Positions 1 through 60,289 of a DNA stretch of 60,289 nucleotides are shown in pieces (within the stretch, counting starts at the first letter, position 1; each line of letters opens with the position of its first letter). Origin of the DNA: Candidatus Dormiibacterota bacterium. Its GTDB lineage: Bacteria; Chloroflexota; Dormibacteria; Dormibacterales; Dormibacteraceae. The notes beneath the pieces are model-generated. The model searched no databases. It had not been told where the DNA came from and saw only the letters and a list, made by a program, of their open reading frames with translations. Location of the stretch: the NCBI GenBank assembly GCA_003151935.1, contig PLYZ01000075.1, positions 1-60,289 of the forward strand. Reading direction: 5' to 3'. Position numbers and translations under genes: made by a program.

Positions 1-2
1 GT

Positions 3-51
3 TGCAACGACTCCATGAACCCAAGACTGGGATTACACCCGTTTGGCGCCA
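3..51 (+). repeat. Left arm of bipartite terminal inverted repeat
   Basis: Positions 3-25 are the exact reverse complement of 60267-60289. After 15 unrelated bases (26-40), positions 41-51 (GTTTGGCGCCA) are the exact reverse complement of 60241-60251, with the same 15-base gap at the other end. The inner block contains the palindrome TTGGCGCCAA. What the element is remains unknown. Confidence 0.85.
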
Positions 52-70
52 ACCGTGCCCCTGCGGAATC

Positions 71-83
71 TAATCTGAGTCAG
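71..83 (+). promoter_or_regulatory. Putative leaderless promoter of the ChlI-VWA gene
   Basis: TAATCT at 71-76 lies exactly 6 nt before the GTG start at 83. That is where a -10 box would sit if transcription began at the start codon. There is no Shine-Dalgarno sequence and no clear -35. Confidence 0.5.
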
Positions 84-2179
84 TGAGCATCACGCTCGAC
101 CGGCACAGCTTTCCCTTCACCGCGATCGTGGGTCAGGAGTCCATGAAGCTCGCCCTGATCCTGAACGCCGTCGTGCCGACCATCGGCGGCGTCCTCATCC
201 GCGGAGAGAAGGGGACCGGCAAGTCGACCGCCGTCCGCGGCCTGGCCCGCCTCCTGCCCGAGCACGAGGTGGTGGAAGGCTGTCATTTCGGCTGCGACCC
301 CACCGACCTCGAAGCGCTCTGTGCCGACTGCCGCCAGAGGTTCAAGTCCGCCGGCGTGCTGCCCTCCCATAAGCGCCGCATGCGGGTCGTCGAGCTGCCC
401 ATCAACTCATCGGAGGACCGCGTGGTCGGAACGATCGACATCGAAGCCGCCCTGCGCACCGGGACCAAGCGGTTCGAACCCGGAGTCCTCGCCGAGGCCA
501 ACCGGAACATCCTGTACGTCGACGAGGTCAACCTACTGGATGACCACATCGTCGACGTCCTCCTCGACGCCGCGGCGATGGGCGTCAACGTCGTGGAGCG
601 CGAGGGCGTGTCGTTCGCCCATCCATCGCGGTTCATCCTCGTCGGGACGATGAATCCAGAAGAAGGCGAGCTGCGGCCGCAGCTGCTCGACCGCTTCGGG
701 CTGTGTGTCGACGTCGAAGGCATCCGCGATCCCGACGAGCGGGTGCTTATCGCCGAGCGCGATGCCGCTTTCAAGCGAGGCGACCACGAGTTCGCAAACG
801 AGTTCGCCGCGGCCGACCGCAATCTCTCCCGCGCCTTGGCGGAGGCGATCGCCGCCGTGAAAAACGTCCGCGTCACGCCCGGCCACGCGCGCCTCATCTC
901 CTCGATCTGCGTCGAGGCCGCGGTGCTCGGACACCGAGCGGACGTCGTCATCGACCACGCCTCGCGCGCCCTCGCGGCGTATCGCCGGCATGCGACTCCC
1001 AGTCGCGAGGACATCTATGACGCCGCGACCCTTGCGCTCGCCCACCGGGCCAGGCAGCCCCTGCGCAGGGACCCAGACGAGACCACCTCGCCATCCGAAC
1101 AGGGCGAAGAGCAGCAGGGTTCCAAGCCGTCCGAGTCCGAACCGGGTGATCCGCAAGCCTCCGACAGCGAGTCCGCCGCGGACTCGTCGGCCGAGGCGAG
1201 CGCCAGCGCTTCGGATAGCGGTGAGCAGACCGCCGGCAGCGATCAGGGGATGACCACTGGAGGCTCGAGCGGAAATGAATCGGCCCCCGACGCGCTCGAG
1301 ACCTTCAACCTCCGGCGGATCGACCTTCCCCGCCAGCGCCGCGTGCGCAAGCAGGGCGGCAAGCGCTCGGCGAGCCAGACGGCGGATCGCCGGGGACGCT
1401 ACGTGCGCGCCGAGCCCAGGGCGAAGGTCAACGACCTTGCCATCGACGCGACAGTCCGGGCGGCCGCCCCGATGCAGAAGAATCGCGGCCGTCTGGCCGG
1501 CGAACGGCTGAAGCTCGAGCGGGCGGATCTGCGGCAGAAGGTTCGCGAGCGCAAGATCGGCAATCTCATCGTGTTCGTGGTCGACGCGTCGGCGTCGATG
1601 GACGCCGAGCAGCGCATGGCGGCGACCAAAGGCGCCATCCTCTCGCTGCTGCAGGACGCCTACGTGCGGCGCGACCGCGTGGCCGTGGTCATTTTCAAAA
1701 ACCGAACGGCCGAAGTCGTGCTGCGTCCCACCTCCAGCGTGTCGCTCGCGCGCCGCCGTCTCGAGAAGCTTTCGGTCGGCGGGACCACCCCGCTGACGCA
1801 CGGCCTGATGGCCGGATACAAGGTCGTGAAGACCGAGCTGCTGCGCGACCCGACCATCCGCCCGCTGCTCGTGCTCATAAGCGACGGCCGCGGCAACATC
1901 TCGATGTTCAAGGAAGAGCCTCTAGTCGAGGCGCAGAAGGTGGCGGCGCTGATCGAGTCGGAGGACATCGACGCCCTGGTCATCGACTCCGCGCGCGACT
2001 ACAGCCACCTTCCCTCGGTGCAGCACCTCGCGCGGGTTGCCCCGATGTACCAGACCTACGCGATCAACGCATGCGCCGACCTGGCCGAGCGGATGGGCGC
2101 CCGCTACTACGGCCTCTACGACCTGTCGCGCGACGAAATCGCGTCGGCGGTGGAAAGGGAGCTGGGCCGAGCCCGGTAA
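83..2179 (+). CDS. Magnesium/cobalt chelatase-like protein, ChlI AAA+ domain fused to VWA domain
   Basis: This 698-residue protein joins a ChlI/BchI-type AAA+ ATPase to a BchD-like von Willebrand A domain, the architecture of putative cobaltochelatases (TIGR02442 type). Walker A is GEKGTGKST at residues 41-49 and Walker B is ILYVDEVN near 143-150. Cysteines at about 67, 71, 80 and 83 form a possible metal-binding insertion. An acidic, Ser-rich linker (about 330-410) leads to the VWA domain, whose MIDAS motif DASAS is at 501-505. Such proteins use ATP to drive metal insertion by a large subunit (ChlH/CobN); none is encoded here. Its AAA part is closely similar to the next gene. The GTG start is chosen because the fold begins at once and a -10-like box lies 6 nt upstream. 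It could instead be a MoxR-like chaperone acting on another target. Confidence 0.85.
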
Positions 2180-2182
2180 AGG

Positions 2183-2230
2183 TATGAGGGAAAACCCGGA
2201 ATGGTTTTCCCTGCGCGCAAGCGGCGTAAA
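2183..2230 (+). repeat. Repeat family C, copy 1 (hairpin after the ChlI-VWA gene)
   Basis: AGGGAAAACC (2187-2196) and GGTTTTCCCT (2203-2212) form a perfect 10-bp stem with a 6-nt loop, 7 nt after the stop codon. No T-run follows, so it is not a classical terminator. The flanking bases resemble the minus-strand sequence of the hairpin at 45481-45511, so the two look like copies of one element. The rest of the gap to 2417 holds a second stem (GGCTGGG/CCCAGCC near 2358-2376) and no gene. Confidence 0.55.
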
Positions 2231-2417
2231 GGATGGGACTCACTGATTGCATCGCCAGGGCGCTACGCGCGTGGCTGCTCCCATTCCGGTATATCGATGG
2301 GATTTTCTAAGAAGCTGGAGCCTAACCACGATTGGCGGCCTGAGGCACAAAGTTGCGGCTGGGTGGAACCCAGCCGCCCATGCGACGCTGGAATCACACC
2401 CCGGTAACATCAACGCC

Positions 2418-3449
2418 ATGGCAATCGACCGCTACTCCTATCCTTTCACCGCGATCGTCGGCCAGGAGCAGATGAAGCTGGCCCTGGTCCTGAACGCGAT
2501 CAACCCGTCGATCGGCGGCGTGCTGATCCGGGGCGAGAAGGGCACAGGCAAGTCCACCGCGGTGCGCGCGCTCGCGAAGCTGCTGCCCGAGCAGCAGGTG
2601 GTCGAGGGCTGCCACTTCGGATGCCATCCGGACGACCCAGAGGACTGGTGTCTCGACTGCCGCGAGCGGGCGTGCTCCGGAGCCCTGCCGGTCACCACCC
2701 GCCGCATGCGGGTCGTGGAGCTGCCGATCAACGCCTCCGAAGACCGCGTGGTCGGAACGATCGACCTGGAGGCGGCGTTGAAGGAGGGCTCCCGGCGATT
2801 CGAGCCCGGCGTGCTCGCCGAGGCCAACCGCAACATCCTCTACGTCGACGAGGTAAACCTGCTAGACGACCACATCGTCGACGTCCTCCTCGATGCAGCG
2901 GCGATGGGCATCAACACCGTCGAGCGCGAGGGCGTGTCGGTCTCGCACCCGTCGCGCTTCATCCTCGTCGGGACGATGAACCCCGAGGAGGGTGAGCTTC
3001 GGCCGCAGCTGCTCGACCGGTTTGGGCTCTGCGTCGACGTGGAAGGCATTCGCGACCTCGACCAGCGCGTCGCGATCGTGGAGAAGCGCGCCGGGTGGGA
3101 GGACGATCCCAACCTCTTCTACCAGCAGCACGCCGAGTCGGAGCAGAGCGTCCGCTCGCAGATCGCGGAAGCCATCGCGACATTCCCCGAGGTCAATCTG
3201 CCCCGTGAGATCCTGCGGCTCATCGCGCAGATCTCGATCGCGCTCGAGGTGGACGGGCACCGCTCCGACCTCGTGTGCGCGCGTGCCGCGCAGGCGAAGG
3301 CCGCCTACGACAGCGCGGATAAGGTCGCCGTCAAGCACGTCGGTGAGGTCGCCGAGATGGTGTTCGCGCATCGAGTGCATTCGGTGCCGTTCGGCAAGGG
3401 CGGTCCGAACCTCGGCGAGGTGATCACGCGCATGATCGGCCAGGCGTGA
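2418..3449 (+). CDS. Magnesium chelatase ATPase subunit I (ChlI/BchI-like)
   Basis: This 343-residue AAA+ ATPase is strongly similar to the first part of the preceding protein but has no VWA domain. Walker A GEKGTGKS is at residues 39-46, followed by the cysteine insertion (CHFGC, then CLDC and a further Cys) and Walker [12 protein letters not shown] 2418 is preferred because the conserved sequence starts there ([17 protein letters not shown]). An in-frame TTG start farther upstream would add an unconserved tail. In the chelatase family ChlI forms a hexamer that works with a D subunit and the catalytic H/CobN subunit. The neighbouring ChlI-VWA fusion could be the D-like partner. The two genes probably arose by duplication. 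Confidence 0.85.
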
Positions 3450-3793
3450 GCGCCTCGACCGAAGCGACCATCACCGCTTTCAACGAAGCATTCGGCCACC
3501 ATGACGTGGATGCCGTGATGGCGCTCATGACCGACGACTGCATCTTCGAGAACACGCTGCCGACGCCTGATGGCGAGCGGCACGTCGGTCAGAAAGCAGT
3601 ACGCGAGTTCTGGAAACAGTTCTTCCACGACTCGCCTCGCGCGACTTTCGAAACCGAGGAGATGGTGGTCGCGGGCGACCGCGCGGCGGTGCGCTGGCGC
3701 TTCGACTGGGGCGACGGCCATATCCGCGGGATCGACCTGTTCAAGGTGCGCGACGGGAAGGTGGCGGAAAAGCTCTCCTACGTAAAAGGCTGA
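3446..3793 (+). CDS. SnoaL-like / NTF2-like family protein
   Basis: This 115-residue protein has the size and pattern of the SnoaL/NTF2 cone-shaped fold: an N-terminal helix ([20 protein letters not shown]), then TDDCIFE, and a C-terminal strand pair ([25 protein letters not shown]). Members include small hydrolases, isomerases and ligand-binding proteins, so no reaction can be assigned. The GTG start overlaps the stop of the ChlI gene as GTGA, which implies translational coupling. A role with the chelatase-like ATPases is possible but only inferred. Confidence 0.75.
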
Positions 3794-3835
3794 GGCCCCT
3801 AAGAACACATGGCGGGAAACCCGGCGCACCGGTTC

Positions 3836-3849
3836 TAGACTTTTGCCCG
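3836..3849 (+). promoter_or_regulatory. Putative leaderless promoter of the MoxR operon
   Basis: TAGACT (3836-3841) is followed by 7 nt and the GTG start at 3849. There is no Shine-Dalgarno sequence. The same layout recurs at many starts in this window. Confidence 0.5.
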
Positions 3850-4811
3850 TGTCCGCATCCCAGGAACAGACCCTCGAACCCCAGCGCGCCGCGGAGCTCC
3901 TCGGCCGGATCGAAGAGAACGTCCATCTCGTCATCGTGGGCAAGGAGCACGTGGTCCGGCTGGCCATCACCGGACTTGTCGCGGGCGGACATGTCCTGCT
4001 GCAGGACCTGCCGGGCACGGGAAAGACAATGCTCGCCCGCGCGCTCGCGACGTCGGTGGGAGGGACCTTCCGGCGCATCCAGTGCACGCCGGACCTACTC
4101 CCTTCCGACATCACCGGCTCGAGCATCTTCAATCAGAAGGACCTGAGCTTCGAGTTCATCCCCGGCCCGATCTTCGCCAACGTGGTGCTGGCGGACGAGG
4201 TCAATCGTGCGACGCCGCGCAGCCAGTCGGCGCTGCTCGAGGCGATGGGCGAGGGCCAGGTCACTGTGGAGGGCACGACCAGGACTCTCGAGCGTCCTTT
4301 CTTCGTGATCGCAACCCAGAACCCGACCGAATTTCACGGCACGTATCCCCTTCCGGAATCGCAGCTCGACCGGTTCATCCTGTCGGCCGAGATGGGGGCA
4401 CCCACTGACGCCGAAGCGATGGAGGTGCTCGCCCGGCGCGAGCGCGGCGACCCGATCAGCCAGCTCAGCGGGGTGGTCGACCTGGGTGACGTGCTCGAGC
4501 TGCAGGACGCATGCCTTCGCGTCGTGGCGGCGCCGGCGATCCGCACCTACATCGTCTCGCTGCTCCAGGGCGTCCGCGCCCGGCCGGACGTCCTGCTGCC
4601 GGCTAGCATGCGATCGGGCGTCTACCTGCAGCGCGCCGCGCAGGCGTGGGCGCTCTTCGAAGGCCGGGACTTCGTCCTCCCCGATGATGTGAAGCTGCTC
4701 GCCGGACCGGTGCTGGCCCACCGCCTGAGCATGCGCGGCCGGGCGAAGGCTGACGAGATGGTCCAGGCATTGGTCGCCTCGCTTCCTATACCGCCGCTGA
4801 GGCAGCACTGA
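3849..4811 (+). CDS. MoxR-family AAA+ ATPase
   Basis: This protein of about 320 residues has MoxR-type AAA+ motifs: Walker A in LPGTGKT near residue 55, Walker B VVLADEVNRA, and the sensor segment FFVIATQNPTE, followed by a C-terminal lid domain. MoxR proteins act as ATP-driven chaperones that mature enzyme complexes or envelope proteins. It is followed by DUF58 and TgpA-type transglutaminase genes, a widespread conserved trio (MoxR-DUF58-TgpA) linked to cell-envelope functions. GTG 3849 is chosen because a -10-like TAGACT ends 7 nt upstream. TTG 3843 is an alternative that adds two residues. Confidence 0.9.
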   Translation: MSASQEQTLEPQRAAELLGRIEENVHLVIVGKEHVVRLAITGLVAGGHVLLQDLPGTGKTMLARALATSVGGTFRRIQCTPDLLPSDITGSSIFNQKDLSFEFIPGPIFANVVLADEVNRATPRSQSALLEAMGEGQVTVEGTTRTLERPFFVIATQNPTEFHGTYPLPESQLDRFILSAEMGAPTDAEAMEVLARRERGDPISQLSGVVDLGDVLELQDACLRVVAAPAIRTYIVSLLQGVRARPDVLLPASMRSGVYLQRAAQAWALFEGRDFVLPDDVKLLAGPVLAHRLSMRGRAKADEMVQALVASLPIPPLRQH

Positions 4812-4823
4812 TCAAACTTGGAA

Positions 4824-4887
4824 CCCCCCACCGGTCAGAGCTCGCTCCGCGAGCTGTGACCACCTCCCCAGCGAGTGGGGAGGTCAA
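4824..4887 (+). repeat. Repeat family A, copy 1, carrying the Shine-Dalgarno of the DUF58 gene
   Basis: The gap between moxR and the DUF58 gene is almost entirely a palindromic element: a small GAGCTCGC...GCGAGCT inverted pair, then CACCTCCCC/GGGGAGGT arms near 4861-4884. The 3' arm GGGGAGGT ends 3 nt before the GTG start and is the only ribosome-binding site visible. Related copies lie at about 31732-31780, 47589-47650 and 47708-47770. Confidence 0.7.
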
Positions 4888-6051
4888 GTGAGCCCTACGC
4901 CCAGGCTGGTTGGCGCGCTCGCCCTGGCCGCGGTGATCGAGTACTACGGCGCGAGCTCTGAGGTCCCGTGGCTCTTTTTGCTCGCGAGCTGGATCGCAGC
5001 GCTCTGCGCCGTCTCGCTCATCTTCGCGCTGTGGAACCGCGCCGGCCTCCGCCTGCACCTGAGCGTCCGCGGCGCGAGCGCCGCTCCCGGCTCGCCCGCC
5101 GGAGACCTGCCCACGCACCTGATGCGCAACGCGCCGCTGCCTGAGCCGATCTTCGAGGGCGACGCTCTTTCAATGGAGATTGGTCTGGACACGACAGGTG
5201 CGGCACGGGGCCCAGCCCGCCTGGTCGGCTTCATCGGCTCGCAGGAGATCAGCGCCGCCACCGGGCTGGTGCCGAGATCGGGTTGGAGGCAGGGGGTCGA
5301 GCTGCGAGGGCTTCGCCGGGGACCGGTCGACGCACGCGCATGGGTGCTGGAGTCGAGCGACTTCGCCGGCTTATTCCGCAGCCGGCGCGCGAACCCCGAC
5401 GCCGAGGTCGCGCTCGTGCTCCCTCGGGTTACCTCCCTGGCCGCCCGGCCGCAGGCTCGGGAGCTCGAGGCGAGTGTGGCAGCGCCGCGCGCTGGGTCCG
5501 GCACCGAGATGTTCGGTGTGCGCGAGTACCGCCCGGGGGATTCGTTGCGCAGGATCCACTGGCGCTCGAGTGCCCGGCACGGAGAGCTCGTCGTGCGCGA
5601 GTACGAGCCGCCCGGCATTCAGACGCTAGGCATTTTCTGCGACCCCGGCCCGGCCAACTCTGAGGTCGCTGACCAGGTCGCGCGCCTCGCCGCCTCAGAA
5701 GCGTGGGATTGCATCCGCAATGGCGGCCGGGTGATGTTGTGGGGGCCCGGCCTCACGGCGAGCGAACCCGGTGAGGCACGCTCGCTATGGGCGGCGCTCG
5801 AGTGGCTCGCGCGCTACCCGACCCGAGCCGCAGGCGGCCAGGATGCGGATCCGCCGAGGGTGACTGAGGCGGTGGCCGTCACCGGCGGCGCCCACCCCGA
5901 GGTCGTCGAAGCGCTCGAGATGGTGCGGCGTCGCGGAGGGATGGTCCGCGCCTGGGTGGTTGGAGACGCCGGGCGCGCGCAGGGCGCAATCGAAAAGTTC
6001 ATGGATCTGGACGGCCCGGTCGAGCATGTCGGTACGGAATGGCCGCTTTGA
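4888..6051 (+). CDS. DUF58 domain-containing membrane protein
   Basis: This 387-residue protein starts with a hydrophobic hairpin (about residues 5-50: [12 protein letters not shown], then [20 protein letters not shown]). The DUF58 signature follows near residues 205-250 ([31 protein letters not shown] in the sequence order [19 protein letters not shown]). DUF58 proteins are usually the partner of a MoxR ATPase, as here, and have a VWA-like region after the motif. The biochemical role is not established. The GTG start is preceded by GGGGAGGT from repeat A. The 3' end overlaps the transglutaminase gene by 13 nt, so the trio is very likely one operon. Confidence 0.85.
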
Positions 6052-8045
6052 AGCTCCGGCTGCCGGCCTCGCCGGTCGAGAACTCCCTCGAAGGGCGGGC
6101 GTTCGTCTTCTCGGGCTTCTGCGTCGCGGTGCTCGCGATCGTGCTCTACGGGCAGGATTACGTTGTGCCGGCGGCCGGCGTCGCGGCGACGGCAATCGGC
6201 CACGTCGTCAGCTACCTCGGAAGAGCGCGCAAACGCAGCATGCTCGGCCAGGCGCTGCTCGCTTCCCTGGTGTTTGCGGGCCTGGCTTACTTCCTCGCCG
6301 ACTCGGTCCTGGCGCTCTTCGGAGGAGTGCTGCCGCAGGCGAACTTCGCCATCGCGCTCGTCGCAGTGACGAGCTTCGACCTCAAGACCCGCCGCAACTG
6401 CTATTCGAGCCTCTGGATCAGCCTGGCCATCCTCTACCTCGCTGCGGTTTACGCCTGGGACTATCCGTTCGGGATCCTCGTCGGGCTCTGGGCCGTGTGC
6501 CTGGCGGGTTTCTGGGTGGCGTCTCACCTGCGCCGGATGGGGGCCCGGCTGAGCGCTCCACCGGCGGCGCTGGCGGCGGTGGTGCTTGGCACGCTCGCGG
6601 TAGGTCTTGCCGGGTTCGTGCTCATCCCGCAGCCGACCTCGCTGGCGCCCAGTCCGGTGGTGGTCTCCCTGCCCAACTTCGTGAGCTTCAAAGGCGAGCT
6701 CGAGAACCCGGCCCTGCCGCTGGTGCAGCTGAGCGGCGACCCGTCGGGCGCGACGAGCACCATCGACCTCCACTACCGCGGCCGGCTCGGAGATTCGCCC
6801 GTGATGTACGTGAGAACCGGTGCGCCGGCCTACTGGCGCGGACTCGTCTTCGATACCTATCAGGGCGGGGTGTGGACAACGTCCAAACGTGGGTTCCTGG
6901 AGATGCAGCCGTACATCCCGCCGCGCTTGCTTCCACCCGCCCCGCCCAACAACCTCGGCACCTTCGTGCAGGTCTTCCGCGTCCTGCGGCCCCTGCCGGG
7001 TGTGATTAACGCCGCCTATCCGATCCAGAGCCTCTACGCACCGGTCACGTCGCTGCGCGAAGACTCCTACGGGACCTTTTTCACGCCGGACCTGTTGCAG
7101 CCTGGCCAGACCTACAGCGTCGTTTCCTACCTGCCCAACCTGACGGCGAACGAGCTCAAGAACGAGCCGGCCGCAAACGCTGCGCAGTTCATTGACCCCA
7201 TCTACCTCGACGACGGCGCGCTGTCGCAGCAGGCGCGCAGCCTGGCACTCACGGCGGTAGGCGGCCACACCGCGACCGAGTTCGACGAGGTGATGGCGCT
7301 GACCAACTACCTGCAGACGAATTTCCGCTACTCGCAGCAGCTTGGGCACGTTCCGGCGGGACGCGACCCGGTCGACTGGTTCCTGTTCGACGTCAAGATC
7401 GGCTACTGCGAGCAGTTCGCCACCGCCGAGACCTTGATGCTGCGCAGCCTCGGCATCCCCGCCCGGCTTGCCACCGGGTACTCCACGGGCACCTACGACC
7501 CCGTGCTCGACCAGTCGGTCGTTCGCGAGCACGACGCGCATGCCTGGGTCGAGGTGTGGTTTCCCAGCCACGGATGGGTGCCGGTCGACCCTTCGCCCGG
7601 CTTCTCAGCGCTGGCCGCGACGCAGTTCCCGTCGCACTGGGCGGCGGGAGGGATCGCGCGTCTCATACCTCACCTCGAGATCGGCGCGCCGCTGGGCGCG
7701 ATTGGCTCGCTTGGGCTGGTGGCGGTGATCCCGGTGGCGGTCGCAATCGCGGTGCTGGTGGTATTCGCCTGGGCCTGGCTGCGCACCCGGCGCAGGAGGG
7801 GAAGGGGAGGGACGAAAGCGGGACCCTGCGAATCGGAGCTGCTCCGTCTGTACGAGCGCGTCCAGAGAAAGCTTGGACGCCGCCGCGCGCCGCCAGAAAC
7901 GCCCCTGGAATATCTGAGTGGTGCGAGCCCTGGACCGGTGCTGGGGGTGCTTGAACAAGTCACGGACGCTGTCAATGAGGGCGCCTATGCGGGCCGCTGG
8001 CCGGACCCTAACGTGGTGCGCGGGCTCGCGGACCGCTTATCCTGA
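6039..8045 (+). CDS. TgpA-like membrane transglutaminase
   Basis: This 668-residue protein has several membrane segments in the first ~200 residues, an extracytoplasmic region, a transglutaminase-like core, and a late membrane segment (about 555-580: LGLVAVIPVAVAIAVLVVFAW), followed by a cytoplasmic Arg-rich tail. The papain-like triad is visible: Cys at about 457 (GYCEQFA), His at about 501 (DAHAWVE) and Asp at about 517 (WVPVDPSPG). This matches the TgpA/DUF3488-DUF4129 group, periplasmic or extracytoplasmic enzymes normally found next to MoxR and DUF58. The substrate is unknown. ATG 6039 overlaps the DUF58 gene. Confidence 0.88.
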   Translation: MAALKLRLPASPVENSLEGRAFVFSGFCVAVLAIVLYGQDYVVPAAGVAATAIGHVVSYLGRARKRSMLGQALLASLVFAGLAYFLADSVLALFGGVLPQANFAIALVAVTSFDLKTRRNCYSSLWISLAILYLAAVYAWDYPFGILVGLWAVCLAGFWVASHLRRMGARLSAPPAALAAVVLGTLAVGLAGFVLIPQPTSLAPSPVVVSLPNFVSFKGELENPALPLVQLSGDPSGATSTIDLHYRGRLGDSPVMYVRTGAPAYWRGLVFDTYQGGVWTTSKRGFLEMQPYIPPRLLPPAPPNNLGTFVQVFRVLRPLPGVINAAYPIQSLYAPVTSLREDSYGTFFTPDLLQPGQTYSVVSYLPNLTANELKNEPAANAAQFIDPIYLDDGALSQQARSLALTAVGGHTATEFDEVMALTNYLQTNFRYSQQLGHVPAGRDPVDWFLFDVKIGYCEQFATAETLMLRSLGIPARLATGYSTGTYDPVLDQSVVREHDAHAWVEVWFPSHGWVPVDPSPGFSALAATQFPSHWAAGGIARLIPHLEIGAPLGAIGSLGLVAVIPVAVAIAVLVVFAWAWLRTRRRRGRGGTKAGPCESELLRLYERVQRKLGRRRAPPETPLEYLSGASPGPVLGVLEQVTDAVNEGAYAGRWPDPNVVRGLADRLS

Positions 8046-8052
8046 CCCGCCG
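8038..8052 (+). promoter_or_regulatory. Putative leaderless promoter of pepF
   Basis: TATCCT (8038-8043) is followed by 8 nt and the GTG start at 8052. It overlaps the last codons of the transglutaminase gene (stop at 8045). No Shine-Dalgarno is seen. Confidence 0.45.
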
Positions 8053-9854
8053 TGGCCAAAGTCTTGAAGCAAACGGGTGCAGAGTCGGTTCGATGGGATC
8101 TCAGCGACCTCTACGCATCGCCGACTGACCCCGCGCTCGAGGCGACTCTCGCCCGAGCGCTGGAGCGCGCGAAGGATTTCGAAGCCGAATACAAGGGCAA
8201 GGTCGCGACCGTCGAGCCGCACGAGTTCGCGGCGATGATGCGACAGCTCGAGCAGAACGAGGAGGAGGCGGCGAAGCCGGAGGTCTACGCGTACCTGCTG
8301 CACAGCCAGAACACGCAGGAACCGGCCGCGGGAAGGGTCCTGGCCAGGGTGCGCGAAGCCGCCGCGGAGCGAGGCAGTCATGGCGTCTTCTTCTCGCTCG
8401 AGCTGGCTCAGGTCACCGACGAGCAGGCGGCCAAGCTCTACGCGCACCCCGACTCGTCTCGCTATCGCCACACGATCGAGGAGGCGCGCAAGTTCCGCCC
8501 GCATCAGCTGTCGGAGCCCGAGGAGCGTGTCCTGACGGACTTCAGCCCGGTCGGAAACTCCGCCTGGACCCGCCTGTTCGAGGAGCTGTGCTCCGGCGTC
8601 CGGGTGGAGCTGGACGGCAGGCAGCTCGCGCTCGAGGAGGCCTTGACCCGGCTTCGCGAGCCGGACCGCGAGATGCGAGTCCGCGCCAGTCACGCCATCA
8701 CAGGCGCGCTTGGGCATGACATTCGGACGCGCGGCTACATCTTCAATGTCATCCTGCAGGAGAAGGCGATAGACGACCGGCTCCGTCACTTCCCGTCGTG
8801 GATCTCGTCGCGGAACCTCGCGAACGAGACGTCGGACGAGGCGGTGCAGGCGCTCGTTGACGCTGTCACGGGCCGTTACGACATTTGCGTTCGCTACTAC
8901 CGGGTGAAGAAGCAGCTGCTCGGGGTCGGCGAGCTCCACGAGTGGGACCGCTACGCTCCGATCAACCAGGTGACCCGCGACCTCTCCTGGGACGACGCCA
9001 AAGAGCTCGTGCTGGGCTCGTTTCAGCGTTTTTCGAAGCGCACGGGAGTCCTGGTAGAGGACTTCTTCAACCACGGCTGGATCGACGCACCGGTCATTCC
9101 GGGCAAGGCAGGCGGGGCGTACTGCATGCCCGTGACGCCTCGCCACCATCCCTACGTGATGCTCAACTTCACGGGCAAGCTGCGAGACGCGCTGACTTTG
9201 GCGCATGAGCTGGGTCATGGCCTGCACGACCGTCTTGCCTCGAAGCAGCACATCTTCGACTTCCACCCGCCTCTGACCCTCGCGGAGACGGCGTCCGTCT
9301 TCGGTGAAGCGCTGACCTTCGACCGCATCATGGCCGAGGAGAAAGACCCGAAGATCCGGCTGGCCATGCTCTGCAGCCAGGTCGAGGACGCCTTCTCGAC
9401 GGTCTTCCGCCAGGTCGCCTTCAACCGCTACGAGGACGCCTGCCACACGGCTCGCCGGACCGAGGGCGAGCTGGCGGTCGAGCAGCTTGGCGAGATCTAC
9501 CAGGCCAAGCTGCAGCCGATGTTCGGCGACGCGCTCACGCTCACCGAAGAGCACAAGGTTTGGTGGAGTTACATCGAGCACTTCCTGCATACGCCGGGGT
9601 ACGTATACGCGTACGCGTTCGGAAATCTCCTCGCGCTGTCCGTCTATCACCGCTATCTCGAGAGTGGTCCGGAGTTCGTGGACGAATACCTGGAGTTTCT
9701 GGCGGCCGGCGGATCGACCCGGCCGGACGAGCTCGTGCGGCGCATCGGGATGGACATCACCGACCCGGGTTTCTGGGACTCGGGGTTGAAGATCCTCGAC
9801 GGAATGGTGGGCGAGATCGAGCGCCTGGCCGGGGCGTCCTCAGCGGACCGATAG
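8052..9854 (+). CDS. pepF: Oligoendopeptidase F (M3 family zinc metallopeptidase)
   Basis: This 600-residue protein has the M3 active-site motif HELGH at residues 385-389 within LTLAHELGHGLHD, and the downstream ETASVFGEAL segment that supplies the third zinc ligand (Glu). Length and layout fit the PepF/M3B family, cytoplasmic enzymes that cut short peptides. The N-terminal half is helical, as expected for the channel-forming part. The GTG start follows a TATCCT box by 8 nt. The gene lies alone between the MoxR trio and the pentose phosphate operon. Confidence 0.92.
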   Translation: MAKVLKQTGAESVRWDLSDLYASPTDPALEATLARALERAKDFEAEYKGKVATVEPHEFAAMMRQLEQNEEEAAKPEVYAYLLHSQNTQEPAAGRVLARVREAAAERGSHGVFFSLELAQVTDEQAAKLYAHPDSSRYRHTIEEARKFRPHQLSEPEERVLTDFSPVGNSAWTRLFEELCSGVRVELDGRQLALEEALTRLREPDREMRVRASHAITGALGHDIRTRGYIFNVILQEKAIDDRLRHFPSWISSRNLANETSDEAVQALVDAVTGRYDICVRYYRVKKQLLGVGELHEWDRYAPINQVTRDLSWDDAKELVLGSFQRFSKRTGVLVEDFFNHGWIDAPVIPGKAGGAYCMPVTPRHHPYVMLNFTGKLRDALTLAHELGHGLHDRLASKQHIFDFHPPLTLAETASVFGEALTFDRIMAEEKDPKIRLAMLCSQVEDAFSTVFRQVAFNRYEDACHTARRTEGELAVEQLGEIYQAKLQPMFGDALTLTEEHKVWWSYIEHFLHTPGYVYAYAFGNLLALSVYHRYLESGPEFVDEYLEFLAAGGSTRPDELVRRIGMDITDPGFWDSGLKILDGMVGEIERLAGASSADR

Positions 9855-9921
9855 ACTTAGCTCCACATAGCTGGGCCCGCCGTGGCGGGAGAGAAGCCAC
9901 TCGTCAGTGGTAGGGAGTGAG
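9852..9921 (+). promoter_or_regulatory. Putative promoter and leader of the pentose phosphate operon
   Basis: TAGACT (9852-9857) overlaps the pepF stop codon and could be the -10 box for the operon. The leader holds a perfect stem CCCGCC-GT-GGCGGG (about 9877-9890) and a second stem CCACT-CGTC-AGTGG (about 9898-9911). The ribosome-binding site AGGGAGTGAG follows, just before ATG 9922. This is the only long structured leader upstream of the eight-gene operon. Confidence 0.45.
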
Positions 9922-11799
9922 ATGACGGTCACCACCGAGACTCTGGCCACTACCGATCTCGAGTTCGCCCGCCAGCTTGGGCAGCAGCTCCGGGTCGACT
10001 CGATCCGCTGCAGCACGGCCGCAGGCTCAGGGCACCCGACCTCGTCGATGTCCGCCGCCGACCTGATAGCTGTCCTGATCGCCCGCTATGTGCAGTACGA
10101 CTGGTCCAAGCCCAAGGACCCGAACAACGACCACCTGATCTACTCCAAAGGACACGCGTCGCCGCTGTGCTACGCGATGTTCAAGGCGGTCGGCGCGATC
10201 ACCGACGCCGAGATGATGACCTTCCGCAAGTTCGGCTCGCGGCTGCAGGGCCACCCGACGCCGATGATCCCGTGGGTGGACGTCGCGACCGGTTCGCTCG
10301 GCCAGGGCCTGCCGATCTCGGTCGGGATTGCCCTGGCCGGCAAGGACCTGGACAAGCTCCCCTTCCACGTGTGGACCCTCTGCGGCGACTCCGAGCTGGC
10401 CGAGGGATCGATCTGGGAGGCCTTCGACAAGGCTGGCCACTACCAGCTCGCCAACCTAACCGCGATCCTGGACATCAACCGGCTCGGGCAGCGCGGCGAG
10501 ACCGAGTACGGCTGGACCCTCGACGTGTACCGGCGGCGCGTGGAGGCGTTCGGATGCTTCCCGATCGTGATCGACGGGCATGACGTGACGGCGATCGACC
10601 GGGCCTACGGGCAGGCGCTCTCGTCGACCGGGAAGCCGACGGTGATCATCGCCAAGACGATCAAGGGCAAGGGGTTCTCGGAGATCGAGAACAAGGAAGG
10701 ATGGCACGGCAAGGTGCTGCCGCCGGACATGGCGGAGCGAGCGATCAAGGAGCTCGGCGGGATCCGGCATCTCAAGGTCAAGACCGCCAAGCCCGAAGCG
10801 ACCCCCCGCGGGCCGAAGCGGCCCGAGCCCGGCCCGACCGTGACCCTCCCGGTCTATACGAAGGACGACAAGGTCCCAACGCGCAAGGCGTACGGGGACG
10901 CCCTGCTCGCTCTTGGCGCGATCCCGGAGGTGGTGGCAATGGACGGGGAGGTGTCGAACTCGACGCATGCCGACGAGTTCGCCAAGGCCTACCCCGATCG
11001 GTTCTTCGAAATGTGGATCGCGGAGCAGCAGCTGGTCGCGACCGCGGTGGGGATGAGCGTTCGCGGGTACAAGCCTTTCGCATCCACCTTCGCCGCGTTT
11101 TTCAGCCGCGCCTATGACTTCATCCGCATGGCGGGCATCTCGGAGGCCAACATCCGGCTGGTCGGCTCCCACGCCGGCGTCGAGATCGGCCAGGACGGCC
11201 CGTCGCAGATGGCGCTGGAGGATCTTGCCTCGCTGCGCGCGATCAACAGCTCGGTCGTGCTCTACCCGTGCGATCCCAACCAGACGGCGAAGCTCACGCG
11301 CGTGATGGCCGACACCCTGGGCATCGTTTACATGCGCACCACGCGCGGCGCGTACCCGACCATCTACGGCCCCGCGGAGACCTTCAAGGTCGGTGGTTCG
11401 AAAGTCGTGCGGCAATCGCCGAAGGACCGAGTGACGCTCATCGGCGCCGGCGTGACGCTCCACAACTGCCTGGCCGCAGCCGACGCACTGGCCGCGAAGA
11501 AAATTCCCGCGCGTGTGATCGATCTCTACTCGGTCAAGCCGGTCGACGTGAAGACCCTGCGGGAGGCGGTGCGCGCCACCAAGGGAAAGCTGGTCATCGT
11601 TGAAGATCACTACCCCGAAGGCGGGCTTGGCGCTGCTGTCATGGAAGCGCTCGCGGCCGATGGCGTTGCAACCAGGATTGCGCATCTTGCAGTGAAGGGG
11701 CTCCCGACCTCCGGCAAGCCCGACGAGCTCATGAACGCCGCCGGCATCTCGGCCCGGCACATCGTGGCCGCGGCCACCAAGCTCCTGCAGGCGAGGTAA
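9922..11799 (+). CDS. tkt: Transketolase
   Basis: This 625-residue enzyme contains the N-terminal ThDP domain (HPTSSMSAADLIAVL; GDSELAEGSIWEA with NLTAILDIN about 25 residues later), the Pyr domain (MDGEVSNST..., EQQLVATAVGMSVRG) and the C-terminal domain (VIDLYSVKPVD). Transketolase moves two-carbon ketol units between sugar phosphates in the non-oxidative pentose phosphate pathway. The ThDP motif reads GDSE rather than the more usual GDGE, as in some shorter eukaryote/archaeal-like transketolases, and the length is that of this shorter type. ATG 9922 is chosen for its ribosome-binding site; GTG 9907 in frame is less likely. It is the first gene of the operon. Confidence 0.93.
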   Translation: MTVTTETLATTDLEFARQLGQQLRVDSIRCSTAAGSGHPTSSMSAADLIAVLIARYVQYDWSKPKDPNNDHLIYSKGHASPLCYAMFKAVGAITDAEMMTFRKFGSRLQGHPTPMIPWVDVATGSLGQGLPISVGIALAGKDLDKLPFHVWTLCGDSELAEGSIWEAFDKAGHYQLANLTAILDINRLGQRGETEYGWTLDVYRRRVEAFGCFPIVIDGHDVTAIDRAYGQALSSTGKPTVIIAKTIKGKGFSEIENKEGWHGKVLPPDMAERAIKELGGIRHLKVKTAKPEATPRGPKRPEPGPTVTLPVYTKDDKVPTRKAYGDALLALGAIPEVVAMDGEVSNSTHADEFAKAYPDRFFEMWIAEQQLVATAVGMSVRGYKPFASTFAAFFSRAYDFIRMAGISEANIRLVGSHAGVEIGQDGPSQMALEDLASLRAINSSVVLYPCDPNQTAKLTRVMADTLGIVYMRTTRGAYPTIYGPAETFKVGGSKVVRQSPKDRVTLIGAGVTLHNCLAAADALAAKKIPARVIDLYSVKPVDVKTLREAVRATKGKLVIVEDHYPEGGLGAAVMEALAADGVATRIAHLAVKGLPTSGKPDELMNAAGISARHIVAAATKLLQAR

Positions 11800-11807
11800 G
11801 TAGGGCG

Positions 11808-14609
11808 ATGGCGACGAACACCGCAACAAAACACAACGCGATCAAGGAGCTCAAGCAAGCCGGCCAATCGTTGTGGCTGGACAACATCCGCCGCCAGCTG
11901 ATCACCTCGGGTGAGCTCGCCCGGCTGCGCGACGAGGGCCTGACCGGGGTCACCTCCAACCCAACCATCTTCGAGAAGGCGGTCAGCGGATCGACCGACT
12001 ACGACGAGGCGATGGTGCAGCTGGTCCGGGAGAAGGCGTCACCGTCCGAGATGTTGTGGGGCCTCATGGTCGAGGACATCCAGGCCGCGGCGGACGTTTT
12101 CCGACCCGTATACGAGAAGACCAAGGGCAAGGACGGCTACGTGAGCATCGAGGTGTCGCCCACGGTCGCGGCAAGCACCCGCGCCACGATCAACTTCGCC
12201 GAGGACCTGCACGAGCGCTGCCGGCGGCCCAACGTCATGGTCAAGATCCCCGCGACCAAGGAAGGGCTGCCCGCCATCCACGACCAGATCGCCAATGGCC
12301 ACAACATCAACATCACCCTGATCTTCGCCGTCGATCGATACGACGAGGTCGTCGAGGCGTACCTTTCGGGACTCGAAAAGCTGCAGAAGAAGGGAGGCGA
12401 CCTGAGCAAGGTGGCCAGCGTGGCGAGCTTCTTCGTAAGCCGGGTGGACACGAAGGTGGACAAGCTGCTGGCCGGGAAGATCCAGACCGTTGCAGACCCG
12501 GTTGAGAAGCGAGATCTGGAGCGGTTGTATGGCAAGGCGGCAATCGCCAACTCGAAGGTCGCGTACGAGCACTTCAAGCAGCTCTTCAGCGGTGTTCGAT
12601 GGGACAAGCTGCGCAAGGCCGGCGCACGCACTCAGCGCCCTCTGTGGGCCAGCACGTCGACCAAGGACCCGCGCTATCCCGACACGTACTACGTCGAGGA
12701 GCTCATCGGCCCGGACACGGTGGACACCATTCCGCCCGCGACGCTCGCGGCCTTCCGCGAGCACGGCGAGGTGCGCCGGAGCCTGGACGAGAATCTCGAT
12801 CTCGCGAAGCGCCAGCTGAAGCAGCTCGCCGAGGCAGGCGTCGACCTGGACCAGGTCACGCAAGAGCTCGAGGTCGAGGGCGTGGCGGCGTTCACGAAGT
12901 CATTCGAGAGCCTGCTCGAGGCGTTGACGAAGACCTCCAAGGACATCAAAGCAGGAAAGGGGCCGCGGCAGTGGCACAGCCTCGGTCCGCTGCAGCCGGC
13001 GGTCGACCAGCAGCTCGCTAAGCTGCAAAAAGAGGACGCGCCGCGGCGTCTGTGGGCGAAAGACTCGACCTTGTGGAGCCCAGATCCTGCCAGGCGCCAG
13101 GAGATCCGCGACCGCCTCGGGTGGCTGAACGTCGCGGAAAAGATGCTCGAGCACGCTCCCGAGCTGCGGGAGGTTGCCAAAGCCGGTCGGGCTTACACGG
13201 ACGTTGTGCTTCTCGGCATGGGCGGATCGAGCCTGTGTCCGGACGTCATGCGCAACACCTTCGGGCCGATCAAGGGGCATCCGCGGCTGCACGTGCTGGA
13301 CACCACGGACCCGGCGACGATTCTCGCGACCCGGAGAAAGATCCAGCTCGGCAAAACGCTGTTTGTCGTCGCATCGAAATCCGGGGAGACGACCGAGACG
13401 CTTTCGCACTTCGCTTACTTCTGGGACCAGGTTCAAAAAGGCGGAGCCGGCGCCAAAGCCGGGCGGCAGTTCGCCGCGATCACGGACCCTGGCACCTCCC
13501 TCGAAAAGCTCGCGAAGGACCACGGCTTCCGCTGGGTCTTTTCGAACCCTCCCGACATCGGCGGCCGCTACTCGGCGCTGAGCTACTTCGGCCTCGTGCC
13601 GGGCGCGCTCATGGGCGTCGACGTCGGGGAGCTGCTCGAGCGCGCGACGGAGATGGCGAGCTCATGCGCGGACTCGGTGCCGCCGGAGACCAACCCGGGC
13701 GTGTGGCTGGGCGCGGTGATGGGCCAGCTGGCATTGAAGGGACGCAACAAGCTCACGCTCGTCATCTCCCCGAAGGTTGCGACCTTCGGCTACTGGGTGG
13801 AGCAGCTGATCGCAGAGAGCACGGGCAAGCAGGGCAAGGGGATCGTCCCGGTCGAAGGGGAGCCGCTCGGTAGGCCTCCGGTTTACGGAAACGACCGCCT
13901 ATTCGTCTACATCAGGATGGATTCGGACGCACCCAACCGCGCTGTGGCAGCGCTCGAGAAGGCAGGCCAGCCCGTGGTCACGCTGACGCTGCGAGACAAG
14001 ATCGACCTGGGCGGCGAATTCCTGCGCTGGGAGATCGCAACCGCCATAGCGGGCTCGATCCTGGGCATCGACGCATTCGATCAGCCCAACGTGCAGGAGT
14101 CGAAGGACAACACCAAGCGAGTCCTGGCGATCTACAAGAGCAAGGGAAAGCTGCCTTCCGCGGAGTCGACTCCGGCGGCGAAGGCCCGGCCTGGCCTCAA
14201 GGCGCTCCTCGCGAAGGCAAAGCCCAGCGCGTACTTCGCGATCATGGCTTACACGGCGCGAACGGCGACATCGGAGGCGGCAATTTCTGCGGTCCGGACG
14301 GCGGTACGCGACAGCACTCGCATCGCGACCACGGCCGGCTACGGGCCGCGCTTTCTGCACTCGACCGGCCAGCTGCACAAGGGAGGCCCCAAGACGGGGC
14401 TGTTCCTTCAGGTCGTTCAGCAGGACACCAGCGACGTGCCGATCCCTGGGCAGCCGTTCAGCTTCTCCATCCTCAAGCAGTCACAGTCGCTGGGCGACCT
14501 CCAGTCGCTCAGCTCCCGCCGGCTGCCCGTGCTGCGGGTGACTCTGGGCAAAGATCCTGCCGCAGGCTGGAAAGCTCTGGTCTCTTCAGTCAGATCGGCG
14601 GTGAAATAG
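11808..14609 (+). CDS. tal-pgi: Bifunctional transaldolase / glucose-6-phosphate isomerase
   Basis: This 933-residue fusion has transaldolase at about 1-370 and phosphoglucose isomerase at about 400-930. Transaldolase features are TGVTSNPTIFEKA and the Schiff-base lysine in VMVKIPATKEG. Isomerase features are VVLLGMGGSSLCPDV, SKSGETTETLSHF and IDAFDQPNVQESK. Transaldolase exchanges three-carbon units; Pgi interconverts glucose-6-P and fructose-6-P. The fusion joins both ends of the cycle so fructose-6-P made by transaldolase/transketolase can return to glucose-6-P. Such fusions are known in several bacterial groups. It lies 8 nt after tkt and 2 nt before gnd. No frameshift or stop interrupts the join. 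Confidence 0.95.
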   Translation: MATNTATKHNAIKELKQAGQSLWLDNIRRQLITSGELARLRDEGLTGVTSNPTIFEKAVSGSTDYDEAMVQLVREKASPSEMLWGLMVEDIQAAADVFRPVYEKTKGKDGYVSIEVSPTVAASTRATINFAEDLHERCRRPNVMVKIPATKEGLPAIHDQIANGHNINITLIFAVDRYDEVVEAYLSGLEKLQKKGGDLSKVASVASFFVSRVDTKVDKLLAGKIQTVADPVEKRDLERLYGKAAIANSKVAYEHFKQLFSGVRWDKLRKAGARTQRPLWASTSTKDPRYPDTYYVEELIGPDTVDTIPPATLAAFREHGEVRRSLDENLDLAKRQLKQLAEAGVDLDQVTQELEVEGVAAFTKSFESLLEALTKTSKDIKAGKGPRQWHSLGPLQPAVDQQLAKLQKEDAPRRLWAKDSTLWSPDPARRQEIRDRLGWLNVAEKMLEHAPELREVAKAGRAYTDVVLLGMGGSSLCPDVMRNTFGPIKGHPRLHVLDTTDPATILATRRKIQLGKTLFVVASKSGETTETLSHFAYFWDQVQKGGAGAKAGRQFAAITDPGTSLEKLAKDHGFRWVFSNPPDIGGRYSALSYFGLVPGALMGVDVGELLERATEMASSCADSVPPETNPGVWLGAVMGQLALKGRNKLTLVISPKVATFGYWVEQLIAESTGKQGKGIVPVEGEPLGRPPVYGNDRLFVYIRMDSDAPNRAVAALEKAGQPVVTLTLRDKIDLGGEFLRWEIATAIAGSILGIDAFDQPNVQESKDNTKRVLAIYKSKGKLPSAESTPAAKARPGLKALLAKAKPSAYFAIMAYTARTATSEAAISAVRTAVRDSTRIATTAGYGPRFLHSTGQLHKGGPKTGLFLQVVQQDTSDVPIPGQPFSFSILKQSQSLGDLQSLSSRRLPVLRVTLGKDPAAGWKALVSSVRSAVK

Positions 14610-14611
14610 CC

Positions 14612-15544
14612 GTGGAAATGGGGATGGTCGGCCTGGGTCGCATGGGCGGCAACATGGTCCTGCGCCTGCTCAAGCGCGGCCACCGGATGGTCGCGTTCGA
14701 CCTCTCTCCCGACGCGGTCAAGCGGTACGAGGCCGCCGGCGCGATGGGCGCCGGCTCATGGGAGGAGTTCGTCGGCAAGTTCACCTCGAAGCCGCGCGTG
14801 ATGTGGGTGATGGTCCCCGCGGGCGACCCCACCACGGAGGCCATTGACAGGCTGATCGCGCTGGGCGATCCAGGCGACATCATCATCGACGGCGGCAACA
14901 CCAACTGGAAGCTCGCGATGCAAGACTGTGCGCGGATCACAGCGAAGGGTATGCACTACATGGACGCCGGGACGTCCGGCGGGATCTGGGGGCTCGAGTA
15001 TGGATACTGCCTGATGGTCGGCGCCGAGCAGGAGATCTATGACCACTGCCTCCCCTTGCTCAAGGACCTGGCGCCGGACGATGGCGGCCTGGTGCGCACC
15101 GGTCCCGAAGGCTCGGGGCATTTCGTGAAGATGGTGCACAACGGCGTCGAGTACGGGCTCATGCAGGCGTACGCGGAAGGGTTCCAGGTCATGAAGCTCT
15201 CCAAGAGCTTCCCGGGAATGAACATGCCTGCGATCGCCGAGGCCTGGCGCACCGGCAGCGTCGTGAGGTCATGGCTGCTCGACCTGATCGCGCGAGGGCT
15301 GGAGCAGGATCCCGAGCTCTCCACGATCAAGGGATGGGTCGATGACACCGGCGAGGGACGGTGGACGGTGGAGGCGGCGATCGATGAATCGGTGCCCGTG
15401 CCGATCATCGCCGAGTCGCTGTTCGCCCGCTTCCGGAGTCGCATGGAGAACACCTTCGGCGACCGCATGCTGGCGATGATGCGCAACCAGTTCGGCGGCC
15501 ACGCCGTGGTGACGGACGCCAAGGGAGAGGCGGCCCACAAGTGA
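14612..15544 (+). CDS. gnd: 6-phosphogluconate dehydrogenase, decarboxylating (short YqeC/Gnd2 type)
   Basis: This 310-residue enzyme belongs to the short, ~300-residue 6PGDH class. It has the Rossmann motif GMVGLGRMGGNM at the N-terminus, IIIDGGNTNW, the DAGTSGGIWGLEYG substrate segment and the catalytic lysine in GSGHFVKMVHNGVEYG. It oxidises 6-phosphogluconate to ribulose-5-P and CO2, reducing NAD(P)+. GTG 14612 lies 2 nt after tal-pgi; ATG 14618 is an alternative. Its stop overlaps zwf as GTGA. Position fits step three of the oxidative branch. Confidence 0.93.
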   Translation: MEMGMVGLGRMGGNMVLRLLKRGHRMVAFDLSPDAVKRYEAAGAMGAGSWEEFVGKFTSKPRVMWVMVPAGDPTTEAIDRLIALGDPGDIIIDGGNTNWKLAMQDCARITAKGMHYMDAGTSGGIWGLEYGYCLMVGAEQEIYDHCLPLLKDLAPDDGGLVRTGPEGSGHFVKMVHNGVEYGLMQAYAEGFQVMKLSKSFPGMNMPAIAEAWRTGSVVRSWLLDLIARGLEQDPELSTIKGWVDDTGEGRWTVEAAIDESVPVPIIAESLFARFRSRMENTFGDRMLAMMRNQFGGHAVVTDAKGEAAHK

Positions 15545-17073
15545 CAGCGGTCGCCGCCGCGAACCCTCTCGCCGAGGGGCTTCACGATTACCGGGTCGGC
15601 GAGCCGTGCCTGATGGTGATCTTCGGCGCGACCGGTGACTTGAGCGGGCGCAAGCTGCTGCCCGCCCTCTACAACCTCTCCAAGCAGCGCCTCCTGCCGG
15701 CGGGCTTCGCCGTAATGGGCGCCGCGATCGACGACCTGACCGACGATGCATTTCGCAAGCACGCGTCGGACAAGATCAAGGAGTTCTCTCGCACGCAGCC
15801 GGTCGACCAGCGCGTGCTGGACGCATTCCTGGCGGGCTGCTTCTACGTCAAGGTCGACTTCGGGAAGCTCGACGACTTCAAGTCGTTGCAGCGCCGCCTG
15901 GACGAGATGGACACGACCCGCCACGTCTCTGGCAACCGGATGTTCTACTGCGCCACGCCGCCGCCGACCTACGAGACGATCGTCGAGCAGCTGAAGGCGG
16001 CAGGCATGGCGACCGGGGCCGGGTTTCATCGGATCGTGGTCGAGAAGCCGTTCGGCTCAGACCTCAAGTCCGCGCGCGAGCTCACCGCAATTCTCCAGCG
16101 CGTCTTCCACGAAGACTCCGTGTACCGGATCGACCACTACCTCGGGAAAGAGACGGTCCAGAACATCATGGCGTTTCGTTTCGCCAACTCGATCTTCGAA
16201 CCCGTCTGGAACACCAACCTGATCGACTCGGTCCAGATCACCGTCGCGGAGGAGATCGGCGTCGAGCTGCGCGGTTCGTACTACGACAAGGCGGGGGCAC
16301 TGCGCGACATCGTTCAGAACCACGCGCTGCAACTGCTGGCGCTCGTCGCAATGGAGCCGCCGCTTGCGTTCGAAGCCAACGCGGTGCGAGACGAGAAGGT
16401 CAAAGTCCTTCGCGCGATCAAGCCGATCACCGACGAGGAGGTGACTCGCGCGACGGTGCGGGGGCAGTACACGAAAGGCTGGGTGCTGGGCGAGCACGTG
16501 GCCGGCTATCGCGATGAGAAAAACGTCGCATCCGGCTCGCTGACCGAGACGTTCGCGGTACTAAGGCTCACGATCGACAACTGGCGCTGGGCCAACGTGC
16601 CCTTCTACATCCGCGCCGGCAAGCGGATGCCGAAGCGCGTGACCGAGATCCGGATCCAGTTCAAGCGGCCGCCGCACATGACCTTCGGGACCGACGCAAC
16701 GCGGGAACTCGCCCCCAACGCGATCACCCTGCGCATCCAGCCAGAGGAAGGGATCTCGCTGCGCTTCGGAGCGAAGGTGCCCAGCGCGGGCCTGCAGATC
16801 CGCAGCGTGACGATGGACTTCCAGTACATGACCGCGTTCCTCGTCGAGACGCCCGAGGCTTACGAACGCCTGCTGCTCGACTGCATGATCGGCGACCCGA
16901 CGCTGTTCACCCGCGCCGACGAGGTCGAGGCGGCGTGGAAGCTCATCGATCCTATCGAGGCGGCCTGGCGCGATGACCGACCCCAGCTAGCGATGTACGC
17001 GGCCGGGACCTGGGGCCCGCCAGCGGCCGACAAGCTCATCCAGCAGGATAGGCGGGAATGGCACAGGCCGTGA
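15541..17073 (+). CDS. zwf: Glucose-6-phosphate 1-dehydrogenase
   Basis: This 510-residue protein is of normal length. It shows the nucleotide motif FGATGDLSGRKLLPALYNL, the active-site segment RIDHYLGKETVQN and the following FRFANSIFEPVWN. It oxidises glucose-6-P to 6-phosphogluconolactone. The start is a GTG overlapping the gnd stop (GTGA). It is followed by opcA, the known assembly/activation partner of Zwf in actinobacteria and cyanobacteria, and then by pgl. This order is the usual zwf-opcA-pgl arrangement. Confidence 0.96.
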   Translation: MTAVAAANPLAEGLHDYRVGEPCLMVIFGATGDLSGRKLLPALYNLSKQRLLPAGFAVMGAAIDDLTDDAFRKHASDKIKEFSRTQPVDQRVLDAFLAGCFYVKVDFGKLDDFKSLQRRLDEMDTTRHVSGNRMFYCATPPPTYETIVEQLKAAGMATGAGFHRIVVEKPFGSDLKSARELTAILQRVFHEDSVYRIDHYLGKETVQNIMAFRFANSIFEPVWNTNLIDSVQITVAEEIGVELRGSYYDKAGALRDIVQNHALQLLALVAMEPPLAFEANAVRDEKVKVLRAIKPITDEEVTRATVRGQYTKGWVLGEHVAGYRDEKNVASGSLTETFAVLRLTIDNWRWANVPFYIRAGKRMPKRVTEIRIQFKRPPHMTFGTDATRELAPNAITLRIQPEEGISLRFGAKVPSAGLQIRSVTMDFQYMTAFLVETPEAYERLLLDCMIGDPTLFTRADEVEAAWKLIDPIEAAWRDDRPQLAMYAAGTWGPPAADKLIQQDRREWHRP

Positions 17074-18458
17074 GCACAACGATCGCACTGGAACCGAACC
17101 TCGAGTGGAGCGGCGAAGGTGTCTCCATGAACGAGGTGGTGGCGACGCTGAGCAAGATCCGCAAGAAGTTCGCCCTGGCGGAGGCCAAGGAGACGGAGCT
17201 GCCGCACCCGCGGAACTGCATCATGACCCTGCTCGCGGTCGCATCGACGGATGCGGAGGAGCGCAGGGCGCAGCGTGCGGTGAGGGCGATCGGAAACCAT
17301 CACCCGGCGCAGGTCATCGTGGTTCGCGACCAGCCCGAGCTGCGGAGCGGACGGATCGATGCCACGATCACGACGGACACGCTGCGACCACAGTCGGCAT
17401 CCGCGACGCAGTGCGAGCTGATCACGCTGCGCGTGCGCGGCGTTGCCGGGGACCACCTGTCGGGCCTCATCGACCCCCTGCTGATGAGTGGGGTGCCGAA
17501 CTACCTCTGGTGGGTCGGCACGCCGCCGTTCGGCAAGCGCGAGCTGGAGGACGTGCTGAAGATCTGCGACGCGCTTTTAGTGGACTCTGCTCGCTTCGAT
17601 GCGCCGTACAGGTCGTTTCTGGACCTGACGAGCCTGGTTTCGCACTCCCACCAGCGTCTCGGGGTGGGCGACCTGCAGTGGGCGAGACTCGAGCCGTGGC
17701 GCGAAAGCATCGCGCAGTTCTTCGCCCCGATGGACCGGCGCCCCTTCATGAAAGGCATCTCGGAGATCGGCGTGGACTATTCGGGCGAGGGACGGGGCAA
17801 CCGGGTCGCGGCGGCGCTGCTCATCGGCTGGCTCGCCTCCGCCCTCGGCTGGAAGCTGGAGAAGGCGGCCGGAGGAACGGGCGGGATCGTCGTCGCGCAT
17901 TTTGCCGCGGAAGGTTGGCGGCCGGTGCAGGTCGTGTTCAGGTCGATGCCCAAGGCGCACCTGGCGCAGGGAGAGATCGGCGCGATCCGGATCGGGGGCG
18001 CTGCCGGAGGCAGGACGTTCAACCTGTCGGTGCTGCGCGACCCGGAGCGCTCGCACGTTGTGCGGCCGGAGGTCGGAGCCGGCGGTTACAGGGCGCTGCA
18101 CAATGCGGGCGGTGAGGACGAGGCCGGACTCGAGATCGCGCAGCGCAAGGTCGAGTGGCACCGCGACGTGCTTCAGGAGAACGCGGCGCAGCTGCACCAT
18201 ACGGCGACGGGAGATCTTCCGGGCGACGGCCGGCCGCAGAAACCCGCGATTGTCGTCCGCGAGCGGCGGCGTCAGGACAACTCGCGCGTGCTGCTCACCA
18301 TGATCGAGATCGGCGAGGCCGCACCACTGCGACACGTGCAGCATGTCGAGCCCGAGGACGAGGCGACGCTGCTGCTGGAGCTGCTGTCGCACGGCACGCA
18401 GGACAGGGTCTTCGGGCGCTCCATCACCGCGGCGGCCGAGCTGATGACTTCCATCTAG
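17070..18458 (+). CDS. opcA: Glucose-6-phosphate dehydrogenase assembly protein OpcA
   Basis: This protein of about 462 residues matches OpcA in context and motifs (RNCIMTLLAV; HHPAQVIVV; SGVPNYLWWVGTPPF; IGWLASALGW). OpcA activates or assembles Zwf and is not an enzyme itself. GTG 17070 overlaps the zwf stop as GTGA, the pattern used by neighbouring genes; ATG 17058 is also possible. A C-terminal extension (about 340-462, rich in Arg/Glu, ending in RSITAAAELMTSI) is likely the second OpcA domain. Its TAG stop shares a base with the pgl GTG start. Confidence 0.93.
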   Translation: MSTTIALEPNLEWSGEGVSMNEVVATLSKIRKKFALAEAKETELPHPRNCIMTLLAVASTDAEERRAQRAVRAIGNHHPAQVIVVRDQPELRSGRIDATITTDTLRPQSASATQCELITLRVRGVAGDHLSGLIDPLLMSGVPNYLWWVGTPPFGKRELEDVLKICDALLVDSARFDAPYRSFLDLTSLVSHSHQRLGVGDLQWARLEPWRESIAQFFAPMDRRPFMKGISEIGVDYSGEGRGNRVAAALLIGWLASALGWKLEKAAGGTGGIVVAHFAAEGWRPVQVVFRSMPKAHLAQGEIGAIRIGGAAGGRTFNLSVLRDPERSHVVRPEVGAGGYRALHNAGGEDEAGLEIAQRKVEWHRDVLQENAAQLHHTATGDLPGDGRPQKPAIVVRERRRQDNSRVLLTMIEIGEAAPLRHVQHVEPEDEATLLLELLSHGTQDRVFGRSITAAAELMTSI

Positions 18459-19105
18459 TGGAGGACATCTTCACGGTCTTCGAATCGGCGGAGGACGTCG
18501 CGGCATCCGCCGCCGCCGAGGTCGCGCAGGCGCTTCGTGAGGGCGCGCGCAGCCTTGTCCTGGCGGGTGGGTCGACCCCTCGGCGCTGCCACGAGCTCCT
18601 GTCGGAGATGGAGGTCGAATGGGGGCGTGTGACCATCCTGTTCGGCGATGAGCGCTGCGTGCGCCCCGACCATCCCGACAGCAACTACCGCATGGCACGT
18701 GAGTCGCTGCTGGATCGGGTGTCGCCCGCCACCGTGTACCGGATGCCGGCCGAGCTGGGACCAGACGAGGGGGCGGAGCTGTACGCGCGCGTAGTCGGGA
18801 TGGTCGGAACGCTCGACGTGGTCATGCTGGGAGTGGGGGAGGACGGCCACACGGCGTCACTGTTTCCAGGCCATCCCGCGCTCGGGGCGACTGGCCTGGC
18901 GGTTGGCATCCACGACTCGCCCAAGCCACCCCCGCAGCGGGTGACGCTGACGCTCAATGCCCTGCAGGCGGCGCGTCGAGTGATCATCGTCGCCACCGGC
19001 GCCGGCAAGGCGGACGCGGTGGCGCGGGCCAAACGGCACGAGGTGCCGTCCGGGATGATTGATGGTGCAAGGTGGTTCATCGATCGGGCCGCGGCCGGCC
19101 AGTGA
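18458..19105 (+). CDS. pgl: 6-phosphogluconolactonase
   Basis: This 215-residue protein has SLVLAGGSTPRRCHELL, FGDERCVRPDHPDSNYRMA and the diagnostic LGVGEDGHTASLFPGHP. It hydrolyses 6-phosphogluconolactone to 6-phosphogluconate. The GTG start shares its first base with the opcA stop (taGTG), so translation is tightly coupled. An in-frame start farther upstream would overlap opcA by about 300 nt and encode unrelated residues, so it was not used. The stop overlaps the likely rpe start as GTGA. Confidence 0.93.
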   Translation: MEDIFTVFESAEDVAASAAAEVAQALREGARSLVLAGGSTPRRCHELLSEMEVEWGRVTILFGDERCVRPDHPDSNYRMARESLLDRVSPATVYRMPAELGPDEGAELYARVVGMVGTLDVVMLGVGEDGHTASLFPGHPALGATGLAVGIHDSPKPPPQRVTLTLNALQAARRVIIVATGAGKADAVARAKRHEVPSGMIDGARWFIDRAAAGQ

Positions 19106-19800
19106 AAACCCCACGAACTCAGAGGCTTCGCCGTGAGTTCGCGGGGACCCCTAGCAGGATCGAGATCGTGCCGTCGATCCTCTCGGCGGACGTCGGACGC
19201 CTCGCTGAGCAGGTGAAAGAGGCCGAGGCGGCGGGCGCCGACCGGATCCAGGTGGACGTTATGGACGGGCATTTCGTTCCCAATCTCACGTTCGGGCCCG
19301 CGGTGGTCGAAGCCGTGCGACGGGCCACCAGGCTCCCCATCGAGGCGCACCTGATGGTCGAGCGCCCTGAGCTGTTCATCGAGGCGTTCGCGAAGGCGGG
19401 CGCGACTTTGATCGAGGTGCAGGTCGAGGCGACGACGTCGCTCTACAGGACGGTGCAGTCGATCAAAGAGATGGGCTGCAAAGCAGGCGTAGCGATCAAC
19501 CCTGCGACGCCGCTCGAGGACCTTCGAGAGATCCTGCCCTACATCGACCTGGTCAACGTGATGACGGTCGAGCCCGGCTTTGGCGGGCAGAAGTTCATCG
19601 AGCACAGCCCGGATAAGATCAGCCGCCTGCGCGCAATGGTGCCGCAAATGGAAATCGAGGTCGATGGAGGAATCGACGCGCGCACCGCGCCCCTCGCAGT
19701 GAGGGCTGGCGCGACCGTGCTCGTGGCGGGCAACTCGGTGTTCGGCTTCAAGCAGGGCGTCGCAGCGGGGATCAAGGCAATACGACACGCCCTTGATTGA
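19102..19800 (+). CDS. rpe: Ribulose-phosphate 3-epimerase
   Basis: The Rpe fold starts at IVPSILSADVGRL and shows the metal/active-site motifs VDVMDGHFVPNLTFGP, IEAHLMVERPE, NVMTVEPGFGGQKF and EVDGGIDARTA. It interconverts ribulose-5-P and xylulose-5-P. Two starts are possible. GTG 19102 overlaps the pgl stop (GTGA), and then the first ~18 residues (VKTPRTQRLRREFAGT...) are the translation of repeat B. GTG 19169 would instead start right at the conserved fold. The GTGA pattern used elsewhere in this operon favours 19102, with the repeat inserted in frame after the original start. Confidence 0.92.
   Translation: MKTPRTQRLRREFAGTPSRIEIVPSILSADVGRLAEQVKEAEAAGADRIQVDVMDGHFVPNLTFGPAVVEAVRRATRLPIEAHLMVERPELFIEAFAKAGATLIEVQVEATTSLYRTVQSIKEMGCKAGVAINPATPLEDLREILPYIDLVNVMTVEPGFGGQKFIEHSPDKISRLRAMVPQMEIEVDGGIDARTAPLAVRAGATVLVAGNSVFGFKQGVAAGIKAIRHALD
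19109..19152 (+). repeat. Repeat family B, copy 1 (pgl/rpe junction)
   Basis: This 44-bp imperfect palindrome has arms CCCCACGAACTCA and TGAGTTCGCGGGG around a loop containing GGC-TTC-GCC. It is identical over 44 bases to 51794-51837. It begins 3 nt after the pgl stop and lies in the 5' end of rpe. Its internal GTG (19133) is out of frame with rpe here, unlike in the other copies. Confidence 0.85.
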
Positions 19801-20485
19801 GGAATTCAAGAGAGCCGCGGCCGATAAGGCGCTGGAGCTTGTCCAGGACGGCATGCTGCTCGGGCTGGGCAGCGGGTCCACCGCGAAATACTTCACCGAG
19901 GGTGTGGGCCGGTTGATGGCGGGCGGCATGAGGCTGCGCTGCGTGCCGACGTCCCGCGCCACGGCCGAGATGGCGGCTGAGCTAGGAATTCCGATCGTCC
20001 AGGAGCTGGTCGGGCAAATCGACCTTGCGGTCGATGGCGCGGACGAGGTGGATCCGGCGCTGAACCTGATCAAGGGGCGCGGGGGCGCGCTGTTTCGCGA
20101 AAAGCTGGTGGCGGAAGCAGCAAAGCGCTTCATCGTCGTGGTGGACGAGTCGAAGCTGGTGAAGCAGCTGGGCGCCGGCGTGCTGCCTGTGGAGGTGCTG
20201 CCGTTCCTGTGGCGCACGACCGCGGAGCGATTGACTGCGCTCGGCGCGAGCCTGACGGTGCGAGGTGGGGAGGAGGATCCCTACATCACCGACAACGGCA
20301 ACCTCATCCTCCACCTTCTGATCGAGGGCGGGATCAAGGACGCGGCGTCCTTCGGTGATGCGGTGAAGAGGACGACGGGGGTTGTCGAGCACGGCCTGTT
20401 CGTCGGCATGACCGACACCCTGATCGTCGCCGGGACAGAGGGTCCAAGGGTCGTGGGTAGACTGTCCGGCGGAGCGCTCCCCTAG
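19793..20485 (+). CDS. rpiA: Ribose-5-phosphate isomerase A
   Basis: This 230-residue protein has the RpiA motifs LGLGSGSTAKYF, DLAVDGADEVDPALNLIKGRGGAL with EKLVAEAAKRFIVVVDESK, and KQLGAGVLPVEV. It interconverts ribose-5-P and ribulose-5-P and completes the pathway encoded by this operon. The TTG start overlaps the end of rpe by 8 nt. The C-terminus is odd. The last residues (about GRLSGGALP) and the TAG stop are encoded by a fragment resembling the promoter and 5' half of the tRNA-Ser gene 800 bp downstream. The original 3' end was therefore probably replaced. Confidence 0.93.
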   Translation: MIEEFKRAAADKALELVQDGMLLGLGSGSTAKYFTEGVGRLMAGGMRLRCVPTSRATAEMAAELGIPIVQELVGQIDLAVDGADEVDPALNLIKGRGGALFREKLVAEAAKRFIVVVDESKLVKQLGAGVLPVEVLPFLWRTTAERLTALGASLTVRGGEEDPYITDNGNLILHLLIEGGIKDAASFGDAVKRTTGVVEHGLFVGMTDTLIVAGTEGPRVVGRLSGGALP

Positions 20486-20508
20486 CTCGGTCGAGAGCGC
20501 GGCACTGG
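20458..20508 (+). repeat. Partial tRNA-Ser copy (promoter plus 5' half) at the end of rpiA
   Basis: TAGACT (20458-20463), a 7-nt spacer and about 38 bases starting GGAGCG match the promoter box and 5' half of the intact tRNA-Ser at 21285, with three mismatches over about 41 bases (20468-20508). The copy stops at the anticodon loop. It supplies the rpiA stop codon, so it is a non-functional tRNA remnant. Confidence 0.75.
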
Positions 20509-20509
20509 C

Positions 20510-20920
20510 CTAGAGTCCGCTGGTTGTGACTTCAAAGGAGCAACCGGCGTTCGTTGTGACAAGTTTCAGGTAGGTCTTGCACCCACCGAGAACCAGACCA
20601 GACGGTCCGTAGGTTGCACTGATCACGGTTGAGTTCGACGCTTTGAGTGTTGCCACGCCGGCCACCATGGTGCCCGTGAACGTGAGCACAGCTGAAGTTT
20701 GTCCGTCCTGTTGCGCGAACCCGATGGTCCCTGACAGTGTGTCGTCGGCGTGATGCTGAAGGTCAATGTAGTAGTGAGGAGCGTTCGTCGCACCGTCCAC
20801 GTAGATCCCACTCGGCAGATCGGTCGAGGGAGACGGGCCAGTCGGGCCACAGGAAGCGACAGTGTCGAGAAGACCCGCCACCAGGACTAAGACCAGGATT
20901 CGGAAGGGACGGCCCGCCAC
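20510..20920 (-). CDS. Putative small lipoprotein
   Basis: This protein of about 136 residues starts with a lipoprotein signal: VAGRPFRILVLVLVAGLLD and then the lipobox TVASC, with the lipidated Cys near residue 24. The mature part is rich in beta-strand pattern (GIYVDGATNAPHYYIDLQ; GTIGFAQQDGQTSAVLTFTG) and has two further cysteines near the C-terminus. I do not recognise the family. GTG 20920 is chosen because TAGAGT (plus-strand ACTCTA, 20929-20934) lies exactly 8 nt upstream and the signal peptide starts there. A longer reading to 21214 would put about 98 unlikely residues before the signal. It stands alone between rpiA and the tRNA. Confidence 0.7.
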   Translation of the reverse strand: MAGRPFRILVLVLVAGLLDTVASCGPTGPSPSTDLPSGIYVDGATNAPHYYIDLQHHADDTLSGTIGFAQQDGQTSAVLTFTGTMVAGVATLKASNSTVISATYGPSGLVLGGCKTYLKLVTTNAGCSFEVTTSGL

Positions 20921-20934
20921 GTTGGGAAACTCTA
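20921..20934 (-). promoter_or_regulatory. Putative leaderless promoter of the lipoprotein gene
   Basis: Minus-strand TAGAGT (20934-20929) is followed by 8 nt and GTG at 20920. There is no Shine-Dalgarno sequence. Confidence 0.5.
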
Positions 20935-21142
20935 AACGGCCGAGGCCCCTATGCAATTTCAGCCACGCGGCTGACGCCCAGGTCGACACGAGCCGAGCCG
21001 CGCCTGGGATCGGGGCCCTAGCCATCGACCGCCGAGATCGCGGACGACTGGTACTGATCGATTTCAGTGATTGATCGCTGCGGTTGTTCGCGGGGGCCGG
21101 GAGAGCTGGTGAATGGGCCGTATCGCACGATCGCTCACCCTC

Positions 21143-21195
21143 GCTAGGCGAGTGACCATGATTGCTGCAGTGGTCCGGCGGAGCGGTCGCACGGT
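21143..21195 (+). repeat. Second degenerate tRNA-Ser upstream/5' copy
   Basis: The stretch from GCTAGGCGAGTGAC through GTCCGGCGGAGCGGTCGC repeats, with changes, the region just before and into the intact tRNA-Ser (about 21249-21296). The tRNA similarity stops after about 12 bases of tRNA body. It is a direct repeat, probably the remnant of a tandem duplication. Confidence 0.6.
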
Positions 21196-21271
21196 CGAAG
21201 AGCGCACAAGACAAATGACATGTTGGTGTCGCACGCTCGCTCGACCGAGCTAGGCGAGTGACGGTGGTTGC

Positions 21272-21284
21272 TAGAGTGTCCGGC
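21272..21284 (+). promoter_or_regulatory. Putative tRNA-Ser promoter -10 box
   Basis: TAGAGT (21272-21277) lies 7 nt before the first base of the tRNA. The same spacing is kept in the partial copy at 20458. Confidence 0.45.
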
Positions 21285-21373
21285 GGAGCGGTCGCCTAGC
21301 TCGGTCGAGGGCGCGGCACTGGAAATGCCGTAGGCCCGCAAGGGCCTCGAGGGTTCAAATCCCTCCCGCTCCG
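21285..21373 (+). tRNA. tRNA-Ser (anticodon GGA)
   Basis: The acceptor stem pairs GGAGCGG (21285-21291) with CCGCTCC (21366-21372), followed by discriminator G. The anticodon arm CGGCA-CTGGAAA-TGCCG carries GGA, which reads serine UCC/UCU. A long type II variable arm (GGCCC-GCAA-GGGCC) and the T arm GAGGG-TTCAAAT-CCCTC are clear. CCA is not encoded. The 3' 13 bases (CTCCCGCTCCGCT) are duplicated in tandem at 21376-21388. Confidence 0.93.
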
Positions 21374-21448
21374 CTCTCCCGCTCCGCTCTTGAAACGATG
21401 CCACCCTTCGGCCGGAGCCGCAACCCTCGCGTCGGAGGCACACGCGGT

Positions 21449-21454
21449 TAGACT
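21449..21454 (+). promoter_or_regulatory. Possible -10 box of the sigma factor operon
   Basis: TAGACT lies 73 nt before the chosen ATG. It could drive the sigma factor pair with a leader of about 65 nt. No matching -35 is clear. Confidence 0.3.
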
Positions 21455-21526
21455 CCGCGGAGGATCTGAGCAGCCGAGCTCCGTTTGCAACCAAATGAGG
21501 CATTCCTGCATCACACAGGCAGGAAC

Positions 21527-22063
21527 ATGTTTGCGGCAGTGATGGAACATCGACCCCAGCTCATATCGAGCGCGATGGCGGGCGACGCGGGTTCATTCGC
21601 CTTGCTGATCGAGCCGCTGCTCGATCCAGCCTACCGGCTGGCCGCGGTCATGCTGGCCGATCGCTCGACGGCCGAAGACGCGGTGCAAGAGGCTTCGATC
21701 AAAGCCTGGCGGAAGATTCGCCAGCTGCGTGGCGACTTGAGCTCGCTACGTCCGTGGTTTCTGTCGATTGTCGCCAACGAGTGCCGCATGGCGCGGCGCC
21801 AGCGCTGGTGGTCGGTCTTGAAGCTGGCCGAGATCCCGGTTTCGCAGGCGGGCCCAGAGCAGAGTGGTACGTCTGATCTTCATCGTGCGCTGCTCAAGCT
21901 CAGCCCCGAAGAGAGGCTGCCGTTGGCGCTGCACTTCTACCTGGATCTGCCGCTCGATGAGGTCGCTCGAGCACTGCACGTTTCGCCGGCGGCTGCCAAA
22001 TCCCGAATCTACCGCGCGGCCAAGCGCCTCAGGGCCGACCTCACCCTCGAGGAGGTGTTCTAA
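21527..22063 (+). CDS. ECF-family RNA polymerase sigma factor
   Basis: This protein of about 178 residues has sigma region 2 (LLDPAYRLAAVMLADRSTAEDAVQEASIKAW, then RPWFLSIVANECRMARRQ) and region 4 (LSPEERLPLALHFYLDLPLDEVARAL followed by the HTH VSPAAAKSRIYRAAKRL). There is no region 1.1 or 3, so it is an ECF sigma. ATG 21527 is preferred because AGGA lies just upstream; an in-frame ATG 14 codons earlier and ATG 21542 are possible. It is followed without a gap (taaATG) by a single-pass membrane protein that may be its regulator. Target genes are unknown. Confidence 0.88.
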   Translation: MFAAVMEHRPQLISSAMAGDAGSFALLIEPLLDPAYRLAAVMLADRSTAEDAVQEASIKAWRKIRQLRGDLSSLRPWFLSIVANECRMARRQRWWSVLKLAEIPVSQAGPEQSGTSDLHRALLKLSPEERLPLALHFYLDLPLDEVARALHVSPAAAKSRIYRAAKRLRADLTLEEVF

Positions 22064-22819
22064 ATGAGCAACGACAACTTTCGCCGCGAGCTGGGCCAGG
22101 TCTTCGACGACATGACCGGGACCCCTTCCGCCGCGCTGCCCGACCGCGTCCGGTCGTCGGTCGCCGTCGCGCCGGAATGGAGGGGGCCGTTCTGGATCGC
22201 CGGACTCGCTGCGGCTGTGGTCGCGGCGGTCGTGGTCGGCGTCCTGTTCGTGGCAAACCCGCTCAACCGTCCAGCCAACACGATTGGACCCGGGGCGGGA
22301 TCGAGTCCATCTCCAGCCGCCGCTTCGCCCTCGGCCAGCCCGAGCGGGTCGCCCACGCCTGCCTCGAACCTGCCCGCTTTCATTTGCAGTTCCTCGACAG
22401 GATTCGTTGCCGCGACTACGACACCTCCAAAGCCGCCGGTTGCGTTCGTCGATCTGGTCCGCATCGGCACACATGCCGGCTACGACCGGATCACGATCGA
22501 GTTCAACAACACGGATCCCGGCCAGATTGACGTGACGACCCAGGGAGACGTGAAATTTACGCAGGGCGCTAGCGGCCAGTCGATCATGCTTGCCGGCAGC
22601 GCGGGCATCCTGATCACGATGAAAGGTGCCGATGAGCACACCTACTACAGTGGGCCAACCGACTTCAAGACTGCCTACCCGGTGCTCGTGGAATCTCGGC
22701 AGGTCCAGGACTTCGAAGGCACTGTCCAGTGGGGTCTGGGCCTTTCGAAGTCCGCTTGCTACCGCGCGTTCTTCCTCACCAACCCTGACCGGCTCGTCAT
22801 CGACATCCAGACGCCTTAG
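22064..22819 (+). CDS. Single-pass membrane protein with AMIN-like domain, candidate anti-sigma factor
   Basis: This 251-residue protein has a short cytoplasmic N-terminus (about 1-42), one membrane segment (about 43-65: FWIAGLAAAVVAAVVVGVLFV), a Ser/Pro-rich stalk (about 72-105) and an extracytoplasmic domain. The pattern GYDRITIEFNNTDPG ... YRAFFLTNPDRLVIDIQ resembles AMIN-like domains. It starts directly after the sigma stop with GGAGG upstream. The position suggests it restrains the sigma factor through its short N-terminus, but no known anti-sigma zinc motif (HxxxCxxC) is present. The anti-sigma role is therefore an inference from context. Confidence 0.7.
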   Translation: MSNDNFRRELGQVFDDMTGTPSAALPDRVRSSVAVAPEWRGPFWIAGLAAAVVAAVVVGVLFVANPLNRPANTIGPGAGSSPSPAAASPSASPSGSPTPASNLPAFICSSSTGFVAATTTPPKPPVAFVDLVRIGTHAGYDRITIEFNNTDPGQIDVTTQGDVKFTQGASGQSIMLAGSAGILITMKGADEHTYYSGPTDFKTAYPVLVESRQVQDFEGTVQWGLGLSKSACYRAFFLTNPDRLVIDIQTP

Positions 22820-22822
22820 CGA

Positions 22823-23629
22823 CTAGATCTTCGTCTGGCCGTCCGGGCGCGACACCAGAGGATGCCGGCGGGCCAGCTCGCCCTGACGCTCGCGATGGTA
22901 GGTCCAGTCGGGGGCGGCACCGAACAGCGAACTGTCCGGCACAAGGCGGAGTCTCAAGAGTGTCCCGAAAGCACGGACCCCATCCTGCCAGGTGAGCTTT
23001 TTCCCGTCCGCTCGGCTGCGGGCGTAGTACCGAATCGGGACCTCGTGGATGCGATAGCCCAGCCGCAGGGCTCGGGCGGTTATGTCAGGCTCGATATCGA
23101 AGCGATCGCCCTGGAGGTTGAGTCGCTTCCAGAGCTCCGACCGCAGGACCTTGAACCCGCTCTCCATGTCGGAGATGTAGCAGTCGAACAGGACGTTGGT
23201 GGCCAGCGTCACGGCCTGGTTGCCCACCACGAACCAGAAGCTGAAGGCTGTCTGGCCGGCAAAGCCTCGGACCCCGTACACGACGTCGGCCCGGCCCTCG
23301 ATCAAGGGCTGCAGCAGCACGGGGTAGTCCCGAGGGTCGTACTCGAGGTCGGCGTCCTGAACGATCGCGAAGGGCATGCGCACCTCGGCGATGGCCCGGC
23401 GGAGCGCCGCCCCCTTGCCCTGGTTGATCTCGTGCCGAAACGCACGCACCCGCGGCTCGCTTAGTGCAACCCGACTCAGGATCTCCCAGGATCGATCGGT
23501 GGAACCGTCATCCACGGCTATCACTTCACCTACCTCGGGCTGCTCCAGGACGTGCCTGAGGATGGCCTCCAACGTCCGCTCTTCGTTGAAGATCGGCATC
23601 ATGACCGAGAGATTGGCCGCGGTTTTCAT
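22823..23629 (-). CDS. Family 2 glycosyltransferase (dolichol-phosphate mannosyltransferase-like)
   Basis: This protein of about 268 residues has a GT-A fold: SVMMPIFNEERTLEAIL at the N-terminus, EVIAVDDGSTDRSWEIL, GKGAALRRAIAE and the metal-binding QDADLEYDP. The middle motif DMESGFKVLRSELWKRL and the stretch EPDITARALRLGYRIHEVPIRYYARS are typical of DPM1/polyprenyl-phosphate sugar transferases. No C-terminal membrane domain is present. ATG 23629 is the conservative start; GTG 23641 adds four residues. It is transcribed away from folE. The sugar and acceptor cannot be told from sequence. Confidence 0.88.
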   Translation of the reverse strand: MKTAANLSVMMPIFNEERTLEAILRHVLEQPEVGEVIAVDDGSTDRSWEILSRVALSEPRVRAFRHEINQGKGAALRRAIAEVRMPFAIVQDADLEYDPRDYPVLLQPLIEGRADVVYGVRGFAGQTAFSFWFVVGNQAVTLATNVLFDCYISDMESGFKVLRSELWKRLNLQGDRFDIEPDITARALRLGYRIHEVPIRYYARSRADGKKLTWQDGVRAFGTLLRLRLVPDSSLFGAAPDWTYHRERQGELARRHPLVSRPDGQTKI

Positions 23630-23762
23630 AGCGCCGATCACTCTAGCGTCCGGGTTCGCTTTCGGTCACGTCTCAGGTCGCTGTGAGCCGCTCGCGGAAT
23701 CGGGTGTGTAGCGCAAGGCCGTACATTGTCTTGAATACATCCGGCCTGTAAGGAGACGTCCA

Positions 23763-24413
23763 ATGTCCACCCTCGCTTTCGATCCCGAAGAGACAACCCA
23801 GTGGGAGAAGGTCCGCCCGCGCACGATCGACCCCGAGCAGTGGAAGAGGTTCGAGGGCTACGCCGCCGAGATCTTCCAGACGTTCGGCATGGACCTGGAC
23901 ACTCCCGGCACCAGGACGACTCCGACCCGGTTCCTGCGCGCGCTTTTCGACGCCACTTCGGGCTATGAAGGCGATCCCAAGCTCCTGACCGCCTTTCCGA
24001 CCGAGTGCCACGGTGGTCCCGACTGCAGCATCAGCCAGGTGATCGAAGGCCCGATCGAGTTTTTCTCGCTCTGCGAGCACCACGCGCTGCCCTTCCACGG
24101 CCATGCGTATATCGGCTACATCGCGCACGAGCAGATCATCGGCATCTCCAAGCTGACACGCCTGGTCCGCCTTTTCGCGCGCCGGTTCACCGTCCAGGAG
24201 CGGATCGGCGTGGAGATCGCGGACGAGCTGGTGCGCGTGCTTCAGCCTCACGGGGTCGCTGTGCACCTGAACGCGATGCACCTGTGCACGCAGATGCGCG
24301 GCGTACGCGAGGGCCACTCCCGCACCTGGACGTCGTTCTGGCGCGGCAACTACGAGCAGGACCCCCAGCTCAGGACGGAGTTCCTCCAGACGGTCGACAA
24401 GACCGGCCACTGA
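23763..24413 (+). CDS. folE: GTP cyclohydrolase I
   Basis: This 216-residue protein has the zinc and active-site motifs FFSLCEHHALPFHG and NAMHLCTQMRGVR, with GYIAHEQIIGISKLTRLV between them. It converts GTP to dihydroneopterin triphosphate, the first step of folate (tetrahydropterin) synthesis. AAGGAG lies 8 nt before the ATG, so unlike many neighbours it has a classical leader. The stop overlaps the next start (tgATG), coupling it to a RibD-type reductase. This pairing suggests a pterin/folate role for the reductase. Confidence 0.95.
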   Translation: MSTLAFDPEETTQWEKVRPRTIDPEQWKRFEGYAAEIFQTFGMDLDTPGTRTTPTRFLRALFDATSGYEGDPKLLTAFPTECHGGPDCSISQVIEGPIEFFSLCEHHALPFHGHAYIGYIAHEQIIGISKLTRLVRLFARRFTVQERIGVEIADELVRVLQPHGVAVHLNAMHLCTQMRGVREGHSRTWTSFWRGNYEQDPQLRTEFLQTVDKTGH

Positions 24414-25172
24414 TGGCCCTGGAGCCGTTCGAGGTCCTCTACGAGGCAGACAACCCGACGGCGTATAAGCTGCCGGCCGACCTGCACCACCTCTACGGCG
24501 CCCTGGGCTTCGCCACCCGCGTCGTGTATTCGAACTTCGTTGCCTCGGTGGACGGCGTCGTGACCCTTGGTTCGAAGCCTTCGGCCGGCACGATCATCAG
24601 CGGTAAGTACCCGGCCGACCGCTTCCTGATGGGATTGCTGCGCGCCTGCGCGGACGCCGTGGTGATCGGCGCCGGCACACTGCGTGCCACTCCCGGCCAT
24701 CTCTGGACGCCCGGCCACGTCTATCCGGATCTCGCGACCGAGTTCATCGCCCTCCGCAGCGCGCTGGGTCGCACCAGAGAACCGCAGCTCATCGTCGTGA
24801 CCGCGAGCGGAGAGATCGACGCGTCGCATCCCGCCATCGTCAAAGGCGCGCTCGTCCTGACCACGGCCGAGGGCGCCAGGGCGATCGGGAGTCGCCTGCC
24901 AAAATCGTGTGAGGTGGTGGCGATCGGGACAGGCAAGCACCTGGACCCGGGAAAGGCGATCGCACACCTCAGAGACCGTCGTCTGAACGTCCTCCTCACG
25001 GAGGGCGGGCCGCACCTGATCGGTCAGCTGATCGAGGGTGGCCTGCTGGACGAAGCTTTTCTCACCATCTCACCGGTGATCGCCGGCCGAAAGGATGACG
25101 ATAAGCGGCTTGGCATGGTCGAGGGGGTGGAGCTGCTGCCGAATCACGGCGCGTGGAGCGGGCTGTCCAGCG

Positions 25173-27680
<2,508 letters not shown>

Positions 27681-27704
27681 GTTGTTGTGTATCTCGTCAG
27701 TGCT

Positions 27705-29891
27705 TCACGCGCAGCTGTCGGCGCCCAGCATCAGCGGCGCTGAGGCCGCGACTCCGGGCTGCTGCGCCACCGCGACCAGCGCACCGGACTTCACACCACT
27801 CGGGATGCTAACCGGCCATTTATCAGTGGGGATCACGACCGTGTAGCCCGGCGGCGTGTAGGCGTTCGGCCCGGGCAGGTCTGTGGTCGTGCCCGTGCAG
27901 CGGTCGAAGAACTTGAGGATGTAGGCGACCGGAACCTTCTGCGGCGCGGAGAAATAGATGCCCACCTCTACGTGGCAAGAGCTCAGGTCGCATGCGGTTG
28001 CCGTCTCCGCCGGGTTGCCGCCGCCGATGTTGCACGGCGTGTCCGTGCTGCAGATGAGCACCTTCGTGATCAGGCCGGCGCTGGCCGGGCCGAAGTTCGG
28101 CACCGCGAGCGGAAGCTGGGTGGTCGGTGTGGGGCTCGACTTCGGACTTGTCTTTGGCGACGTCTTGGGCGATGTCGTCGCGCCGGGTGAATGGGTCGCG
28201 CCCGCGGTCGACGACCCGCCACGGTGGGTCGCGATGAAGCCCCCGGTGCCAAGCAAGAGGATGAGCACGATGGCGATGATCGCCGGGACCAGCCATCGCG
28301 GTCGATCGGACGGGCCCGAGGGCGTACGCGCCACGGCGGGCCTGCGGGCAGGCATCGGGGCGGGCATCGGGGCGGGAGCCCGAAACGGGTTCGGGGCCGG
28401 CGCAACCGGGGCCGCAGCGGCGGCGAAGGGTGCGGCAGCCGCGGCCACCGGCTCCGTAGGAGTTGGAGTTCCGGATGGGGGCGTGTAGGCCGCCGGCGAG
28501 GTGGGCGCCGCTTCGAGGGCGCCCGGCACCCACGGCGGTGGCGTGGCCGACGTGTCTACCTTCCCTGGTGTCCAGACCGGCGCCTCGACCGGCGTCCACG
28601 TCGACGTTTGCGCAGGGGCCGGCGTCGGAATGGTGGGGACGACTGGAGGTGGGGAAGGAGCCGGCGGTGCGGCCGCCGGTGGATTCGTGCTCATGGCGGG
28701 CGGTGGCGGGGCAGTCGCGAAAGGGGATTGAGGCGCTGCCGGGATGAACAGGGCGGGAGTGGGCGGGACCGTCTCGCGGGCGGGCGCGGGTGGGTTGGTC
28801 GTGGTGGGCAGCGGAGCCGGCGGGATCACCGCCGGAGCCTTTGGCGCCTCGTAAGGGGCTGGGGTCCTGGGAGGCGCCTCGGACCACGTGGGAACCGGGC
28901 GGGCCTCCTGAGGCAGCGGCGGCGGCGCAGGAACGGCCGGCGCCGGAGCCGGTGCATAGGTCGGCGCAGGGATCGACGGATAGGTCTGCAACGAGCGCGC
29001 CGGGGCGTCGTAGGAGGCCGGCGCCCGGAACGGCGTCTCGTCCCGGGGCACGGGCGGCACGAAAGGTGCCGGGGCTGGCGGCGCAGGCGGCTGAGATGCG
29101 GCCGCTGCGGCGGCGGCGGCGGCGGCGGCTGCTGCCGCTCCGGGCAGGAACGGTGTGACGCCGGGTGTCTCGCGCCCGCCTGCCCTCGTCGCCAACTCGG
29201 CCTGGGCCGCCATCGCCCGGTCTGGTGCCAGCATCGCCGAAGCCATCTCACGGAGGGCGCCCTGAGCGCGGTCGGCCGCCGGTCCCATGGCGCCGCTCGC
29301 CATCGATCGCATCGTCACGACGAGGCCAGGAGGAATGTTGGGCGGCGCGGGAGCCCCGGCCGGGTCGACCCCAAACGCGGCGCAAACCGCCATGCCGCAG
29401 GACCGCACGTCGGCCCGGAGGTCGCTCTGCGAAGGAGCCCCGCGCACGGCGGCGGCGGGGTGGCCCGCGAGCCTCACTTCACCGTTTCCGGTGACGCGAA
29501 TCGCGGAAGCGCCGAAGCCTCCCATCGCGATGCCGGCCTCATGCAGGGCCGCCACGCCGGACAGAACCGAGGCGCCGAGCGCGGCAGCCGCCGGCGGGGT
29601 GAGCGGACCGCGTGACAGGAGCGTCGAGAGCGGCGTGCCCTCGTTGGGCTCGACCGCGACCCAGATTCCGTTAGGGTCCGTGCCCCACGCGAGGACAGGC
29701 GAGAGCGAGGGATGCCTGTGTTCAGCCAGCCTTTGAATCCGCGGGATCGCGGCGGCAGCTTCTGCCGGCGGCACGGGAATCTCGTGGACGACGGCCGGCT
29801 TGCCGTTCTTGAGCACGGCCTTCCACCCCTGGCCCGCTCCAGGTCCCACCAGCTCGATCAGCTTCGGCTTGGGTTCGCTCTCCGCCATCAC
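27705..29891 (-). CDS. Membrane pseudokinase-like protein with Ala/Pro-rich linker and extracytoplasmic domain
   Basis: This 728-residue protein has four parts. Residues ~20-230 look like a protein kinase fold with lost catalytic motifs: GMAVCAAFGVDP and SVLSGVAALHEAGIAMGG are kinase-like, but the HRD Asp and DFG are absent, and the expected catalytic loop reads GGFGASAIRVTGNGEVRLAG. Next come a run of about 15 alanines (near residue 250) and about 250 residues of Pro/Ala-rich linker. One membrane helix (about residues 540-562, WLVPAIIAIVLILLLGTGGFIA) follows, then a Ser/Thr/Pro stalk. The last ~130 residues carry at least six cysteines and are probably outside the cell. It could be a sensor or scaffold related to PknB-type receptors or MviN-like pseudokinases. 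Function unknown. GTG 29891 is 6 nt after a TACCAT box. Confidence 0.7.
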   Translation of the reverse strand: MMAESEPKPKLIELVGPGAGQGWKAVLKNGKPAVVHEIPVPPAEAAAAIPRIQRLAEHRHPSLSPVLAWGTDPNGIWVAVEPNEGTPLSTLLSRGPLTPPAAAALGASVLSGVAALHEAGIAMGGFGASAIRVTGNGEVRLAGHPAAAVRGAPSQSDLRADVRSCGMAVCAAFGVDPAGAPAPPNIPPGLVVTMRSMASGAMGPAADRAQGALREMASAMLAPDRAMAAQAELATRAGGRETPGVTPFLPGAAAAAAAAAAAAAASQPPAPPAPAPFVPPVPRDETPFRAPASYDAPARSLQTYPSIPAPTYAPAPAPAVPAPPPLPQEARPVPTWSEAPPRTPAPYEAPKAPAVIPPAPLPTTTNPPAPARETVPPTPALFIPAAPQSPFATAPPPPAMSTNPPAAAPPAPSPPPVVPTIPTPAPAQTSTWTPVEAPVWTPGKVDTSATPPPWVPGALEAAPTSPAAYTPPSGTPTPTEPVAAAAAPFAAAAAPVAPAPNPFRAPAPMPAPMPARRPAVARTPSGPSDRPRWLVPAIIAIVLILLLGTGGFIATHRGGSSTAGATHSPGATTSPKTSPKTSPKSSPTPTTQLPLAVPNFGPASAGLITKVLICSTDTPCNIGGGNPAETATACDLSSCHVEVGIYFSAPQKVPVAYILKFFDRCTGTTTDLPGPNAYTPPGYTVVIPTDKWPVSIPSGVKSGALVAVAQQPGVAASAPLMLGADSCA

Positions 29892-29915
29892 GGGTGCATG
29901 GTACCCTTGCGGACC
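29892..29915. promoter_or_regulatory. Back-to-back divergent leaderless promoters with overlapping -10 boxes
   Basis: On the plus strand TACCCT (29902-29907) lies 8 nt before the ferredoxin GTG at 29916. On the minus strand TACCAT (29903-29898) lies 6 nt before the pseudokinase GTG at 29891. The boxes share two base pairs, so polymerase could use only one direction at a time. The whole intergenic gap is 24 bp. Confidence 0.5.
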
Positions 29916-30161
29916 GTGGCATATGTGATCGTGCAGCCGTGTGTTGGCGTCAAAGACGCCTCATGCGTGGAGGTCTGTCCGGTGGACTGCATTCACACCG
30001 ACGACGCTGCCACGATGTATTACATCGACCCCGACGAGTGCATCGACTGCGGCGCATGCGTGGACCCGTGTCCCGTCGACGCGATTTTTCCTGAGGACGA
30101 GGTTCCGGAGCAGTGGCGCGATTACATCAAGATCAACGCCGACTATTTCAAAAACCGGTAG
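29916..30161 (+). CDS. fdxA: 7Fe ferredoxin (3Fe-4S / 4Fe-4S)
   Basis: This 81-residue protein has the FdxA layout: an N-terminal cluster with CVGVKDASCVEVCPVDC and a second, CIDCGACVDPCPVDAI, supplying a [3Fe-4S] and a [4Fe-4S] cluster. The acidic C-terminal part (EDEVPEQW...) is typical. It carries low-potential electrons in the cytoplasm. GTG 29916 follows TACCCT by 8 nt; a longer reading into the promoter is not supported. It is 6 nt upstream of the isocitrate dehydrogenase gene, so the two are probably co-transcribed, though a direct electron link is not implied for an NAD(P) enzyme. Confidence 0.93.
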   Translation: MAYVIVQPCVGVKDASCVEVCPVDCIHTDDAATMYYIDPDECIDCGACVDPCPVDAIFPEDEVPEQWRDYIKINADYFKNR

Positions 30162-30167
30162 GTCCTG

Positions 30168-31259
30168 ATGGGTCGACATTCGGTCACTCTCGTACCCGGT
30201 GATGGCGTGGGTCCTGAGATCTGCGACGCCACCGTTCGCGTGCTGGAAGCCACTGGTGTCGAGTTCGACTGGGACGTCCAGCAGGCGGGCGCAGCGGCCA
30301 TCGCCGAATTCGGAACGCCGCTCCCGGAGCACGTGCTCGCCTCGATTCGCAAGAACAAGGTCGCGCTCAAAGGTCCTATTACGACGCCGATCGGCAGCGG
30401 GTTTCGAAGCGTCAACGTCGCGCTCCGTCTGGAGCTCGACCTTTTCGCTCTGGTTCGCCCGGTCAAGGCCTACAAGGGCGCGCGCAATCTGCGGGACGAC
30501 CTCGACTTCGTCATCGTGCGTGAGAACACAGAGGATCTTTACGCCGGCCTCGAGTTCGAGCGCGGCACGCCTGACTGCGACCACCTGATCACCGAGATTT
30601 CAGGCTTGCTTAAGAAAAAGATCCGGCCCGACAGCGGGCTGTCGATCAAGCCGATCTCAGTCAGCGGGACCGAGCGGATCGTGAAGTTCGCCTTCGAGTA
30701 CGCGCGCAAGAACAAGCGGCGCAAGGTTACGGCCGTGCACAAGGCGAACATCATGAAGCACACCGACGGGCTCTTCCTCGCCGTCGCGCGGCAGGTCGCG
30801 CAGCAGTATCCGGACATCGAGTTCGAAGACCGGATCGTCGACAACATGTGCATGCAGCTGGTGCTGCGACCCAAGGAATACGACATCCTCTGCTGCCCGA
30901 ACCTTTACGGAGACATAATCTCCGACCTCGGCGCGGGCATGATCGGCGGCCTCGGGCTCGCGCCGGGCGCCAACATCGGGACCAACGGCGCGGTGTTCGA
31001 GGCGACCCACGGGAGCGCGCCGAAGTACACGGGCCAGAACAAGGTGAACCCGATGGCGGTGATGCTGTCGGGCGTGCTCATGCTGCGTCACCTCGAGGAG
31101 GTGGCCGCCGCCGACGCGCTCGAAGCCGCGATCGCGCAGGTGATCGCTATCGGCAAGAACGTGACCTACGACCTCAAGGAAAAGCGCGGCGACATCACGG
31201 CGGTCGGAACCAGCCAGGTGGCGGACGCGGTCATCGCCCAGATGCAAGCGGGGGCTTGA
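30168..31259 (+). CDS. Isocitrate dehydrogenase (NAD-type; isocitrate/isopropylmalate family)
   Basis: This 363-residue beta-decarboxylating dehydrogenase has VTLVPGDGVGPEI, the substrate loop SVNVALRLELDLFALVRPVK, the ENTEDLYAGLE motif, catalytic Lys in VHKANIMKHTDGLFL and the Asp-rich metal site YGDIISDLGAGMIGGLG. The SxNVALR substrate loop and ENTEDLYAG indicate isocitrate rather than isopropylmalate. Size fits the short NAD-dependent class, which makes 2-oxoglutarate in the TCA cycle. An AGG sits before the ATG. A double copy of repeat B follows directly after its stop. Confidence 0.87.
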   Translation: MGRHSVTLVPGDGVGPEICDATVRVLEATGVEFDWDVQQAGAAAIAEFGTPLPEHVLASIRKNKVALKGPITTPIGSGFRSVNVALRLELDLFALVRPVKAYKGARNLRDDLDFVIVRENTEDLYAGLEFERGTPDCDHLITEISGLLKKKIRPDSGLSIKPISVSGTERIVKFAFEYARKNKRRKVTAVHKANIMKHTDGLFLAVARQVAQQYPDIEFEDRIVDNMCMQLVLRPKEYDILCCPNLYGDIISDLGAGMIGGLGLAPGANIGTNGAVFEATHGSAPKYTGQNKVNPMAVMLSGVLMLRHLEEVAAADALEAAIAQVIAIGKNVTYDLKEKRGDITAVGTSQVADAVIAQMQAGA

Positions 31260-31262
31260 TAA

Positions 31263-31360
31263 CCCCACGAAGTCAGAGCCTTCGGCGTGACTAACCCCCA
31301 CGAACTCTGAGTGTTCCCGCCGTGAGTTCGCGGGGGCCTCGTGAGTCGCGGGGACCCCTT
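31263..31360 (+). repeat. Repeat family B, degenerate multi-copy cluster (copy 2)
   Basis: Three partial units lie in tandem. They are 31263-31290 (5' arm and loop), 31296-31338 (nearly complete, CCCCACGAACTC to GTGAGTTCGCGGGG) and 31341-31360 (3' arm and tail). The cluster begins 3 nt after the isocitrate dehydrogenase stop. The GTG in the middle unit (31322) is the start codon of the next gene. Confidence 0.75.
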
Positions 31361-31678
31361 AAGAGCGGGGCCGCCGAGAGAGTCCTGCGGCTCCGCCGGC
31401 TCTGGGAGGAGCACGTCCACCGCCCCTTTCCCGGCACGGGCAACGACCCGAGGCTCCAGGAGGTCGCTCTTTACTCGTCCTGGCTTGGCAGCATCGTCGA
31501 GGTGGCTCTGGGCCAGGGCGTCCTCGACCCCAACCACGCCGAGATGCTCAAGACGCGCCGTGCCGAGGGCAACCAGGTCCTGTTCCGAGCGGGCGGCGAG
31601 CTGGGCGAACCGGTCCGCTCCTATGTAGCTCGCCTGATCACGATCGAAGATCTACTGGCACAATTGCCGATCAGATGA
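31322..31678 (+). CDS. Hypothetical protein starting inside repeat B
   Basis: This reading frame of 118 residues begins with repeat-encoded MSSRGPRESRGPLKSG, then continues as an apparently genuine helical protein (AAERVLRLRRLWEEHVHRPFPG; LQEVALYSSWLGSIVEVALGQGVLDPNHAEMLK). I do not recognise the family. No membrane segment or signal is seen. It is the third gene in the ferredoxin / isocitrate dehydrogenase run. The true start may once have been farther in. The only obvious in-frame start upstream of the conserved-looking part is the GTG in the repeat. Confidence 0.6.
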   Translation: MSSRGPRESRGPLKSGAAERVLRLRRLWEEHVHRPFPGTGNDPRLQEVALYSSWLGSIVEVALGQGVLDPNHAEMLKTRRAEGNQVLFRAGGELGEPVRSYVARLITIEDLLAQLPIR

Positions 31679-31718
31679 GTCTTTGTCATCTCCCATGGGT
31701 GGGAGTAGGCGCCGACTG

Positions 31719-32951
31719 GTGAGCGTATTTCAACTCCCCACCATGTGGGGAGGTGGCGCGGAGCGCCGGAGGGGCGCTGGAGCTGGCATCCTCCTAGCGG
31801 CAGCACTCTTGACCGCCTGCAACACCCCCGCCGTTCCCCTTGCCGGAACCACGGCCGTGTCGCCGGCTCGCGTTCTCGTGGCCGCCCCCGACATGGCCGA
31901 CCAGCCCTCGTTCGCCACTCGCACCGGCCGCCCACCCGTCCTGAGCCTGCAGGAGCTCTTCCACCCGACCTACACCGTGCCCCTCGACCCCAGCAAGATC
32001 CGCACCCTGCTGGTGACCGGCGACATCATCCCGGCCCGCGGCGTCAACTACTTCGCCACGGTGAAACACGACTTCCTGTGGCCGTTCCGGCCGACCGCCG
32101 ACTACACGAAGAACGCGGACATCACTTACATCAACCTCGAAGCACCGCTGTTCGCCGGCTGCCCGGTGAGCCCTGCCGCAAGCTTCACGTTCTGTGGCGA
32201 TGCACGCTTCGTCAACGGGTTGACCTTCATGGGCGCGGACGTGGCGAACCTCGCGAACAACCATCTCTCCAATTACGGCGCGGAAGGGATCACCGCCACC
32301 GATCAGCTGCTGCAGAAGAATGGAATCCTGACCTCTGGGCTGGGCCCGGTCGCCGTCATCGACATACGCGGCATCAAGTTCGGCTTCATCGGGTTCAACG
32401 GCGTCGGTCGAGCGATCGACCAGACCGCACTGAAAGAGGGCATCGCCCGCGCCCGCCAGCTGGCCGACATCGTGGTGGTGCAGTTTCACTGGGGCAAGGA
32501 GTACGAGCGGCAGCCTATGCCAGACCCCGGCGTTCCGACACCTGACGATCCGGTGAACATCGGCCACGAAGCGATCGATTGGGGCGCTGACATCGTGATC
32601 GGCAACCATCCCCACTGGTACCAGGGCGTCGAGGTGTACAAAGGCAAGCTCATCACGTACGCAAACGGCAACTTCGTCTTCGACCAGATGTGGTCGGAAG
32701 AGACACGTGAGGGCGTGATCGGCACCTACACCTTCTACGGCACGCAGCTCGTGGCGGCGTCATGGAAGCCCGTCCGCAGCTACGACTACGGCCAGCCGGT
32801 GTTCATGAACGCGCAGGACTCGGCGGCGACGCTGCAGACGATGGAGGCGGCGAGCGATACGCTCGCCACACGCCTTCACGAGCCGACCACGTCGCCGGTG
32901 CCCTCATATCCGCCGCCACTTCCTTACGCGCCTGAACACGCACCCGCGTAG
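31719..32951 (+). CDS. CapA-family lipoprotein (poly-gamma-glutamate synthesis-like metallophosphatase fold)
   Basis: This protein of about 410 residues has the CapA pattern: LLVTGDIIPARGVNYFA, ADITYINLEAPLFAG, FMGADVANLANNHLSNYG, VVVQFHWGKEYER and DIVIGNHPHWYQGVEVYKGKLITYANGNFVFDQ. An N-terminal lipoprotein signal ends in LLTACN. CapA proteins act in capsule or poly-gamma-glutamate production, but many relatives have other, unknown roles. No capBC genes are here. The start is uncertain. GTG 31719 is used; ATG 31743 lies inside repeat A (CCACCATGTGGGGAGG) and gives MWGGGAERRRGAG, an equally good positively charged signal start. Confidence 0.85.
   Translation: MSVFQLPTMWGGGAERRRGAGAGILLAAALLTACNTPAVPLAGTTAVSPARVLVAAPDMADQPSFATRTGRPPVLSLQELFHPTYTVPLDPSKIRTLLVTGDIIPARGVNYFATVKHDFLWPFRPTADYTKNADITYINLEAPLFAGCPVSPAASFTFCGDARFVNGLTFMGADVANLANNHLSNYGAEGITATDQLLQKNGILTSGLGPVAVIDIRGIKFGFIGFNGVGRAIDQTALKEGIARARQLADIVVVQFHWGKEYERQPMPDPGVPTPDDPVNIGHEAIDWGADIVIGNHPHWYQGVEVYKGKLITYANGNFVFDQMWSEETREGVIGTYTFYGTQLVAASWKPVRSYDYGQPVFMNAQDSAATLQTMEAASDTLATRLHEPTTSPVPSYPPPLPYAPEHAPA
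31732..31780 (+). repeat. Repeat family A, copy 2 (N-terminus of the CapA-like gene)
   Basis: ACTCCCCACCATGTGGGGAG is the palindromic core, followed by GGCGCGGAGCGCC. It is translated in frame as the n-region of the lipoprotein signal and contains one of its possible start codons. Confidence 0.7.
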
Positions 32952-33108
32952 CCGACCGGTTAGAATTTCGCGAAACTAAAGCGCAGGGGGTCCCACCGTC
33001 GCAGCTTACGTCCCAGATACAGGGAGCTCACGTACACGCGGTCGCGTTCGCCGGCGTCGAGACCGCGCCAGATTTCTGGTCGCGCTCGGCCTGGTCGCCG
33101 GCCTGACA

Positions 33109-36495
<3,387 letters not shown>

Positions 36496-36738
36496 ATGGC
36501 CGTCTACACCGCGCTGCAGCTGGTCGAGGTGCTGGTCGCGAGCGCCATCGTGCTTTTCGGGGTACTGGCGAGATCGCCGTCCGTCACCCTGCTCGGCGCC
36601 GGCTACTTGATTGGAAAGGCGATCCTCAACATCCTCGTACCCGAGGGCGGCAGCGTGTACAGGCGTTCATTGATCGGCTACGCCTTCGCCGCCGTGTACC
36701 TTGCCGTCGCGCTCATCCTTGTCCACTTCAACGGCTGA
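36496..36738 (+). CDS. Small two- or three-helix membrane protein
   Basis: This 80-residue protein is mostly hydrophobic: ALQLVEVLVASAIVLFGVLA, VTLLGAGYLIGKAILNILV and LIGYAFAAVYLAVALILVHF. It starts with the ATG directly after the stop of the PLP enzyme gene. I do not recognise the family. Its stop codon is the first base triplet within a 16-bp tandem repeat that fills the gap to cysM. Confidence 0.6.
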   Translation: MAVYTALQLVEVLVASAIVLFGVLARSPSVTLLGAGYLIGKAILNILVPEGGSVYRRSLIGYAFAAVYLAVALILVHFNG

Positions 36739-36794
36739 CCACGCTTTGGGCTGACCACGTTTTGGGCTGACCAAGCTTTGGACTGACCGGCTTT
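36733..36794 (+). repeat. 16-bp tandem direct repeat, 3.9 copies
   Basis: The unit GGCTGACCACGCTTTG starts at 36733, 36749 and 36765, with a fourth, incomplete and diverged unit at 36781-36794. The stop codon of the small membrane protein lies in unit one. The array ends 2 bp before the TATCCT box of cysM. Confidence 0.85.
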
Positions 36795-36795
36795 C

Positions 36796-36810
36796 TATCC
36801 TTTTCTTAGA
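36796..36810 (+). promoter_or_regulatory. Putative leaderless promoter of cysM-mec
   Basis: TATCCT (36796-36801) is followed by 8 nt and ATG 36810. No Shine-Dalgarno is seen. The 16-bp array lies in the -15 to -75 region. Confidence 0.5.
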
Positions 36811-37727
36811 TGGTTCACAGCACCGGGACCGCGGGGATCACACAGTTGATCGGCAACACGCCGCTACTGCGCATCCGCATGTTCGAGCGAGAGTTCCCTC
36901 GTCTCGAGGTATATGCAAAGGCCGAGTGGTTCAACCCGGGCGGTTCGGTGAAAGACCGTGCCGCGCTGTCGATGATCGAGGAGGGTGAGCGGCGTGGCGC
37001 CCTCACCCATGACAAAACAATCATCGATTCGACCTCCGGAAACACCGGCATCGCCTACGCGATGGTGGCCGCCGCGAAGGGTTATCGCGTGAAGCTGGTG
37101 ATGCCGGCGAACGTGAGCGCCGAGCGCAAGGCGCTGATCAGCGCCTACGGCGCGGACATCGTCTACAGCGATGCGGGCGAGGGGTCCGATGGCGCCATCC
37201 GGTTCGTGCGCGACCTCGTTGCCGCCGACCCTAACAGCTACTTCTACCCGGACCAGTATTCGAATCCGGCGAACGCGCGAGCGCACTACGAGGGCACGGC
37301 GGTGGAGATCCTGCAGCAGACCGCCGGCCGGGTGACCCACTTCATCGCCGGCCTCGGGACGACCGGCACCTTCGTTGGAACCTCGCGGCGCCTCAAGGAG
37401 CACGACCCATCGATCAGGACCATCGCTGTCCAGCCCGAGGACTCCTTCCACGGGCTCGAGGGACTGAAGCACATCCCGACGGCGATCATTCCGAAGATCT
37501 GGGACCCCACGCTTGCGGACGAGATCTGGGGCTGCCCGACGGAACCGGCCTACGACCTGGCCCGTGCCGCGGCGCGGACCGAGGGGCTGCTGGTCGGGCA
37601 TTCGAGCGGGGCTGCTTTGTGGGCGGTGCGACGGCTGGCGGGGACGATCGACGAAGGCGTCGTGGTCACCGTCTTTCCAGACTCCGGCGACCGCTATCTC
37701 TCAACTGGGCTCTACGGGCGCAAATGA
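36810..37727 (+). CDS. cysM: Cysteine synthase (CysM/CysK family)
   Basis: This 305-residue fold-type II PLP enzyme has the PLP lysine in NPGGSVKDRAA, the substrate loop STSGNTGIAYA and the phosphate-binding GLGTTGTFVGTSR. It makes L-cysteine from an activated serine and a sulfur donor. The gene overlaps a JAMM peptidase of the Mec type by ATGA. In Mycobacterium CysM, the sulfur carrier CysO and Mec work together, using O-phosphoserine. That makes a CysM role more likely than CysK here, but the substrate is inferred. Confidence 0.9.
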   Translation: MVHSTGTAGITQLIGNTPLLRIRMFEREFPRLEVYAKAEWFNPGGSVKDRAALSMIEEGERRGALTHDKTIIDSTSGNTGIAYAMVAAAKGYRVKLVMPANVSAERKALISAYGADIVYSDAGEGSDGAIRFVRDLVAADPNSYFYPDQYSNPANARAHYEGTAVEILQQTAGRVTHFIAGLGTTGTFVGTSRRLKEHDPSIRTIAVQPEDSFHGLEGLKHIPTAIIPKIWDPTLADEIWGCPTEPAYDLARAAARTEGLLVGHSSGAALWAVRRLAGTIDEGVVVTVFPDSGDRYLSTGLYGRK

Positions 37728-38134
37728 AGATCAACAAGTCAGCGCTCGAAGACATCCGCGCGCATGGCGCCGAGGGCTACCCACACGAGATCTGCGGCAT
37801 CATGCTCGGCCCGCGAGGCGAAGGCCGCGTGACCGAGGTGCGGAAGGCGCGCAACATCATCGTCGAGCGAGCCCGCGACCGCTACGAGATCGATCCGCGC
37901 GACCACATCCGAATTCAGCGCGAGGCGGACGCCGAAGGCCTCGACATCGTCGGCTACTACCACAGCCATCCCGACCACCCCGCGCAGGCATCCCGCTTCG
38001 ACACCGAGCGTGCGTGGGCGGGAAACGTCTACCTGATCGTTTCGATCGAGAACGGCAAGCCGGTCGACGCGAATTGCTTCGTCGCTGACACGGACGGCGG
38101 ACCCTTCCGCCTGGAACCGCTGGTGGTTGCCTGA
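37724..38134 (+). CDS. mec: JAMM/MPN metalloprotease, Mec-like (CysO-cysteine hydrolase)
   Basis: This 136-residue protein has the full JAMM zinc motif: Glu in YPHEICGIMLGP and HSHPDHPAQASRFD (HxH, then S and D at the usual spacing). In actinobacteria, Mec cuts cysteine from the C-terminus of the sulfur carrier CysO. Linkage to cysM by a 4-nt overlap (ATGA) supports that role. The carrier protein itself is not encoded within this window. ATG 37724 is chosen for the overlap; a longer frame back into cysM is spurious. Confidence 0.88.
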   Translation: MKINKSALEDIRAHGAEGYPHEICGIMLGPRGEGRVTEVRKARNIIVERARDRYEIDPRDHIRIQREADAEGLDIVGYYHSHPDHPAQASRFDTERAWAGNVYLIVSIENGKPVDANCFVADTDGGPFRLEPLVVA

Positions 38135-39345
38135 CCAGACCGGAAGAGAAGGCTGTCGGGAAGCGCGTTGGGTGGCTGAACCGAAACGTGGTCGGCATTG
38201 GAATCGCGGACCTTGCTGCGGACGCGAACTACGAGATGGTCTTTGCCGTCTTACCGCTTTTCATCACGGTGGGTTTGGGCGCGCCTGCATTCGCGGTCGG
38301 GCTCGTGGAAGGCCTCGGCGACGGTTCATCCGCGGTGGTCAAGCTCTGGAGCGGCTGGTACAGCGATCGAATCTCCTGGCGCAAGCAGATGGCGGTGGGC
38401 GGATACGGCGCCACGGTTGCCGGCCTGGGTTTGCTGGTCGCTGTCACCAGTTGGCCCCAGGTTATAGTCGCGCGTTCGCTCGCCTGGATGGGCCGTGGCC
38501 TGCGACAGCCGATCCGTTCCGCCATGCTCGCCGGCTCGGTCGACGGCAAGGATCTCGGCAAGGCGTTCGGTCTCCACGAAGCGTTGGACACTGGGGGTGC
38601 CCTCATCGGGCCGGCGGTTGCATTCGTGCTGCTTTCAACGGGTCTCGGGTTCCGAGCCATCTTCTGGGTGGCGTTGATCCCAGGCGCGCTTTGTGTCGCG
38701 CTGTTCGCGCTCGTCACGCGAGATCCGCGCCGGGAGCGCCCCAACCCCGTCTCCCTCAGAGTTCCGATGCCACCTGGGTTCTGGCGCCTGATGACCCCGG
38801 TCGCAATCTTTGGCGTCGGCAATTTTGCCACTGCCTTCTTCACTCTCCGCGCCATGCAGCTGGTTCAGCCCGAGCTGAGCCACTCCGCGGCGCTGGCGGC
38901 CGCCGTTGGTTTCTATCTGGCGCACAACGCCGTGGGAGCCGCGGTCTCGTTTCCGGCGGGCTGGCTTGCGGACAAGGTCGGTAAGGCACCGGTGCTTGCG
39001 AGCGCGTACCTGACGTTCGCGGCCGCCTGCGTAGTCGGCGTACTCGGCCACGGTTGGCTCGCGCTGGCGCTCATGGCGCTCCTGGTGGGAGCCCAGAACC
39101 CGGTGGTCAGCGCGGTCGAAGGATCGCTCACGAGCTCGCTCGTGGAAGAGCGTCGGCTGGGCACCGCTTTCGGCTTCCTGAACGGCATCAACGGCGCCGC
39201 CGATCTCGTTTCGAGCGTCACCGCCGGCGCCCTTTGGACATTCCTGAGCCCAGCAGCAGCATTCGGTTTCGGCGCCGTCCTGTGCGCTGTGGCGGGCGCG
39301 GTACTGTGGTTCAGAGACCCGATCAAGGGGACAAAACCCGTCTAA
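38131..39345 (+). CDS. Major facilitator superfamily transporter
   Basis: This protein of about 400 residues has about 11-12 membrane segments and the MFS loop-2 motif region WSGWYSDRISWRKQ. The N-terminal start is notable. The first standard codon is GTG 38188, but the frame is open to CTG 38131, which overlaps the mec stop exactly as CTGA. It adds a plausible cytoplasmic N-terminus (TRPEEKAVGKRVGWLNRN) before the first helix. The same overlap recurs at the histidine kinase gene, so CTG is used here. Substrate unknown; close relatives are drug or nitrate-like transporters. Confidence 0.82.
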   Translation: MTRPEEKAVGKRVGWLNRNVVGIGIADLAADANYEMVFAVLPLFITVGLGAPAFAVGLVEGLGDGSSAVVKLWSGWYSDRISWRKQMAVGGYGATVAGLGLLVAVTSWPQVIVARSLAWMGRGLRQPIRSAMLAGSVDGKDLGKAFGLHEALDTGGALIGPAVAFVLLSTGLGFRAIFWVALIPGALCVALFALVTRDPRRERPNPVSLRVPMPPGFWRLMTPVAIFGVGNFATAFFTLRAMQLVQPELSHSAALAAAVGFYLAHNAVGAAVSFPAGWLADKVGKAPVLASAYLTFAAACVVGVLGHGWLALALMALLVGAQNPVVSAVEGSLTSSLVEERRLGTAFGFLNGINGAADLVSSVTAGALWTFLSPAAAFGFGAVLCAVAGAVLWFRDPIKGTKPV

Positions 39346-39353
39346 TTGACGTC

Positions 39354-40730
39354 GTGCCTCGCCCCATCGTCGCCATCGTCGGCCGCCCGAACGTCGGCAA
39401 GTCGACGCTTTTCAACCGGATCCTCGGCTGGCGAAAGGCCATCGTCGACCCGCAGTCCGGCCTGACACGCGACCGGTTGTACGGCGTCGCCGACTGGCGC
39501 GGCCGGGAGTTCACGGTGGTGGACACGGCGGGTTTGGACCTGGACAGCGCCAAGGATTCCTCCCAGACGGCCATCGAGGCACAGACCAAGGTAGCGATCG
39601 ACCAGGCGCAGGTCATCGTCCTGCTGCTCGACGTCCGCGAGGGATTGACCCCGATCGATCGTGAGATCGCGCAGCTGCTGCGCCGATCGCGGCGGAGTGT
39701 TGTCGTGGCCGCGAACAAGGCGGATTCTCCGTCTGAGCGGCACTTCGCCCACGAGATCCTCGAGCTCGGCTTCGCCGAGCCATCCCTGGTTTCGGCCCAG
39801 CACGGCATCGGGATCGGCGACTTCCTCGATCGGGTGCTCGAGGCGCTCCCGCCCCCCGAGCTAGAGCCGCCTGCCGAGGAGAAGGCTGACAGGCTCGCCA
39901 TCATGGGCCGCCCGAACGTCGGCAAGTCCTCGCTGCTCAACGCCTTGCTGGGCGACGAGCGAGCCCTGGTCAGCCCCGTGCCGGGCACGACGCGCGATCC
40001 GATCGATACAGAGCTCATCTATGACGGGATCCCAGTCGTCCTGATCGACACCGCCGGCATCCGCCGAAAGTCGTCGAACCGGGATCAGATCGAGCGCTAC
40101 AGCCTCATGCGCGGCATCCACGCCATGGAGCGCGCTGACACCGTGCTGCTGGTGATCGACGCGTCGGCCGGCGTGCTGGCACAGGACCAGCATGTCGCCG
40201 GCTATGCCCTGGAGGCTGGGAAGGGCCTGGTCATCGTCGTCAACAAGATCGATCTTGTCGATCTAGCCGAACGCAAGCCGGCCCACTGGCGAACGGTGCT
40301 CGGGAAGAACTTCAAGTTCGCGCCCTTCGCGCCGGTCGTGACGGTCTCCGCGAAGACGAGAGAGGGAATCGGCGGGATCATGCCCGCCGCCCTGGAGGTG
40401 GTGGGCCAGCGCCGGATCAAGATGCCGCCGAACGAGCTGAATCGGGTGCTGCGAGAAGCCTTCCTGTCGCACCCTCCGCCCAGCTTCAAGGGCCGGAGGC
40501 TGAAATTGGGCTATGCGACCCAGGCCAGTGGGGAGGCCCCCACGGTCGTCCTGTTCGTCAACGACACTGGGCTGCTCCATTTTTCTTACCGCCGGTATCT
40601 GGAAAAGAAGGTCAGGGACCGGTTCGGGCTCATCGGCAACCCGCTGAAGCTGGTGCTTCGTTCGGATACAGAGAAGCGCGCCGGGGCAGCTCGCCAGGCG
40701 ACTCGCACGGACGCCAAGCGCGGGAAGTAG
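39354..40730 (+). CDS. der: GTPase Der (EngA)
   Basis: This 458-residue protein has two GTPase domains in tandem. The first shows GRPNVGKSTLFNR, VDTAGLD and NKAD. The second shows GRPNVGKSSLLNA, IDTAGIRRK and NKIDLV. A C-terminal KH-like domain follows (about 350-435), then a basic tail. Der is essential for 50S ribosome assembly. GTG 39354 is the start matching family length; TAATTG or CTAATT 5-6 nt upstream overlaps the MFS stop and could be a leaderless promoter. The longer open frame upstream of 39354 lies inside the MFS gene. Confidence 0.96.
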   Translation: MPRPIVAIVGRPNVGKSTLFNRILGWRKAIVDPQSGLTRDRLYGVADWRGREFTVVDTAGLDLDSAKDSSQTAIEAQTKVAIDQAQVIVLLLDVREGLTPIDREIAQLLRRSRRSVVVAANKADSPSERHFAHEILELGFAEPSLVSAQHGIGIGDFLDRVLEALPPPELEPPAEEKADRLAIMGRPNVGKSSLLNALLGDERALVSPVPGTTRDPIDTELIYDGIPVVLIDTAGIRRKSSNRDQIERYSLMRGIHAMERADTVLLVIDASAGVLAQDQHVAGYALEAGKGLVIVVNKIDLVDLAERKPAHWRTVLGKNFKFAPFAPVVTVSAKTREGIGGIMPAALEVVGQRRIKMPPNELNRVLREAFLSHPPPSFKGRRLKLGYATQASGEAPTVVLFVNDTGLLHFSYRRYLEKKVRDRFGLIGNPLKLVLRSDTEKRAGAARQATRTDAKRGK

Positions 40731-40749
40731 TGCATCAGGCTCGGCCCCA

Positions 40750-40778
40750 CCCGCCCCTGCCCGCAGGGCACGGACGGG
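40750..40778 (+). terminator. Strong hairpin after der
   Basis: CCCGCCCCTGCCC pairs with GGGCACGGACGGG around a GCA loop (11 of 13 pairs), 20 nt after the der stop. No T-run follows, so it may be a Rho-aided terminator or a small palindromic repeat. The rest of the gap to 40856 holds no gene. Confidence 0.4.
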
Positions 40779-40856
40779 TGAAAGGCACGCCCGGCGTTTA
40801 CATTTCCATCATGTCCCCACGACAACGCTCTGACGGCCGGGTGATCTATTGATGCT

Positions 40857-41558
40857 ATGGCCACCCAGCTGAGCTCCAAAGTCCTGGTCGTCGACGACGA
40901 AGTTCACATCGTCGAGCTAGCCCGCCTCTATCTCACGCGCGAGGGATATGAGGTCGAGGGCGTCTGCGACGGCGCCCAGGCCATGGCCAGGTTCGCCCAG
41001 CTCAAGCCCGACCTGGTGATCCTGGACATCATGCTGCCCGGGACCGACGGCCTCACGATCTGCAAGGAGATCCGAAAGCAGAGCCAGGTGCCCATCATCA
41101 TGCTCACCGCACGCGACGAGGTCACCGACAAGGTGGTCGGCCTCGAAGTGGGGGCGGACGACTACCTCACGAAGCCGTTCCATCCTCAGGAGCTGGTGGC
41201 CCGGGCCAAGGCCCTGCTCCGGCGGGCGCGCGTCGAACCCGACCAACCCAAGCTGATCCGCGCCGGCGGGCTCGAGGTGGACCTGGAGCGGCACGAGGTC
41301 CGGCACGGCAAGGCCAAGGTCCAGCTCCGTCCCAAGGAGTTCGACCTCCTGGCCCTGCTCGCGCGGCATCCCGGCCGCGTCTTCCAGCGCAGCGAGCTGC
41401 TCGACCTGGTCTGGGGCTACGACTTTCCCGGATACACGCGAACCGTGGACGTGCACGTCCAGCAGGTGCGTGAGAAGCTGGCTGCGGCGAGCATCACCGA
41501 CCCGAGCATCCAGACCGTCTGGGGAGTCGGGTACCGGCTGGAGCTGGCAGCGAGCTGA
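40857..41558 (+). CDS. OmpR/PhoB-family response regulator
   Basis: This 233-residue protein has a receiver domain (acidic DDE near residue 12, phospho-acceptor Asp in PDLVILDIMLPG, conserved Thr in MLTARDE, Lys in YLTKPFHP). A winged-helix DNA-binding domain follows (LRPKEFDLLALLARHPGRVFQR; YTRTVDVHVQQVREKL; VWGVGYRL). It is co-translated with the histidine kinase by a CTGA overlap, so the two form a two-component pair. The signal and targets are unknown. Confidence 0.95.
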   Translation: MATQLSSKVLVVDDEVHIVELARLYLTREGYEVEGVCDGAQAMARFAQLKPDLVILDIMLPGTDGLTICKEIRKQSQVPIIMLTARDEVTDKVVGLEVGADDYLTKPFHPQELVARAKALLRRARVEPDQPKLIRAGGLEVDLERHEVRHGKAKVQLRPKEFDLLALLARHPGRVFQRSELLDLVWGYDFPGYTRTVDVHVQQVREKLAAASITDPSIQTVWGVGYRLELAAS

Positions 41559-43057
41559 CTCTCCGACTTCGCCTCCTCGCCGCGGCCGCGGGCATCGTCG
41601 CCGTGAGCCTCGTCCTGGGCGGGCTTCTGACGTGGGTCCTGGTCCGCGACCTCGAGCTGCAGGGCGTGCAGGACCAGCTCGACAGGGGAGTGATCACGGC
41701 GACCGCACAGGTAAAGCATGAGGAGTGCTTCACCCGGCCGGCCGCGGTGCTGCCGGGCGCGGCGACCTGCCGCCTCGACGTACCCGTCGATTTCGAAGAC
41801 CGGCTGAGCTCGATCGTGGTGCCGACTTTGAGCGGCAACCGCCTACTGCTGCTCGACGCCCAGCGGCGGGTCGTGTACGACAGCGGTGGCACCGACATGT
41901 TCACCACGACGATCGCGATCACGCCTTCAGCACGCGTGGCCAACGTCGGCGAGGCGCGGACCACGCTTGGAGGCCAGCCATACATCGCTGCCGGGGTGAG
42001 GATCGCGCCGGCGCGCGACCCGCTGGCCGTCACCTTTGTCGTGCTCGCTCAACCACAGGCCTTCGCGGCTTCCGCGGCCGCCGGCGACCTGGCCGGCCGC
42101 CTGCTCGAAGCCGGCGGCGCCGCGCTGGTAGTCGCGATGCTGCTGGTCCTGCTCGTGAGCCGCTCGCTCACGGGGCCTCTCACCCAGCTCGCCGGCGCCG
42201 CCGAGGACATCGCCGCCGGCAACTACTCGCGCCGGGTCGGTATCCGGGGGAGCGACGAGATCGGCATGCTCGGCGCGGCGTTCGACCGGATGGCGGAAGC
42301 CGTGGAGCGCGCCCGCAAGACCCAGCGCGATTTCCTCGCCAACGTGTCGCACGAGCTGAAAACGCCGCTGACGAGCTTGATCGGCTTCAGCCAGGCCCTC
42401 GTCGACGGCAGTCTCTGGAGCGAGACCGACAGGGCGCGCGCGGCGACCATCATCCACGAGGAGTCCGAGCGTGTGCTGCGCATGGCCCAGGAGCTGCTCG
42501 ACCTCGCGCGGGTCGAGGCGGGCTCGATCTCCTTGCACATCACCGCGGTGGATCTGAGAGGCCAGCTCGAGCAGGAGCTCGAGATGATCCGGCCTCGCGC
42601 CAAGAAGCGCGGGCTCGAGCTGAACCTGGATGCGCCAAAGACCATCCCGCCGGTGGCCGCGGATCCGGAGCGCCTGCACCAGATCCTCGACAACCTGCTC
42701 GACAACGCGGTCAAGTACGCTCCTGAAGGAACCCCGATTCGGATTTCGGCGCTCTCAAACATCTCAGGCGTTGAGGTGATCGTCGCCAATCCCACGGCCG
42801 CGCACAAGCCGGATCCCGAGAGGATGTTCGAGCGCTTCTATCGGGCAGACCCCTCCCGTTCCGTGGCCGCGGGAGGCGTTGGACTCGGCCTCTCCATCTC
42901 CCGGGAGCTCGCCGCGGCCATGAAGGGCCGGCTGTGGGCCGACTTCGACGGGGCGGGCGAACTGCGGCTGCACCTGCTGCTGCCGGCGGCGCGCCAGCCG
43001 GACGACGCCCGTGTGAAGCCGCCCGCCGCGGTCGAGCCTGTGTCTAAAGCGAGCTAG
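41555..43057 (+). CDS. Sensor histidine kinase (HAMP-HisKA-HATPase)
   Basis: This protein of about 500 residues has an N-terminal membrane helix, an extracytoplasmic sensor of about 130 residues, a second helix (about 175-200), HAMP, HisKA (phospho-His in NVSHELKTPLTS) and HATPase (DNLLDNAVKYAPEG; GGVGLGLSISRELA). The start is notable. With the first standard codon (GTG 41603) the first helix is cut in half. CTG 41555 overlaps the regulator stop as CTGA and gives (M)TLRLRLLAAAAGIVAVSLVLG, a perfect basic-then-hydrophobic N-terminus. CTG is therefore taken as the start. Confidence 0.9.
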   Translation: MTLRLRLLAAAAGIVAVSLVLGGLLTWVLVRDLELQGVQDQLDRGVITATAQVKHEECFTRPAAVLPGAATCRLDVPVDFEDRLSSIVVPTLSGNRLLLLDAQRRVVYDSGGTDMFTTTIAITPSARVANVGEARTTLGGQPYIAAGVRIAPARDPLAVTFVVLAQPQAFAASAAAGDLAGRLLEAGGAALVVAMLLVLLVSRSLTGPLTQLAGAAEDIAAGNYSRRVGIRGSDEIGMLGAAFDRMAEAVERARKTQRDFLANVSHELKTPLTSLIGFSQALVDGSLWSETDRARAATIIHEESERVLRMAQELLDLARVEAGSISLHITAVDLRGQLEQELEMIRPRAKKRGLELNLDAPKTIPPVAADPERLHQILDNLLDNAVKYAPEGTPIRISALSNISGVEVIVANPTAAHKPDPERMFERFYRADPSRSVAAGGVGLGLSISRELAAAMKGRLWADFDGAGELRLHLLLPAARQPDDARVKPPAAVEPVSKAS

Positions 43058-43244
43058 TGGCGCGCCGTGCGCGGCGCCGGCCGTAGATCGCGACAGTGGC
43101 GATGAAGCAGCAACCCGCGACTATCAGCAGCAGCTTCGCCCATGTTGGAAGCGGCCGGAGGTAGGTCGGGCCGACGACGGTGGTGAGGACACTCGCCCAC
43201 AACACGTTCATAAAGACCAGCAGAGCCATGTTGCGCCTTGACAT
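43044..43244 (-). CDS. Small membrane protein, hypothetical
   Basis: This reading frame of about 66 residues has two hydrophobic segments (ALLVFMNVLWASVLTTVV; AKLLLIVAGCCFIATVAIYG) and basic ends (SRRN at the start, GRRRARRA near the C-terminus). The 3' end overlaps the kinase gene by 14 nt on the opposite strand. ATG 43244 is the conservative start; the frame is open farther upstream with an Arg-rich stretch. I do not recognise it, and it may not be real. Confidence 0.4.
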   Translation of the reverse strand: MSRRNMALLVFMNVLWASVLTTVVGPTYLRPLPTWAKLLLIVAGCCFIATVAIYGRRRARRATSSL

Positions 43245-43326
43245 TGAGGCCACCGCCCAGTATGCCCGCCTACCGCGTTGGCGGAATCCCCAGCGTCTAT
43301 ACCGTTTTGATCGAGCCTTCACCGTA

Positions 43327-43359
43327 ATTACTACTCTACTGGTAGGAAAGTAGTAATAT
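43327..43359 (+). promoter_or_regulatory. vapBC promoter and palindromic operator
   Basis: ATTACTACT (43327-43335) and AGTAGTAAT (43349-43357) form a perfect 9-bp inverted repeat with a 13-bp spacer. The right arm overlaps TAATAT (43354-43359), which lies exactly 6 nt before ATG 43366. This fits an autorepressed leaderless promoter. Confidence 0.65.
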
Positions 43360-43365
43360 GGCAGT

Positions 43366-43596
43366 ATGAAAGCTACAGTGTCTGAAAAGGGCCAGGTCAC
43401 GATCCCCAAACGCCTTCGTGAACGCCTCGGCATCCGCGCTGGAGAGATGCTCGACTTCGAAGAGCGAAATGGCGAGCTGGTGGCAAGGAAGGCAGGCTTG
43501 GCCGATCCCGTCGCGGAGGTCTACGGGACCTTGAAACTTGGCGAGCCGATTGACGAGTTCGTGCGTCAGATCCGTGGACCCCACGCGAGCCGATGA
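43366..43596 (+). CDS. vapB: AbrB-type antitoxin (VapB/MazE-like)
   Basis: This 76-residue protein begins with a swapped-hairpin AbrB DNA-binding domain (MKATVSEKGQVTIPKRLRERLGI, then GEMLDFEERNGELVARKA). Its C-terminal tail (GEPIDEFVRQIRGP) would wrap the toxin. It neutralises the PIN toxin encoded next and probably represses its own promoter through the inverted repeat upstream. Its stop overlaps the toxin start as ATGA. The surrounding DNA is more AT-rich than the rest of the window, consistent with transfer. Confidence 0.88.
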   Translation: MKATVSEKGQVTIPKRLRERLGIRAGEMLDFEERNGELVARKAGLADPVAEVYGTLKLGEPIDEFVRQIRGPHASR

Positions 43597-44009
43597 TCAC
43601 GGCGATCGATACGAACGTGGTATTGGACGTAGTAACCGCGGATACCAAGCACGGGTTGGCTTCGGCCGATGCGATGCGGCGGGCCGCGTCGGAAGGATCC
43701 CTGATTGCCTGCGAGATCGTGTGGGCTGAACTATCAGCGGCGTTCGGTCCGGGGCCGCAGGCGGAGGCCACTCTGGCACGGCTCGGAGTCGTCTTCAGCA
43801 GCGTTGAGCGCTCACAGGCAGCAGCGGCGGGCACGGCGTGGCGCGAGTATCGAAAGAGAGGCGGACCCCGAGATCGCCTCATCGGAGACTTCTTGGTAGG
43901 TGCACATGCCCTCGGTAAGGCCGACCGCTTGCTGACGCGTGATCGCGGTTTCTACCGCTTGTGTTTCAACTCGCTTACTGTCATGGATCCGAGCAGCCGG
44001 AAAAGATGA
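43593..44009 (+). CDS. vapC: PIN-domain toxin VapC
   Basis: This 138-residue PIN-domain RNase has the four acidic positions: Asp in AIDTNVVLDVV, Glu in IVWAELSAAFG, Asp in RLIGDFLVGAHA and Asp in LLTRDRGFY. VapC toxins cut tRNA or rRNA when the antitoxin is degraded. It is coupled to vapB by ATGA. The gene ends 18 nt from the converging pyruvate dehydrogenase E2 gene. Confidence 0.9.
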   Translation: MITAIDTNVVLDVVTADTKHGLASADAMRRAASEGSLIACEIVWAELSAAFGPGPQAEATLARLGVVFSSVERSQAAAAGTAWREYRKRGGPRDRLIGDFLVGAHALGKADRLLTRDRGFYRLCFNSLTVMDPSSRKR

Positions 44010-44027
44010 GCGGAGAGTCGGCTACCG

Positions 44028-45409
44028 TTACCGCGCGGGCGGCACCACCAGCGTCACCGGGTTTTCGATCAGGCGCTTCACCTCGGCCATGAACTGCGCG
44101 GCGGTCGCGCCGTAGAACACGCGGTGGTCCACCGTCAGGGTCATTCGCATGACCTTGCCAGGCACGATCCGCCCGTCTTCCACCACGGGAACGTCCTTGA
44201 TCGCCCCGACCGCGAGGATCGCGGCCTCCGGTGGATTGATGATCGCCACGAACTCATCGACCCCGAACATCCCGAGGTTGGAAATCGAGAACGTAGCGCC
44301 GCTCAGGTCGCCTTCGCCTGGTACGGGCGGAGCGAGCGCGCTCGATGACCTGCCGCGACTCGATGGAGATCTGGACCAGGTCCTTCGCATCTGCGTCGTG
44401 AACCACCGGGACCAGCAGGCCCATGCCCTGGCTCGGGGCGACGGCGAGGCCGATGTTGATGGAACGCTTGCGCTGGAAGCGCCCGTCGACCCACGAGCTG
44501 TTGACCTCAGGAAACTTCCGGAGCGCGAGCGCGCAGGCGCGCACCAGCATGTCGGTCATCGTCACCTTGTCGGCGCCCGGGACGGAATCCTTCAGCTGCT
44601 GGCGCATGCTCACCGCCTCATCCACGCGAGCCTCGACGGTGACCGTGAACTCGGGGACGGTTGACTTGGCCTCGGCCATCCGCCGTGCGATGGTCGCCTG
44701 CATCCGCGACGGGTCGATGACCTCGACGTCCGGCCCGGCCGCTCGCGGGGCGGCCGTCGGGCCGGCGCCTGCGCTCGGCGGGCCTGCTCGTGCCGGCGGC
44801 GGCGAGCACGTCCTCTTTGACGATCCGGCCGTCCGGCCCGCTTCCCTTCAGAGAAGCCAGGTCGACGCCCATCTCGGCGGCGAGGCGCTTGGCCAGTGGC
44901 GACGCCTTGATGAGGCTTTCGCCCTTACCGTCAGGACTGGGGCCGTCTGGCGCCCGGTCGTCAGGCTCCTCATCGACTTTTTCTTCAGTGACTTGTTCTT
45001 CAGTGACCTTTTCAGCGGGAGGTGGGGAGGAGGCCGCGGCGGCCTTCTTCTCTTCATCGACCTTTTCGGCGGGAGGTGGGGAAGAGGCCGCGGCCGTCTT
45101 CTCTTCGACCATCTGCGGCGGAACTTCGGCCTCTTTTGGCTTGGCGGGAGCAGCCTTGGCTTTCGCCGGCGCGGCGGACGCTTCCCCGATGGTCGCGATC
45201 GGAGCCCCGATCTTGGCCGGCACTCCCTGCTCGACCAGGATCGAGAGAACCCCGCCGCTCTCAGCTTCGAGGTCGAAGGTGGCCTTGTCCGACTCGACCT
45301 CGGCGAGCACGTCGCCCTGCTTCACCTCGTCGCCGGTCTTCTTCTTCCACTCGACGATGGTGCCTTCCTCCATCGTGTCGGAGAGCTTCGGCATATTTAT
45401 ATCAGTCAT
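44028..45409 (-). pseudogene. pdhC: Dihydrolipoamide acetyltransferase (PDH E2) with two frameshifts
   Basis: Three consecutive minus-strand frames together encode one E2 of about 460 residues. Frame one has the lipoyl domain (MPKLSDTMEEGTIVEW; lipoyl Lys in ESDKATF), an Ala/Pro-rich linker and the E3-binding domain (ASPLAKRLAAEMGVDL). Frame two has ARRMAEAKSTVPEFTVTVE through the middle of the catalytic domain. Frame three has DLSGATFSISNLGMFGVDEF and the active site TVDHRVFYGA. The shifts lie near 44780 (an extra C in a CCC run on the coding strand) and near 44320; each is repaired by removing one base. HRVFYG has Tyr where many E2s have Asp, as in cyanobacterial/plastid E2. ATG 45409 follows GGAG. 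Either a decaying gene or two sequence errors. Confidence 0.8.
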
Positions 45410-45474
45410 ATTCCTTCTCCGGAAGATGAGCAACGGCGCTTGCCCGGCCGAAGGCCGGGTCGGCTTTGCCGACG

Positions 45475-45515
45475 CCGCGATGAGAGGAAACCATCTGGGT
45501 TTCCTCTCATATCCT
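45475..45515 (-). repeat. Repeat family C, copy 2 (perfect hairpin between pdhB and pdhC)
   Basis: ATGAGAGGAAACC (45481-45493) and GGTTTCCTCTCAT (45499-45511) form a perfect 13-bp stem with a 5-nt loop. On the minus strand it lies about 20 nt after the pdhB stop. It resembles the hairpin at 2187-2212, which also follows a stop codon. It could attenuate or stabilise the PDH mRNA. Confidence 0.65.
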
Positions 45516-45532
45516 TGACGTCAGGCATCGGT

Positions 45533-46540
45533 CTACTTACCCACGACGGCGCGGACAAGCTGCTTGATGTTCTCGCTCGTGGGGATCGACGCCTTCTCGA
45601 GCGGCAGGCTGTACGGCATCGGCACCTGCGCGCCGCCGAGGCGTCTCACCGGGGCATCCAGGTAATCGAAGCAGCGCTCCTGCACGCCTGCCGCGATCTC
45701 CGCCGTCACGCCGTAGGTCGCCCAGCCTTCCTCGACCACCACGCAGCGCCCCGTCCGCCGCACGGATTCGACGATCGGCTCCCAGTCGATGGGACGGATC
45801 GACCGAAGGTCGATCACCTCGACGTCCACGTCTTCTTCCTCGAGCTGCTTGGCCGCTTCGTTCGCCAGCACGGCCATGCGCGAAACTCCGACCACGGTCA
45901 CATCCGAGCCGCTGCGGCGTACCGCCGCCTTGCCCAGCGGCGTGGTGTAGTCGCCCTGGGGCACGATGCCGCGCACGTTGTACAGGCTCATCGACTCGAG
46001 GAACATCACCGGGTTGTCGCTGCGGATCGCCGACTTGAGCATGCCCTTCGCATCCTCGGGAGTGGTCGGAGCGACGACTAGAAGCCCCGGGATCAGGCCG
46101 TAGATAACCTCGAGGCTGTGAGAGTGCTGGGCCGACAGCTGGTGCCCCGCGCCGCCGGGCATTCGGATCACCATCGGCACCTTCGCCTCGCCGCCGAACA
46201 TATAGCGGATCTTGGCCGCGTTGTTGACGATCTGGTCGTAGGCGACCAGCGAGAAGTTGATCGTCATCAGCTCGACGACCGGCCGCAGGCCCAGCATGGC
46301 GGAGCCTATCGCGCAGCCGACGATCACCTCTTCTGCGATCGGCGCGTCAACGACGCGTTGGGCTCCGAAGCGGTCGAGCAGGCCCTCGGTGACGCGATAC
46401 GCGCCGCCGAACTTCCCGATGTCCTCGCCGATCAGGTAAACGCTGTCGTCGCGCTCCATCTCTTCGTTGAGCGCCTCGCGCAGAGCGACTCGGTAAAGCT
46501 TTTCGTCGGTCGCAGCGGGAGCCTGGGTGCGGGTTGCCAT
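45533..46540 (-). CDS. pdhB: Pyruvate dehydrogenase E1 component, beta subunit
   Basis: This 335-residue protein has VALREALNEEMERDDSVYLIGEDIGKFGGAYRVTEGL, the ThDP-side motif DAPIAEEVIVGCAIGSAMLGLRPVVELM, and the C-terminal domain VVGVSRMAVLANEAAKQL with IDLRSIRPIDWEPI. Together with the alpha subunit it decarboxylates pyruvate and acetylates the E2 lipoyl group. ATG 46540 shares a base with the stop of the lpd-pdhA fusion (taATG), so translation is coupled. A longer open frame reaching 46834 is an artefact inside pdhA. Confidence 0.95.
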   Translation of the reverse strand: MATRTQAPAATDEKLYRVALREALNEEMERDDSVYLIGEDIGKFGGAYRVTEGLLDRFGAQRVVDAPIAEEVIVGCAIGSAMLGLRPVVELMTINFSLVAYDQIVNNAAKIRYMFGGEAKVPMVIRMPGGAGHQLSAQHSHSLEVIYGLIPGLLVVAPTTPEDAKGMLKSAIRSDNPVMFLESMSLYNVRGIVPQGDYTTPLGKAAVRRSGSDVTVVGVSRMAVLANEAAKQLEEEDVDVEVIDLRSIRPIDWEPIVESVRRTGRCVVVEEGWATYGVTAEIAAGVQERCFDYLDAPVRRLGGAQVPMPYSLPLEKASIPTSENIKQLVRAVVGK

Positions 46541-49161
46541 TACAGCGGGTCTCCACGCAGCTCGGGCCGGTTTTCCCATTCGCCCGCGTACGCGAACTTG
46601 TACAGGTCGTCGGGATTGGGGTCGGCGCTCTCGTCCGCGTACCGGACGATGTCCTGGACCTCGGCGTCGACCTCCTGCCGGACCTTCTTGAAATACTCCT
46701 CGTCGGCCAGCCCGCTCGTCTCGAGCTCGTGCTCGAAAGCCACGATGGGGTCGGCCTTGCGGAACTTCTCCTTGTCCTCGGCGGGGCGGTACTTGTCCGG
46801 GTCGACCACGGAGTGACCTTTGAACCGGTAGCAAAGCGCCTCGATGAATCTCGGCTCCGAGTCCGCCCGTGTCTTTTCGACGATCTCGCTCGTCTTCAGC
46901 ATCACCTCGCGGAGGTTCATCCCGTCAACCTGGATCGACTCCATGTCATAGGCGCACGCCTTCTTGTAGATGTCAGCGACCGCCGATGCGGCCTCGACCG
47001 GCGTGCCCATGCCGTATCGGTTGTTCACGCAGAACCACACCACGGGGAGCTTGAAGACCTTCGAGAAGTTGAGCGACTCGTGGAAGGCGCCGATATTGGT
47101 GGCTCCGTCGCCGAACATGCAGAAGACGACGTCCTTCTCTTTGCGATACCGCACCGCCCAGCCGCCGCCGACCGCCAGGGGCAGGTGACCGCCGACGATT
47201 CCGTAGCCGCCCATGAAGCGGAGGTTGGAATCGAACATGTGCATCGAGCCGCCGCGACCGTGCGACGTGCCCGTCTCCTTGCCGAACAGCTCGGCCATCA
47301 CGGCTTTGGGGTCGATGCCGCGCGCGATCGCGTGCCCGTGCTCGCGGTAACTCGTAAAGATGTAGTCGTTCAGCTTGAGGGCGTGGATGCCGCCGACGAC
47401 CGTGGCCTCCTCACCAATGTTCAGATGGCAGTAGCCGCCGATCTTCGCCTTGGTGTACTGCTCCTGCGCGCGCTCTTCGAACCGGCGGATGAGCTGCATC
47501 TGACGGTGCAGGCCGAGCAGGAAGTCGCGGTTCTGCTTCGTCAGCTCGAGCGCCTTGGGCGTGATCGCGACGGGGGGTGCGGGACTTGCCTCCCCACCAC
47601 GTGGGGAGGTCGCCGCTGCCGGCATAGCACCGGCGGGAGGGGGGGTGGACTTGACAGGACCTGTCATCTGCTGCTCACGATTTTGAGCTTTCGCGGTCTG
47701 ACGATTCACCTCCCCGGTCGCCGGGGAGGTCGCCGCTGCCGGCACCGCACCGACGGGTGGGGGGGTGGACGTCGCAATCCGCCTGTTTGTGATGTGAATC
47801 GCCCGCCCCTGCGCGGCGAGCGCCGCTTCCATCAACGATTCAGGCAGCGTCGGGTGCGCGTGGATCGTCAGGTCGATCTGCTCGAGCGTGAGTCCGTTCT
47901 GAACGGCCAGCGTCGCCTCGGCGATGAGGTCGGTCGCTCTCGGGCCGATGATGTGCGCGCCAAGCAGCCGCCCCGTGCTCGCCTCCGCGATCACCTTCAC
48001 GAAGCCCTCCGGCTGGCCGAGCGTCAGGGCGCGTGCGGAGGCGGTAAACGGGAAATGCCCGACCTTGATGTCGAGCCCCTTCTCCCGGGCTTCCTTCTCA
48101 CCAAGCCCGACGTGCGCGATCTCCGGGTCGGTGTAGATGCAGTTCGGCGCCGCGTGGTAGTCCGGAGTCCGATTGGCGCCCACAACGATGTTCTCGATCG
48201 CACAAACGCCTTCGTAGGACGCGACGTGCGCGAGCATGATCCCGCCGATCACATCGCCGATCGCCCAGATGCCGTCTGCGGTCGTGTGCAGGTGTTCATC
48301 GACCACCACGCGCCCGCGCTCGAGCTTGACCCCGGCCTTCTCGGCTTCGAGACCCTGTGTGTACGGCACCCGGCCGACCGCGAGCAGCACCTGGTCGGCG
48401 TCGATCGAGCCGCCCTCACCACCGGACGAGAAGCGCACCTGCAGCCGGCCCTTCTGCTTGCTCACCTCTTCAACCTTGGCGTCGGTGTGGATCTCTCCGC
48501 CGAGGCCCGCCAGGTGCTTGGCATAGACGGTGACCAGGTCGGCGTCCACCATGGGGAGGACTTGCGGCAGCATCTCGAACACAGTCACCTTGGTGCCGAG
48601 TGCCGCGAACATCGCCGCGAACTCCATGCCCACGACCCCACCGCCGATGACGGCGAGCCGGCCGGGAATCTCCTTCAGCTCCAGGATCTGGTCGGAATCG
48701 ATGGTGAGCTCTGCGCCCTTGAGCGGTATCCGGGCCACCGCCGATCCCGTCGCGATCACGATGTCCTTGGCCTGGATGCGTTCGCCGGAGACGACTACGA
48801 CGCCTTTCCCTTCCAGGCAGGCCGTGCCTCGGATGAGCGTCACGCCGCCTGCCTTGAGCAGGCCTTCGACGCCTTTGACCAGCTTGTCGACCACCTCGGT
48901 CTTCCGTCCCAGGGCTGCCGACCAGTCGATGTCGAGCTTCTCCGACACCACCCCGAAAGTGGCGCCCGCCTTGGCAAGGGTGTAAAGCTCGGCGGACTGC
49001 AAGAGTGCCTTCGTGGGGATGCAGCCGCGGACCAGGCAGGTGCCGCCGACGCGGTCGCGCTCGACGACCGCCGCCTTGGCGCCCAGCTGGGCGGCGCGAA
49101 GGGCGGCCACGTAGCCGCCAGGCCCGCCTCCGATCACAACGACGTCAAACGAGTCAGCCAT
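46540..49161 (-). CDS. lpd-pdhA: Dihydrolipoamide dehydrogenase fused to pyruvate dehydrogenase E1 alpha
   Basis: One uninterrupted 873-residue frame encodes two enzymes. Residues 1-461 are Lpd: FAD motif VVVIGGGPGGYVAA, redox disulfide GGTCLVRGCIPTK, NAD motif LAVIGGGVVGMEFAA, and active-site HAHPTLPESL. Residues ~533-873 are E1 alpha: GLHRQMQLIRRFEE, GGYCHLNIGEEA, the ThDP motif GDGATNIGAFHESLN...NNRYG and the phosphorylation-loop-like RFKGHSVVDPDKYR. The joining ~70 residues include two copies of TPPPxGAxPAAATSP, which are repeat A elements read in frame. ATG 47667 (residue 499) lies between them and could also start a separate E1 alpha of 375 residues. AGGAG precedes ATG 49161. Lpd regenerates lipoyl disulfide; E1 alpha decarboxylates pyruvate. 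Confidence 0.9.
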   Translation of the reverse strand: MADSFDVVVIGGGPGGYVAALRAAQLGAKAAVVERDRVGGTCLVRGCIPTKALLQSAELYTLAKAGATFGVVSEKLDIDWSAALGRKTEVVDKLVKGVEGLLKAGGVTLIRGTACLEGKGVVVVSGERIQAKDIVIATGSAVARIPLKGAELTIDSDQILELKEIPGRLAVIGGGVVGMEFAAMFAALGTKVTVFEMLPQVLPMVDADLVTVYAKHLAGLGGEIHTDAKVEEVSKQKGRLQVRFSSGGEGGSIDADQVLLAVGRVPYTQGLEAEKAGVKLERGRVVVDEHLHTTADGIWAIGDVIGGIMLAHVASYEGVCAIENIVVGANRTPDYHAAPNCIYTDPEIAHVGLGEKEAREKGLDIKVGHFPFTASARALTLGQPEGFVKVIAEASTGRLLGAHIIGPRATDLIAEATLAVQNGLTLEQIDLTIHAHPTLPESLMEAALAAQGRAIHITNRRIATSTPPPVGAVPAAATSPATGEVNRQTAKAQNREQQMTGPVKSTPPPAGAMPAAATSPRGGEASPAPPVAITPKALELTKQNRDFLLGLHRQMQLIRRFEERAQEQYTKAKIGGYCHLNIGEEATVVGGIHALKLNDYIFTSYREHGHAIARGIDPKAVMAELFGKETGTSHGRGGSMHMFDSNLRFMGGYGIVGGHLPLAVGGGWAVRYRKEKDVVFCMFGDGATNIGAFHESLNFSKVFKLPVVWFCVNNRYGMGTPVEAASAVADIYKKACAYDMESIQVDGMNLREVMLKTSEIVEKTRADSEPRFIEALCYRFKGHSVVDPDKYRPAEDKEKFRKADPIVAFEHELETSGLADEEYFKKVRQEVDAEVQDIVRYADESADPNPDDLYKFAYAGEWENRPELRGDPL
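47589..47650 (-). repeat. Repeat family A, copy 3 (inside the lpd-pdhA linker)
   Basis: CCTCCCCACCACGTGGGGAG is the palindromic core, followed by CGCCGCTGCCGG and a G-run. It is translated as part of TPPPAGAMPAAATSPRGGE. Copy 4 lies 40 codons away and is in the same frame. Confidence 0.75.
47708..47770 (-). repeat. Repeat family A, copy 4 (inside the lpd-pdhA linker)
   Basis: CACCTCCCCGGTCGCCGGGG is the palindromic core, followed by the same CGCCGCTGCCGG and G-run as copy 3. It is translated as TPPPVGAVPAAATSPATGE directly after the expected Lpd C-terminus. Confidence 0.75.
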
Positions 49162-49194
49162 ATAGCTCCTGTCTATATCTGGTATCGATGGGAA

Positions 49195-50964
49195 TTATGC
49201 CGAGGGTGGCTTCTTGCCTGCCGGGACCACGTTGCCGTTAGGGCTGTAGAGGTTGACAATCGGCAACCGCCGATCGCGCCCGAACGCCCTCGGCGTGATC
49301 TTCACGCCCGGCGGCGCCTGGCGCCGCTTGTACTCGCTGCGGTCGACCAGCTTGATCACCTTGGCGACTGTCTCGGGGCGGTGGCCCGCCGCGACCAGCT
49401 CCTCGGGGCTCTGATCCTCTTCGATGTAGCCACGCAGGATCGGGTCGAGCTCCTCGTAGGGCGGCAGGCTGTCGGTGTCCTTCTGATCCGGCCTCAGCTC
49501 GGCCGACGGCGCCTTGGTCAGCACTCGCTCAGGAATGGCGGGACTCAGCGAGTTGCGGTACCGGCAGAGCTCGTAGACAGTGGTCTTGGTGATGTCCTTG
49601 AGCACGGCGTATCCGCCGGCTAGGTCGCCGTAGAGGGTCCCGTACCCTGTCGCGAGCTCCGACTTGTTGCCCGTGCTCAACACGATGTAGCCCAGCTTGT
49701 TCGAGAGCGCATACAGGATGGTTGCCCGGATGCGTGGCTGCAGGTTTTCTTCCGCCACACCCCGATTGGTGCCCTTGAATACCGGTGCGAGAACCTCTTC
49801 GAAGCCTCGATGCGGAGGTTCGATCGAATAGTCCTGGAGCTGGATGCCGAGCAGCTCGGCCACCATCGCCGCGTCTTCGAGGCTCTCAGCCGAGGTGTGG
49901 CGTGAGGACAGGCGGACGCCGACGACGTTCTCAGGGCCCAGCGCGTCACGGGCGATGGCCGCGGTCAGCGCGGAATCAACGCCGCCAGACAGGCCGATGA
50001 CCACTTTCTCGAAACCCTGCTTGCGGATGTAGTCGTGGGTTCCGAGCACCACGGCCGTGTAGATCTCCGCGGCTCCTTCCAACGGTGCGGCGATGCGCGG
50101 GGTGACCGGCGGTGTGGCCGGGCGAGCGATTGACCGCGGAAGCGGCACCTCGCTCACGACCAGCTCGAGACGTTCCGCTCCCTCTGCCTCGTAGCGGATT
50201 TTCTCGACCGGACGCACTTGCCGTGCGGCCTCGATGTCAAGGTCGCAAATCAGCAGCTCCTCAACGAATGACCGGGCGTGCGCAAGCACCTCTCCGCGGG
50301 GCCCGAACACGACGCTGTTTCCATCGAAGACGAGCTCGTCCTGGCCGCCCACGGTGTTGACGTACGTGACAAAGGTGCCGTAGGTCGCCGCCCGCTCGCC
50401 GACCATGGCTTCGCGCTGCGCCCGCTTGCCCGCATGGTAGGGCGAGCCATTGATGTTGATGAGCAGCTCAGCTCCATAGTGGGCCTGCCACGCCATGGGT
50501 CCCGATGGGTACCAGCAGTCCTCGCAGATCGAGACTCCGATCCGCACGCCGTCGAGCTCGAGGATGGGGCACCGATGGCCCGGCTCGAAGTAACGCTGCT
50601 CGTCGAACACCCCGTAGTTCGGGAGGAAGACCTTGTGATACACGGCCCTGAGCTCGCCGTCGTGAGCGACGGCTGCAGCGTTGAAGGTTGCGCCATCGTC
50701 ATCCACGAAACCGACGACCGCCGTGATTCCCTTCGTCGCCCTCGTCACGTGGTCGAGCTGCTTGAGGTTGTCGCGCACGAATGAGCGCTTCAGAACGAGG
50801 TCCTCCGGAGGGTAGCCTGTCAGTACCAACTCGGGAAAGCAGACGATGTCTGCACCCTGCTCGCGCGCCCGGCCGATCCAGTCGATGACCAGGCGCCCAT
50901 TGCCTTCGAGATCACCTACGACCGGGTTCACCTGCGCGAGCGCGACCCTGATCAATTGCCCCAT
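49195..50964 (-). CDS. nadE: Glutamine-dependent NAD+ synthetase
   Basis: This 589-residue protein has an N-terminal nitrilase-type amidase with the triad Glu (VCFPELVLTGYP), Lys (HKVFLPNYGVFDE) and Cys (GVSICEDCWYP), and a C-terminal synthetase with the P-loop GLSGGVDSALTAA and NKSELATGYGTLYGDLAGG. It makes NAD+ from deamido-NAD+, taking ammonia from glutamine through a channel. It lies 33 nt upstream of lpd-pdhA on the same strand, so it may head the PDH operon. GAGGAG lies upstream of the ATG. It is divergent from pyrF. Confidence 0.95.
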   Translation of the reverse strand: MGQLIRVALAQVNPVVGDLEGNGRLVIDWIGRAREQGADIVCFPELVLTGYPPEDLVLKRSFVRDNLKQLDHVTRATKGITAVVGFVDDDGATFNAAAVAHDGELRAVYHKVFLPNYGVFDEQRYFEPGHRCPILELDGVRIGVSICEDCWYPSGPMAWQAHYGAELLININGSPYHAGKRAQREAMVGERAATYGTFVTYVNTVGGQDELVFDGNSVVFGPRGEVLAHARSFVEELLICDLDIEAARQVRPVEKIRYEAEGAERLELVVSEVPLPRSIARPATPPVTPRIAAPLEGAAEIYTAVVLGTHDYIRKQGFEKVVIGLSGGVDSALTAAIARDALGPENVVGVRLSSRHTSAESLEDAAMVAELLGIQLQDYSIEPPHRGFEEVLAPVFKGTNRGVAEENLQPRIRATILYALSNKLGYIVLSTGNKSELATGYGTLYGDLAGGYAVLKDITKTTVYELCRYRNSLSPAIPERVLTKAPSAELRPDQKDTDSLPPYEELDPILRGYIEEDQSPEELVAAGHRPETVAKVIKLVDRSEYKRRQAPPGVKITPRAFGRDRRLPIVNLYSPNGNVVPAGKKPPSA

Positions 50965-50992
50965 GCCATCAATTTTGATCTCCTCGCGTAGT

Positions 50993-51007
50993 TAGCATTG
51001 GGCTGCT
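50993..51007 (+). promoter_or_regulatory. Putative leaderless promoter of pyrF
   Basis: TAGCAT (50993-50998) is followed by 8 nt and TTG 51007. This spacing supports 51007 over the TTG at 50998. Confidence 0.4.
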
Positions 51008-51786
51008 TGGGTTACTTCGATCGTCTACGCGCGCTCTCGACGGATAGGAACACGCTGCTTTGCGTCGGGCTCGACCCGGACCCAGAGCGCATCGACGGCG
51101 GGGCCGCCGGCGCGCTTCGGCACTGCCGGGAGGTGGTCCGCCAGACCGAGGAGCACGCGTGCTGCTTCAAGCCGAACAGCGCGTTCTGGGAGCAGTACGG
51201 ACCCGACGGCTGGACGGCGTTGATGGAGCTGCGAGAAGAGGCGCCCAACACGCCCTTTCTTTTCGACGGCAAGCGAGGCGACATGGGCAACACGATGCAG
51301 GCCTATGCCCGGACCGTCTTCGTGACTCTTTCCATGGACGCGGCGACGGTCAATCCCTATCTCGGCGCCGACTCGATCGAACAGTTCACACACTACGGCG
51401 ACCGCGGAGTCTATCTCGTGTGCCGATCGTCGAATCCCGGGGCGTCGGATCTTCAACACCTGGAGGCGGCGGGGAAGCCGCTCTACCTGCACGTGGCGGA
51501 GCTCGCCGAACGCCTGAACGATAAGGGGAACGTTGGACTCGTGGTCGGGGCCACGGCGCCCGAGCAGATCGCCGAGGTGCGCGGCGCAACCGACTTGCCG
51601 TTTCTGATCCCGGGCGTTGGTGCGCAGGGCGGCGACGTCGAGGGCTCGGTGCACGGAGCGTGGAATGGTGATCCGGCCTCGTGCCTGGTGTCGGCGAGCC
51701 GCAGCATCCTGTACGCGAAGAGCCCAGGCCGAGAGGCCGAGAACCTGAGACGGCAGCTCAACGCTGCGGCGGGCGCTCGAGAGTGA
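51007..51786 (+). CDS. pyrF: Orotidine 5'-phosphate decarboxylase
   Basis: This protein of about 259 residues is an OMP decarboxylase of the longer type: LLCVGLDPDPERI, CFKPNSAFWEQYG, the catalytic FDGKRGDMGNTMQAYA, VVGATAPEQIAEVR and FLIPGVGAQGGD. It makes UMP, the last step of pyrimidine synthesis. TTG 51007 is chosen because a TAGCAT box ends 8 nt upstream; TTG 50998 adds three residues. Repeat B begins 8 nt after its stop. Confidence 0.94.
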   Translation: MGYFDRLRALSTDRNTLLCVGLDPDPERIDGGAAGALRHCREVVRQTEEHACCFKPNSAFWEQYGPDGWTALMELREEAPNTPFLFDGKRGDMGNTMQAYARTVFVTLSMDAATVNPYLGADSIEQFTHYGDRGVYLVCRSSNPGASDLQHLEAAGKPLYLHVAELAERLNDKGNVGLVVGATAPEQIAEVRGATDLPFLIPGVGAQGGDVEGSVHGAWNGDPASCLVSASRSILYAKSPGREAENLRRQLNAAAGARE

Positions 51787-51793
51787 GCGATTA

Positions 51794-51838
51794 CCCCACG
51801 AACTCAGAGGCTTCGCCGTGAGTTCGCGGGGACCCCTT
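51794..51838 (+). repeat. Repeat family B, copy 3 (pyrF/TIGR00300 junction)
   Basis: It is identical to 19109-19152 over 44 bases. The arms CCCCACGAACTCA and TGAGTTCGCGGGG flank a GGC-TTC-GCC loop. The GTG at 51818, at the edge of the 3' arm, is the start codon of the next gene. Confidence 0.88.
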
Positions 51839-53074
51839 GACGAGCGAAAGCACACCGCCCGGCTGGTCCTAACCGGTCACATCATCGACTCGATGATCCT
51901 GCCGCAGGTGATGGACATGGTGATGGACCTTGGCGGCAACTTCACCATCGAGGAGCTCAAGGTCGGCCAGCACAAGACCGACCCGTCCATCTGCCGGATG
52001 GAGGTGGTCGCCGGGTCGGCCGAGGATCTCGACCGGATCGTGCGGCAGGCTCGCGCGCTCGGGGCCACCGCCGAGTCGGAGCACCCGGTGCGCACAGAGC
52101 CCGTGATCAAAGAGGGCGTTTTCCCCGAGGGTTTCTATTCGACGAGCAACCTTCCGACCGAAGTTCTGATGGACGGCGTGTGGGTGCGCGTGGACAACAT
52201 TGAGATGGACTGCGCGATCGCGGTCGATCGCAAGAGCGGCCGGGCGTGGTGCATCGTTTTCCAGGCCGCTATGCCAGGCCTGGAGGTCGTGGTTGGACAC
52301 GGGGGCGTGCGCGTGACGCCCCAGGAGCGATCGCGGCAAACCGAGATCTTCAGCTTCATGGGCAGCGAGGTCTCGGCGGAGAAGCCGAAGAAGGTGCTCA
52401 TCTCGGGCATCGCCGAGGAGATGCGCCAGATCCGCGTCGAGGGCGGGCGGGTCCTGGTCGTCGCCGGTCCGGCGGTGGTTCACACGGGTGCGGGCCGCTA
52501 CCTCTCGCGGCTCATAGAGCTGGGCTACGTGCAGGTGCTTTTCGCAGGCAACGCGCTCGCGGTTCACGACGTCGAGGTGGCACTGTTCGGGACTGCGCTC
52601 GGGGTGAACATCGAGAGTGGGATGCCGATCGAGCATGGCCACGAACACCACATGCGAGCCATCAACCGCGTGCGCGCCGCCGGCGGATTGAGACAGATGG
52701 TCGAGAGCGGCCAGCTGAAATCCGGCGTCATGAAGTCGGCGATCGAGCACGACGTCGAGATCGTGCTGGCGGGGTCGGTGCGGGACGATGGGCCGCTGCC
52801 GGACGTGGTCACAGAGATGGTCGAGGCCCAGCGGCGGATGCGCGCGGCGCTGCCAGGCGTGCGCCTGGCCCTGATGCTGTCCACCATGCTGCACTCGATC
52901 GCAACGGGCAACATGCTGCCCGCAGGGGTGCGGACAGTTTGCGTGGACATCAACCCTGCGGTGGTCACGAAGCTCGCGGATCGTGGCAGCTGGCAGTCGA
53001 TCGGTTTGGTCACGGATGTGGAATCGTTCTTGCGCGAACTGGCCCAAGTCATAGAAACTGGTGCCCATGGGTAA
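51818..53074 (+). CDS. TIGR00300 / LOR-SDH family protein, probable ornithine cyclodeaminase type
   Basis: This 418-residue protein has an N-terminal LOR/SDH domain (about 15-110: RLVLTGHIIDSMILPQVM, LGGNFTIEELKVGQHKTDPS) and a C-terminal nucleotide-binding domain (VLVVAGPAVVHTGAGRYLSRLI; VQVLFAGNALAVHDVE; GHEHHMRAINRVR). Archaeal and cyanobacterial relatives (for example the AgrE C-terminal domain) convert ornithine to proline. That activity is a reasonable guess here but not proven. The GTG start and first residues MSSRGPLDE are encoded by repeat B; no other in-frame start lies before the conserved fold. Confidence 0.8.
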   Translation: MSSRGPLDERKHTARLVLTGHIIDSMILPQVMDMVMDLGGNFTIEELKVGQHKTDPSICRMEVVAGSAEDLDRIVRQARALGATAESEHPVRTEPVIKEGVFPEGFYSTSNLPTEVLMDGVWVRVDNIEMDCAIAVDRKSGRAWCIVFQAAMPGLEVVVGHGGVRVTPQERSRQTEIFSFMGSEVSAEKPKKVLISGIAEEMRQIRVEGGRVLVVAGPAVVHTGAGRYLSRLIELGYVQVLFAGNALAVHDVEVALFGTALGVNIESGMPIEHGHEHHMRAINRVRAAGGLRQMVESGQLKSGVMKSAIEHDVEIVLAGSVRDDGPLPDVVTEMVEAQRRMRAALPGVRLALMLSTMLHSIATGNMLPAGVRTVCVDINPAVVTKLADRGSWQSIGLVTDVESFLRELAQVIETGAHG

Positions 53075-53207
53075 AGGACGCGACAAGCAGGGACGGGAAG
53101 CCAAGAAGAAAAAGAAGCCGAAGGGCGCGATCCAGCCGGCCGCCGACCTTCAGTTCCGGCACCATGCGGTGGTGACGACGCCGGAGCCGCCGGCGAAGAC
53201 GGACTAG
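53067..53207 (+). CDS. 46-residue Lys-rich basic protein
   Basis: ATG 53067 opens a 46-residue frame overlapping the end of the TIGR00300 gene by 8 nt. The first half is strongly basic (MGKGRDKQGREAKKKKKPKG), then PADLQFRHH and an acidic/Pro tail ending in PPAKTD. It has the look of a small nucleic-acid-binding protein. The overlap and codon usage like its neighbours support it as real, but the family is not recognised. Its TAG stop is shared, on the opposite strand, with the stop of the TauE gene (CTAG). Confidence 0.55.
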   Translation: MGKGRDKQGREAKKKKKPKGAIQPAADLQFRHHAVVTTPEPPAKTD

Positions 53208-54061
53208 CTGGGCGGAGACGCCGGCGGCTGGGCGGTTTGGCGCGGCCAGATCCGCGCCGCCGCAAACACCAGGAAGAGGCCGAAGAGACCGCCCAGGACC
53301 CGCTGCGGCAGCCACAGCGCGAGCGCCGAGCCGGCCAGCGCCGCCGGCACGCCCGCGATACCCATCCACATCGCCGCGCGGAGGTTGACGTCGCCGCTGC
53401 GGTGATGGGTCAGCGCCCCGATCGCCGAGGTGGGGAGGATGGCGACCAGGGAGGTACCCTGCGCGACGCGCTGCCCGATCCCAAACCCAAGACTCAACAG
53501 TGGAACGATCAGGATGCCGCCGCCGACACCTGCGAGGCCGCTTACGATGCCAACCACGAACCCACCCGCCGTGATCACGGCGTAGTCCGTGGGCGAGAGG
53601 GTGGGGACAGCCGTTCCGACGAGGTGCGGGGCTGCCCCGATCAGCGCGTCGTAACCCTCCTTGAGACCGACCGCGACCAGGAGGATCGCGACGATCATGC
53701 TGAGCGCCCTGTCCGAGATCCGGCGCGCGGCGAGGGAACCGATGAATGCACCCACAACGCCGCCCGCGGCGAGGAAGAAGGCCACAGTCAGGTCTGTCTG
53801 CGGAGAGGTGCGCCCAAAGTAGTACGTGGCCGCGGCGACGATGGCGATGGGCAGGATCGCGGCCAGCGAGGTGCCGGTCGCCCGGTGCTGGCTGCGCTTT
53901 GCCCAGATGACCTGCAAAGGCACCATGACGAAACCGCCGCCGACGCCCAGCAGCCCGCCGGCGAATCCACCGATGGCTCCGATCGCGGCATCGATGCGGC
54001 GGTCAGAACGCTCCTGCGTCTCGATCAGAGGGTCACGAGAGCCGGCCGACGTAAAGTTCAC
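53204..54061 (-). CDS. TauE/SafE-family membrane transporter
   Basis: This 285-residue protein has about eight membrane helices in two repeats, each opening with the family glycine motif: GGFAGGLLGVGGGFVMVPL and GIVSGLAGVGGGILIVPLL. Family members export sulfite, sulfoacetate or related anions. GTG 54061 is the first start; no -10-like box is evident, so a shorter N-terminus is possible. It is divergent from the CoA-transferase operon with 2 bp between the starts. Confidence 0.87.
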   Translation of the reverse strand: MNFTSAGSRDPLIETQERSDRRIDAAIGAIGGFAGGLLGVGGGFVMVPLQVIWAKRSQHRATGTSLAAILPIAIVAAATYYFGRTSPQTDLTVAFFLAAGGVVGAFIGSLAARRISDRALSMIVAILLVAVGLKEGYDALIGAAPHLVGTAVPTLSPTDYAVITAGGFVVGIVSGLAGVGGGILIVPLLSLGFGIGQRVAQGTSLVAILPTSAIGALTHHRSGDVNLRAAMWMGIAGVPAALAGSALALWLPQRVLGGLFGLFLVFAAARIWPRQTAQPPASPPS

Positions 54062-54064
54062 GCG
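54052..54064 (+). promoter_or_regulatory. Putative leaderless promoter of the CoA-transferase genes
   Basis: TAAAGT (54052-54057) lies 6 nt before GTG 54064, inside the 5' end of the divergent transporter gene. Confidence 0.45.
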
Positions 54065-55239
54065 TGGACATCGTCGCGCCTCTGCCCCTGGCCGGAATCC
54101 GGGTCCTGGACTTCAGCCACGCCCTCGCGGGGCCGTACTGCACGATGCTGCTGGGCGACCTCGGCGCCGACGTGGTCAAGGTCGAGTCGCCGTCCGGCGA
54201 CCATTCCCGTCAATGGGGCCCTCCTTTCATCATGGGCGAGTCGTCCTACTTCCTCTCGGTGAATCGCAACAAACGAAGCGTAGTCCTTGACCTGAAGCGC
54301 CCCGCGGCCAAGGCCGTCGCGGAGAAGCTGGCGATGGCGAGCGACGTCGTGGTGGAGAACTTCAAACCGGGGACCATGGCGCGCCTCGGCCTGGATGCGG
54401 AGAAGCTCCAGGGTCTGAAGCCCTCGCTCGTCTACGCGTCGATCAGCGGCTTCGGCCAGAACCAGCCGACGCTGGCCGGCTACGACCAGATCGCCCAGGG
54501 GACGTCCGGCATGATGAGCATGAACGCGACGCCCGACAGCCCGCCCACCAAGGTCGGTGTTCCGATCGGCGACATCGCCGCCGGCATGTTTGCCTCGCAG
54601 GCGATCCTGGCCGCGCTCGTCGAGCGAGGAAGCACTCGCAAAGGCCGCCGGATCGACATCGCACTCAACGATTCGCTGCTGGCGCTCTTCACGTACCAGG
54701 CTGGTCGGTTTTTCGCGACGGGAGAAGTCCCGAGCCAGGAGGGCAACTACCATGCCACGATCGCGCCCTACGGCACCTTCGCCGTAAGCGACGGTTTCAT
54801 CAACGTCGCCGCCGCGACGGACGCGCAGTACATCAAGTTTTGCGAGGCGATCCACGCGCAAGAGCTGGCCGAGGATCCGAGATTTGCAACCAATGCTCTG
54901 CGCCAGGAGGCGAGACCGGCGCTCGTGCGCGCCATCGAAGGTCACCTGAGGGAGGACACGCGCGCGCAGTGGCTGAAACGGTTCGAGCAGTTTGGGATTC
55001 CGGCCGGGCCGATTCTCGGCATGGACGAGGCGTTCGCCAGCCCGCTCGCGATCGAGCGCCAGATGAGAGTCGAAGTCGAGCACCCGAAGTCCGGCCGGAT
55101 CAGCCAGGTGGGCGCGCCCTGGAAGATCGACGGCGCCTCCAGCCCGATCCGGATGGCACCTCCGCTGCTCGGCCAGCACACCGCCGAGGTGCTGCGCGAC
55201 TGGCTCGGTTACGACGCCAAGGAGCTCAATGAACGCTGA
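54064..55239 (+). CDS. Class III (CaiB/BaiF) acyl-CoA transferase, first subunit
   Basis: This 391-residue protein has the family motifs GIRVLDFSHALAGPYCTMLLGDLGADVVKVE, NRNKRSVVLDLK, VVVENFKPGTMARLGL and VGVPIGDIAAGM, whose Asp is the likely active-site acylated residue. Class III enzymes move CoA between two carboxylic acids. The gene overlaps a second member by 11 nt, so the two may form a heterodimer, as in SmtAB or BbsEF. The substrate is unknown. Confidence 0.9.
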   Translation: MDIVAPLPLAGIRVLDFSHALAGPYCTMLLGDLGADVVKVESPSGDHSRQWGPPFIMGESSYFLSVNRNKRSVVLDLKRPAAKAVAEKLAMASDVVVENFKPGTMARLGLDAEKLQGLKPSLVYASISGFGQNQPTLAGYDQIAQGTSGMMSMNATPDSPPTKVGVPIGDIAAGMFASQAILAALVERGSTRKGRRIDIALNDSLLALFTYQAGRFFATGEVPSQEGNYHATIAPYGTFAVSDGFINVAAATDAQYIKFCEAIHAQELAEDPRFATNALRQEARPALVRAIEGHLREDTRAQWLKRFEQFGIPAGPILGMDEAFASPLAIERQMRVEVEHPKSGRISQVGAPWKIDGASSPIRMAPPLLGQHTAEVLRDWLGYDAKELNER

Positions 55240-56437
55240 ACAACAGGCGCCGCCACTCACAGGCATCCGTGTGGTCGAGGTCGGCAACTATATGGCGGCG
55301 CCTTTCTGCGGTATGCAGCTCGCCGATCTCGGTGCGGAGGTGATCAAGGTCGAGCATCCGGAGGGTGGCGACCAGGTGCGACAGTCAGCGCCGCTGATCG
55401 AGGGCGAAGGCTCCGCGTTCATGCGACTCAACCGCAACAAGCGGTCGATCGCGCTGGACCTCAAGACGGACAAGGGCAAGGAGATCTTTCGCAAGCTCGT
55501 GGGCACGGCGGACGTGGTGCTCGAGAATCTTCGCCCCGGGACCATGAGAGACCTGGAGCTCGAGTACGAGAGTCTGGAGCGTCTCAATCCGGCCTTGATC
55601 TATATCGCGGCGTCCGGCTGGGGCCAGGACGGTCCACTACGCGACCAGCCTGGCATGGACATCATGGCCCAGGCGCGGTCAGGCCTCATGAGCATCACCG
55701 GAACGCCCGGTGGCGAACCGGTGAAGGTTGGCGTGCCAATGTGCGACCTCGTGTGCGCCCTCTACGGCGCCCTCGCGGCGGTCGCGGCGCTGTATGAGCG
55801 CCGTACGACGGGCAAGGGTCAGTTCATCGACGTCTCGCTGCTCGAGGCCGGGGTATCGTTCGCGATCTGGGAGGCCGGCAGCTTCTTTGCCACCGGCGAG
55901 ATCCCAAAGCCCTCCGGCTCCGCCCACCAGAGCGCGGCCCCTTACCAGGCCTTCCGAGCTGCCGACGGATGGCTGACGATCGGGGCCACCACCAAGCCCA
56001 ACTGGACAGCCCTGTGCAGGGCGCTCGGCCTCACAAGCCTGCTGGAGGACGAGCGCTACGTCGACTCCAACCGGCGCCATCGCAACCGAGAAGCCCTGGC
56101 CGCGGAGATCGAGTCCGTCACCACGACGCAGCCTGTCGCGCACTGGCTCGGGGTCCTTGGCGAGGCTGGGGTTCCGTGCGCGCCAATCCAGGATTTCGGC
56201 CAGGTGTTCACCGACCCGCACCTCATCGCCAGGCGGTATTTCTGGGACTCGCTACATCCCAAGGCCGGAACGGTGCGCCAGCTCGGCTCGCCGATGCGCT
56301 TTTCGCGCACCCAGGTCCGGCGAGATACCGCGGGACCGCTATTGGGCGAGGACACAGCCGGCCTTCTGGCCGAGCTGGGCTATGGAACGGCGGAGGTTGG
56401 AAGCCTGGTCGAGCAGCGGGTGGTGAAGGCCTCTTGA
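55229..56437 (+). CDS. Class III (CaiB/BaiF) acyl-CoA transferase, second subunit
   Basis: This 402-residue protein is a paralogue of the preceding gene: GIRVVEVGNYMAAPFCGMQLADLGAEVIKVE, NRNKRSIALDLK, VVLENLRPGTMRDL and VGVPMCDLVCALYG with the active-site Asp. ATG 55229 overlaps the first subunit. It ends in a TTGA overlap with the crotonase. The tandem pair followed by a hydratase and an acyl-CoA dehydrogenase suggests activation of a carboxylic acid and its beta-oxidation. Confidence 0.9.
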   Translation: MNAEQQAPPLTGIRVVEVGNYMAAPFCGMQLADLGAEVIKVEHPEGGDQVRQSAPLIEGEGSAFMRLNRNKRSIALDLKTDKGKEIFRKLVGTADVVLENLRPGTMRDLELEYESLERLNPALIYIAASGWGQDGPLRDQPGMDIMAQARSGLMSITGTPGGEPVKVGVPMCDLVCALYGALAAVAALYERRTTGKGQFIDVSLLEAGVSFAIWEAGSFFATGEIPKPSGSAHQSAAPYQAFRAADGWLTIGATTKPNWTALCRALGLTSLLEDERYVDSNRRHRNREALAAEIESVTTTQPVAHWLGVLGEAGVPCAPIQDFGQVFTDPHLIARRYFWDSLHPKAGTVRQLGSPMRFSRTQVRRDTAGPLLGEDTAGLLAELGYGTAEVGSLVEQRVVKAS

Positions 56438-57240
56438 GCGAGACCGTCGCGGCCGGCCCCGCGGCAGAGCTGATCGTCGAGCGGCGCGGCGCCATCGTCT
56501 GGATCACGTTCAACCGGCCGCAGGCGCGCAATGCGCTCACGTGGAACATGTACGACCGGCTCGAGCAGGCATGTCACGACGTGAACGCCGACCGTGGCGT
56601 CCGCGCCGTCGTGCTCACCGGCGCAGGCGGCCAGGCCTTCGTGGCGGGGACGGACATCGGGCAATTTCGCGCCTTCAAGACGGAGCAGGACGCCCTCGAC
56701 TACGAGGCGAGGGGAAACATGATCATGCGCACCCTCGAATCGGTGCGCGTGCCCACGCTCGCCGCGATCGCCGGTCCGTGCACCGGCGCTGGAGCAGCGA
56801 TCGCCGCGTGCTGCGACCTTCGGGTCGGATCGCCGTCGGCGCGGTTTGGGTTTCCGATCGCGCGCACATTGGGCAACTGCCTTTCGATGACCAACTACAC
56901 CCGCGCCGCGGCCCTGGTCGGGTTCGCGCGTCTGAAGGACCTGATCATGCGCGCGCGCTTGATGGACGCTCGAGAGATGCTGGCGTGCGGGCTGCTCTCG
57001 GAGGTCACGCCGGACGAGGAGTCGCTCCTGACTCGAGCACAGTCGCTGGCGGAGGAGGTCGCGTCGCTTGCCCCGCTGACGCTGTGGGCGACCAAGGAGG
57101 CGCTGCGCCGCGTGCGGGACACCATGATGCCGGAGGGCGCCGATTCCGACCTGATCATCGCGTGCTACACGTCACGGGACTTCAAGGAAGGGGTCGAAGC
57201 GTTCCTGGCCAAACGCAAACCGCACTGGATGGGCGAATAA
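56434..57240 (+). CDS. Enoyl-CoA hydratase/isomerase family protein
   Basis: This 268-residue crotonase has VWITFNRPQARNALTW, AFVAGTDIGQFRAF (first oxyanion hole) and IAGPCTGAGAAIAACCDLRVGS (second). One of the two usual catalytic glutamates is not obvious: the position after the second oxyanion hole reads FPIARTLGNCLS, so exact activity is uncertain. TTG 56434 overlaps the previous stop as TTGA. It is the third gene of the acyl-CoA module. A longer open frame upstream is inside the CoA-transferase gene. Confidence 0.88.
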   Translation: MSETVAAGPAAELIVERRGAIVWITFNRPQARNALTWNMYDRLEQACHDVNADRGVRAVVLTGAGGQAFVAGTDIGQFRAFKTEQDALDYEARGNMIMRTLESVRVPTLAAIAGPCTGAGAAIAACCDLRVGSPSARFGFPIARTLGNCLSMTNYTRAAALVGFARLKDLIMRARLMDAREMLACGLLSEVTPDEESLLTRAQSLAEEVASLAPLTLWATKEALRRVRDTMMPEGADSDLIIACYTSRDFKEGVEAFLAKRKPHWMGE

Positions 57241-57253
57241 CGGCTTAAGGCGC

Positions 57254-57286
57254 TTGACACGATGACGCAGTGCGGCGTAGCGTCAT
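57254..57286 (+). promoter_or_regulatory. Promoter and palindromic operator of the acyl-CoA dehydrogenase-TetR unit
   Basis: TTGACA (57254-57259), an 18-bp spacer and TAGCGT (57278-57283) form a sigma-70-type promoter. ATGACGC (57262-57268) and GCGTCAT (57280-57286) form a perfect inverted repeat spanning the spacer and -10. That is a good site for the TetR regulator encoded two genes downstream. Confidence 0.6.
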
Positions 57287-57336
57287 GCCTGGAAACCGGT
57301 ACGTTCGAGTACTGAAACTCTGTCAACACAGGAGCA

Positions 57337-58539
57337 GTGGCCGAGATGATTTCGTTTGAACTGACCGACGAGCAGCGTGAGATCCGGGATTGGGTGCACA
57401 GCTTTGCGGAGAAAGAGATCCGCCCTGTGGCGCACCAGTACGACGAGGCCGAGGAGTTTCCCTGGCCCGTCGTCAAGAAGGCGGCGGAGGTAGGCCTGTA
57501 CGGCGTCGAGTTTCTGCAGCAGACCTACGGCGACAGCACCGGCATCATGCCCGCCCTGGTCGCCGAAGAGCTGACTTGGGGCTGCGCGGGCATCGCGCTC
57601 GCCATCCAGGGCACCGGCCTGCCGATCGCGGCGATCTTCACCCAGGGCACCCCGGAGCAGATCGCGACCTGGATCCCGGCCTGCTTCGGCACGGTGGAAA
57701 AGCCCGCCCTGGGAGCATTCGCGGTCACCGAGCCTGACGCCGGCTCTGATGTCTCCTCCATGAAGACCCGCGCGGTGCGCAAGAACGGCGACTGGGTGAT
57801 CAACGGCCAGAAGGTCTTCATCACGAACGGTGGAATCGCCGACGTGCACGTAGTGGTGGCGGCGGTCGAGCCCGAACTGGGCACTCGCGGGCAGGCGAGC
57901 TTCGTCGTTGGGCCCGGCACCAAGGGCCTGCGCATGGGCAAGAAGGAAAAGAAAATGGGGATTCGCGCCTCGCACACCGCCGAGGTTCTGCTCGAGGACT
58001 GCACGATCCCTGCCGAGAACGTGCTGGGCGGCGTCGAGAAGCTCGAGGCGAAGCTCGCCAGGGCGCGTGAGGGCACGCCCTCGCGCTCGTCGGTCGCGCT
58101 CAAGACGTTCGAGCTCTCGCGCCCGATCGTCGGCGCGCAGGCGCTCGGGATCGCCCGCGCCGCCTTCGAGTTCGCCCTCGCGTATGCCAAGGAGCGCAAG
58201 CAGTTCGGGCGCACGTTGATCGAGAACGAGGCGATCGCGTTCATGCTCGCCGACATGGCGACGGAGATCGAAGCCACCCGTGCGCTGATCTGGCGTGCCC
58301 TGTGGGAAGGCCGCAACGGCGGCGAGTTCAAGAAGGCTGAGGGCTCGATGGCCAAGCTGAAGGCCGGCGAGGTCGCGGTCAAGGTCACCGAGCAGGCGAT
58401 CCAGATCTGCGGCGGCTACGGCTACATCCGGGACTTTCCGGTCGAGAAGTGGCACCGCGACGCCAAGATCTACACGCTGTTTGAGGGCACGAGCGAGATC
58501 CAGCGCATCGTCATCTCGCGGGCGCTGGCCAAGATCTAG
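57337..58539 (+). CDS. Acyl-CoA dehydrogenase
   Basis: This protein of about 400 residues has FELTDEQREIRDWVHSFAEKEI at the N-terminus, the FAD-contact motif AFAVTEPDAGSDVSSMKTRAV, WVINGQKVFITNGG and the C-terminal signature QICGGYGYIRDFPVEKWHRDAKIYTLFEGTSEIQR with the catalytic Glu in FEGTSE. It oxidises an acyl-CoA to the 2-enoyl-CoA and passes electrons to ETF. GTG 57337 lies 2 nt after AGGAG and ATG 57346 lies 11 nt after it; either may be the start. The gene has its own promoter and is followed directly by tetR. Confidence 0.93.
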   Translation: MAEMISFELTDEQREIRDWVHSFAEKEIRPVAHQYDEAEEFPWPVVKKAAEVGLYGVEFLQQTYGDSTGIMPALVAEELTWGCAGIALAIQGTGLPIAAIFTQGTPEQIATWIPACFGTVEKPALGAFAVTEPDAGSDVSSMKTRAVRKNGDWVINGQKVFITNGGIADVHVVVAAVEPELGTRGQASFVVGPGTKGLRMGKKEKKMGIRASHTAEVLLEDCTIPAENVLGGVEKLEAKLARAREGTPSRSSVALKTFELSRPIVGAQALGIARAAFEFALAYAKERKQFGRTLIENEAIAFMLADMATEIEATRALIWRALWEGRNGGEFKKAEGSMAKLKAGEVAVKVTEQAIQICGGYGYIRDFPVEKWHRDAKIYTLFEGTSEIQRIVISRALAKI

Positions 58540-59139
58540 GTGTCGGTCGCGGCCGGCATCCAGCAGCGTCGGGACGCACGGCTGGAGAGACGCCGGAGGC
58601 GAATCTCGGAAGCGGCCCTCGATCTCTTTGCGACGCGCGGCTACAACGCGACTTCGGTGGAAGACGTGGTGGAGCGGGCGAAGATGTCCAAGTCGGCCTT
58701 CTACGAGTTCTTCACCTCGAAGGAAGACTGTTTTCGCGCGCTGCTCGCGGAGCAAGGCGGTGCGCTGATCCATGACGTGCTCGCGAGCGCTGCGACCGGG
58801 CACAACCATCACGAGAGGCTGAGGTTTGGCATCACCACCTTCGTGCATTCGTGCTTCGAAAAGTCATCCGTGGCGCGACTGCTGATCGTGGAGTCTGTCG
58901 GGCTGAGCGAGGGCGTCGACAAGGTGCGGCAGGAGCTGCAGGGCCGCTTCGCCGGCGCGGTGGGGGAGGAGGTCCGCCACGCCATGCTTCACGATCCTTT
59001 CTATGCCGACAAGGATCCGCGCGTCTTCGGGCGCGCGGTGGTGGGCGCCGTGAGCGACGCTGTCGGCTACTACCTGACCCACCCTGGCATGGACGCTGAA
59101 TCGCTGGCCGGCAGCCTCTGCCGGATCTTCGCCCCGTAA
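58540..59139 (+). CDS. TetR/AcrR-family transcriptional regulator
   Basis: This 199-residue protein has the N-terminal HTH RRRRISEAALDLFATRGYNATSVEDVVERAKMSKSAFYEFFTSKEDCF (positions ~15-65; recognition helix SKSAFYEFF) and a variable ligand-binding C-terminal domain. The GTG start directly follows the acyl-CoA dehydrogenase stop. It likely represses the acyl-CoA module through the palindrome at 57262-57286 and is released by an acyl-CoA or acid. Both ideas are inferences from context. Confidence 0.9.
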   Translation: MSVAAGIQQRRDARLERRRRRISEAALDLFATRGYNATSVEDVVERAKMSKSAFYEFFTSKEDCFRALLAEQGGALIHDVLASAATGHNHHERLRFGITTFVHSCFEKSSVARLLIVESVGLSEGVDKVRQELQGRFAGAVGEEVRHAMLHDPFYADKDPRVFGRAVVGAVSDAVGYYLTHPGMDAESLAGSLCRIFAP

Positions 59140-59151
59140 GAGACCGTCGGA

Positions 59152-59772
59152 TTGTCGCAGCTGAGCCGCGTGCGCCGGATCTACGACCGAGACCCGGCCG
59201 CGTATCACCGAGGTTCGGGTTTGACAGAACGGCTCCTGGCTTCTCGCCGGCAGAAGGTGGGGGAGATCGTCACCGGCAGGCTGCTCGACATCGGCTTTGG
59301 AACCGGTCTGAGCCTGCCCCACTACCCGCCTTCGGTGAGCGTGATCGGGGTCGATGCGAGCCTCGGCATGCTTCGGTTCGCCCGCAGCGAAGCGGCGGAT
59401 CTGGGCCGCGCAGTGGAGCTGATCGAGATGGATGCCGAGCGCCTGGCCTTCCCAGACCGGAGCTTCGACTCAGTCGCTTTCAACCTCTGCCTGTGCACGA
59501 TCGGCGATCCTGAGCGCGCGGTGCGTGAGGCCGTGCGAGTTGCGAGGCCGGGGGCTCCGATGACCTTTCTCGAGCACGTGCGCAGCCATCTGCTCCCGAT
59601 CGCGCTCCTCCAGGACGCGCTGAGCCCGGTCCTGGTCGCGCTGCAGCAAGACCACTTCAACCGCCGCACCGAGGAGACGGTCCGCCGGGCGGGCGTCGAG
59701 GTGACTTCGGTGGAGCGCTTCGCACTGGGCTTTCTTAACCTGATCGTGGGGCGGGCTCCCAAGGCTACTTGA
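59152..59772 (+). CDS. Class I SAM-dependent methyltransferase
   Basis: This 206-residue protein has the SAM motif I LLDIGFGTGLSLPHYP, motif II IGVDASLGMLRFAR, FPDRSFDSVAFNLCLCTIGD and the late strand MTFLEHVRSH. The substrate is unknown; the EHVRS segment is common in phospholipid or quinone-type methyltransferases of the UbiE/COQ5 group. The start is a TTG 12 nt after the tetR stop; no Shine-Dalgarno is clear. Confidence 0.85.
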   Translation: MSQLSRVRRIYDRDPAAYHRGSGLTERLLASRRQKVGEIVTGRLLDIGFGTGLSLPHYPPSVSVIGVDASLGMLRFARSEAADLGRAVELIEMDAERLAFPDRSFDSVAFNLCLCTIGDPERAVREAVRVARPGAPMTFLEHVRSHLLPIALLQDALSPVLVALQQDHFNRRTEETVRRAGVEVTSVERFALGFLNLIVGRAPKAT

Positions 59773-59823
59773 AGGAATCGGTATCGTGACTCCCTCGGCG
59801 TACGCCAAGGCCGCCTCAACCAC

Positions 59824-59852
59824 TTGCAATCCGAACACCTGTTCGCTATGCT
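59824..59852 (+). promoter_or_regulatory. Promoter with SOS/LexA-like box
   Basis: TTGCAA (59824-59829), a 17-bp spacer and TATGCT (59847-59852) form a sigma-70-type promoter. The spacer contains CGAACACCTGTTCG (59832-59845), a perfect palindrome with the CGAAC-N4-GTTCG pattern of actinobacterial and Bacillus LexA sites. Confidence 0.6.
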
Positions 59853-59864
59853 GTGATTGCGAAC

Positions 59865-60230
59865 ATGCGTACTTTGAGCACCCAGGTCCGTCTGCGGCGG
59901 CTGATCCGCGCCTTCGACGACGCGGTGAACCGCCTCCAGTCGGATCCTCGCGAGCGGGAGATGGCCGGCTCGGTGGCCGCCAGGCTCCTCGAGCTTGCGA
60001 CTGCGGTCCGCGAGGCCTGGCGACGCGAAAATGCGGCCGGCCCGCTGCCGAGGTCGTTGCAACGCTACGTCCGAGATGCCCTGAGGTCGATCGATCTGGC
60101 GATCGCTGGCGTCCAGCAGGCCGGTGCCGACCTGGAGCTCCTGCGATCCGACTTCGAAGAAGCGGCGCTCCCGCTGGAGATCTTCATGCGCGGCCTGGAC
60201 GCCGAACCGGCCCTACAGCGCTCCGCCTAA
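59865..60230 (+). CDS. Hypothetical helical protein under an SOS-like promoter
   Basis: This protein of about 121 residues is predicted all-helical from its pattern (VRLRRLIRAFDDAVNRLQ; AARLLELATAVREAWRRE; LQRYVRDALRSIDLAIAGVQQ; LELLRSDFEEAALPLEIFM). I do not recognise the family. ATG 59865 lies 12 nt after the -10 box; GTG 59853 in frame is less likely because it would lie at or before the expected transcription start. It is the last gene and ends 11 nt before the inner block of the inverted repeat. Confidence 0.6.
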   Translation: MRTLSTQVRLRRLIRAFDDAVNRLQSDPREREMAGSVAARLLELATAVREAWRRENAAGPLPRSLQRYVRDALRSIDLAIAGVQQAGADLELLRSDFEEAALPLEIFMRGLDAEPALQRSA

Positions 60231-60240
60231 ACGGCGCTTC

Positions 60241-60289
60241 TGGCGCCAAACGAGCGCTATCGATCCCTTGGGTTCATGGAGTCGTTGCA
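60241..60289 (-). repeat. Right arm of bipartite terminal inverted repeat
   Basis: TGGCGCCAAAC (60241-60251) and the last 23 bases (60267-60289) are the exact reverse complements of 41-51 and 3-25, with the same 15-base gap between the blocks. The element reaches the last base of the window. Confidence 0.85.

Follow-up and report, generated by a model that had tools for sequence, protein, structure and literature searches.

The window, the 60,289 nucleotides analysed here from contig PLYZ01000075.1 of a Candidatus Dormiibacterota bacterium, carries on its minus strand a gene encoding a receptor-like protein with a kinase-derived cytoplasmic domain (Table 1). The open reading frame (27705-29891) opens with a GTG that is followed directly by an ATG at 29888, and the start is best placed at this ATG because the close orthologues have M(A/P)ESEPKPK, or a near variant of it, as their first residues at the same point. 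From its N-terminus the protein is composed of a 240-residue kinase-derived domain, the sequence TPFLP, a run of 14 alanines, an arm rich in proline and alanine, one predicted transmembrane helix, and an outer domain. This is the layout described in an earlier, sequence-only reading of the same DNA, including the poly-Ala run and the single membrane helix, save that the linker, there put at 250 residues, is approximately 293 residues long (31% Pro, 25% Ala). Conserved neighbors in the window clade are divergently oriented genes for a ferredoxin and an isocitrate dehydrogenase; a D-Ala-D-Ala carboxypeptidase gene lies approximately 3.2 kb from the receptor gene.

Table 1. Coordinates of the receptor gene, its parts and its neighbors in the window, and of RodA-PBP2 fusion frames at related loci.
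Feature	Position	Strand	Basis or remark
Pseudokinase receptor gene, 727 aa + stop	27705..29888	-	ORF and orthologues
Pseudokinase domain, residues 1-240, activation segment deleted	29169..29888	-	Profile, model, motif alignment
Conserved T245-P-F-L-P249 motif directly after the C-lobe; candidate phospho-Thr/FHA site	29142..29156	-	Orthologue alignment
Poly-Ala run, 14 Ala, residues 251-264	29097..29138	-	
Pro/Ala-rich disordered linker, residues 241-533	28290..29168	-	
Single TM helix, residues ~534-552, preceded by conserved R-P-x-W-L-x-P	28233..28289	-	
Outer domain, residues 595-727, Cys-containing beta-sandwich	27708..28106	-	Profile, model
Aminopeptidase N (pepN), probable ATA start at 27690-27692	25173..27692	-	Separate from receptor
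Divergent ferredoxin (29916-30161) and isocitrate/isopropylmalate dehydrogenase-family gene (30168-31259)	29916..31259	+	Syntenic across window clade
RodA-PBP2 fusion ORFs	L117:6220-9282; L116:1-2412; L058 about 5718-8534	- (L117)	

On the single receptor sequence, the Pfam Pkinase model matches residues 47-120 at 13-15.7 bits, below its cut-off of 31.7. A profile made from an alignment of 39 relatives of the N-terminal domain retrieves solved kinases from the PDB, with PAK4 the best match (E 5.6e-18) and PknA, StkP, and PknE following at about 1e-12 to 1e-14. AlphaFold2, supplied with the same alignment, predicts a kinase fold (pLDDT 89.7, pTM 0.88), and the top Foldseek match to this model is PknA of Mycobacterium tuberculosis (E 9.6e-10, TM 0.69-0.71). 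Model and profile agree on a two-lobed, Hanks-type kinase fold, and the outcome named in advance as fatal to the kinase reading, an N-terminal domain of some other fold, did not occur. PADLOC matches to PD-T4-6 and mad6 were not taken as signs of a defence function, being generic kinase-domain matches.

While the fold points to a kinase, the residues required of an active Hanks-type enzyme (beta3 Lys, HRD Asp, and DFG Asp) are replaced by H35, G124, and G142, respectively. As read from an alignment with the six other kinase domains of the window genome, R50 occupies the position of the alphaC Glu, and the HRD and DFG columns read MGG (M122-G123-G124) and GHP (G142-H143-P144), so that the absence of both motifs, claimed from inspection of the letters, holds column by column. 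Additionally, the Gly-rich loop is altered, the catalytic-loop Asn is replaced by Ala or Ser (Ala in the window protein), and about 19 residues separate the DFG site from the alphaF Asp, as compared with about 40 in the active kinases of the same genome. Replacement of the beta3 Lys, the alphaC Glu, the HRD Asp, and the DFG Asp, together with deletion of the activation segment, is found in 30 of 30 distinct close orthologues. K23, H35, and H143 are nevertheless kept in the close orthologues that cover them, and the beta2 residue K23 recalls the placing of the WNK lysine; these three residues could line a pocket that binds a nucleotide or another ligand and carries out a different chemistry, as in SelO and SidJ, pseudokinases that gained new activities (PMC12599244). 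Such a repurposed catalyst is improbable, however, given that no acidic residue stands at the HRD or DFG site to hold a metal ion, and given the changes to the Gly-rich loop and the catalytic-loop Asn.

Distant members of the family give what reads as a series from a Lys-bearing towards a fully blanked pocket. Specifically, two members from other genera of the window's family retain VAVK, HGSVHARN, and DHG (L057) or LAAK and DAG (L058), while a third, also of another genus, is intermediate with HGALLAEN and GHQ (L053). Among the six further kinase domains that the window genome encodes, L102 carries Arg at the position of the beta3 Lys and reads GFG at the DFG site, so this kinase may itself be impaired. 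Separately, a pseudokinase paralogue at L055:6835-7514 is split across two frames, either through an assembly error or as a decaying copy.

Close orthologues of the receptor are present in 29 of 42 genomes of the window's family, spanning six genera, and the frame is intact in nearly all of them. The same overall architecture recurs across the class Dormibacteria, the relatives being titled in their records as Candidatus Dormibacterota or Chloroflexi bacteria. Over 11 loci, mean identity to the window is 88.5% for the dead domain and 87.6% for the neighboring dehydrogenase, compared with 81.9% for the D-Ala-D-Ala carboxypeptidase and 70% for the receptor's own outer domain. Nei-Gojobori dN/dS values for the dead domain across the six genera range from 0.006 to 0.056, and those for the dehydrogenase from 0.034 to 0.079; the absolute values are rough, given the large synonymous divergence of some pairs, and what matters is how the genes of a given locus compare with one another. 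Judged by these measures, purifying selection on the receptor as a whole is strong, and the dead domain changes no faster than the neighboring isocitrate dehydrogenase. The loss of all catalytic motifs would suit a non-functional relic of a kinase, but this explanation deserves next to no credence because both the dN/dS values, which show that the receptor is not in decay, and the intact frames contradict it.

The strongest conservation within the kinase-derived domain falls in the C-lobe (residues 151-216), and this distribution bears upon another possibility, namely that an active membrane kinase binds the N-lobe of the dead domain and is switched on or off by it in response to a signal supplied by the outer domain. 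PknB-type kinases and MviN do form back-to-back dimers by way of the N-lobe (PMC12599244), and the window genome encodes active receptor-like kinases (L101 and L097) that could serve as partners. Allosteric pairing of this kind is nonetheless rather unlikely, since conservation peaks in the lobe opposite to the one required and no kinase gene adjoins the receptor gene in the window-clade loci examined.

The outer domain, which had been called unfamiliar and rich in cysteine, comprises 133 residues with six cysteines, four of them conserved across the family; in a profile of 34 outer-domain sequences, three cysteines are invariant and one nearly so. Structure prediction, proposed earlier for both end domains, yields a confident beta-sandwich in this case (pLDDT 94.5). 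The domain matches no Pfam family, the whole receptor has no NCBIfam match, and a search of PDB sequences with the outer-domain profile, the other check that had been suggested, returned nothing credible. Foldseek with the model gave no PDB match below E 0.001, the best being non-significant hits to Ig-like sandwiches (Asf1 and RhoGDI, best E 0.009). Among 400 genomes spread over the phylum, the domain occurs in class Dormibacteria only, with the exception of one probable contaminant in G264, a genome of another family with 8% contamination, where the matching ORF is short and lies close to the end of its contig. Taken together, these searches indicate a type of domain not yet described. Related pseudokinases at L055:1840-2559 and L056:4219-4965 bear a different outer domain, which is NTF2-like by eye and has no Pfam name.

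Between the two folded ends, conservation is concentrated directly behind the C-lobe, where the tail follows the consensus RAGGR(E/D)xPx(I/V/A)TP(F/Y)(L/V)P. Of the 27 full-length orthologues, 26 carry T245 and every one has Leu or Val at +3; the motif is specific to the window clade. A threonine with an aliphatic residue at +3 suits recognition by FHA domains. Beyond TPFLP the linker is poorly conserved. The recurrent (F/W)(L/I/V)P motifs within it were considered as a conserved set and rejected, TPFLP alone being conserved while FIPA and WVPG occur in no sequences but the window and those closest to it. Elsewhere in the window genome (L093:2-2005), the gene of an FHA protein with a Pro/Ala-rich arm is followed by a PP2C phosphatase gene, and the two products may serve the kinases of the window genome as reader and eraser.

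Downstream of the receptor gene, homology to pepN starts approximately 18 nt past the receptor stop, and about 12 nt separate that stop from the likely ATA start. Co-transcription of the two genes, raised in the sequence-only reading, is possible in the window, where they are adjacent on one strand, but does not generalize: in five genera (g1, g5, g10, g11, and g12) pepN comes next after the receptor and on the same strand, but not in the sixth, and in several g2 loci a convergent gene takes its place that appears reductase-like, an identification that is weak because the synteny query was in the wrong frame. The shared orientation in five genera is what would recommend a receptor that works together with the aminopeptidase, for example in peptide uptake or turnover. 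Yet the receptor persists at other examined loci without an adjacent pepN, and pepN evolves much faster, with dN/dS of 0.12-0.19 against about 0.03 for the receptor in the same pairs. Because the pepN neighbor is conserved in some genera only, PepN is probably not the receptor's partner, and a joint function is highly improbable. Readthrough of the TGA or fusion into pepN was likewise rejected, as the relation of the frames varies between loci and stops intervene in several.

A separate observation concerns the start of pepN itself. In 11 distinct loci from the window and related genomes, no ATG, GTG, or TTG lies between the in-frame stop and the conserved N-terminus NNLTR, while ATA or ATC is found one to seven codons upstream of NNLTR in 11 of 11 (27690-27707, minus strand, in the window). 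This pattern suggests that translation of pepN conservedly begins at AUA or AUC, possibly controlled by IF3; the GTC start of Streptomyces sigR offers a precedent for an unusual start codon (PMC5472188).

Evidence regarding the cellular setting of the receptor comes from more distant relatives. Two sister families (f2 and f4) share the architecture of degenerate kinase domain, linker, transmembrane helix, and outer domain of the type found in the window, their N-terminal domains being distant from those of the window clade (E about 1e-9 to 1e-29). The receptor genes of both families adjoin mreB and an ORF encoding a RodA-PBP2 fusion, followed in f4 by a glucosaminidase-domain gene, and L058, the distant member within the window's own family, also adjoins a RodA-PBP2 ORF. 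It is mainly on account of these neighbors that the family is placed at the cell envelope. The fusion is natural, with RodA/FtsW (SEDS) domains and the dimerization and transpeptidase domains of a class B PBP in one ORF. The window genome, which is 99.6% complete, contains one SEDS gene and no mreB; therefore, the elongasome link seen in the sister families cannot hold unchanged there. In the genomes G000, G028, G025, G026, G027, G030, and G031, no MreB match was found beyond weak DnaK-like ones, and the four tested for SEDS genes (G000, G028, G025, and G030) have one each, suggesting from gene content that the elongation machinery was lost in several lineages of the window's family.

Among characterized systems, the closest likeness is to MviN (Rv3910) of M. 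tuberculosis, an ActPs3 pseudokinase of the Actinobacteria, whose pseudokinase, when phosphorylated in its tail by PknB, recruits FhaA, with consequences for peptidoglycan synthesis (PMC12599244; PMC11898655), although it is disputed in which direction FhaA acts (PMC11898655). Both proteins have lost the three motifs, lack the activation loop (the shortening noted above agrees with ActPs3 in this respect), and place a transmembrane helix before a small extracytoplasmic domain; moreover, where the MviN tail carries the PknB phosphosite, the receptor has its conserved threonine. MviN is fused to the MurJ lipid II flippase, whereas the receptor is unfused, and the sole MurJ-family match in the window genome is a separate flippase-like gene. 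The receptor further differs in its Pro/Ala arm of approximately 290 residues between domain and helix, in its phylum, and in an outer domain with no detected relation to that of MviN. ActPs3 is marked in addition by sequence constraints of its own, at the dimer interface and in the pocket fillers F724/W789. MviN does not appear in the 60 top PDB matches listed for the N-terminal profile, and the likeness is drawn from descriptions of the two proteins. PASTA kinases such as PknB and Stk1 share the topology of cytoplasmic kinase fold, linker, single transmembrane helix, and outer sensor domain, but the receptor lacks their catalytic residues and, in Pfam and NCBIfam searches, their PASTA repeats. 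EssB/YukC of type VIIb secretion is likewise a membrane-anchored pseudokinase scaffold with a reduced activation loop, from which the receptor differs in its long linker and beta-sandwich outer domain; it has no Pfam match to EssB/YukC (Pkinase only), and no secretion genes were seen around its gene. Finally, ActPs1, ActPs2, GLW, CP1, DYD, and DLHK are also bacterial Ser/Thr pseudokinases, several with a C-terminal transmembrane helix, whereas the receptor reads MGG, not GLW or HRN, at the HRD site and has no giant activation-loop insertion.

The earlier proposal of a PknB-type receptor turned scaffold is supported in what concerns its kinase ancestry, its topology, the missing catalytic residues, and an outer domain for which no relatives are known, while the scaffold function is inferred by analogy. 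By that analogy, with a probability of roughly one half, the receptor would be a phospho-regulated envelope scaffold, signaling in the manner of the mycobacterial MviN pseudokinase/FhaA module. The dead kinase domain is held at the membrane by the single helix via its flexible arm. On the proposed model, the C-lobe surface would dock a cytoplasmic partner; one of the genome's six other kinases would phosphorylate T245, which an FHA protein would recognize; and the outer domain would report the state of the cell wall, such that the receptor would gate an envelope process, as the MviN pseudokinase and FhaA do. Counted against the envelope scaffold are the metabolic neighbors in the window clade (the carboxypeptidase gene nearby notwithstanding), the lack of mreB in the window genome, the confinement of the T245 motif to that clade, and the large distance of the sister-family N-terminal domains from those of the window clade. 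A bolder and less likely reading is a dead-kinase system that the Dormibacteria evolved on their own, in which the hyper-conserved C-lobe would form the hub of a phospho-Thr/FHA switch and the outer domain would sense the wall, the whole being kept even where mreB and rodA are missing.

Membrane pseudokinases are a known kind of bacterial protein; the literature searched yielded no account of the Dormibacteria family, of its outer domain, or of its spread through the class, and on kinases of Dormibacterota it returned nothing relevant. A 2025 review of bacterial pseudokinases lists seven families, none named from Chloroflexota, and the receptor probably adds a family outside these seven. It does so in a class of soil bacteria for which no signaling study was found, and it offers both visible intermediates between a Lys-bearing and a blanked pocket and, in T245, a concrete, testable site. 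The constraint on the dead domain, equal to that on an enzyme of central metabolism, argues strongly that it fulfills an important role without the usual catalysis.
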